From positions 1 through 32,173 of the IMG/VR virus record IMGVR_UViG_3300042922_000432: DNA of 32,173 nucleotides. The stretch is one strand, 5' to 3'. The first letter of the stretch is position 1; the number at the start of each line of letters is the position of its first letter. Below, in pieces: positions 1 to 32,173 of this stretch. The translations under genes were made by a program, and so were the position numbers. The notes below the pieces were generated by a model. It searched no databases, was not told where the DNA came from, and was given only the letters and a program-made list of their open reading frames with translations. The stretch comes from a virus.

Positions 1-96
1 AGGCAGATTTTAAACTTTCTCAAACAATATGAAGGTTCAAGAATGGTTGTTGATGCACCTAACCCAAGATATTTTGAGAGTATGTTTAAGTTTTGA
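1..96 (+). CDS. 3' end of an unidentified gene
   Basis: The window opens inside a reading frame that gives 31 residues before TGA at 94-96. The visible tail includes MVVDAPNPRYFESMFKF. The frame is uninterrupted and is followed at about 120 by a new ribosome binding site, so this is probably the end of a real gene whose start lies upstream. Too little is present to name a family. Confidence 0.5.
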   Translation, partial: RQILNFLKQYEGSRMVVDAPNPRYFESMFKF

Positions 97-131
97 TAAA
101 AGTTGTATTCTAAGTTAAAGGAGAAAAAATA

Positions 132-377
132 ATGAAACCAATAGTATTTTATGATATTTAAAAGTATGATAATGATCCAAATATGCTTCTAATTAACAAA
201 GTAGATTTCGATAAGTTATTAGAAGATGTATATCAGGCAGGATTTGAAGATGGAAAGAAACCTATTACCACTATTACATATCCTCAGACGTGGAGAAATT
301 TTGAACCATCAGTTACATATTGTAATAATGAAACTGGTAGATCACCCGAAGTAGCACCAGTAAATAGATCGTGTTAA
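132..377 (+). pseudogene. small protein gene interrupted by an in-frame TAA
   Basis: An ATG at 132 follows a GGAG site (120-123) and reads MKPIVFYDI before TAA at 159-161. The same frame continues without another stop to 377, reading KYDNDPN and then, from ATG 183, an acidic protein containing KVDFDKLLEDVYQAGFEDGKK. The 183 ATG has no ribosome binding site of its own, so 132 is the natural start and the TAA looks like a nonsense mutation, a readthrough stop, or a sequencing error. The downstream part alone would be 64 residues. The family is not recognised; the VYQAGFEDG segment resembles short helical phage proteins. Confidence 0.5.
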
Positions 378-389
378 GGAGAGAGTTTA

Positions 390-434
390 ATGAACCGGAT
401 TAATAGTCCACCTAAAAGAGTTATACAAAGATAA
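390..434 (+). CDS. possible 14-residue peptide
   Basis: ATG at 390 sits 9 nt behind AAGGAGAGAG and encodes a basic 14-residue peptide (MNRINSPPKRVIQR). Its stop overlaps the start of an ATAATAATAAACAA repeat. It is supported only by the good ribosome binding site and could be a leader peptide or chance. Confidence 0.2.
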   Translation: MNRINSPPKRVIQR

Positions 435-444
435 TAATAAACAA
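431..444 (+). repeat. ATAATAATAAACAA intergenic repeat, copy 1
   Basis: A 14-base copy preceded by G, exactly like the copies at 14175 and 31084. It lies about 17 bases upstream of the ribosome binding site of the gene at 474. See the findings for the whole family. Confidence 0.7.
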
Positions 445-473
445 TAAGTGAACATTGAAAGGAGATAATTATT

Positions 474-854
474 ATGGAAAGAAAGATTACAATTACAGCG
501 AGTGATGGAAGAGTATTTACAGGAACAAAATATAAGGCATTAGAAGATGAAATTAATGTTTATGAACTAGAATTAAGCCAGAAGAAGTTAGAAGCTGCCG
601 AAAGAAAGCGTAAGGAAGATGAAAAGCGAAAGGAACTTGCTCGGTATAAAGAAAAGAAGTTAAAAGAGATCAATGAAGTATTTAAGTCGCTTGATGATAT
701 GATTAAAGAATATGAAGAAAAAACTGGAATGAAATTATACTATAGTAAAAATTATTGTGGTGGAGATTACTCAATTAAAGAAACCACTAATACAATCGAT
801 ATGGCTTGGGATAATTTACTTGAAGACATCATAAAAGCTGTAAGAAAAGCCTAA
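474..854 (+). CDS. coiled-coil protein of unknown function
   Basis: This 126-residue protein starts at an ATG behind AAAGGAGATAATTATT. Its N-terminus (MERKITITASDGRVFTG) looks like a short beta hairpin seen in many small phage proteins. Residues about 22-85 are a highly charged Lys/Glu helix rich in KRKEDEKRK-type runs, expected to form a coiled coil. The C-terminal 40 residues contain YYSKNYCGGDYSIKE and a final helix. No catalytic motif is visible. It lies upstream of the single-strand-binding gene and may belong to the same transcript, but the 161 bp gap between them could hold a promoter. The function is unknown. Confidence 0.75.
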   Translation: MERKITITASDGRVFTGTKYKALEDEINVYELELSQKKLEAAERKRKEDEKRKELARYKEKKLKEINEVFKSLDDMIKEYEEKTGMKLYYSKNYCGGDYSIKETTNTIDMAWDNLLEDIIKAVRKA

Positions 855-863
855 AATATACTG

Positions 864-914
864 AAATAGTAGTACAAAATAGCACTTAAATAGCACAAAA
901 CAGTATAAAAATAG
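864..914 (+). repeat. phased AAATAG direct-repeat array
   Basis: AAATAG occurs at 864, 877, 888 and 909, with a one-mismatch copy (AAACAG) at 898. Spacings are 13, 11, 10 and 11 bases, close to one helical turn. The array fills the first part of the 161 bp gap upstream of the ssDNA-binding protein gene. Phased A-tracts predict bent DNA, and the pattern would suit an operator or an iteron-type replication site. Neither role is demonstrated. AT-richness raises the chance of coincidence. Confidence 0.45.
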
Positions 915-1015
915 GCTAAAAAGTACTATAGAATCGGGGTTTGATTCGGTAATACAAACAATAATAAACATGGTAACAATTAAAAATTATAATACATATT
1001 AAAGGAGAACAAAGA

Positions 1016-2062
1016 ATGGCAAACGATACTAAGAAAAAAGAAGGATTAGGATTACCACAGACTAGAGGATCATTTCAAATTAGAGGAAAAGTTTTAGGAA
1101 CTTCTAAAGATAATTTTTACACAGAAAAATTAACTAAGACTGATAAGCCTTGGAGAGCAGTAAACTTTGGTGTGCAGTTCAGCGATGATGCAACTATTTA
1201 TGTTGGATTAAATGGTATGGAAAGAGATAAGGTTTATTATACCAAGAAAGCCGAAGAAAAAGGTGCAAAATCAGAAACGGTAACAGTTGATTGGAAAGAA
1301 CGATTCAAGTTTAAAGAAAATCCTGCAAATAAAGATTACCAGTTAATCGGTGTAAATGTTGGTGTTACAAAAACCAAAGATGCAAAAGGGAATGATGTTA
1401 ATGATAAAAAGAAACTAACTGATTACGATGCTTGTAAAGAAATTGGAGATAACCTTAAAGATAATCAGACAGTATTTATTAAAGGTACAATTGATTATAG
1501 TACATATAATAATAAACATATGACAAAATTTGTTCCTTCACAGGTGTCATTAGGAAAAGATGTTGATTTTACAGCAGAAGACTTTAAACCTATGGCAGAC
1601 TTTACGCAGTTTATTGTATTTACTGGAATTACGCCAAACGAAGAAAAGACAAAGGCAACTATGTCAGCAAAGATTGTAAACTTTGAAACAGTTGAAGACG
1701 CAGAATTCGTCATTACTGATATGAATCTTGCAAAAGTATTTAATAAGAACTTAAAGCCATATACAGGAATTAAAGTTTGGGGAGATATTTCAGTTGAAAA
1801 AGACACAGAAGAAGTTGAAGCAACTGATTGTTGGGGAAGTAAAAATGACATGGAAAAGGTAAACGCTCCAACAGTTAGAGAATTAGTTATTACTGGTGCT
1901 GATCCTGATACAATTGATACTGAAACTTACACAGAAGATGCAATTGACAAAGCCATCGAAAAGGTTAAAGCGTCAAAAACAGCTGAAAATGACTTTGGTA
2001 GTGTTGACAAATGGGGTAGTGTAGGAAGTACAGATGATAATGATATGGATGCAGGGTGGTAA
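1016..2062 (+). CDS. putative single-stranded DNA-binding protein (OB-fold)
   Basis: This 348-residue protein probably coats single-stranded DNA at the phage fork. The N-terminal half (about 15-180) has the beta-rich pattern of an OB fold (GSFQIRGKVLGTSKDNFYTE, later QTVFIKGTIDYSTYNNK). A second beta-rich segment begins near residue 195 (FTQFIVFTGITPNEE) and could be a second OB fold. The C-terminus is acidic and ends in an aromatic residue (DDNDMDAGW), the tail type by which SSBs recruit partner proteins. It is directly followed by a Sak4-like ATPase and the replisome genes, which supports the role. The start ATG has AAAGGAG 8 bases upstream. Assignment rests on fold pattern, tail and context, not on a signature motif. 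Confidence 0.65.
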   Translation: MANDTKKKEGLGLPQTRGSFQIRGKVLGTSKDNFYTEKLTKTDKPWRAVNFGVQFSDDATIYVGLNGMERDKVYYTKKAEEKGAKSETVTVDWKERFKFKENPANKDYQLIGVNVGVTKTKDAKGNDVNDKKKLTDYDACKEIGDNLKDNQTVFIKGTIDYSTYNNKHMTKFVPSQVSLGKDVDFTAEDFKPMADFTQFIVFTGITPNEEKTKATMSAKIVNFETVEDAEFVITDMNLAKVFNKNLKPYTGIKVWGDISVEKDTEEVEATDCWGSKNDMEKVNAPTVRELVITGADPDTIDTETYTEDAIDKAIEKVKASKTAENDFGSVDKWGSVGSTDDNDMDAGW

Positions 2063-2071
2063 AACCACCTT
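2053..2071 (+). other. hairpin spanning the SSB stop codon
   Basis: AGGGTGGT and ACCACCTT can pair over 8 bp (one G-T) around an AAA loop. The TAA stop of the preceding gene falls at the loop. No T-run follows, so it is not a typical terminator; it may slow 3' decay or be incidental. No slippery heptamer lies upstream. Confidence 0.35.
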
Positions 2072-2124
2072 GTACCACAAAATATTAACTATAAACAATA
2101 CAAACACAAATAGGAGGATTTAAA

Positions 2125-3291
2125 ATGGCAACAGGAAGAGGCGGTAAGTCTGTTAAAACTAAATTGGGATTTTTATTATATGGTGACTATGGTACATGGA
2201 AATCAAGTTTTTGTCTTGAGTCACTTAAGCTAAAAACAGAAGATGGAAAGCCATTTAGAGTGTTATACATAGATGCAGAAGCAGGTTCAGTTGATAGCTA
2301 CTTGGAGAAATGTGAAGCAGAAGGTGTTAATCTACAGAATATTTACATTGTATATACACAGTCTTTATCAGAAGTAAAAGATTTTATTAAGAGAGCTAAA
2401 GATGGTAGTGATTTTTATGAATTTGATGACGATGGAAATGAAACTGATGATGTTTACTTAGATGCAGATGGAAATTCATTTAGACCTGATATGGTTGTTG
2501 TAGATGGTGTAACATTGCTTTACGTGGCAAAGCAGCAAGGTATTGTCGATTTTTCAAAGAAACGTGCAACTGTAAGAGCAAAGAAAAATGAACTTACTGG
2601 AATGGAAAAGGAAGTAACTATTGAATCTGCTGGACTTGAAATTAAAGATTATAACACACTTAAATTTGAAGGTCAGGATTTGATTCTTGAATTATTATCA
2701 TGTGGTAAGCACTTTGCAGTTACTTGTAGAGAAAAAGCAGAAACAGAACCATATAGAGATAAAGATGGTTCAATTAAATCCATGAGAACAGGAAAATTCA
2801 TCGTAGAAGGATTTAAGGATATCGGATATAATTGCAAAACAGCTCTTAGAATGTTTAAAGATGAAGATGGAATCATTAAAGCTTTAGTAGATCAGAAAGA
2901 CAGAACGTTAGTACATGAGCAGAATGAAATTATTATTGAACCTTCAATTCTTGATTGGCAAGCAGCTATTAATAAGAATAAGGGAAAGAAAGATTTCACT
3001 GTATCTAATACACTTAACTCATCTATTGAAATTGAGAGACAGGCAATTGAAAAAGAGAATGCAAAGTTTGATGATGAATTAACTAGTGAAAATACTTCAT
3101 TAACAAATAGTTCATTATCAACAGTTGCAGATTATCAGAGTGCTATTCAAGAAGCAATTGGTAAATTAACACAGGTAGAAAAATCTAAGAAACAAGCAAT
3201 TATTGCAGATGCAAAATTACCAAAAGCATACCAGAAATTAACTGACATAGAAGAGTTAAAGAAGTATTACGAAATTGTTTCACAGAAGTAA
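2125..3291 (+). CDS. Sak4-like RecA-fold ATPase (AAA_24 type)
   Basis: This 388-residue protein has a Walker A motif at residues 20-27 (GDYGTWKS) and a Walker B strand ending at Asp127 (MVVVDGVTLL), in the arrangement of phage AAA_24/Sak4 proteins, RecA-core ATPases used in single-strand annealing and recombination-dependent replication. The segment FAVTCREKAETEPYRDKDGS fits the region after the core. Residues from about 275 on are charged and helical, as in longer members of the family. Sak4 genes usually neighbour an SSB gene, as here. The start ATG follows AGGAGG by 10 bases. ATPase class is clear; the precise role in recombination versus helicase loading is inferred. Confidence 0.8.
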   Translation: MATGRGGKSVKTKLGFLLYGDYGTWKSSFCLESLKLKTEDGKPFRVLYIDAEAGSVDSYLEKCEAEGVNLQNIYIVYTQSLSEVKDFIKRAKDGSDFYEFDDDGNETDDVYLDADGNSFRPDMVVVDGVTLLYVAKQQGIVDFSKKRATVRAKKNELTGMEKEVTIESAGLEIKDYNTLKFEGQDLILELLSCGKHFAVTCREKAETEPYRDKDGSIKSMRTGKFIVEGFKDIGYNCKTALRMFKDEDGIIKALVDQKDRTLVHEQNEIIIEPSILDWQAAINKNKGKKDFTVSNTLNSSIEIERQAIEKENAKFDDELTSENTSLTNSSLSTVADYQSAIQEAIGKLTQVEKSKKQAIIADAKLPKAYQKLTDIEELKKYYEIVSQK

Positions 3292-3308
3292 TTATACATT
3301 AAAAATAC

Positions 3309-3337
3309 ATGGGTGGTGGAGATTATCTATCACCCAT
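3309..3337 (+). other. hairpin upstream of the zinc-finger gene
   Basis: ATGGGTG (3309-3315) and CACCCAT (3331-3337) pair perfectly over 7 bp, enclosing a 15-base loop that contains GGAG. It sits between the ATPase gene and the weak start region of the next gene. It could affect translation of that gene; no T-run follows. Confidence 0.35.
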
Positions 3338-3358
3338 AATGTAAAGTAGGTGGAGAAT

Positions 3359-4210
3359 ATAGACAAGATTTTTAATAGAATTTGTTATCACTGTAAATCA
3401 AAAATTAAATTAAAACGATATGATAATGAAAATGTAGCATATTATGACAATCATTATTATCACACGCAATGTCTTACAGACATTATTAATAACGAAGGAA
3501 ATAAATTAGTTAGAAAATGTGGCTGTTGCAAGGAAGATATTAATTTGATTAAGTCAGAAAATGTAATATTTTATGACGGAAAATATCATCATTATGAATG
3601 TTTTATGAACAAGTGTAATACAATGAAAACTCCAAAATGGAAGACGGCATTAAAATACATAGATCAATATATTGAAGAAGCAAAACAAAATATATCAAAA
3701 TTAAGTGAAACCATAAAGCTTGATATTAACGAATTGCCGAATTACGAATTGGATGCTGAAAAAAATATTACTAGAATATTTAATGAGTCAGATGTTGATG
3801 ATTTTATAAAAATTCAATACGATACCACAGCAATTCCATGGAAAATATTATGCAAAGTTTATAATGGGACGTATAAAAATTTAACAAAACCTATTCCTCC
3901 AGAAGATTTACTTGATATGTGGACTCAAAAGATTGACAGTTTAAATAAGATTGCAGAAAGAAATAGAAAATCAGGCAATGAAATTACTGGCATCGGTAGA
4001 ATCTCATATGATTTAGCAATATTAACTAACAAATATGACGGATATCTTAATTGGAAAGAACAACAACGAATTGCATTAGTAGAGCAAAAACAGAAAAGAC
4101 AAGAAGAAAACAACTCAATTAATTATGAAAATATAAATATGGCAGTAATTAAAAATAATAATACACAAAACAACACATTAAATATAAATGATATTTTAGA
4201 TGAAATATAA
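3359..4210 (+). CDS. double zinc-finger protein upstream of the replicative helicase
   Basis: The N-terminal 90 residues hold two similar treble-clef or LIM-like zinc knuckles: CYHCKSK with HTQC, then CGCCKED with HYECF, each a CxxC followed by HxxC about 25 residues later. The rest is helical, with an Asn-rich end (NNNTQNNTLNINDI). Its place between a Sak4-like ATPase and a DnaB-like helicase suggests a replication accessory role, perhaps helicase loading or DNA binding, but no loader motif is visible. Start choice: GGTGGAG lies just before an ATA at 3359, while the in-frame GTG at 3350 lies inside that ribosome binding site. ATA is therefore the better-placed start. Length from there is 283 residues. 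Confidence 0.65.
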   Translation: MDKIFNRICYHCKSKIKLKRYDNENVAYYDNHYYHTQCLTDIINNEGNKLVRKCGCCKEDINLIKSENVIFYDGKYHHYECFMNKCNTMKTPKWKTALKYIDQYIEEAKQNISKLSETIKLDINELPNYELDAEKNITRIFNESDVDDFIKIQYDTTAIPWKILCKVYNGTYKNLTKPIPPEDLLDMWTQKIDSLNKIAERNRKSGNEITGIGRISYDLAILTNKYDGYLNWKEQQRIALVEQKQKRQEENNSINYENINMAVIKNNNTQNNTLNINDILDEI

Positions 4211-4229
4211 AGATAGGCGGTGAATTACA

Positions 4230-5765
4230 ATAGATACTACAGAAAATTTGGTTTCAAATATTCAAAACGAATTTCTTATAATTGGATGTATTTACAAACA
4301 ACCTGATTTATTTATAGAGCATGGTCAGCACATAAAAAGCAAGTATGATTTTTATGACGAAGCAACAAGATTCTTTTATGATATGGCAGCGATTATTTAT
4401 CAAAAGAGAACTCAAATATTCAATAAAACTACTATTACTACATTTATGACAGAGGATACGGATCGTCTAACTTTATATAAAAAATATGGTGGTTGGAAAA
4501 CAATAGAAAGTTGGATGGGTTTAGGGCTAGAAGAAAATTTTAATAACTATTTTGAAGTATTAAAGAAATATTCATTACTTAGAGAATATCAAAGGAATGG
4601 GTTTAACATTGATAAAATTGTGAACCATAAGAAATTTGAAATGTTTACCGCAATGGATATTTATAGATTAATCCGTAGTAAAGCAGACAGAATACATACA
4701 GTTATTTTAACAAATGAAGAAGCAGAAATATTAAACACAAATATTGTATCAACTTTAATTAAATGTATGGAAACGCCAGACTTAGGATTGCAGATGCCAT
4801 TTCCTATTTGTAATGATATTTTCAGAGGTATGAAAAGAAAATCTGTTATGGCAGTTGGTATGTTAAGTAATGCTGGGAAGAGTAGATATATGACAAAACT
4901 GATTGCTTACATAACACTTGTATTAAAAGAAAAAGTATTTGTTTTGCTGAATGAAATGACGGTAGAAGAAATAAGATATGCGTTGATTACAACGGTTATT
5001 AACAATCCAGAGTTTCAATATCTTCATGGATTAAAACTAAAAAAGAAAGAAAAAGAATTAACACTTGGTTTATATAAGGATAATCAAGGTGAATTTATAT
5101 ATCCGCTTAAAGACGAATGTGGAGATACAATAGAAAGCATAGAAGATTATGCGAAGAGAGTATCAGAAAATTCTGACGAATACAACAAGATAATAAAAGT
5201 GGCTAAGTGGATTGAAGATGAAACACAAGGATTAATTTTAACAAAAGACATTTCAGCAGCTTACGATGATAAAACATTGGAATTTGAAATTAGAAAGGCT
5301 AACTTAACGCAAGGAATTAATTACTTTTTCTACGATACTGCAAAGTCGGATGTTGAAGCAACAGGAGATTGGGCTGCATTTAAAACAACAGTTACAAAAT
5401 TAACAGAGTTATCCAAGCAACTAAATATGTTTGGTTATTTATCAATACAGCTTACAGATGATGTTAATTATATTAAACCGGACGAATTAACTTCAAGTAA
5501 TATTGCTAATGCAAGGCAGATAAAGCATGTATTACATACATTATTGTTATTTAAAGAGATTAATAAAGACGATTTTCATAAATACGGTTATATAGCGGAA
5601 GCAAAAGATTGGGGAAGTCCAGCAATACATGATTTGGATTTAAACAAAAGATATTATTGTGCATGTGTAGACAAGAATAGATTTGGTAGCAAAAAGAAAT
5701 TGCTTTTTGAAGTTGATTTAGATCTCAATATATGGCTAGAAATTGGAGAATTAGTAAAACGATAG
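4230..5765 (+). CDS. dnaB-like: DnaB-like replicative DNA helicase
   Basis: This protein should unwind DNA at the fork as a ring ATPase. An N-terminal helical domain (about 1-150) is followed by a RecA-type core. Walker A reads GMLSNAGKSRYM with its Lys near residue 217. The strand VFVLLNEMTVEEIRYAL matches the helicase motif 1a region (FSLEM in DnaB), YFFYDTAKS is the likely Walker B strand, and LSIQLTDD fits the motif 3 Gln strand. The Walker A is divergent from the usual GxxGxGKT. GGCGGTGA lies 6 bases before an ATA at 4230; the first conventional in-frame start (TTG 4248) has no ribosome binding site, so ATA is favoured. The primase gene follows after 14 bases, as is common. Confidence 0.85.
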   Translation: MDTTENLVSNIQNEFLIIGCIYKQPDLFIEHGQHIKSKYDFYDEATRFFYDMAAIIYQKRTQIFNKTTITTFMTEDTDRLTLYKKYGGWKTIESWMGLGLEENFNNYFEVLKKYSLLREYQRNGFNIDKIVNHKKFEMFTAMDIYRLIRSKADRIHTVILTNEEAEILNTNIVSTLIKCMETPDLGLQMPFPICNDIFRGMKRKSVMAVGMLSNAGKSRYMTKLIAYITLVLKEKVFVLLNEMTVEEIRYALITTVINNPEFQYLHGLKLKKKEKELTLGLYKDNQGEFIYPLKDECGDTIESIEDYAKRVSENSDEYNKIIKVAKWIEDETQGLILTKDISAAYDDKTLEFEIRKANLTQGINYFFYDTAKSDVEATGDWAAFKTTVTKLTELSKQLNMFGYLSIQLTDDVNYIKPDELTSSNIANARQIKHVLHTLLLFKEINKDDFHKYGYIAEAKDWGSPAIHDLDLNKRYYCACVDKNRFGSKKKLLFEVDLDLNIWLEIGELVKR

Positions 5766-5779
5766 GATGGTGATAGGAA

Positions 5780-6817
5780 TTGGACATTGAAGGTTTAAAA
5801 GAATACATATTAGAAAACAATTGTATACCAACAATACTTGAAGAACTTGGATGTCATCATATTAAATATATCAAAGCAGCAAGCGGAGATAATTATTACA
5901 AGGCAGCGAATCCTGATGGTGATAATCTTTCAGCAGTTTTAGTTTATGAAAATTCAAGTTTATATACTATTAATAATACACGAGATATAGGAAGTAAAGA
6001 AGGAATCTCTGATATTATTAGTTTAGTTGAGTTTTATAAAAATGAAAATTTCTATAATTCAATGAAATGGGTATGTGACATATTAGAAATTGACTATTAT
6101 CATGATTTTGACGAAGATGTTCCAGAAAGCATAAGGCTTACAAAGTTAATAATGGAAATGCAACAAGGAGATAGTAGTAAAGATGAAGAAAAACCTTTAA
6201 ATCCAATTCCAGAAGCTATCCTTAGTTATTATAAAAATTATGTTAACGACTTTTTTTATAGAGACAATATTACATATGAAGTACAACAAGAATTTGAAAT
6301 CGGATATGATGAAGCAACAAATCGAATTACAATACCAATTAGAGATGAGTTATCAAATTTAGTTGGGGTAAAGGGTAGGCTTTTTGAAATAGATATAGGT
6401 GAAAATGAAAACAAGTATTCATACATAGAACCATGTGGAAGATCCAAAATATTATATGGACTATATAAAACTTATCAGTTTATCAAACAAGAAAAATTAG
6501 TATACGTTGGAGAAAGTGAAAAATCTGTTTTGCAGATGATAAGTATGGGACATTACAATGCAGTTGGTATAGGTGGAAAGAAAATATCAAAGTGCCAAAT
6601 TGATAAACTAACTAGATTATGTGTTGATATTGTATTTTTGTTTGATAAAGATGTTACACAAGAAGAATTACAAAGTATAGCGGATAGATTTATAGATGGT
6701 GTAGTCATTTACGCTGTAATTGACACTATTGGCATATTGGATGAAAAAGAATCTCCAACAGATAATAGTGAGAAATTCCAACAATTAATTGACAAATGTA
6801 AATTTAGAATAAAATAA
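5780..6817 (+). CDS. dnaG-like: DnaG-type DNA primase (Toprim)
   Basis: A 345-residue primase expected to lay RNA primers with the helicase encoded just upstream. The strand IPIRDELSNLVGVKGRLF matches the DnaG RNA-polymerase-domain motif (FPIRDxxGxxxGFGGR). The Toprim motif follows: VYVGESEKSVLQM with catalytic Glu near residue 245, and LFDKD with Asp289 and Asp291. The N-terminal domain resembles a CHC2 zinc domain in layout (AASGDNYYKAANPDGDN) but has lost the zinc-ligand Cys and His residues. It is shorter than cellular DnaG (about 600) and lacks the C-terminal helicase-interaction domain. The start is TTG behind GGATGGTGA. Confidence 0.85.
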   Translation: MDIEGLKEYILENNCIPTILEELGCHHIKYIKAASGDNYYKAANPDGDNLSAVLVYENSSLYTINNTRDIGSKEGISDIISLVEFYKNENFYNSMKWVCDILEIDYYHDFDEDVPESIRLTKLIMEMQQGDSSKDEEKPLNPIPEAILSYYKNYVNDFFYRDNITYEVQQEFEIGYDEATNRITIPIRDELSNLVGVKGRLFEIDIGENENKYSYIEPCGRSKILYGLYKTYQFIKQEKLVYVGESEKSVLQMISMGHYNAVGIGGKKISKCQIDKLTRLCVDIVFLFDKDVTQEELQSIADRFIDGVVIYAVIDTIGILDEKESPTDNSEKFQQLIDKCKFRIK

Positions 6818-6829
6818 GGACGGTGCTTA

Positions 6830-8581
6830 ATGAAATATAAATTGATAGAAAATAGCTTAAATGATGTTGATAATCCAAAGAAAACAATATTGCAGAATCG
6901 TGGAATTGATAACTGGAAAGATTACTTGGAGTTAAGTGAAAAGTGTTTACATGATTATAAAGAGTTAAAAAATATTGATATTGCGGTAGAAAGGTTCTTA
7001 TATCACATTAATGCAAATAATAACATACACGTAATAGTAGATTCTGATGTAGATGGATATTCATCGGCAAGTATATTAATACGATATATCAAAGAAATTG
7101 GAAATGGAAACCTAGTAACATATTCGTTGCATACTGGAAAACAACATGGTATTTCAAATGATATTAAGATTCCAGAAGATACAAAGTTACTCATAGTTCC
7201 AGATGCAGGAGCAAATGATTTTGAACAATGTAAAGAATTACAAGAAAAAGGAATTGATATTATCATATTAGATCATCATTTGTGTAATGAAGGTGAAAAT
7301 CCATATGCAATTACAGTGAATAATCAAACATGCGATTATCCAAACAAAAACTTATGTGGTGTTGGTATTGTATATAAATTTCTACAAGCATTAGATGAAG
7401 AACTGTGGAACAATTATTCTGATAATTATTTAGACATGGTTGCGTTGGGGAATATAAGCGACGTTATGGATATGAGAGAATATGAGACAAGATACTTAGT
7501 TGAACAAGGATTAAATAAAATTAGAAGTAAATTGATTAAGGCTTTAATTGAAAAACAGTCATATTCAATGAACGGAATTGTAAATATAACATCATTGCAG
7601 TTTTACGTAACACCTATTTTAAATGCAATGGTTAGAGTTGGTGATGAAGAAGAAAAGGATTTGTTATTTAGAGCATTTATAGAAACTGATGAAGTATTCA
7701 AATATAAAAAACGTGGTGAAGACACGGAAACTGATGAGGATATTTATACTAGAGCTGCTAGGTTATGTGCGAATGCAAAAGGCAGACAAAGTAAAACGGT
7801 TGAAAAAGGTGTTAGTGAAATCCAAAAACTAATTGAAAAGAAACAATTATACAATGATAAGATTATGTTTGTTAATGTGACAGATGTTTTAGGCTCAACA
7901 CTTACTGGATTAGTCGCTATAAAAATCGCAGAGCAGTATGGAAAACCTTGTTTATTATTAAGAAGACAAGCTGATAGTACAGAAGATAAAGTATTATATG
8001 GCGGTTCCGGAAGAAACTTTGATAATAGTCCAATAGATAGTTTTAAGGGATTTTTAGATGAGTTGGGAATGTTTGAATATGTTAATGGGCATAATTCAGC
8101 TTTCGGATTTTCAATAAATAGAAATAATATTACACAAGCAATAAATGAGTGTAATGAAAAATTGAAAGAAGTTGATTTTACAAAATGTTATCAAGTAGAT
8201 TTTGATATAGATGCAAATAAATTATCAGTTGGTTTTATTAAAGCAATTGACGAGATGAAAGATATCTTTGGACAAGGAGTAAAAGAACCTATAGTACATA
8301 TTAGTAACATTTTAGTTGACAGCGAAGATATTACAATTATGGGTAAAAATCAAAACACATGGAAAATCATTGATAGTAATAATGGTTTTGCTTTTGTTAA
8401 ATTCAATGCAGATATAGAAAATGATGATGTACTTAAAGAATTACATAAGATGTCTGATGAAGAAATTGAAAATGGTAAAACATTAGGAGTTATAGACATT
8501 ATAGGAACTGTATCAATTAACAATTACAAAGGAATCCTAACTCCACAGATAATAATTAAAGACTATACATATAAAAAGTAG
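6830..8581 (+). CDS. recJ-like: RecJ-like single-strand exonuclease (DHH/DHHA1)
   Basis: This 583-residue protein belongs to the DHH phosphoesterases and is probably a 5'-3' single-strand DNA exonuclease with a part in repair or primer removal. Metal-binding motifs are clear: VDSDVDG at residues 70-76, PDAGAND near 123, DHH at 148-150, and GNISDVMDM further on. The DHHA1 substrate-binding part has GGSGRNFDNSPID and GHNSAFGFSI, corresponding to the usual GGxxxAxG region. A C-terminal OB-like part follows, as in RecJ. The gene starts 12 bases after the primase and ends 9 bases before the polymerase, so these genes are surely co-transcribed. Confidence 0.88.
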   Translation: MKYKLIENSLNDVDNPKKTILQNRGIDNWKDYLELSEKCLHDYKELKNIDIAVERFLYHINANNNIHVIVDSDVDGYSSASILIRYIKEIGNGNLVTYSLHTGKQHGISNDIKIPEDTKLLIVPDAGANDFEQCKELQEKGIDIIILDHHLCNEGENPYAITVNNQTCDYPNKNLCGVGIVYKFLQALDEELWNNYSDNYLDMVALGNISDVMDMREYETRYLVEQGLNKIRSKLIKALIEKQSYSMNGIVNITSLQFYVTPILNAMVRVGDEEEKDLLFRAFIETDEVFKYKKRGEDTETDEDIYTRAARLCANAKGRQSKTVEKGVSEIQKLIEKKQLYNDKIMFVNVTDVLGSTLTGLVAIKIAEQYGKPCLLLRRQADSTEDKVLYGGSGRNFDNSPIDSFKGFLDELGMFEYVNGHNSAFGFSINRNNITQAINECNEKLKEVDFTKCYQVDFDIDANKLSVGFIKAIDEMKDIFGQGVKEPIVHISNILVDSEDITIMGKNQNTWKIIDSNNGFAFVKFNADIENDDVLKELHKMSDEEIENGKTLGVIDIIGTVSINNYKGILTPQIIIKDYTYKK

Positions 8582-8590
8582 GTGATATAA

Positions 8591-11500
8591 ATGGCAAGTT
8601 CACTTCATAATCATACTGATTTTTCAGTATTAGATGGATTTTCCCATCCAGAAGAGTATCTTATTCAGGCAAGTAAAATTGGTTTAAAAGCATTTGCGGT
8701 GACAGAGCACGGAAATCAATACGGTTGGTGCTATTTTGATAAGTTAAAGAAGAATTATCCAGATGTAAAAGTTATCTATGGAGTAGAATTATATGAATGT
8801 TTTGATATAGATATTAAAGATCAAGACAGTAAATACTTCCATTTAATTGCATTAGCAAAAAATGAAAAAGGAAGAATAGCTTTAAACGAAGTAATTACTA
8901 AAAGTAATTTTGAAGGATTTTATTACAAACCTAGAGTTGACTTAGAAATGTTAAAGCCATATGCGGATAACATGGTTATTCTTTCAGCTTGTTTGGCATC
9001 AAAGATAGCGAGAGAATCTGATTACAAAAAGTGTGTTGAATATGTAAATGAATATAAAAGCATATTTCCACACTTTTACCTTGAAATGCAGAGTCATAAA
9101 ACTATAGACCAAGAAAATTATAATAAGAAAATACTTCAGTTATCACATGAAACTAATACAGGTTTTGTAATAACAACTGATAGCCATGCAGCAACAAAAG
9201 AAGATTTATATTATCAAGCGAGACATGTGCAAATTGCAAGAGATGATGATACTTTAACTGAATTGTATGATGATTGTTACGTTCAGACAGATGAAGAGAT
9301 ACATAGTATTATGGACATACAGATTGGAAGAGATAATGTTAATATTGGAATTCAAAACTCTGATATTATAACTGATTTGATTGAAGATGTTAACATGCCG
9401 TTTCAATCACCACAATTACCTACTTTTCCATTACCAAACGGATATGACGATAACTATTCTTACTTAATAGATTTATGCAATAAAGGTTGGACTATAAGAG
9501 GTATCAATAAGTTATCGGACGAAGAACAAAGTGTTAGAAAGAAAAGACTTGATTATGAATTAAGCGTTATTCACCAAATGGGTTTTGATGGTTATTTCTT
9601 ATTCGTATGGGACTTTATTAAATGGGCAAGAGAAAATGATGTATATGTTGGTGATGGTCGTGGTTCTGGTGGTGGTGCTATTGTAGATTATCTACTTGGA
9701 ATATCAGAACTTGATCCAATTAGTTATAATCTTATTTTTGAAAGATTCTTAAATCCAGAGCGTATATCAATGCCTGATATTGATACAGACTTCTCAGATA
9801 GAGAAAAAGTTGTAAGATACTTAACTGAAAAATATGGTGAAGATAAAGTATGCCAAGTTATTAATTTTTCATATATTACGCCTTGTGTTGCAATAAATGA
9901 TGTAGGAAGAGTATTAGGAATTCCATATAATGTATGTAAAAAGATTAGTAAAAAGTTTGTATATGAAACATTTGAAGAATGTGTTTCAAATAATCCAAAT
10001 CTATATGAAGAATTTATTGATTATAAAGAATTATTTGATATAGCAAGTAAGATTAGTGGTCGTGTCAGACAAGCATCTATCCATGCTGGAGGAGTTGGTA
10101 TTGTTGATACTAAGATTACAGACTATATGGGAATGAAAGTTGGTAGCAAAGGCGAACATGTAATTCAAGTAGACAAAAAGGTTATAGAAGACATTGGAAT
10201 TATCAAGTTTGACCTTTTAGGATTGGCTACAACATTAAATACAATTAAAGACACAATTAAATATGCAAATATTGACAACTGGGAAATAGATATAAATAAT
10301 CCAGAGTTCTTAAATAACAAAGAAATGTATGAATTATTGTGTTCAGCCGATGTTAACGGAGTTTTTCAGGTAGAATCACAAGGAATGAAGGATTTATTAA
10401 TAAGATTACAACCATCTAACCTAGAAGATGTATCCGCTGTATTAGCTTTGTATAGACCAGATAGTATGGGTGCTTTGGATGAATATATTGAATGTAAACA
10501 TGGAAGAAAAAAAGTAAGTTATATTCATCTAGATATGAAGCCTATTCTTGAAAGTACATATGGTTGCATGATTTATCAAGAACAATTAATGGATATTGTT
10601 AGAGTATTTGGTGGAAGAACATATGGTGGTGCTGATAAATTTAGAAAAGCAATTGGAAAAAAGGATATTGAATTAGTTAAATCAGAATCGGCAAAACTAT
10701 ATCAAGAAATAATTGATAATGGCTACGGTGAAGAGATAGCAAAACAAATTAGCGATGATCTTTCCACAAAAGGGGGCTATTTATTTAACAAATCGCATTC
10801 TGCTTTGTATTCGGTTCTTACATTGAAAACGGCATATTTAAAGAAGAAATATCCAGTCGAGTTTTTCTGTGCATTATTAAATCAGAAACGTGATGATTAT
10901 GGTGCTTTAAATAAATACATACTTGACGCAAAAAACTTTAATGTAGAATTACTTCCACCTCATCTTAATAAATCTGAAAGAGGATTTAAAGTAGATAACA
11001 GTAAAATATTATTTGGACTAGAAGCCATAAAAGGAATCGGAGAAAAATTTGTTGATTCATTAATCGAAGAAAGAAATATTGATAAGTTTGAAAACTTTAC
11101 AAACTTCTACGAGAGAATGAATCCATCAAATGCAGTTGTAATAGCATTAGTTAAGGCTGGTGCAATTCCATGTAAAAACAAAAGAAACTTCTTATTACAA
11201 TTTGCAAGCAAACAATTTGAAAAAAAACCATATAAAGCAGTCGTATCTTTACCAAAATTATCAGTATTAAAAGAAAAATATGGAATTGATACTGATATTA
11301 TTAAGGACAAAGACAAGCGGTTAGAACTATATAATATCGAAAAAGAGAAAGAATACCTTGAATTGCAAGATGATAAATACAAAAAATCAATGGAAGAGTT
11401 TAATGAAAAGTATTTGCAAAATGAACAGTTTTGGGAATTTGATGCACTATCAGTATTTATTAATGACAATCCTTTTGTTGAAGCTTATAAATATATTGAA

Positions 11501-11797
11501 ACACCTTTCGATGAAGTAGAAGAAGGTAGTAAAGGCTTGGTAGTAGGTATTATTGCTAATATACAGAAGAAGAAAGACAGAAATGGTAAACAGTTTGCTT
11601 TCTTATGGATGTATTCGGCATTTGGATTAATTGAAGTAATATGTTGGCATACACAATATAAACAGTACGAAGATTTAATTAAGCGTGGAAATCAGATTGC
11701 TATGCTATGTAACAAGAGTGATGAAAAAGCCGTTATTAAAGAAATGAAGACATATAAGCAATGGTTGGAAGATAGAAAACTAACTAAGCTATTGTAG
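8591..11797 (+). CDS. dnaE-like: DNA polymerase III alpha subunit, DnaE type
   Basis: This 1068-residue C-family replicative polymerase copies the phage genome. The N-terminal PHP domain keeps its metal-ligand pattern (SLHNHTDFSVLDG, VTEHGN, IYGVELYE, TTDSHA) and may still act as a proofreading nuclease. The polymerase core has GDGRGSGGGAIVDYLLG, the catalytic pair in PDIDTDFSD (Asp396, Asp398), HAGGVGI, and the third Asp near 541 in IKFDLLGL. A helix-hairpin-helix segment (LEAIKGIGEKFVDSL) and a C-terminal OB fold (VVGIIANIQKKKDRNGK) follow. It lacks an inserted DnaQ exonuclease, so it is DnaE rather than PolC. The length is close to that of cellular DnaE. Start ATG follows GTAGGTGATATAA. 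Confidence 0.95.
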   Translation: MASSLHNHTDFSVLDGFSHPEEYLIQASKIGLKAFAVTEHGNQYGWCYFDKLKKNYPDVKVIYGVELYECFDIDIKDQDSKYFHLIALAKNEKGRIALNEVITKSNFEGFYYKPRVDLEMLKPYADNMVILSACLASKIARESDYKKCVEYVNEYKSIFPHFYLEMQSHKTIDQENYNKKILQLSHETNTGFVITTDSHAATKEDLYYQARHVQIARDDDTLTELYDDCYVQTDEEIHSIMDIQIGRDNVNIGIQNSDIITDLIEDVNMPFQSPQLPTFPLPNGYDDNYSYLIDLCNKGWTIRGINKLSDEEQSVRKKRLDYELSVIHQMGFDGYFLFVWDFIKWARENDVYVGDGRGSGGGAIVDYLLGISELDPISYNLIFERFLNPERISMPDIDTDFSDREKVVRYLTEKYGEDKVCQVINFSYITPCVAINDVGRVLGIPYNVCKKISKKFVYETFEECVSNNPNLYEEFIDYKELFDIASKISGRVRQASIHAGGVGIVDTKITDYMGMKVGSKGEHVIQVDKKVIEDIGIIKFDLLGLATTLNTIKDTIKYANIDNWEIDINNPEFLNNKEMYELLCSADVNGVFQVESQGMKDLLIRLQPSNLEDVSAVLALYRPDSMGALDEYIECKHGRKKVSYIHLDMKPILESTYGCMIYQEQLMDIVRVFGGRTYGGADKFRKAIGKKDIELVKSESAKLYQEIIDNGYGEEIAKQISDDLSTKGGYLFNKSHSALYSVLTLKTAYLKKKYPVEFFCALLNQKRDDYGALNKYILDAKNFNVELLPPHLNKSERGFKVDNSKILFGLEAIKGIGEKFVDSLIEERNIDKFENFTNFYERMNPSNAVVIALVKAGAIPCKNKRNFLLQFASKQFEKKPYKAVVSLPKLSVLKEKYGIDTDIIKDKDKRLELYNIEKEKEYLELQDDKYKKSMEEFNEKYLQNEQFWEFDALSVFINDNPFVEAYKYIETPFDEVEEGSKGLVVGIIANIQKKKDRNGKQFAFLWMYSAFGLIEVICWHTQYKQYEDLIKRGNQIAMLCNKSDEKAVIKEMKTYKQWLEDRKLTKLL

Positions 11798-11810
11798 AAA
11801 GGAAATATAA

Positions 11811-14054
11811 ATGGCAGAACAATTAAAGTTTAAAATAGTTCCACAGTTAGAGAGATTTTATTCTGACGATTCATCTTATGGTGTTTATGTATTTCATACC
11901 ATGGATGATATTCCAGAATATGATTTAGTACCTGATAATCCATTTGATAGTAATACAAATGACAACTTAAAAATGAGTATATTAGCAGGTAATATGCAAC
12001 ATTTATTTATCGGTTCAGAATATGAAATTACTGCTGTTATGGAATACAACTCAAAATATAAATCTTATCAATATAAACCTATTGGGGCTATTACTGCAAT
12101 AGCTCCAAGGAGCGAGGATCAACAAAGAAAGTTCTTGTCTTCGTTAATTACAAGTAAACAATGTGATATATTAATGGAGACATATCCAAATATAGTAAAT
12201 GATATTATTGATGGAACTGATAATGTAGATTTATCATTGTTACATGGTATTGGTGAGTATACATATAACAATATTAAAGAAAAAGTTTTGGAAAATTATA
12301 TAATATCAGACATACTTGTTTTACTTCAGCCACTTGGAGTTAGTTTTAAAATGATAAAAAAGTTATTAATGGACGAACCAAATCCTGCATTATTAAAAGA
12401 GAAACTATTAGACAATCCATATATAATGACAAGGATAAGAGGGCTTGGATTTAAAACAGTAGACCAATTGGCATTAAAACTTAACCCAGACTTACGAGTA
12501 TCAGCAAAGCGAACATATGCATTTTTAAGTTATTACTTTGAAGAAATGGGAAATAATCAAGGACATACTTGGATAAACATAAATGCTTTAGAAAATACTA
12601 TTGTAGATAATATTAATGAATGCTTGGATGTTTATAAAAGTATCATAGAAGAAGAAAAAGAACATGAAAGGATATTACACTTTGATGGCGATAAGGTTGG
12701 TTTGGCAAGATATTATCAATTAGAGGTAAATATATATGATGTGCTAAAAGAACTAAATACATTTAAAAAACTTTCAGTCACAGATGAAGATATAGAAAAT
12801 GGTATACAAGAAGCGGAAAACGAACAAGGATTTCCACTAACTGATGAACAAAAAGATACTGTAATTAAATCACTTAATGATAATGTAGTTGTAATTGCAG
12901 GAAAAGCAGGAACAGGAAAATCAACTATATCAAGAGCATTATTAAAAATATACTCAAAGGCAAATTATTCGATTTCAACATGTGCATTAAGTGCCAAAGC
13001 AGCACAAAGAATTATTGAAGCAACAGGTTATCAGTCATCAACTATTCATAGATTACTTGGGGTATCACCAAAAGGAGGATTTGAACATAACCATAGTAAC
13101 CCATTACCATGTGATGTACTTCTTGTAGATGAGTGTTCTATGATAAACTCAAGTATATATTATTCCTTAGTTAGTGCAATAAGAGAAGGTAAAAAGATTA
13201 TCATGTGTGGAGACAATAGACAGCTTCCACCTATAGGATATGGTAATATATTCAGCGATTTATTATTAAAAACTGATGTTATAAGTGTTCATCATTTAAC
13301 AAAAGTATTAAGACAGGCAGAAAAGTCAGGAATACTTTCTGATGCAAACAAAATTAGAGAAGGTATTTCACCAATTACTCAACCAGAGTTAAAAATTGTT
13401 ACTGGTGAATTACAAGATATGACGTATATGTTTCGTGATAATAGAGAAGGATTACAGAATATTGCAGTAAATACATATTTAAAAGCGATTGAACAAGATG
13501 GTATGGATGAGGTTGTTATTATTACACCTAGAAGAAATAATTGCTTGAATAGTGCAGAAGAAATAAATATCAAGTTAAGCGATTTGTTATTGCATGATAA
13601 AAATGTAAAAATGAGACTTGGTAAGAAAGATTATCTTATTGGCTCAAAGGTAACTCAAACAGAAAATAATTATGAAAAGAATGTATTCAACGGAGAGGTT
13701 GGATATATTACCAGTATTAAAGAAGTCCAACAAGGTAAAGAAAAGAAAATAGTATTTACTGTAGATTATACGATGAATGATAATATTAAAACTATTGAAT
13801 ATTCTAGAAATGAATTGGATCAATTAGATTTGGCATATTGTGCTACGTGTCATCGTTTACAAGGTAGTGGATATAAAACAGTAATAATTATAATTGATAT
13901 GACACATTACACTTTGTTAGATACATGTTTATTATATACAGCAATTACTAGGGCAAAGAAAAGATGCTTATTATTAGCAGAACCAAAGGCATACCAGATG
14001 TGTATTGAAACTAATAAAAGTCAGAGTAGACAGACATGGTTAAAATATCTTTAA
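11811..14054 (+). CDS. recD2-like: RecD2-like SF1B DNA helicase
   Basis: This 747-residue superfamily 1 helicase moves 5'-3' on single-stranded DNA. The N-terminal part carries tandem helix-hairpin-helix segments typical of RecD2/TraA proteins (LLHGIGEYTYNNIKEK and IRGLGFKTVDQLALKL). The motor has Walker A GKAGTGKST at residues 364-372, Walker B LLVDECSMI, motif III CGDNRQLPPIGYGN, and near the end CHRLQGSGYKTV and LYTAITRAKKRCLLL, the motif V/VI region. It is the last gene of the replication operon, 13 bases after the polymerase gene, and the promoter/hairpin cassette at 14065 follows directly. It may assist replication restart or recombination. Confidence 0.92.
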   Translation: MAEQLKFKIVPQLERFYSDDSSYGVYVFHTMDDIPEYDLVPDNPFDSNTNDNLKMSILAGNMQHLFIGSEYEITAVMEYNSKYKSYQYKPIGAITAIAPRSEDQQRKFLSSLITSKQCDILMETYPNIVNDIIDGTDNVDLSLLHGIGEYTYNNIKEKVLENYIISDILVLLQPLGVSFKMIKKLLMDEPNPALLKEKLLDNPYIMTRIRGLGFKTVDQLALKLNPDLRVSAKRTYAFLSYYFEEMGNNQGHTWININALENTIVDNINECLDVYKSIIEEEKEHERILHFDGDKVGLARYYQLEVNIYDVLKELNTFKKLSVTDEDIENGIQEAENEQGFPLTDEQKDTVIKSLNDNVVVIAGKAGTGKSTISRALLKIYSKANYSISTCALSAKAAQRIIEATGYQSSTIHRLLGVSPKGGFEHNHSNPLPCDVLLVDECSMINSSIYYSLVSAIREGKKIIMCGDNRQLPPIGYGNIFSDLLLKTDVISVHHLTKVLRQAEKSGILSDANKIREGISPITQPELKIVTGELQDMTYMFRDNREGLQNIAVNTYLKAIEQDGMDEVVIITPRRNNCLNSAEEINIKLSDLLLHDKNVKMRLGKKDYLIGSKVTQTENNYEKNVFNGEVGYITSIKEVQQGKEKKIVFTVDYTMNDNIKTIEYSRNELDQLDLAYCATCHRLQGSGYKTVIIIIDMTHYTLLDTCLLYTAITRAKKRCLLLAEPKAYQMCIETNKSQSRQTWLKYL

Positions 14055-14064
14055 AATAATAACA

Positions 14065-14079
14065 AATAATAATAAACAA
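14065..14079 (+). repeat. AATAATAATAAACAA repeat, left flank of promoter cassette 1
   Basis: Exact 15-base copy shared with 27059, 30954 and 31483. It lies 4 bases before the -35 box of the promoter at 14084. A second copy lies on the other side of the hairpin, at 14175. Confidence 0.75.
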
Positions 14080-14083
14080 GATG

Positions 14084-14112
14084 TTGACAACACACTTAAC
14101 CTGTGGTAAGAT
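14084..14112 (+). promoter_or_regulatory. sigma-A-type promoter for the ligase operon
   Basis: A perfect -35 box TTGACA (14084-14089) and a -10 box TAAGAT (14107-14112) are separated by exactly 17 bases. Transcription would start near 14119 and run into the ligase gene at 14218. The -10 box lies inside the left arm of the inverted repeat at 14098-14157. Confidence 0.8.
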
Positions 14113-14160
14113 TATTTCAGACGGAAGAGAAAGGCTGAATTAATAGTATCACAGGTTTTT
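14098..14160 (+). terminator. terminator-like hairpin overlapping promoter 1
   Basis: Arms of 23 bases (14098-14120 and 14135-14157) match at 19 positions plus one G-U, around a 14-base loop, followed by TTTTT (14156-14160). It would end read-through transcription coming from the replication operon. RNA started at the promoter lacks nearly all of the left arm and so could not form it. This suggests an insulator that stops upstream transcription and starts anew. The reading is inferred from sequence only. Confidence 0.55.
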
Positions 14161-14174
14161 ATTACATAATAGAG

Positions 14175-14188
14175 ATAATAATAAACAA
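14175..14188 (+). repeat. ATAATAATAAACAA repeat, right flank of promoter cassette 1
   Basis: A 14-base copy preceded by G, the same form as at 431 and 31084. It lies between the hairpin and the ligase ribosome binding site and is followed by a degenerate AATAATATTAAACAA. Confidence 0.7.
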
Positions 14189-14217
14189 TAATATTAAACA
14201 ATGAAAAGGAGAAAGAA

Positions 14218-15498
14218 ATGAAAGAAGTAGTAAGAATTTTTAAACAGATTCAAGAAACAAGTGGTAAGAATGACAAGGAGAGAATTATTAGAGAGAATAA
14301 AAATAACGAGTTGTTCAAAAAAAGTCTCGTATTTTTACTCGATGGAAATGTGACAACAGGTATTAGTAAAGCTAAGATTGAAAAAAGGTTGGATATTGTA
14401 AATCATATTACAATTGATAAAATGGATTTTGAATTGTTAATGGATTATATTCAAGACAATAACACTGGTAGAGATAGTGATATTTCAATAGTGCAGTCAT
14501 TTATTGATAATCAACCAGACGAATATCGTGAGTTTTATGAACAGATGATTACTAAAAGTATTAAGTTAGGAGTAGATTACAAAACAGTAAATAAGGCAAT
14601 TCCAAACTTAATTGAGACTTGGGAAGTTCAACTTGGATCTGGTTTTGATAAGCTAAAATTAAAGAATAACGAATGGTTTTCACTTAGTCAGAAGTTAAAT
14701 GGAAACAGATGCTCATTCTATAAAGGTAAATTAATCAGTAGACAAGGTAAACAGTTTAAAGGATTTCAGCATATTATTGATGATATTATTGCCTGTGGAC
14801 TTGAAAATAAGTTTATCGATGGTGAATTAATCAGAAAGAATACCGATGGATTGTCAGATGGAGAGAATTTTCGTATTGGTACTGGAATTATTAATTCTGA
14901 TGCAGAAACAAAAGAAGAAATTAAACTAGTGATTTTTGATATGTTTTCTGCTGAACAGGTAAAGAATAAAGTTTCAGATTGCACATATAAAATCAGATAT
15001 GAAAATAATATTAAACCATTAAGAGAAGAAATCGAAAAGAAAAACTTACATAATATTGAAGTAGTAAAAGTAGTTTACCAAGGAACAGACCAATCACAAA
15101 TTAATAAGTGGTTAGATTATGCAGTAGAACACGATTGGGAAGGACTTATGATTAATAAGGATGCAACGTATAAATGTAAAAGAACCACTGATTTAATCAA
15201 GGTAAAAAGATTTTATGAATGTGATGTTAAGTGTATCAGAGTGGAAAAAGGAGATGGTAAGTATTCTAATACACTAGGTGCTATTGTAGTTGATTATAAA
15301 GGATTTGAAGTTAATACTGGAAGTGGATTTACAGATGAACAAAGAGATTATTATTGGAATAATCCTGATGATATAGTAGGTAAAATTGTAACTATAAAAT
15401 ACAAAGAGGAAACTCATAATAAAAATGGTGGAACTTCAATCCAATTTCCAATTTTTCAATGTGTTAGATTTGACAAAACAGAAGAAAGTTATAATTAG
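14218..15498 (+). CDS. ATP-dependent DNA ligase
   Basis: This 426-residue enzyme seals nicks using ATP. Motif I with the adenylated Lys159 reads KLNGNR, a variant of KxDGxR with Asn in place of Asp. Motif III/IIIa is FIDGELI and LVIFDMF, motif IV EGLMIN and motif V LIKVKRF. A C-terminal OB-fold follows (GAIVVDYKGFEVNTGSGF). Phage ligases of this type replace the NAD-dependent host enzyme. It is the first gene after promoter cassette 1 and is set apart from the main replication operon, so its expression may be timed separately. Start ATG follows AAAAGGAGAAAGAA. Confidence 0.92.
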   Translation: MKEVVRIFKQIQETSGKNDKERIIRENKNNELFKKSLVFLLDGNVTTGISKAKIEKRLDIVNHITIDKMDFELLMDYIQDNNTGRDSDISIVQSFIDNQPDEYREFYEQMITKSIKLGVDYKTVNKAIPNLIETWEVQLGSGFDKLKLKNNEWFSLSQKLNGNRCSFYKGKLISRQGKQFKGFQHIIDDIIACGLENKFIDGELIRKNTDGLSDGENFRIGTGIINSDAETKEEIKLVIFDMFSAEQVKNKVSDCTYKIRYENNIKPLREEIEKKNLHNIEVVKVVYQGTDQSQINKWLDYAVEHDWEGLMINKDATYKCKRTTDLIKVKRFYECDVKCIRVEKGDGKYSNTLGAIVVDYKGFEVNTGSGFTDEQRDYYWNNPDDIVGKIVTIKYKEETHNKNGGTSIQFPIFQCVRFDKTEESYN

Positions 15499-15510
15499 GA
15501 GGTATATTTA

Positions 15511-16236
15511 TTGGGTAGATTTATTGATTTAACTGGAAAGACTTTTGGAAGATTAAAAGTTATTTCAAAAACTAATGAAAGAACTAAAGATGGTTCAGTT
15601 ATTTGGGATTGCATATGCGAATGTGGTAACAAACACAAAACCTATAGCACATTACTGTTGAGTGGACAATCAAAATCCTGTGGTTGTCTTCAAAAAGAAA
15701 TTGCAGCAACATATTGTAAAAATAATTATAAAAAATATAATACATATAACTTAACCGGTGAATACGGAATAGGATATACATCTAAAGATGAAGAATTTTA
15801 TTTTGATATTGACGATTATACTAAGATTAAAGATGTGTGTTGGTGTGTAAGCGTAAATGGATATTTGGTTGGGTATATAGACGATGTTATGGTTAGTATG
15901 CATCGCATTATTAAAAATCCATCAGATGATAGCGACGTGGATCATATTAATCACAATAAATTAGATAACAGAAAAATTAATTTAAGAGAATGTACAAGAA
16001 GTCAAAATTTAATGAATAAAGATATAGGATTAAATAATACAAGTGGATACAAAGGAGTATATTGGAGCAAAAATTATAAGAAATGGGAAGCTAGAATATT
16101 TGTTAATAATAGTCAGATGTTATTAGGTTATTATGATAGTTTTGATGAGGCTGTACAGGTTAGAAAAGAAGCAGAAGAACAGTATTTTGGAGAATATAGT
16201 TATGATAACTCAATGAAATTGTCAAGCAATTTCTAA
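15511..16236 (+). CDS. HNH endonuclease with zinc knuckle and AP2-type domain
   Basis: A 241-residue probable free-standing homing-type endonuclease. The N-terminal part (IDLTGKTFGRLKVISK, then CICECGN and SCGCLQKE) is the zinc-binding targeting region often attached to phage HNH enzymes. The nuclease core reads MHRIIKNPSDDSDVDHINHN with LDNRKINLREC, matching the HNH_3 His, His and Asn layout. The C-terminus (SGYKGVYWSKNYKKWEARI) is an AP2-type DNA-binding fold. The TTG start lies 8 bases behind AGGAGG. It sits just after the ligase gene; no intron boundary is evident there. Such genes are mobile, so its role here is probably selfish. Confidence 0.88.
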   Translation: MGRFIDLTGKTFGRLKVISKTNERTKDGSVIWDCICECGNKHKTYSTLLLSGQSKSCGCLQKEIAATYCKNNYKKYNTYNLTGEYGIGYTSKDEEFYFDIDDYTKIKDVCWCVSVNGYLVGYIDDVMVSMHRIIKNPSDDSDVDHINHNKLDNRKINLRECTRSQNLMNKDIGLNNTSGYKGVYWSKNYKKWEARIFVNNSQMLLGYYDSFDEAVQVRKEAEEQYFGEYSYDNSMKLSSNF

Positions 16237-16276
16237 TAAATTCGGTTTTTGATGCAGAATTAAGAAAGGAGAAAAC

Positions 16277-16570
16277 ATGAATAAATTTTTAGAAAACATA
16301 GATGAAATATTTGAAGCATTATATGGAGATAAATATTCAGATGATAGTGGTGAATTATTTTCATCAGAATACAAATGGGAAATAGAGAATATGAACAATA
16401 ATTATATCGAGTATTTAAGGGCTATTAGTAACGCTTCGCTTTCTGTATTAGAATCAGAATTAGCTCACTTCTTAGTTTATATAGAATATATGCATATAGG
16501 AAATGATCATCTGGTTCGTAATAATGTTGATATCAGGAAACTAGAAACTGTAGCATTAAAGTTACTATAA
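16277..16570 (+). CDS. hypothetical acidic helical protein
   Basis: This 97-residue protein starts at ATG behind AAAGGAGAAAAC. It is acidic and mainly helical (FLENIDEIFEALYGDKYSDD, SNASLSVLESELAHFLVYIE). No Cys pairs, membrane segment or catalytic motif is seen. It opens the cluster of small genes that follows the HNH gene, and no family is recognised. Confidence 0.6.
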   Translation: MNKFLENIDEIFEALYGDKYSDDSGELFSSEYKWEIENMNNNYIEYLRAISNASLSVLESELAHFLVYIEYMHIGNDHLVRNNVDIRKLETVALKLL

Positions 16571-16603
16571 AATCTGTCATTGGTTAAGAAAAAAGGGGGT
16601 ACA

Positions 16604-16897
16604 ATGAAAACTAGTCAAGAAGAAAGACTTAAAATGACACATGACGAGTTGGTTAGGGCTATATGGTTATTGGATGAAATATTAGAAAACTATGAATGGA
16701 TAATGTGTTCTGATAGACTTCCTACGATGAAGGAAGTACAGCGTAATGATTGCAGGTTTATAGTAACAGATGGGAATAGAGTATATGAAGATTGTTTTGA
16801 TTATATGGCTGACGGATATATTGAACCTAAATGGATATATAGTATGTCATGCCAGCCTACTCATTGGATGAATATGCCATCTAGACCTTTAAAATAG
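16604..16897 (+). CDS. DUF551-like small phage protein
   Basis: This 97-residue protein has the hallmarks of DUF551: a central WIMCSDRLP followed by a variable stretch with FIVTDGNRV, a Trp, and a closing HWMNMPSRPLK. In the family these correspond to WIPVSERLPE and HWMPLPxPP. DUF551 proteins are common in phages and have no established function. An N-terminal helix (EERLKMTHDELVRAIWLLDE) precedes the domain. The ATG at 16604 is preferred because AAAAAAGGGGGT lies 4 bases before it; an in-frame TTG further upstream has no such site. The gene is followed by a 197-base noncoding stretch. Confidence 0.75.
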   Translation: MKTSQEERLKMTHDELVRAIWLLDEILENYEWIMCSDRLPTMKEVQRNDCRFIVTDGNRVYEDCFDYMADGYIEPKWIYSMSCQPTHWMNMPSRPLK

Positions 16898-16913
16898 TAA
16901 AAAAATTAAATGT

Positions 16914-17031
16914 TTGGGAAATATACGCAGGAAGGAGTCTTCTAACATACGTGTTAGGCTTTGGGAATCTATAGGACAGTGGGGCGTATACAGTCTACTT
17001 TGAAAGAGAAGCGTTTTGGGTTTGGGTAGAT
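16914..17031 (+). ncRNA. candidate structured RNA between small genes
   Basis: This gap is visibly richer in G and C than its surroundings. TATACGC (16922-16928) pairs with GCGTATA (16984-16990), enclosing CTAACA-TACG-TGTTAG, a 6 bp stem with a UACG tetraloop. A second domain pairs GTCTACT (16993-16999) with GGTAGAT (17025-17031), allowing G-U at the ends. TTTGGG recurs at 16914, 16962, 17015 and 17021. No known ribozyme or riboswitch core was recognised, and no T-arm is present, so it is not a tRNA. It could be a small RNA, a 5' leader element of the next gene, or a decayed coding remnant. Confidence 0.4.
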
Positions 17032-17094
17032 AAAAAAGAAATAAAATGTGTAAATAAAAGAGATATTTTATCAGTTTATTAGAAAGGAATAATA

Positions 17095-17610
17095 ATGGAT
17101 AGATTAACAAATAGAAACTATAACGACATTATTAAATGTCAAGATTGTATTGAAGAGAGTAATTGCTATGAAAACTCATGTGGTCAAATAGAAAAGGCAA
17201 TACATAAATTAAGAGATTATGAGAACTTAGAATGTGACGGGTTACTTTTAAAACTTCCATGTAAAGTTGGAGATGTTATATACATAGTTACAACCTGCAA
17301 AACTTTTCCACCTAAATTAGACGGAACAATGTGGGATTCTGATGGTGGATTTGGAACAGCCACAGGATATTATTGCCCATATGAAGACTCAAATTTATGT
17401 CCATTTATCAATTGTGAAGATCCAGATTGTAGCTATCACGAAAATGAACTTGGAATATTTGAAGATGTAGTGTGTCACATATGTATTGAAGAAGATAAGA
17501 TGTGGTTTGTTTGCGAAAATTCTAATGGTTGGGAATTAAGTGATTTTGGTAAAACAATATTTTTAGCTAGAAAAGGAGCTGAATTAATGTTAGTAAAAAC
17601 AAAACAATAA
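17095..17610 (+). CDS. Cys-rich phage protein with FGKTIFL tail
   Basis: This 171-residue protein has 15 cysteines, including CQDCIEESNCYENSC at the N-terminus, CPYEDSNLCPFINCEDPDC in the middle and CHIC later, which look like metal-binding knuckles. It contains LPCKVGDVIYIV and ends in DFGKTIFLARKGAE. This layout (LPCKVGDxVYxI, then FGKTVFLTREEAE) recurs in small phage proteins of Clostridia with no known function. The gene at 19238 is a paralog in the second half. Start ATG follows AGAAAGGAATAATA. The candidate structured RNA lies just upstream. Confidence 0.75.
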   Translation: MDRLTNRNYNDIIKCQDCIEESNCYENSCGQIEKAIHKLRDYENLECDGLLLKLPCKVGDVIYIVTTCKTFPPKLDGTMWDSDGGFGTATGYYCPYEDSNLCPFINCEDPDCSYHENELGIFEDVVCHICIEEDKMWFVCENSNGWELSDFGKTIFLARKGAELMLVKTKQ

Positions 17611-17620
17611 GATTGATGTT

Positions 17621-17638
17621 ACCGACATTAAAGTCGGT
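17621..17638 (+). other. hairpin just upstream of the YopX-like gene
   Basis: ACCGAC and GTCGGT pair perfectly over 6 bp around ATTAAA, ending only a few bases before the GATAGGAG ribosome binding site. It lacks a T-run. It may separate translation of the two flanking genes. Confidence 0.35.
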
Positions 17639-17653
17639 CAGATAGGAGATAAA

Positions 17654-18082
17654 ATGATAATTTATAAATTTAGGGCTTGGGATAAAAATAGAAGAGAATT
17701 ATGTAAAGTGTCTTCAATAGAATTAAATGACAATGGTATTTTTTGGATAGAAGTTATAAACTCTGATAATGTATTAAGAAGATTATATCCAAAGCAGTAT
17801 GAAATTAATCAATATATTGGAATAAACGATAATTCTAATAACCAAATAAATGATGCAGAACTAGAAGATAAAGAAATCTATTTACATGACATTATAAAAT
17901 TTTGTTATAAAGGTATTACATATACTGGAATCGTTAAAGTTGGAATTGGTTCATTTATAGTAGTTGCAGATGAATTACCAGATGGATATATAAATATTAA
18001 CAAAATAACAACTACAGATGGAGATTATAGTTGGATTAATGGGATTGTAGTTGGGAACACATATAAATATATGACAAATTAA
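17654..18082 (+). CDS. YopX-like protein
   Basis: This 142-residue protein matches the YopX family, first known from the SPbeta prophage and widespread in Firmicute phages, with no established function. The signature FRAWDKNRRELCKV opens the protein, QYIGINDNSNNQINDAELED corresponds to the usual QYTGLKDKNGKEIYEGD region, and DIIKFCYKGITYTGIVKVG with INGIVVGNTYKYM closes it. Start ATG follows ATAGGAGATAAA. Confidence 0.85.
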   Translation: MIIYKFRAWDKNRRELCKVSSIELNDNGIFWIEVINSDNVLRRLYPKQYEINQYIGINDNSNNQINDAELEDKEIYLHDIIKFCYKGITYTGIVKVGIGSFIVVADELPDGYININKITTTDGDYSWINGIVVGNTYKYMTN

Positions 18083-18108
18083 TAAAATTATTAGGAAGGA
18101 ATGATTAT

Positions 18109-18273
18109 ATGAGTATTACTGCTAATTGCAAAAATTGTATATGTAATAGATGTTATAATAATAAAATAGGCAATGATGGAGAATGCAAAATATGTAATGA
18201 ATGTCAGTGTCAAGTGGAAAATACAATTACAACAATGCAATTATGTTTTAATGATAAAGATGATATAAACTAA
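18109..18273 (+). CDS. 54-residue Cys-rich peptide
   Basis: ATG at 18109 lies behind AGGAAGGAATGATT. The product has nine Cys in two clusters (CKNCICNRC and CKICNECQC), followed by a short tail with one further Cys. Repeated CxxC spacing indicates a small metal-binding knuckle protein. No family is recognised. It is one of several tiny Cys-rich genes here. Confidence 0.6.
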   Translation: MSITANCKNCICNRCYNNKIGNDGECKICNECQCQVENTITTMQLCFNDKDDIN

Positions 18274-18365
18274 TTAGTTAATACATTTATTAAAGAGAGT
18301 AATTTTAATTGAAAAAGAAGCTTGAAAAATAATATATTTATCTCTAAAGGAGAGTGTAAAAAACT

Positions 18366-18512
18366 ATGAATAAAAAATATATAATTGAATTAACTAATAT
18401 TAATCCTGATTACCAAGATGATGTCGAAGGTAATTTGGAGGAATTATTTTATAATGTTGTAGAATTTGCAACAGATGTTCGTATTGAAGATATAACAGAT
18501 GAGGAGGAATAA
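18366..18512 (+). CDS. 48-residue acidic peptide
   Basis: ATG at 18366 follows AAAGGAGAGTGTAAAAAACT. The product (MNKKYIIELTNINPDYQDD, ending DITDEEE) is strongly acidic, with a beta strand followed by a helix. No family is recognised. Its stop lies 6 bases before the next start, and the GAGGAGG within its last codons serves as the ribosome binding site for that gene. Confidence 0.55.
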   Translation: MNKKYIIELTNINPDYQDDVEGNLEELFYNVVEFATDVRIEDITDEEE

Positions 18513-18518
18513 TGATAT

Positions 18519-18818
18519 ATGACTTTTGAAGAAAGATATATAAAAGCTGCTGATAGAGGAGAATTTCAATATGAAGTGTTAGAGGTAGATGATTGTACAG
18601 GTAAAATAATTGCAGAAGAATGTAAATATAAAGGTAAGGCAGTTGGAATTATTAGAAATTCATGTGGTGAGTTTGAAATAGAAATTGACAATTTGAATAA
18701 TGATCCATCATACATATTTGAAACAAGAAGCAACAGAAAGTCGGCAAGGGAATTATTGGAACGTATAATTAAGAACGATGAAAGTAATAATGGTAAGAAT
18801 TTAATGTTTGTGCATTAA
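18519..18818 (+). CDS. hypothetical protein, 99 residues
   Basis: The ATG at 18519 lies about 10 bases behind the GAGGAGG at the end of the preceding gene, suggesting translational coupling. The product starts with a helix (MTFEERYIKAADRGEF), has a beta-rich centre (AVGIIRNSCGEFEIEIDN) and ends with a basic-acidic helix (RSNRKSARELLERI). It has two Cys but no metal-binding pattern, and no family is recognised. Confidence 0.6.
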   Translation: MTFEERYIKAADRGEFQYEVLEVDDCTGKIIAEECKYKGKAVGIIRNSCGEFEIEIDNLNNDPSYIFETRSNRKSARELLERIIKNDESNNGKNLMFVH

Positions 18819-18851
18819 ATGTAAAAGCAGATAGAACTATGATTTCATTGT

Positions 18852-18867
18852 AAATAATAACAAACAA
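18852..18867 (+). repeat. AAATAATAACAAACAA, variant intergenic repeat
   Basis: A one-base variant of the AATAATAATAAACAA family lying about 7 bases upstream of the ribosome binding site of the AbrB-like gene. Confidence 0.5.
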
Positions 18868-18887
18868 TAAAGAAAGGAAAATACATA

Positions 18888-19190
18888 ATGAAAAGTACAG
18901 GAGTTGTAAGAAGAATTGATGATTTAGGAAGAGTGGTAATTCCAAAAGAAATTAGACGTAACATGTTGTTAGAAGAAGGAGATCCGTTAGAAATCTTTAC
19001 AGATGCCGAAAACGGAACGGTTACATTTAAGAAATATGTTCCAGATTATGATTTCTATGATATGGTGACTGATTTAGAACGTAGATTTGTATTTGCTACA
19101 GAAATGGTAGGACATAAAAATACAAATGAAATTAAGCAGCGATTTGAAGATATTAAGAAGTTGTGGCTTGATACTGCGATTGAAGAATAA
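18888..19190 (+). CDS. AbrB/SpoVT-type transcription regulator
   Basis: The N-terminal 50 residues are a clear AbrB-type swapped-hairpin DNA-binding domain: GVVRRIDDLGRVVIPKEIRR, then EGDPLEIFTDAENGTVTFKK, matching B. subtilis AbrB and SpoVT. A 50-residue helical C-terminus (ERRFVFATEMVGHKNTNEIK) follows and has no recognised sensor domain. It probably binds DNA as a dimer or tetramer and may control this phage region or mimic the host transition-state regulator. Start ATG follows AAAGGAAAATACATA. The family is certain; its targets are not visible. Confidence 0.92.
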   Translation: MKSTGVVRRIDDLGRVVIPKEIRRNMLLEEGDPLEIFTDAENGTVTFKKYVPDYDFYDMVTDLERRFVFATEMVGHKNTNEIKQRFEDIKKLWLDTAIEE

Positions 19191-19237
19191 GACGATAAAG
19201 TCTGTAATTTATATGCTTTGAGAAAGGAAAGTAAAGT

Positions 19238-19675
19238 ATGTATAATAAAAATGTAAACCTTGATAATCTATTAGGATATTGGAATCAATCACTTCCTGAT
19301 AAGGTTGATTATGCAGATTTAGTTTGTGCACCAGCATTTGCATACGGATATGAATTTGTATACGAAGACGAGTATGGATACATGGTTAAAGATACTATTA
19401 AAGCATTAGAAAAACTAAAAGAATACGAAACATTAATTGGACAAGGGAAAATACCAAAATATCATATTGGTGATTCAATTTATTTTAGAGTTAAAGGATG
19501 GAATCAATTTCATGAATACGTTGATTTTATTCAGACACAAAAAATATCAAATATAGATATTAATGAATATGGAATTATGTATTCTACAGCATCTGAAAAA
19601 TTTATGATTAACGATATAGGTAAAACCATATTTTTAACTAAGGAAGAAGCAGAAATGGAATTAAATAAGCTTTAA
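19238..19675 (+). CDS. paralog of the 17095 protein, FGKTIFL-tail family
   Basis: This 145-residue protein shares its second half with the protein at 17095: IPKYHIGDSIYFRVKG corresponds to LPCKVGDVIYIV, and NDIGKTIFLTKEEAEMEL to DFGKTIFLARKGAELML. The N-terminus differs (PDKVDYADLVCAPAFAYGYE) and lacks the Cys clusters, so the families share only the C-terminal beta domain. The function is unknown. Start ATG follows GAGAAAGGAAAGTAAAGT. Confidence 0.7.
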   Translation: MYNKNVNLDNLLGYWNQSLPDKVDYADLVCAPAFAYGYEFVYEDEYGYMVKDTIKALEKLKEYETLIGQGKIPKYHIGDSIYFRVKGWNQFHEYVDFIQTQKISNIDINEYGIMYSTASEKFMINDIGKTIFLTKEEAEMELNKL

Positions 19676-19680
19676 AAATA

Positions 19681-19705
19681 CGATAAAATGTAAGTTTGAT
19701 TCGGT
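19681..19705 (+). repeat. 25-base intergenic repeat ending TTTGATTCGGT, copy A
   Basis: This stretch begins CGATAAAATG and ends TTTGATTCGGT; it matches 23 of 25 bases at 27027-27051. Both copies lie a short distance before a ribosome binding site. A shorter related piece, GGTTTGATTCGGT, lies near 938-950. Confidence 0.6.
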
Positions 19706-19724
19706 CGGAAAGGAAGTGATATCT

Positions 19725-19931
19725 ATAATTACAAATATTGATACATATAAAGAAAAAGATAAGCTATTAGAAGAAAATGATATTGTGGCTGAAACATATG
19801 AACCTGAAAACCAGTTTGATATATGGAAATGTACATTATTAAGGAATAAGATTTCTGGTAAATTTTCATTATTTTTAACTGCTGATTCAGATGAACAATG
19901 GGTGATTATTGATTTTAAAGAAGATAATTAA
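19725..19931 (+). CDS. hypothetical protein, probable AUA start
   Basis: The frame encodes about 68 residues with a charged N-terminal helix (TYKEKDKLLEENDIVAETY) and a beta-rich C-terminus (SGKFSLFLTADSDEQW). The ribosome binding site is AAAGGAAGTGA (19709-19719). The only conventional in-frame start, GTG at 19716, lies inside it; an ATA at 19725 has normal spacing and is the better candidate. No family is recognised. Confidence 0.55.
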   Translation: MITNIDTYKEKDKLLEENDIVAETYEPENQFDIWKCTLLRNKISGKFSLFLTADSDEQWVIIDFKEDN

Positions 19932-19979
19932 TAAGCCAAGCAAATGCAAATTCGATTATGATATTGGAGGTGAAATTAA

Positions 19980-20204
19980 ATGAAATATGAAGATATGAAA
20001 GATCAATACATTACAGATGAATACGGATTTAAATTTGTTGGTAAATATCATATGCTAGGGAAAGAGCCTAAACCATGTGGGATGTGTGGAAGTATGACTA
20101 GAAGTATTGATGTATTTAGTGAAGGATATATTTGTAGTGAAGAATGTCAAGATAAATTTGACAGTTGGTGTAATGAAGTACTAAATAGTTGTGCTGAAGA
20201 GTAG
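19980..20204 (+). CDS. small zinc-finger protein
   Basis: A 74-residue protein with one treble-clef-like site: CGMCGS, then CSEECQDKF about 20 residues later, resembling MYM/TRASH-type knuckles. The N-terminus (TDEYGFKFVGKYHMLG) is short and beta-rich. Start ATG follows GGAGGTGAAATTAA. The function is unknown; in this context it may bind a host protein or nucleic acid. Confidence 0.65.
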   Translation: MKYEDMKDQYITDEYGFKFVGKYHMLGKEPKPCGMCGSMTRSIDVFSEGYICSEECQDKFDSWCNEVLNSCAEE

Positions 20205-20271
20205 ATAAAATATCAATTGTATTTGGTTTTAAAGAAGATAATATTAAACACTATGAAAGGAGTAATAGAAA

Positions 20272-20556
20272 ATGACAATAACAATAATAAATGATTCACC
20301 ATATGAAGTTGAAGCAGGAAATATTCTACATACAACAAATGGAGATTTTCTTATTGTTTCAATTGAATCTTTTAGTAAAAAAAATAATAATAATCAAAAA
20401 TTATGTGGTTATGGTGCTATATATTTAGACGATGAAAATGAATATCCAACAGAAATGCAATTTATTAATAGTGATTTAGATAGACTAATTGAAAGCATTT
20501 GCGACAACAATAACCACAAAATCTTGTCGGTTAGCAAATTTACCTATAAGAAATAA
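20272..20556 (+). CDS. hypothetical protein, 94 residues
   Basis: The protein is beta-rich (MTITIINDSPYEVEAGNILH, GDFLIVSIESF) with an Asn-rich linker and an acidic centre. No motif is recognised. Start ATG follows AAAGGAGTAATAGAAA. Confidence 0.6.
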   Translation: MTITIINDSPYEVEAGNILHTTNGDFLIVSIESFSKKNNNNQKLCGYGAIYLDDENEYPTEMQFINSDLDRLIESICDNNNHKILSVSKFTYKK

Positions 20557-20600
20557 GCGAACCAAAATATCATTTTAATTAGAATTGGAAGGTGTGATAA

Positions 20601-21005
20601 ATGAAAAGATATAACATAGACGGAGACACAGGGTATTATGATACGATGAAACTACCAAGTGGTCAAACTATAAAAATAGAATTTCAGGAAGATTGGAGTA
20701 ACGACAAGTATTATTATAATATCTATCTAGTTACGACGCATAAGAGAAAACAAGAAAGTTCTACAGTTCTTCAAAGAACAGGTAAAGATGGGTTAAAAGG
20801 CGTAATGTGGGCAAGAGAAAAAGTAAAAGAGTTTGAAGAATTTATAAAAGAAATACATAAAGGAATACCAATAATTATTCATTGTGGCTGGGATTGCAAC
20901 ATAAGAAGAAATTTATATGAAAGAGGACTTAAAGATTTAGGATATAAATTTAACAACCAATTTGGATATAAAGTATTAAGCAAAACAGTAATTAATGATG
21001 AATAG
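20601..21005 (+). CDS. hypothetical protein, 134 residues
   Basis: The N-terminus is beta-rich (MKLPSGQTIKIEFQEDW), followed by YYYNIYLVTTHKR and a helix (VMWAREKVKEFEEFIKEIHK). The C-terminal part (HCGWDCNIRRNLYERGLKDL) contains CGWDC, has the look of a compact alpha/beta domain and ends with GYKVLSK. No family is recognised. Start ATG follows GGAAGGTGTGATAA. Confidence 0.6.
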   Translation: MKRYNIDGDTGYYDTMKLPSGQTIKIEFQEDWSNDKYYYNIYLVTTHKRKQESSTVLQRTGKDGLKGVMWAREKVKEFEEFIKEIHKGIPIIIHCGWDCNIRRNLYERGLKDLGYKFNNQFGYKVLSKTVINDE

Positions 21006-21043
21006 AACTGCGCTTTGTTTAGGAGTGAGGAAGGAGAATTCGT

Positions 21044-21232
21044 ATGGGAAGTTGTGGATCTTGCGCTGTTTGTCATAAGAAAATAAGAGACAATTTTATC
21101 TATGATGAAAATAATAATACGATAGAAGTTTTACCAAACGAAATGTTAATTTGTGACGATTGTAGTAAAAAGATGAATGATACAATAAACAAGCTAATTG
21201 ATGTATTACCAATTACAAACCAAACCAAATAA
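21044..21232 (+). CDS. small zinc-binding protein
   Basis: This 62-residue protein has CGSCAVCHKK near the N-terminus and CDDCSKKM about 30 residues later, a two-knuckle layout for one zinc ion, followed by a short helix. Start ATG follows GGAAGGAGAATTCGT. No family is recognised. Confidence 0.6.
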   Translation: MGSCGSCAVCHKKIRDNFIYDENNNTIEVLPNEMLICDDCSKKMNDTINKLIDVLPITNQTK

Positions 21233-21265
21233 TACTTTTAAGTGCTTTTAGAAAGGAGATAAGCA

Positions 21266-21451
21266 ATGGAATTAGAATTAAAATGTAAATGTGGTGCTAC
21301 CGGAAAATTAGTCAAAACAGATGATAGTAGCTATACGCCAGATGAAGGATGGTACACAAATTTAGAAGGTGATATTGATATTACTGAAACACATGATCAA
21401 GTTTATTTTAGATGTAATAAGTGTGGAAATGAAATTTGGATGTTTACATAA
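21266..21451 (+). CDS. small zinc-ribbon protein
   Basis: A 61-residue protein with CKCG at residues 7-10 and CNKCGNE near the end, the spacing of a zinc ribbon, separated by an acidic stretch (DDSSYTPDEGWYTN). Start ATG follows AAAGGAGATAAGCA. It may be a transcription-related or host-binding ribbon, but nothing in the sequence decides this. Confidence 0.65.
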   Translation: MELELKCKCGATGKLVKTDDSSYTPDEGWYTNLEGDIDITETHDQVYFRCNKCGNEIWMFT

Positions 21452-21490
21452 GCGTATGAATCGACGATATAATTATGAATGGAGGAGTAT

Positions 21491-21712
21491 ATGAAATTAT
21501 TTGATTTTTTAAGAAAATTTAAAGGAGAAACCCGTATTGAAATATACGACTATTTAACAAAGAAAAACCTATATATCGGTTATATCGATGATTTGTACAC
21601 AGATGAATTTAAACTAGAATGTTTTCCTCAATACGCAACGTTATTAGACAGAAAATTTTCTAATGAAGTTACTATGGCACACAATAGATTATGGATTGAA
21701 GTATATCAATAA
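21491..21712 (+). CDS. hypothetical protein, 73 residues
   Basis: The protein (MKLFDFLRKFKGETRIEIYD, later YIDDLYTDEFKLE) alternates short strands with a helix. The start is set at 21491, because GGAGG (21481-21485) lies immediately before it; an in-frame ATG at 21479 overlaps that ribosome binding site. No family is recognised. Confidence 0.6.
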   Translation: MKLFDFLRKFKGETRIEIYDYLTKKNLYIGYIDDLYTDEFKLECFPQYATLLDRKFSNEVTMAHNRLWIEVYQ

Positions 21713-21757
21713 GATTATAGAATTATAGATTGATTTGGTTTTAGAAAGGAGAATTAG

Positions 21758-21937
21758 ATGCAAGATTATTTACATATTGGATACGATAACGTAAATGGAG
21801 ATATCCCAACATTAATCGTTGCTCGTAAAACTAAGGAACTTGGACAAAGAATATCAAACACTGAAGTACTAAAACAGTTTAGCGGTGAAACAGCGATAGA
21901 TGTATATAAATTATTGACAGAAATCAAGAATAAATAA
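21758..21937 (+). CDS. 59-residue hypothetical protein
   Basis: The product (MQDYLHIGYDNVNGDIPTLI, then VARKTKELGQRI and GETAIDVYKLLTEIK) has a short beta start and two helices. Start ATG follows AGAAAGGAGAATTAG. The codon pattern matches its neighbours. No family is recognised. Confidence 0.55.
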   Translation: MQDYLHIGYDNVNGDIPTLIVARKTKELGQRISNTEVLKQFSGETAIDVYKLLTEIKNK

Positions 21938-21970
21938 GATCAGGTATTGGTTGGGAAGGAAGTGATATGA

Positions 21971-22189
21971 GTGAATATCCAAACGGCAAGAAATGTTATT
22001 CAAGGAATGTTAAACAAAGGAATATCCGATGGTTCAATTAGAACTGCTTTAGAAATTGCAATTGAAACTATGAATGATATGATGATTGAAGATTGGCATG
22101 AAGGTAGAGTAGAAGAAGGATTGGATTTAAGAGTATATATGGGTTATTCTGAAGAAGAATATAACAAATATGTTATGGGAATCATATAA
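21971..22189 (+). CDS. 72-residue helical protein, GTG start
   Basis: GTG at 21971 follows AAGGAAGTGATATGA. The protein is mostly helical (ARNVIQGMLNKGISDGSIRT, ALEIAIETMNDMMIEDW) and acidic. An overlapping ATG at 21967 reads a short different frame. No family is recognised. Confidence 0.55.
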   Translation: MNIQTARNVIQGMLNKGISDGSIRTALEIAIETMNDMMIEDWHEGRVEEGLDLRVYMGYSEEEYNKYVMGII

Positions 22190-22225
22190 CTCTTTGCTTA
22201 GGATTTGAAAGGATGTGAGAATAGT

Positions 22226-22504
22226 ATGAAACGAATATATAAGATTGATAGAATAACACTTAAAGATGGTACAGAAAGAACTGATGGTAGATATCCATTA
22301 AGAAAGGGTTGTGAATGTAGTTTTTATCATCTAAACGAAGGTGATGTGATGCTATTAGAATACTCAAAAGATAATCAAGGAAATGATAAATCTGGATATC
22401 TAAGAACAAGTTTAGTAGATGGTGTGAGTACACATGAAAAATACATAGTAGTTATTACGTGCAATAGTATTTATTATTTTGAATACATAAGAGATGAAAA
22501 GTAA
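22226..22504 (+). CDS. small phage protein, 92 residues
   Basis: The protein begins with YKIDRITLKDGTERTDGRYP and continues with RKGCECSFYHLNEGDVMLLE and SGYLRTSLVDGVS, a beta-rich layout I recall from uncharacterised Clostridia phage proteins. The start is put at 22226 because GGATGTGA lies 7 bases upstream; an in-frame ATG at 22205 has no site. The function is unknown. Confidence 0.65.
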   Translation: MKRIYKIDRITLKDGTERTDGRYPLRKGCECSFYHLNEGDVMLLEYSKDNQGNDKSGYLRTSLVDGVSTHEKYIVVITCNSIYYFEYIRDEK

Positions 22505-22545
22505 ACCAAACAATGTTTTTATCAGGAATATGAGAGGAGATTACA

Positions 22546-22866
22546 ATGAAAAAAATTAAATGTACAGTTACAAAAGTTTATGAGTATGAAGTTGAATTAG
22601 ATGAGAAGGTATGGACTGAAGAAGAACTAAAGAACTGGTCAACATGTTTTTGCGATGTCGATGATCTACAAGAGTTAGCAGAACAATTATCATTAAGAAA
22701 GACTGATTATGAAGATGGACAGTTTATTGAAGGGTTTGGAGTTCCGATGATTAATGGTAAGAAACCTTTTGTATGGGGTGATAATAAGGATTCTATTAAT
22801 GAGAGTGTAAATATTAATATTATCACTGACGGTGAAGCTGATGTTGAAAGTGAAGTAATTGATTAA
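22546..22866 (+). CDS. hypothetical acidic protein, 106 residues
   Basis: It has a beta-rich N-terminus (MKKIKCTVTKVYEYEVELDE), a helix (DVDDLQELAEQLSLRKTDYE), a PMINGKKPFVWGDN loop and a very acidic end. No catalytic or metal motif is visible. Start ATG follows GAGAGGAGATTACA. Confidence 0.6.
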   Translation: MKKIKCTVTKVYEYEVELDEKVWTEEELKNWSTCFCDVDDLQELAEQLSLRKTDYEDGQFIEGFGVPMINGKKPFVWGDNKDSINESVNINIITDGEADVESEVID

Positions 22867-22903
22867 AATGTGATATTGATTGGAAGTTAAGGAGGTGAAG
22901 CAG

Positions 22904-23104
22904 ATGAAAAATAACTATAACACAAAGAAAGAATTTGTTATTATTTTAGTTACATTAGGATTAATGACATTATTAAATTGTTTATGGCAGGTATCGGAAT
23001 TAGCTTTATATGGAGAAATTCAACATAGAGTAGTTGATGATATTATAAGTATACCAATTATGTATTCTGTATATTTGAATGTAAGGCATTGGTTAGATAA
23101 ATAA
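22904..23104 (+). CDS. small membrane protein
   Basis: This 66-residue protein has one clear hydrophobic segment at about residues 10-27 (FVIILVTLGLMTLLNCLW), preceded by lysines, and a second weaker stretch (DIISIPIMYSVYLNV). It probably sits in the inner membrane with its basic N-terminus inside. The ATG at 22904 follows AAGGAGGTGAAGCAG perfectly; an upstream in-frame TTG lacks such a site. The function is unknown. Confidence 0.6.
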   Translation: MKNNYNTKKEFVIILVTLGLMTLLNCLWQVSELALYGEIQHRVVDDIISIPIMYSVYLNVRHWLDK

Positions 23105-23128
23105 TATTACGCAAAGAGAAGTGATAAC

Positions 23129-23362
23129 ATGAATGAATATTATACATACGATGAGATATATGGAACGCTGCTACATAGTAACGAAGATGATACAGCGAGA
23201 ACTTATTTCATCATCGAATGCCTGACGCATAAATTTCATCGTTGGATGTTAGTGTATGGATGGAATAAGGTAGGTAAGAAAAGTTGTGAAAGAAATGGTA
23301 ATAAAGGATTTGAGATAGTATTGAGAAGAAGTAATGCAGTTAAAAATAATCCTACACAGTAG
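23129..23362 (+). CDS. hypothetical protein, 77 residues
   Basis: The product (MNEYYTYDEIYGTLLHSNED, then TYFIIECLTHKFHRWMLVYG) is aromatic-rich and ends in a basic stretch (KKSCERNGNKGFEIVLRR). The ribosome binding site AGAGAAGTGATAAC is weak. No family is recognised. Confidence 0.5.
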   Translation: MNEYYTYDEIYGTLLHSNEDDTARTYFIIECLTHKFHRWMLVYGWNKVGKKSCERNGNKGFEIVLRRSNAVKNNPTQ

Positions 23363-23406
23363 GTTTATTATAAATAATATTAAGCATAACAAGGAGGATT
23401 TTACAG

Positions 23407-23622
23407 ATGGTAAGAGTTATTGGTAATGAAGGATATTGTATTAATTGTGAAATTGCAAAAAAGACTTTAAAAATGAAAGGCATAGAATTTACATATGAGT
23501 ATTTTACTGACCTTTCAGAAGAAGAACAATTAAGATTAGATAATTTAGCAACTAGCAAGGGTATGAAGAAAATGCCACTGATACTTAAAGATGATGAATT
23601 AACAACAATAGCAGAACTGTAG
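23407..23622 (+). CDS. nrdH-like: glutaredoxin/NrdH-like redoxin
   Basis: A 71-residue thioredoxin-fold redoxin with the redox pair in GYCINCEIAKKTLKMKGIEF, the CxxC placed at the start of the first helix as in NrdH and glutaredoxins. The cis-Pro region reads MKKMPLILKDDE. It lies 14 bases before nrdD, so it is the likely electron donor for the class III reductase. Some NrdD subtypes use a redoxin instead of formate and are often encoded next to it. Start ATG follows AAGGAGGATTTTACAG. Confidence 0.85.
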   Translation: MVRVIGNEGYCINCEIAKKTLKMKGIEFTYEYFTDLSEEEQLRLDNLATSKGMKKMPLILKDDELTTIAEL

Positions 23623-23636
23623 GAGGAAGAAAGAAC

Positions 23637-25409
23637 ATGAATAGTAAAACAATTGTAGAAGGATATTTAAGGAAAAATGACTGGAGAGTAAATGAGAGTT
23701 CAAATTCAATTTATTCATATGGTGGATTAACAAGATATGCTAAAGGTGAAGTATTCAAAGATTATTGGTTAAGACATGTGTATCCAGAACATATTTCACA
23801 AGCCTACATAGATGGTGCAATGCACATTCATGATCTTGGTGATTTAACATTATACTGCTGTGGATATTCACTTAGAGATATTTTAATGAAAGGTGTAAAA
23901 GGCGTAAGCAATATTCCTGTATCTATTCCAGCAAAACATTTTGATAGCGTATTAAATCAGATTGCTAATCTTACTACAATATATCAGAACGAAATTGCTG
24001 GTGCTGTAGCATTTAATAGCGTTGATACATTGCTTGCAGCTTTTATTAAGTACGACAGACTTACATATAAAGAAGTAAAACAGTCGCTTCAAAACTTTAT
24101 TTTTAGTATTAATTCAAATAGTAGAGGTGGGGCAGAACCTGCTTTTAGTAATGCAACATTTGATTTAACTCCGCCAGAAGATTTATTAAAAGATTATGCT
24201 ATTGTAGGTGGAGAACTTATGAGTTTTACTTATGGTTCTTGTCAGCAAGAAATTGATATGTTTAATCGTGCATTCTTTGAAATTATGCTTGAAGGAGATG
24301 GAGAAGGTAAATTATTTCCATATCCAATTCCTACATATAATATTCATGCTAGGTTTGACTGGGATAATCCAAACAATAAACTATTATGGGAAATGGCAGG
24401 TAAATACGGTATCCCTTACTTTGCAAACTTTGAGAATAGTGAACTTGATATTAGAGACATTCGTTCAATGTGTTGCCGTTTGTCTTTAAATCTTAATGAA
24501 CTTCGCAAGAAGAATGGTGGTTTGTTTGGAGCAGGAGACTCTACAGGATCAATAGGAGTTGCAACAATTAACGCTCCTAGAATTGGATACATATCAAATA
24601 CAGAAGAAGAATTTTTTACTAACTTAGAAAAGATTTTAGATATTGCAAAAGAAAGTCTTGAAATTAAACGTGCTTGGCTTGAAGAAAATGTAGTAGGTAC
24701 AGGGTTAATTCCAGCATTTGATGAGTATGTTGGCACTATAGATAATCATTTTAGTACAATCGGTATTCTTGGTGAAAATGAAATGTGCTTGAATTTCTTA
24801 GGTGAGGACAAAGGAATTACATCGCCTGAAGGAAAGGCACTAGCATTAAAGGTTGGTGAATTTATTAATAAAAAGTTACTTCAGTATCAAGAAGAGACTG
24901 GACATCTATACAATTTTGAAGCAACACCTGCTGAATCGACCTGTTATAGATTAGCTAAAGCAGATAAGAAAATTTATCCAGATATTATCACTCAAGGTAG
25001 TGGTAAAGATGTTTATTATACAAATTCATGCCATATTCCTGTTAAAGAAATTGAAAGCATTGCTAAAACATTTTCACATCAAGATGACTTACAAGTGCAG
25101 TTTTCAGGAGGAACAGTTATTCATATCTATATGAATGGTGCGATTAGTGGAGAACAAGCAAAGTCGATTGTACAAACTGTTTGTAAAAATTACAGAGTAC
25201 CATATATTAGTTTATCGCCTATCAGTAGATATTGTGAAGATCATGGATATATTAATGAACACGTATCAAAGTGTCCAATTTGTAAGAAGAAATTGAAAAT
25301 GTATCAGAGAATTACAGGTTATTTAAGATGTATTGATAACTTTAATGTCGGAAAAGCTGCCGAATTTAAGGATAGAGTTCAACTAGAAGGTGATGATATT
25401 GAAGATTAG
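23637..25409 (+). CDS. nrdD: anaerobic (class III) ribonucleoside-triphosphate reductase
   Basis: This 590-residue glycyl-radical enzyme converts ribonucleotides to deoxyribonucleotides without oxygen. The active-site segment MCCRLSLNLNELRKKNGG with GSIGVATINAPRIGY holds the thiyl-radical Cys. The glycyl-radical loop is RITGYLRCIDNFNVGK near the C-terminus, preceded by the zinc site CEDHGY and CPICKKK. An N-terminal ATP-cone is absent, giving a length like phage T4 NrdD rather than about 700 in E. coli. The neighbours nrdH and nrdG complete the system. It marks adaptation to an anaerobic host. Start ATG follows AGGAGGAAGAAAC. Confidence 0.96.
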   Translation: MNSKTIVEGYLRKNDWRVNESSNSIYSYGGLTRYAKGEVFKDYWLRHVYPEHISQAYIDGAMHIHDLGDLTLYCCGYSLRDILMKGVKGVSNIPVSIPAKHFDSVLNQIANLTTIYQNEIAGAVAFNSVDTLLAAFIKYDRLTYKEVKQSLQNFIFSINSNSRGGAEPAFSNATFDLTPPEDLLKDYAIVGGELMSFTYGSCQQEIDMFNRAFFEIMLEGDGEGKLFPYPIPTYNIHARFDWDNPNNKLLWEMAGKYGIPYFANFENSELDIRDIRSMCCRLSLNLNELRKKNGGLFGAGDSTGSIGVATINAPRIGYISNTEEEFFTNLEKILDIAKESLEIKRAWLEENVVGTGLIPAFDEYVGTIDNHFSTIGILGENEMCLNFLGEDKGITSPEGKALALKVGEFINKKLLQYQEETGHLYNFEATPAESTCYRLAKADKKIYPDIITQGSGKDVYYTNSCHIPVKEIESIAKTFSHQDDLQVQFSGGTVIHIYMNGAISGEQAKSIVQTVCKNYRVPYISLSPISRYCEDHGYINEHVSKCPICKKKLKMYQRITGYLRCIDNFNVGKAAEFKDRVQLEGDDIED

Positions 25410-25863
25410 ATATAAAGCATTAAAACATGAGAGAACAGAGGATAGCCCATTCGTGGGCTGCCTCATCTCATCAATTGATTGTAATTTTAACTGCAAAGGT
25501 TGTTTTAATCAGCACGTAAAAAAAGAAGATATTATAACAAAAGAAGATACTGAAATAATTAACGAAATCAAATCCAATCCATTTAATAAAGGAATTATAT
25601 TTGGTGGATTGGAATGGACATTACAACATGAAGAATTAATTATCTTAGCAAGTTATGCAAAAGAAAATGAATTGCAAACAATATTATACACAGGTAATAG
25701 ATATGATGATATGAAGATTTTTATGCAAATGTATGGACAGTATTTTGACTACATAAAATGCGGAAGATATGAAGAAGAAAATAAAACAGTTAATCACATA
25801 GAATATGGAGTTACATTAGCAAGTAATAACCAACACATTTATAAGAAAGGAATTGATTATTAG
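25399..25863 (+). CDS. nrdG: anaerobic ribonucleotide reductase activase (radical SAM)
   Basis: A 154-residue radical SAM activase that puts the glycyl radical on NrdD. The iron-sulfur motif is CNFNCKGC (Cx3Cx2C), followed by FGGLEWTLQHEE, matching the GGEP-type strand with Leu in place of Glu. The length agrees with T4 NrdG (about 156). It overlaps the end of nrdD by 11 bases. A TTG at 25399 fits the AAGGTGATG ribosome binding site; a GTG at 25390 lies inside that site. Translational coupling with nrdD is likely. Confidence 0.93.
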   Translation: MKIRYKALKHERTEDSPFVGCLISSIDCNFNCKGCFNQHVKKEDIITKEDTEIINEIKSNPFNKGIIFGGLEWTLQHEELIILASYAKENELQTILYTGNRYDDMKIFMQMYGQYFDYIKCGRYEEENKTVNHIEYGVTLASNNQHIYKKGIDY

Positions 25864-25883
25864 TAAATCAATATCTTGATTTA
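25864..25883 (+). other. hairpin after nrdG
   Basis: TAAATCA and TGATTTA pair perfectly over 7 bp around ATATCT, directly after the nrdG stop. There is no T-run, so it is weak as a terminator; it may protect the upstream mRNA end. Confidence 0.35.
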
Positions 25884-25924
25884 TTGGGAAATAGAAATAA
25901 TAATATACCAAAGGAGTGATTAAA

Positions 25925-27013
25925 ATAAAAATAGCAATTATAGATGCTGACTTAATAGGCAGGAAGAAACATAGATTTCCTAATCTAGTTTGCCTAAAAC
26001 TATCAGGATACCACAAAGAACTAGGAAACAATGTAGAATTAAAATTAGATTATGATGATTTAGATCAGTATGACAAAGTTTTTATCTCTAAGGTATTTAC
26101 AGATACGCCTATCAATGAAGAGATATTAAAACTTCCAAATGTTGAATATGGTGGCACTGGATTCTTCTTCGATAAAGCACCTGACCTGCCATGTGAAGTT
26201 GAACATCATATGCCAGACTATCATTTATATGATGATTGGGTAAACGCACAAATTGAAAGTGGCATAAGTAGAAATGAATTCAAAGAGTATTTAGATTACA
26301 GTATAGGTTTCATTACTAGAGGATGTTTTCGTAAATGTGGTTTCTGCGTAAATCAGAAATACGATAGAGTATTTGAACATAGTCCATTAGAAGAGTTTTA
26401 TGATACGACACGAAAGAAAATATGCTTACTTGATGATAATTTCTTTGGGTTAAAAAATTGGAGAGAATTATTAGAACAACTACAAGCCACAGGAAAACCA
26501 TTTAAGTTCAAGCAAGGTATGGATGAAAGAATATTAAATGATGAAAAATGTAAGATGTTATTTAAAAGTAAATATGATGGATCATATACATTTGCATTCG
26601 ACAATGTAGAGGACGCAGCACTAATAGAAAAGAAACTACAACTAATTAGAAAGTATACAAATAAGATTCCTATGTTCTATGTGTTATGTGGATTTGACAG
26701 AGATAATAAATATGATTCAGACTTTTGGGAACAAGATATTTTAGATACATTTGCAAGAGTGAAATTACTAATACAGTATCATTGTTTGCCATACATAATG
26801 AGATTTAATAAATACGAAGAAAGTCAATACCGAGGAATGTATATTAATTTGGCTAGATGGTGTAATCAACCAAACTTCCTAAAGAAGAAATCGTTTTACG
26901 AGTTCTGTACTATGAAAGAACATATCAACGGTGCAACAAATAGATATATGAAACACTTTGAAGATAATTGCACTAAAGAGTTGGACGAGTATTTCAATAT
27001 GAAATGGAATTAA
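25925..27013 (+). CDS. radical SAM protein of unknown substrate
   Basis: This protein of about 362 residues starts with a Rossmann-like strand (KIAIIDADLIGRKKHRFPNL) reminiscent of B12-binding-type domains. It then has the radical SAM cluster motif in TRGCFRKCGFC (Cx3Cx2C) and later strands ICLLDDNFFGLKNW, FKQGMDERIL and FYVLCGFDRD. The C-terminal part is Asn/Tyr-rich with CNQPNFLKKK. It follows nrdG and precedes the DNA methyltransferase, so a role in nucleotide or DNA modification is possible but not shown. AAGGAGTGAT lies 8 bases before an ATA at 25925, which gives the natural N-terminus; the GTG at 25916 is inside the ribosome binding site. Confidence 0.75.
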   Translation: MKIAIIDADLIGRKKHRFPNLVCLKLSGYHKELGNNVELKLDYDDLDQYDKVFISKVFTDTPINEEILKLPNVEYGGTGFFFDKAPDLPCEVEHHMPDYHLYDDWVNAQIESGISRNEFKEYLDYSIGFITRGCFRKCGFCVNQKYDRVFEHSPLEEFYDTTRKKICLLDDNFFGLKNWRELLEQLQATGKPFKFKQGMDERILNDEKCKMLFKSKYDGSYTFAFDNVEDAALIEKKLQLIRKYTNKIPMFYVLCGFDRDNKYDSDFWEQDILDTFARVKLLIQYHCLPYIMRFNKYEESQYRGMYINLARWCNQPNFLKKKSFYEFCTMKEHINGATNRYMKHFEDNCTKELDEYFNMKWN

Positions 27014-27026
27014 AGATAATAACAGA

Positions 27027-27051
27027 CGATAAAATGAAAATTTGATTCGGT
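27027..27051 (+). repeat. 25-base intergenic repeat ending TTTGATTCGGT, copy B
   Basis: Differs from 19681-19705 at two positions. It lies 7 bases before an exact AATAATAATAAACAA copy, upstream of the methyltransferase gene. Confidence 0.6.
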
Positions 27052-27058
27052 TAATAGA

Positions 27059-27073
27059 AATAATAATAAACAA
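27059..27073 (+). repeat. AATAATAATAAACAA repeat before the methyltransferase
   Basis: Exact 15-base copy, here as a single unit without a promoter cassette. It ends about 16 bases before the ribosome binding site of the methyltransferase gene. Confidence 0.75.
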
Positions 27074-27102
27074 TAACAAACATGGAAAAAGGAGAATATA
27101 GA

Positions 27103-28602
27103 ATGAATAAAGTAAAATTAACAATGATTGAATTATGTTCTGGAATTGGAGCACAGATTAAAGGAATGGATAAGACTAATTTATTTGAAACAGAAGTCTT
27201 AGCAACAGCAGATTTAGATAAAGAAGTAGTGGTAAGTTATGCAGCGATGCATTGTGGATTAACAAATGAGTTAATTGAAACTTACGAAAGATATCCAAGT
27301 AAAGAAGAAATGGTAAACAAACTTACGGAAAAGAGACTTGGTTATGATTTTAAAAATGATAAGCCTTTTGATTGGGATAAATTATCAAAGAAAAAAGATA
27401 AAACAAAAGGTATCGAAAAATATTGGTTGGCAGACCATTTATCACATAATCTTGGAGATATGATGAAGATTGAAAAGTTGCCATATTGTGACCTTCTTAC
27501 ATATTCTACACCATGTACAGATTTGTCAATAGCAGGTCAGCAAGAAGGGTTAAAGTGGACATGTCAAGATTGTGGTTGTGAATATGACCCATCTAAATTG
27601 GATGTGGATACACGATATACTTGTCCGAATTGTGGTAGTTCTAATATTAAATCCACACGTTCAGGTTTGATGTATGAAGTGGAAAGATTTTTGGCTACAT
27701 CTAAAGATAATAATACACTACCAAAATATCTACTTATGGAAAATGTAGATGCTTTAGTATCTAAAAAATATATTGACAGTTTTAATGATTGGATTAATAG
27801 ATTGGACACTCTTGGCTATAACTCTTATTACCAAACAATTAACGCAAAAAACACAGGTGTTCCTCAGAATAGAAATAGAATATTTTGCGTATCTATTCGT
27901 AAAGATGTTGATACTAAAAGTTTTCAATTTCCACAGCCATTTGACATTGGTATTCGTTTAAAAGATGTTTTAGAAACTGATAATAATATTGTTGAAAAAT
28001 ACTTTTTATCAGATGAAATTCAAAAAAGATTACAGATTACAGATCCAACATTTGAAAAAAATATAATTGGTACAACAAAACCAAATTTTAGAACTATAGG
28101 ACAACGAGATTTAGTATATCAGAAGGATTCAATTATTGGTGCTTTAGTCGCTACGGATTACAAGCAACCAAAACAGGTTTTAGAAAATGAACCTATACAT
28201 ATAGCAGATTTATGTAGTGAAAAATTTCAAAGAATGCATGAACAATCAAGACGAGTTTATAGTGAAGATGGTATTGCTCCAGCTATGCATACTTGTGGTG
28301 GTGGAAATACTGAACCTAAAGTGGAAAGAGAAGATTGTAGAGTTGTAAGAAAACTTACACCAAAAGAAGCACATCGCCTTATGGGATTTGATGACATTGA
28401 CTATGACCGTTGTAAAGAAGTTGGTATGTCAGATACACAAGGATATAAACAATCTGGAAATTCTATTGTTACTAATTGCATTGAATTAATTGGAGAACAT
28501 TTATATAAGGCTCAATACGATAATACATATATTTGTACCGATGAAAGAATATTAAACGGAGATGTTGAAGATTTAAATTTTACTCAACCACAGGCGGTGT
28601 AA
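27103..28602 (+). CDS. DNA (cytosine-5) methyltransferase, zero-frame product
   Basis: The 499-residue zero-frame product methylates cytosine at C5. Motif I is ELCSGIGAQIKGM near the start, motif IV STPCTDLSIAGQ with catalytic Cys138, motif VI MENVDAL near 213, motif VIII QNRNRIFCVSIR, motif IX CRVVRKLTPKEAHRLMGF and motif X GYKQSGNSIVTNCI. Between motifs IV and VI lies an inserted zinc ribbon (Cys154, 157, 159, 174, 177). The target-recognition part contains RRVYSEDGIAPAMHTCGGG. The frame stops at 28600-28602, about 30 residues past motif X, but two further modules follow in successive -1 frames. Start ATG 27103 follows AAAGGAG. The likely role is protection from host restriction. Confidence 0.92.
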   Translation: MNKVKLTMIELCSGIGAQIKGMDKTNLFETEVLATADLDKEVVVSYAAMHCGLTNELIETYERYPSKEEMVNKLTEKRLGYDFKNDKPFDWDKLSKKKDKTKGIEKYWLADHLSHNLGDMMKIEKLPYCDLLTYSTPCTDLSIAGQQEGLKWTCQDCGCEYDPSKLDVDTRYTCPNCGSSNIKSTRSGLMYEVERFLATSKDNNTLPKYLLMENVDALVSKKYIDSFNDWINRLDTLGYNSYYQTINAKNTGVPQNRNRIFCVSIRKDVDTKSFQFPQPFDIGIRLKDVLETDNNIVEKYFLSDEIQKRLQITDPTFEKNIIGTTKPNFRTIGQRDLVYQKDSIIGALVATDYKQPKQVLENEPIHIADLCSEKFQRMHEQSRRVYSEDGIAPAMHTCGGGNTEPKVEREDCRVVRKLTPKEAHRLMGFDDIDYDRCKEVGMSDTQGYKQSGNSIVTNCIELIGEHLYKAQYDNTYICTDERILNGDVEDLNFTQPQAV

Positions 28603-28616
28603 TATCTGCTTGTGGT
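28572..28616 (+). promoter_or_regulatory. predicted -1 ribosomal frameshift signal 1
   Basis: A heptamer TTTAAAT (28572-28578) lies in frame as T-TTA-AAT. After an 8-base spacer, ACCACAGGCG (28587-28596) pairs with TGCTTGTGGT (28607-28616) over 10 bp including two G-U, around a 10-base loop. The zero-frame stop TAA (28600-28602) is in the loop. The -1 frame opens only just upstream (TGA at 28566-28568), leaving a short overlap in which the heptamer sits. This is the canonical layout of a -1 frameshift site. Confidence 0.65.
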
Positions 28617-28799
28617 GCTAAACCAAAACTTGTTGGTGGTATAGGTGAAATAAACTTTGGTAAACAATTTAGACAAGGAAATCGTGTATATGATAGCAAT
28701 TCAATTGCAATGTGTTTACTTTCACAACCAGTCGGGAATGCAGGAGGATATAGTTACTTATATACCGTTGAAAATTTTCAGAAACCGCCAATGAATTAA
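28578..28799 (+). CDS. methyltransferase tail module 1, -1 frame
   Basis: Read after slippage at 28572, this adds 73 residues to the first 492 of the methyltransferase (about 565 in total), ending at TAA 28797-28799. The key segment NRVYDSNSIAMCLLSQPVG (28680-28736) resembles RRVYSEDGIAPAMHTCGGG inside the enzyme (28249-28305) and the second tail module. It is preceded by KLVGGIGEINFGKQFRQG and followed by GGYSYLYTVENF. There is no start codon with a ribosome binding site for this frame, so it must be reached by frameshifting or be a remnant. A target-recognition-like role is inferred. Confidence 0.6.
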   Translation, partial: FYSTTGGVISACGAKPKLVGGIGEINFGKQFRQGNRVYDSNSIAMCLLSQPVGNAGGYSYLYTVENFQKPPMN

Positions 28800-28812
28800 T
28801 ATTTGTTGGTGG
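28772..28812 (+). promoter_or_regulatory. predicted -1 ribosomal frameshift signal 2
   Basis: In the tail-module-1 frame, AAATTTT (28772-28778) reads A-AAT-TTT, a second X-XXY-YYZ heptamer. After a 6-base spacer, CCGCCAATGAAT (28785-28796) pairs with ATTTGTTGGTGG (28801-28812) over 12 bp including three G-U, around the loop TAAT that contains most of the TAA stop (28797-28799). The next -1 frame opens just after TGA at 28769-28771. The layout repeats that of signal 1. Confidence 0.65.
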
Positions 28813-28972
28813 ACTTGAAAGCAATAAATGGATTGATAATGGTAAGGATCTATCAAGAAATTTTAAGCAAGGATATAGGGTTTATGACAGCAAAGGAATA
28901 GCAGCATCATTAACCGCAAAAGGCGGTGGTTTGGGTGGGTGTTGTGGACTATATTTAGTAAAATCCCAATAA
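28778..28972 (+). CDS. methyltransferase tail module 2, second -1 frame
   Basis: Read after slippage at 28772, this adds 64 residues and ends at TAA 28970-28972, giving a full product of about 623 residues. It reads SETANELIFVGGLESNKW, then a module YRVYDSKGIAASLTAKGGG (28874-28930) and LGGCCGLYLVKSQ. Its resemblance to module 1 (VGG near the front, FxQGxRVYDSxxIA, LYxV) indicates that the modules arose by duplication. No independent start is present. If frameshifting does not occur, both modules are decayed remnants of a longer enzyme. Confidence 0.6.
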   Translation, partial: SETANELIFVGGLESNKWIDNGKDLSRNFKQGYRVYDSKGIAASLTAKGGGLGGCCGLYLVKSQ

Positions 28973-29146
28973 AATCGAATTTTTATCACCCTATTTTTAG
29001 CCAACTTTTCAAAATTAAATAAAAACGCTCTGAAATGCCATATTTACAAGGGTTGTAGCGATTGTTTTACGAAAAGTGCTAAAAGTAGGCAAATTAACAA
29101 AAGCGAATAAAACTACTATTTGGTTTGCTCTAAGGAAGGAGAAATA
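28973..29146 (+). other. 174-base intergenic stretch after the methyltransferase tail
   Basis: This AT-rich stretch contains no open frame of note and no promoter with good -35 and -10 boxes. Only weak dyads are visible, such as CGCT at 29026 with AGCG near 29057. The run AATTTTTATC near 28978 could belong to a weak terminator, but it has no strong stem. The ribosome binding site of the next gene (AAGGAAGGAG) closes it. Confidence 0.4.
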
Positions 29147-29344
29147 ATGGATATTTTTCAATGTATCAATAAAAAGAAAAGTAATGTTCATTGCCAATAT
29201 AATAAATGTAAACATAATTATGATGGTATTTGTATCCACGAATATGTTATGGAAAAATACAAAGATTCTGCATACGTTCTTATGTCAGAATGTGATATAG
29301 CATATGAAAAAAGTAGCAACTATGATGACATGTATTGGTACTAA
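29147..29344 (+). CDS. small Cys-rich protein
   Basis: The 65-residue product (MDIFQCINKKKSNVHCQYNK, then CKHNYDGICIHEYVMEKYKD) has Cys and His in a CxxxxC and CIHE pattern suggesting metal binding. It ends in ECDIAYEKSSNYDDMYWY. The ATG at 29147 is 5 bases behind AAGGAAGGAG; longer in-frame starts have no site. No family is recognised. Confidence 0.6.
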   Translation: MDIFQCINKKKSNVHCQYNKCKHNYDGICIHEYVMEKYKDSAYVLMSECDIAYEKSSNYDDMYWY

Positions 29345-29391
29345 GAGTAAATCAGTTGTATCTTTTAACAGGTTTTAAGGAAGGAGTTTAT

Positions 29392-29601
29392 ATGAAAACA
29401 GTTAAACTGATTTTTAAATTTATAAAGTATAAGGCTAAGCAATTATTTTGCAAACATAAGTATATACAAAGTAGTAAATTTACAGGACATAATATACAAC
29501 ATAACAAAGATATAATCTTTAATTATGATTTTGAGTGTGTCAAGTGTGGGAAGATAACAACTATTGAAATGGATGAAGAATCGCAACTAAACAGTAAATA
29601 A
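29392..29601 (+). CDS. small basic zinc-knuckle protein
   Basis: A 69-residue protein with a basic amphipathic N-terminus (MKTVKLIFKFIKYKAKQLF), then CKHKY and FECVKCGKI, a Cys/His set able to bind one zinc. The N-terminal helix could bind membrane or nucleic acid. The ATG at 29392 follows GGAAGGAGTTTAT. No family is recognised beyond a general resemblance to short phage ribbons. Confidence 0.6.
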   Translation: MKTVKLIFKFIKYKAKQLFCKHKYIQSSKFTGHNIQHNKDIIFNYDFECVKCGKITTIEMDEESQLNSK

Positions 29602-29637
29602 AACAGAATCTATCAAGAAGAATAAAAGGAGATATAA

Positions 29638-29838
29638 ATGAAAGTAAAATTTATTTTTGACGCACAATTTTGTAGTTACATGGAAGAAATAGTAGACCTG
29701 CAAGATAATCTATCTGAGTCTGATATTAAAGCCATGTTCCCAATCGTTTTGGGTATAGAATATAACGATAATTGTTCATTTGAAGCTATTGATGGGAAAA
29801 TTGTATGTGACGAAGAAGTGTTAGCTTATACAGAATAA
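29638..29838 (+). CDS. hypothetical acidic protein, 66 residues
   Basis: A small alpha/beta protein (MKVKFIFDAQFCSYMEEIVD, then SESDIKAMFPIVLGIEYND) with an acidic C-terminus. Start ATG follows AAAGGAGATATAA. It lies 14 bases before the next gene. No family is recognised. Confidence 0.6.
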   Translation: MKVKFIFDAQFCSYMEEIVDLQDNLSESDIKAMFPIVLGIEYNDNCSFEAIDGKIVCDEEVLAYTE

Positions 29839-29852
29839 TAAAGGAGAAAATT

Positions 29853-30440
29853 ATGGCAAGAGGAAAACAAAGTTTACTAGAATTAACTGCACCAGAAAAT
29901 ATTATAGAAACAAATGAAGAAGTTGGTTCAATACCGTTTTTCGATATAGATGATGAATATGCGATTTCTGGTTGTTATGGAGATTATGCACTAGTGATTA
30001 GAAAGAAAGCAAGTAAAACTGGAAAAGAAGAAAATGGAGAAGATAACACTAAAGTTTATACATATTATCGTTGGGATGAATTAAAATATGATAGTAAAGT
30101 ATATGGTGTGTTTGATCTTTATTTAAAAGCGAAAAGATTACATTCGTTTAAAAACATGAAACGCACCAATGACATCAAAGAGCTTATTAAAATTGAAAAA
30201 GAACTTTCAGACTATGTACATAACATACTAGATATTAATACAAGTGAACAGTTTAAAACAGTTTGTGATTTAACGGATACAGTTTTATTTTTAAAGAAAC
30301 AAATTGAAGAGGCAAAGAATACACTATCTGAATATAAGAAACTAATACATGATACACAATTGGAATTTAAAGAGTCTAAAAAATTAATTGTAGAAAATAT
30401 GCCAAAAACAAAGAAACATACAATTAAGGAGGAAGAATAG
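29853..30440 (+). CDS. hypothetical protein with C-terminal coiled coil
   Basis: This 195-residue protein has a beta-rich N-terminal half (SIPFFDIDDEYAISGCYGDY, ALVIRKKASKTG) and ends in a long helix from about residue 105 (NDIKELIKIEKELSDYVHNI through KKQIEEAKNTLSEYKKLIHD) that is likely a coiled coil. It ends with KHTIKEEE, whose AAGGAGGAAG codons form the ribosome binding site of dUTPase 1 base after its stop. Translational coupling to dUTPase is therefore likely. The function is unknown. Confidence 0.7.
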   Translation: MARGKQSLLELTAPENIIETNEEVGSIPFFDIDDEYAISGCYGDYALVIRKKASKTGKEENGEDNTKVYTYYRWDELKYDSKVYGVFDLYLKAKRLHSFKNMKRTNDIKELIKIEKELSDYVHNILDINTSEQFKTVCDLTDTVLFLKKQIEEAKNTLSEYKKLIHDTQLEFKESKKLIVENMPKTKKHTIKEEE

Positions 30441-30441
30441 A

Positions 30442-30942
30442 ATGACACTAAAAGAAAATGAATTGCTATTTGCAAAAGTAAGAGATGGTGCTATTATACC
30501 AAGCAAGAGAGAAGAAGATGGTTGTTTCGATATATACGCATGTTTTAATGAAGAATATATGGTAATTCCACCACACACAAATAAGTTAATTCCTACTGGT
30601 ATAGCTTCGGCGTTTACTCCAAAATATCGTTTAGCTATTAGGGAACGTGGCAGTAACACTAAATCAACACTAATCACAATGGCAGGTCAAGTTGATAGTG
30701 GATATAGAGGAGAAATATTTGTAAGTCTATATAATGGAAACGATATTCATATTGAAATAACTAAAAATATTATAGAGGTGGAAAAGACAGAAGATTTAAT
30801 TCGTGTACCTTATACGAAAGCAATTGCTCAATTTGCCATAGAAGAAGTTCCTGTTATGAATGTTAAAGAAATTGGTTATGAAGACTTGGTTAAAATAGAA
30901 TCAGAACGTGGTATTGGCAAATTAGGAAGTAGCACAAAGTAA
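30442..30942 (+). CDS. dut: dUTP diphosphatase (dUTPase)
   Basis: This 166-residue trimeric dUTPase hydrolyses dUTP to dUMP, keeping uracil out of DNA and supplying thymidylate synthesis. All five motifs are visible: motif 1 EDGCFDIYA, motif 2 RERGSNTKS, motif 3 GQVDSGYRGEIFV, motif 4 KAIAQFAIEEVP and the C-terminal Gly-rich motif 5 ERGIGKLGSSTK. The length is typical. It ends just before promoter cassette 2. Confidence 0.95.
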   Translation: MTLKENELLFAKVRDGAIIPSKREEDGCFDIYACFNEEYMVIPPHTNKLIPTGIASAFTPKYRLAIRERGSNTKSTLITMAGQVDSGYRGEIFVSLYNGNDIHIEITKNIIEVEKTEDLIRVPYTKAIAQFAIEEVPVMNVKEIGYEDLVKIESERGIGKLGSSTK

Positions 30943-30953
30943 GATTAAATACA

Positions 30954-30968
30954 AATAATAATAAACAA
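30954..30968 (+). repeat. AATAATAATAAACAA repeat, left flank of promoter cassette 2
   Basis: Exact 15-base copy, 4 bases before the -35 box at 30973, the same spacing as in cassette 1. Confidence 0.75.
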
Positions 30969-30972
30969 GTTA

Positions 30973-31001
30973 TTGACATTTGATTAAGAACGTGTTATAT
31001 T
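30973..31001 (+). promoter_or_regulatory. sigma-A-type promoter upstream of the ParB-like gene
   Basis: TTGACA (30973-30978) and TATATT (30996-31001) are separated by exactly 17 bases. The start of transcription would be near 31008. As in cassette 1, the -10 box lies inside the left arm of an inverted repeat. Confidence 0.8.
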
Positions 31002-31051
31002 TAGTTCATGGCAGAAATACAAGCTATAGAATATAAGTATATCACGTTTTT
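30986..31051 (+). terminator. terminator-like hairpin overlapping promoter 2
   Basis: The 17-base arms 30986-31002 and 31035-31051 match at 14 positions plus two G-U, with one mismatch; the right arm ends in TTTTT. RNA from the promoter itself would lack the left arm. That RNA can instead pair GGCAGAAAT (31010-31018) with ATTTCTGTC (31053-31061), a 9 bp stem at its very 5' end. The design repeats cassette 1. Confidence 0.5.
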
Positions 31052-31083
31052 AATTTCTGTCTTACGTAAAAAATATAACAAAG

Positions 31084-31097
31084 ATAATAATAAACAA
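31084..31097 (+). repeat. ATAATAATAAACAA repeat, right flank of promoter cassette 2
   Basis: A 14-base copy preceded by G, directly before the AAAGGGG ribosome binding site of the ParB-like gene. Confidence 0.7.
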
Positions 31098-31110
31098 GAA
31101 AGGGGAAAAT

Positions 31111-31474
31111 ATGAGATTTAAGGATTATAAAGCAATGTTACACACAGAAGAACGAATGCTTAATCGTATTAACACAATGGACATGAGTTTAAATGGTGGT
31201 GATGAATTAGTAGATATCTATGATATTACAATCCCAGAAAACTTCAAATTAACAAAGTCAAAAAAGAAAGAAGATTTACAGATCATTTAATTATTTTATC
31301 AAAAATGGATTCTTTGATAAACCAATAAGTGTTATTATTGAAAGCAATGAGAATGGTAAGGCTAATAGATTTGTTTTAGTAGATGGGTATTCAAGATATG
31401 TGGCTGCAAGGTGGATGTATATGAGGTTTATTCCGGTTAAATACATAGATATTAACGATGTTATAATTGAATAA
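31111..31474 (+). pseudogene. ParB/Srx-like protein gene broken by a +1 frame change
   Basis: The ATG frame at 31111 reads 59 residues, including DIYDITIPENFKLTKSK, and stops at 31288-31290. The downstream part (KIYRSFNYFIKNGFFDKPIS, then VLVDGYSRYVAARWMYMRFI and PVKYIDIND) continues in the +1 frame to TAA 31472-31474. Together they match a ParB/sulfiredoxin-fold domain, where DGYSRYVAA corresponds to the DGxHRxxAA nucleotide-binding motif. The switch falls at or near AAAAAA (31260-31265); one A fewer would restore one frame. It may be a mutation, a sequencing error or slippage. The downstream part has no ribosome binding site. Confidence 0.65.
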
Positions 31475-31482
31475 GAAATGTA

Positions 31483-31497
31483 AATAATAATAAACAA
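31483..31497 (+). repeat. AATAATAATAAACAA repeat before the 31510 gene
   Basis: Exact 15-base copy as a single unit, ending just before the AAAAGGAGTGTTAA ribosome binding site. Confidence 0.75.
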
Positions 31498-31509
31498 AAG
31501 GAGTGTTAA

Positions 31510-31875
31510 ATGAGAGATGAAAATAGGATTAAACCATTCTTAGCAGAACTAGAAAAAGCATGGTTATACAGCCCTGATTTAAGATTTGCGCAGCTTGTTA
31601 TTAATCTACTTGGGATTGATTCATATTATATGGAAGATGAAGATGCTTTGAAGATTATTCAACGATATAATGTAACTAATGACGATGAGATATTTAAAGT
31701 TAGATGCAAGTGCGAATCTTGTGGCAAAGAAATTAAGGTAGGTGTTCCAAAGAAAGATTACTACAGTGGCGATTTTGATTGTAGATTTGGGAATACATGT
31801 AATGAATGCGTACCGTCAGATAGTGTTACTAGGGATGGAATGTGTGAAAGTATATATTTAGAAATTGAAGAATAG
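31510..31875 (+). CDS. phage protein with C-terminal zinc-binding segment
   Basis: This 121-residue protein begins RIKPFLAELEKAWLYSPDLR, FAQLVINLLGIDSYYMEDED, an N-terminal pattern seen in uncharacterised short Firmicute and phage proteins. The C-terminal half has CKCESCGKEI and CRFGNTCNEC, four or more Cys placed to bind one zinc ion. The combination suggests an N-terminal helical domain fused to a zinc ribbon. Start ATG follows AAAAGGAGTGTTAA. The function is unknown. Confidence 0.7.
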   Translation: MRDENRIKPFLAELEKAWLYSPDLRFAQLVINLLGIDSYYMEDEDALKIIQRYNVTNDDEIFKVRCKCESCGKEIKVGVPKKDYYSGDFDCRFGNTCNECVPSDSVTRDGMCESIYLEIEE

Positions 31876-31889
31876 GGAAGGATAATAAT

Positions 31890-32072
31890 ATGAAATTGAT
31901 AAAATCAATTATAAAAGCAATATTTTCAATGATACTAATATTTATTTTATGTTTTATAATTACAATAATACTACATATTTTAGTTATATTAATTGGCACT
32001 TTGCCTATTTTTATAATTTTAATGTTAATTATTGTTGTAGGTTTAACTATTAGTTTTTATAAATCAAAATAA
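31890..32072 (+). CDS. small hydrophobic membrane protein
   Basis: A 60-residue, Ile/Leu-rich protein with two predicted membrane segments (about 8-33 and 36-55), basic at both ends (MKLIKSIIKAIF and SFYKSK), so both termini are probably cytoplasmic. Start ATG follows GGGAAGGATAATAAT. The function is unknown. Confidence 0.6.
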   Translation: MKLIKSIIKAIFSMILIFILCFIITIILHILVILIGTLPIFIILMLIIVVGLTISFYKSK

Positions 32073-32106
32073 AAGATGTACTTTATTAGGAGTTGAAAGG
32101 AGATTT

Positions 32107-32173
32107 ATGAAAAGAGAAGACGAAATTACTAGGTTAATATTATTATGGGGATATGAAACAATAGGTGATTTAT
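32107..32173 (+). CDS. 5' end of an unidentified gene
   Basis: ATG at 32107 follows GAAAGGAGATTT and reads MKREDEITRLILLWGYETIG before the window ends. It is an acidic/hydrophobic helix; no family can be named from this piece. Confidence 0.5.
   Translation, partial: MKREDEITRLILLWGYETIGDL

Follow-up and report, generated by a model that had tools for sequence, protein, structure and literature searches.

A C5 cytosine DNA methyltransferase gene of a bacterial virus, located in the window (the whole 32,173-nt stretch of DNA analysed here), ends in two successive signals that very probably direct programmed -1 ribosomal frameshifting in tandem, a reading drawn from sequence in the absence of expression data. 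Most ribosomes would terminate at the 0-frame stop codon TAA 28600 and release a 499-aa enzyme. The first of two stems would stall a fraction of them, and a -1 slip on the heptamer A_AAU_UUU would add a module (M1) to give 565 aa; part of the once-shifted ribosomes would then undergo a further -1 slip at the second signal, which would extend the product by another module (M8) to 623 aa. These lengths, which the original prediction had put forward for three nested products, proved exact when counted from ATG 27103. Tandem frameshifting towards these predicted products is well supported, while their amounts and the enzymatic effect are untested.

The methyltransferase gene spans positions 27103-28602 on the plus strand, and its identity follows from its relatives and from matches of the 0-frame product to PF00145 (E 6e-50) and PHROG 116. 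Domain search and alignments met the membership features of this family, namely PF00145, the PC motif IV, ENV, and motifs IX and X. Its likeliest start, ATG 27103, lies downstream of an AGGAG (27090-27094); from an alternative ATG at 27082, the ORF product would have 506 aa. Phage contigs contain relatives of 75-80% identity, and so does a single genome record, that of Eubacterium plexicaudatum. The 32 kb phage record also codes for DNA polymerase III alpha, RecJ, ligase, an anaerobic ribonucleotide reductase and dUTPase, and its source appears to be a gut-type bacterial virus. The catalytic domain of the methyltransferase contains a zinc-ribbon-like CxxC...CxxC insertion (27550-27660, residues about 155-190) that is common to L001, L002, L004 and L033 and absent from L005-L009 (L-numbers are the labels of the loci collected for comparison). 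Besides, there is a 26-nt inverted repeat of 85% complementarity in the methyltransferase region (27608-27633 and 28664-28689), whose arms are 1,030 nt apart.

At the first site, the slippery heptamer A_AAT_TTT (28575-28581, plus strand) lies in frame 0 and precedes a stem-loop (28588-28615; arms 28588-28598 and 28605-28615) with the stop codon TAA 28600-28602 in its loop. Since the innermost pair of this element, T28598/T28605, is a mismatch, the 11-bp stem amounts to ten pairs plus one flanking pair; its fold had an MFE of -18.2 and a z-score of -3.2. The whole layout (28575-28615) is repeated 197 nt further downstream. There, the same heptamer (28772-28778, plus strand) is read in the same frame as the first -1 product (GAA AAT TTT CAG), and the spacer CAGAAA (28779-28784) leads to a 12-bp stem-loop (28785-28812; arms 28785-28796 and 28801-28812) whose TAAT loop (28797-28800) carries the stop TAA 28797-28799. 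Three of the 12 pairs are G-U, and only one of 200 shuffles was as good as the 61-nt fold (MFE -17.5 kcal/mol, z -4.0). With spacers of 6 nt and stems of 10-12 bp, the window sites meet the 5-9 nt criterion for a stimulatory structure. On direct reading and translation, the second site matched the original prediction in all respects, i.e. its coordinates, heptamer frame, 6-nt spacer, 12-bp stem and loop stop, and it does copy the layout of the first; the next -1 frame likewise opens after TGA 28769-28771 and ends at TAA 28970-28972, as had been proposed. A terminator-like tail was found after neither window stem. A search of Rfam returned no frameshift element; we disregarded a fluoride-riboswitch match on the minus strand that stayed below threshold.

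Searches by protein, by DNA pattern and by protein tail alone brought together 29 distinct junctions in phage contigs, the two of the window and 27 more. All 29 carry A_AAT_TTT in frame 0, nearly all have the stem, and the stop codon lies exactly 18 nt past the heptamer in 23 of them; the 0 and -1 frames overlap by 13-61 nt, after which the -1 frame runs on into a recognisable module. Because some of these junctions came from queries baited with the heptamer or stem, the set anchored on the protein tail, for which neither had been selected, gives the fairer count. Here, 15 of 27 distinct loci had the in-frame heptamer, 14 of these with an open -1 extension and 13 with a stem of at least 7 bp. 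The cassette is missing from about half of the related methyltransferases. As codon usage in the same genes predicts the heptamer with a chance of only about 0.24 per site (the sites not being fully independent), its codons are not forced and represent a choice. Across 1,716 distinct ORF 3' ends from all collected loci, the combination of AAATTTT, a stem of at least 7 bp and a loop stop occurred only at these methyltransferase junctions; the same design with other heptamers turned up elsewhere in four cases, judged to be chance. Matches to a broad DNA pattern were mostly chance as well and were discarded on frame and stem.

The AT-rich site might invite the explanation that RNA polymerase, and not the ribosome, slips to make the shifted frames. 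Polymerase slippage normally requires a long homopolymer, however, which AAATTTT does not contain, and both the stem and the fixed spacer would be left unexplained, leaving this explanation with virtually no credence. The modules might also be separate proteins whose translation is coupled to, or re-initiated at, the 0-frame stop, with the stem controlling initiation; brief frame overlaps are typical of coupled genes, and a few loci (L002, L006 and L008) have an ATG, GTG or TTG near the stop. Yet 26 of the 29 junctions lack a -1 frame ATG at a distance of up to 100 nt from the stop, and in the window neither module is preceded by a start codon, the first possible ones being situated inside the modules, 110 and 134 nt beyond the stops. 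Re-initiation would, in addition, leave the fixed in-frame position of the heptamer unexplained, and we grant it a very slim chance. Programmed -1 frameshifting remains our preferred reading, and the behaviour of the stems among relatives bears on it.

In 20 junctions of the site 1 class, 99.5% of the stem cells were paired and five pairs had changed on both sides, values that none of 500 shuffles equalled, and slid controls were paired to 38-51%. A separate covariation alignment of 19 sequences included L001, in which the module is joined in frame. An otherwise fixed C-G pair has turned into G-C in L103, and another pair into U-A in L164. The layout is kept with differing stem sequences in L103, L108 and L110 (z -4.0 to -4.6), the latter two having other stem sequences at the same place, again with the stop in the loop. 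At one stem position, a G-U pair is conserved in 17 of 20 sequences, which points to a stem that acts as RNA and not as a DNA palindrome. This matters for the proposal that the inverted repeats are DNA-level sites of module exchange between methyltransferase genes and that frameshifting is incidental. Exchange at the junctions has clearly happened, since one element precedes different modules and follows different enzymes, and different module strings come after one and the same signal. However, the conserved G-U pairs suit an RNA better than a DNA palindrome, and under exchange alone there would be no reason for the fixed heptamer frame and stop position. As a replacement for frameshifting, exchange thus has only a slim chance; the two are compatible, and exchange is more a complement than a rival.

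The second site was detected unaided in the window by a covariance model built on site 1 (36.6 bits, E 6.7e-6), and it was found again in L011 and L020 with the same heptamer. In L020, it also follows site 1, so the tandem arrangement is known twice, and in both L020 and the window the second signal sits in the frame opened by the first and gives the third frame. In L011, by comparison, decay has turned site 1 into an in-frame join, which leaves site 2 as the sole working junction. Between phages, the 41-nt element is 90-93% identical, the downstream module 67-80% and the upstream sequence 45-72%, and site 2 comes after M1 in the window and after M2 in L011 and L020. Given this conservation behind differing upstream modules, the mobile unit appears to be the signal together with its module. 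The site 2 stem is 100% paired in the three phages, and its four varying pairs are all compatible. As these show one-sided (G-U) changes only, covariation proper is established for site 1 alone: of the two stems whose covariation had been suggested as a check, the first passed across 20 phages, while the second offered no two-sided changes in three. The record of site 2, limited to three phages with one-sided stem changes, counts against our model, as does the fact that L001, L016 and site 1 of L011 reach the module unshifted.

The two modules themselves, M1 (GGIGEINFGKQFRQGNRVYD...; 28581-28799, plus strand, ending at TAA 28797) and M8 (GGLESNKWIDNGKDLSRNFKQGYRVYDSKGIAASLTAKGGG...; 28778-28972, plus strand, ending at TAA 28970), carry a clear signature of selection. 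M1 compared with its relatives gave a dS of 0.8-1.1 and a dN of 0.16-0.20, and between M8 of the window and those of L011 and L020, 77-79% of the synonymous and 14-15% of the nonsynonymous sites differ (dN 0.16). The signature is confined to the -1 frame; the other two frames lack it, and stops appear in them. These comparisons show selection at the protein level for both modules, and only in the predicted -1 frame. Random decay would instead make the modules remnants of a longer gene broken by two frameshift mutations, with coincidental stems. It could draw on the in-frame joined versions of L001, L016 and L011 and on several relatives that carry -1 frame modules without A_AAT_TTT, but other phages repeat the combination of heptamer, offset, spacer, stem and stop-in-loop, and the stem covariation and the strong selection on both modules already contradict it. 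We consider decay hardly credible, and the original argument that two like junctions speak against it gained support from the covariation at site 1, the recurrence of site 2 and the selection on both modules. Conservation and selection of the signal, its frame, the stem and the modules are thus demonstrated by the alignments, while frameshifting proper, that is the slippage itself and its frequency, is inferred.

As we picture it, the portable cassette would consist of the heptamer, a 6-nt spacer, a stem with the 0-frame stop in its loop and then the module, and related phages would put such cassettes on ordinary and circularly permuted C5 methyltransferases alike, mixing modules. Cassettes were indeed observed behind ordinary enzymes (tail ...HLYKAQYD..CTDE..NF) as well as behind permuted ones (L020, 5970-7262; L033, 720-2450; L076, 896-2755 on the minus strand), in which motif II comes first and motif I (SSFFSGIGAFE) last, at the C-terminus and just before the slip site. 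Between motif I and the slip site, the permuted methyltransferase of L055 (2-1786) is interrupted by a segment matching HNH and AP2 domains, with LYENIN and LYKSIN on its flanks, which looks like the in-frame insertion of a homing endonuclease. A covariance model run over 397 genomes of the Eubacterium plexicaudatum family retrieved only the in-frame variant of that genome itself, and a strict DNA pattern retrieved nothing from the same 397 genomes; the frameshift element looks phage-borne, its host being unproven. Annotated phage genomes contained no DNA relative and only weak matches to the modules.

Two observations had been named as potential refutations, namely homologs with a module fused in frame without a stem, and loss of the stem in relatives that keep the module. 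L001 (4449-4499) and L016 (4447-4497) do fuse M1 in frame through one extra spacer base, yet retain heptamer and stem, and L011, decayed and fused at site 1, has nonetheless kept site 2. The second observation is approached by L132 (2099-2170), a candidate structure-less form, which keeps the heptamer, the offset and M1 in the -1 frame; its stop lies 3 nt behind the heptamer, and a clear stem is lacking. These exceptions show that frame use is evolvable, and the model for the window withstands them. Together with L165, whose stem is weak, and with L152, L168-L170, L172 and others, whose modules lie in the -1 frame without A_AAT_TTT, they argue that the use of frameshifting is evolvable, not universal. 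Permuted methyltransferases of L168, L169, L170 and L172 have a -1 frame module (IVYDDYNSRVRADQNTIGTLTT) after TCC GGG GGA GAR (about 2300-2360), which is possibly another type of frameshift or phase variation. Runs of 6-8 G were noted near the module junctions of L130 and L131 (about 2176), L136 (about 2170) and L107 (about 2850); in L136 and L130, the M1 frame would shift with the length of the run, as in phase variation. In L016, the methyltransferase frame is broken near 4002.

What the modules do can only be approached from their position. Seven other C5 methyltransferases (L104, L105, L106, L111, L113, L114 and L115) contain M1 in frame within their target-recognition region, between motifs VIII and IX; M8 itself was not seen there. 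Other modules have in common a D-G-[IL]-x-x-[TS]-[LI]-T-like pattern that is also present in the recognition region of L033. No sequence match of the modules was found in Pfam, PHROG or PDB, and AlphaFold gave no usable module model (pLDDT below 50) for either the natural fusion of L001 or L104 with M1 in its recognition region, the catalytic domains being good in both. A recognition role is therefore an inference from position, and the lack of structural support counts against it. Through the modules, the minor long forms may acquire an altered or an additional DNA specificity that would help against host restriction; such a change in the long forms is untested and, in our estimate, plausible while falling a little short of likely.

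Among prokaryotes, the main known cases of structured -1 frameshifting are transposases, tail and coat genes of phages, and dnaX. The signals described here are like those of IS1/IS3-family transposases and dnaX in joining an X_XXY_YYZ heptamer to a downstream structure (PMC4066793), but IS elements are dominated by A_AAA_AAG and A_AAA_AAA, so that heptamer and gene differ, and unlike in those bacterial signals, no Shine-Dalgarno-type stimulator was noticed at the usual distance. In E. coli, heptamers of the H_HH.U_UU.Y type, A_AAU_UUU included, rank with those most prone to shift (PMC4066793). Tailed phages append Ig-like domains to coat or tail proteins by frameshifting and use it for their G-T tail assembly chaperones (PMC5009743), where -1 slippage likewise yields a minor, C-terminally extended form. 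Those are structural or assembly proteins, however, whereas the present case concerns an enzyme with serial signals and interchangeable modules. Tandem -1 frameshifting was reportedly described by Jacks in 1987 for mouse mammary tumour virus, whose gag-related polyproteins likewise involve two successive -1 shifts on one mRNA. Such double shifts occur in some retroviruses, the first being reported as more efficient (PMC5009743). In contrast to these, we deal with a bacterial virus, a DNA methyltransferase, simple stems and a stop in the loop, and specificity-type modules are added in place of protease and polymerase. Multispecific phage C5 methyltransferases such as M.SPRI and phi3T contain several target-recognition segments in one enzyme, and several recognition-type segments per enzyme are likewise found here. 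Theirs, though, lie in frame between motifs VIII and IX, whereas the extra ones here lie behind motif X or the relocated motif I, accessible by frameshifting only.

In the open-access literature, to which our search was limited and where absence is not proof, there was no relevant report of frameshifting in DNA (cytosine) methyltransferases, nor did we find one of a phage gene yielding three nested products through two successive shifts. In PMC10274946, a mention of methyltransferases appears, going only by the title of its reference 35, to concern macrolide-induced frameshifting. While the mechanism is of a known kind, its use in phage DNA methyltransferases, as stackable frameshift-plus-module cassettes, looks new.

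In summary, the present work puts forward a frameshift-dependent extension of phage DNA methyltransferases that gene callers would truncate, a warning for their annotation. The series of comparable natural signals with differing stems should provide material for studying what drives bacterial frameshifting. Only tentatively, we suggest that the stackable, portable unit may let one gene give rise to frameshift-graded isoforms of differing DNA specificities and thereby serve as an adjustable, broad-spectrum shield against restriction. If real, the frameshifting in these enzymes would offer phages an extra route to tune and diversify the marking of their DNA.
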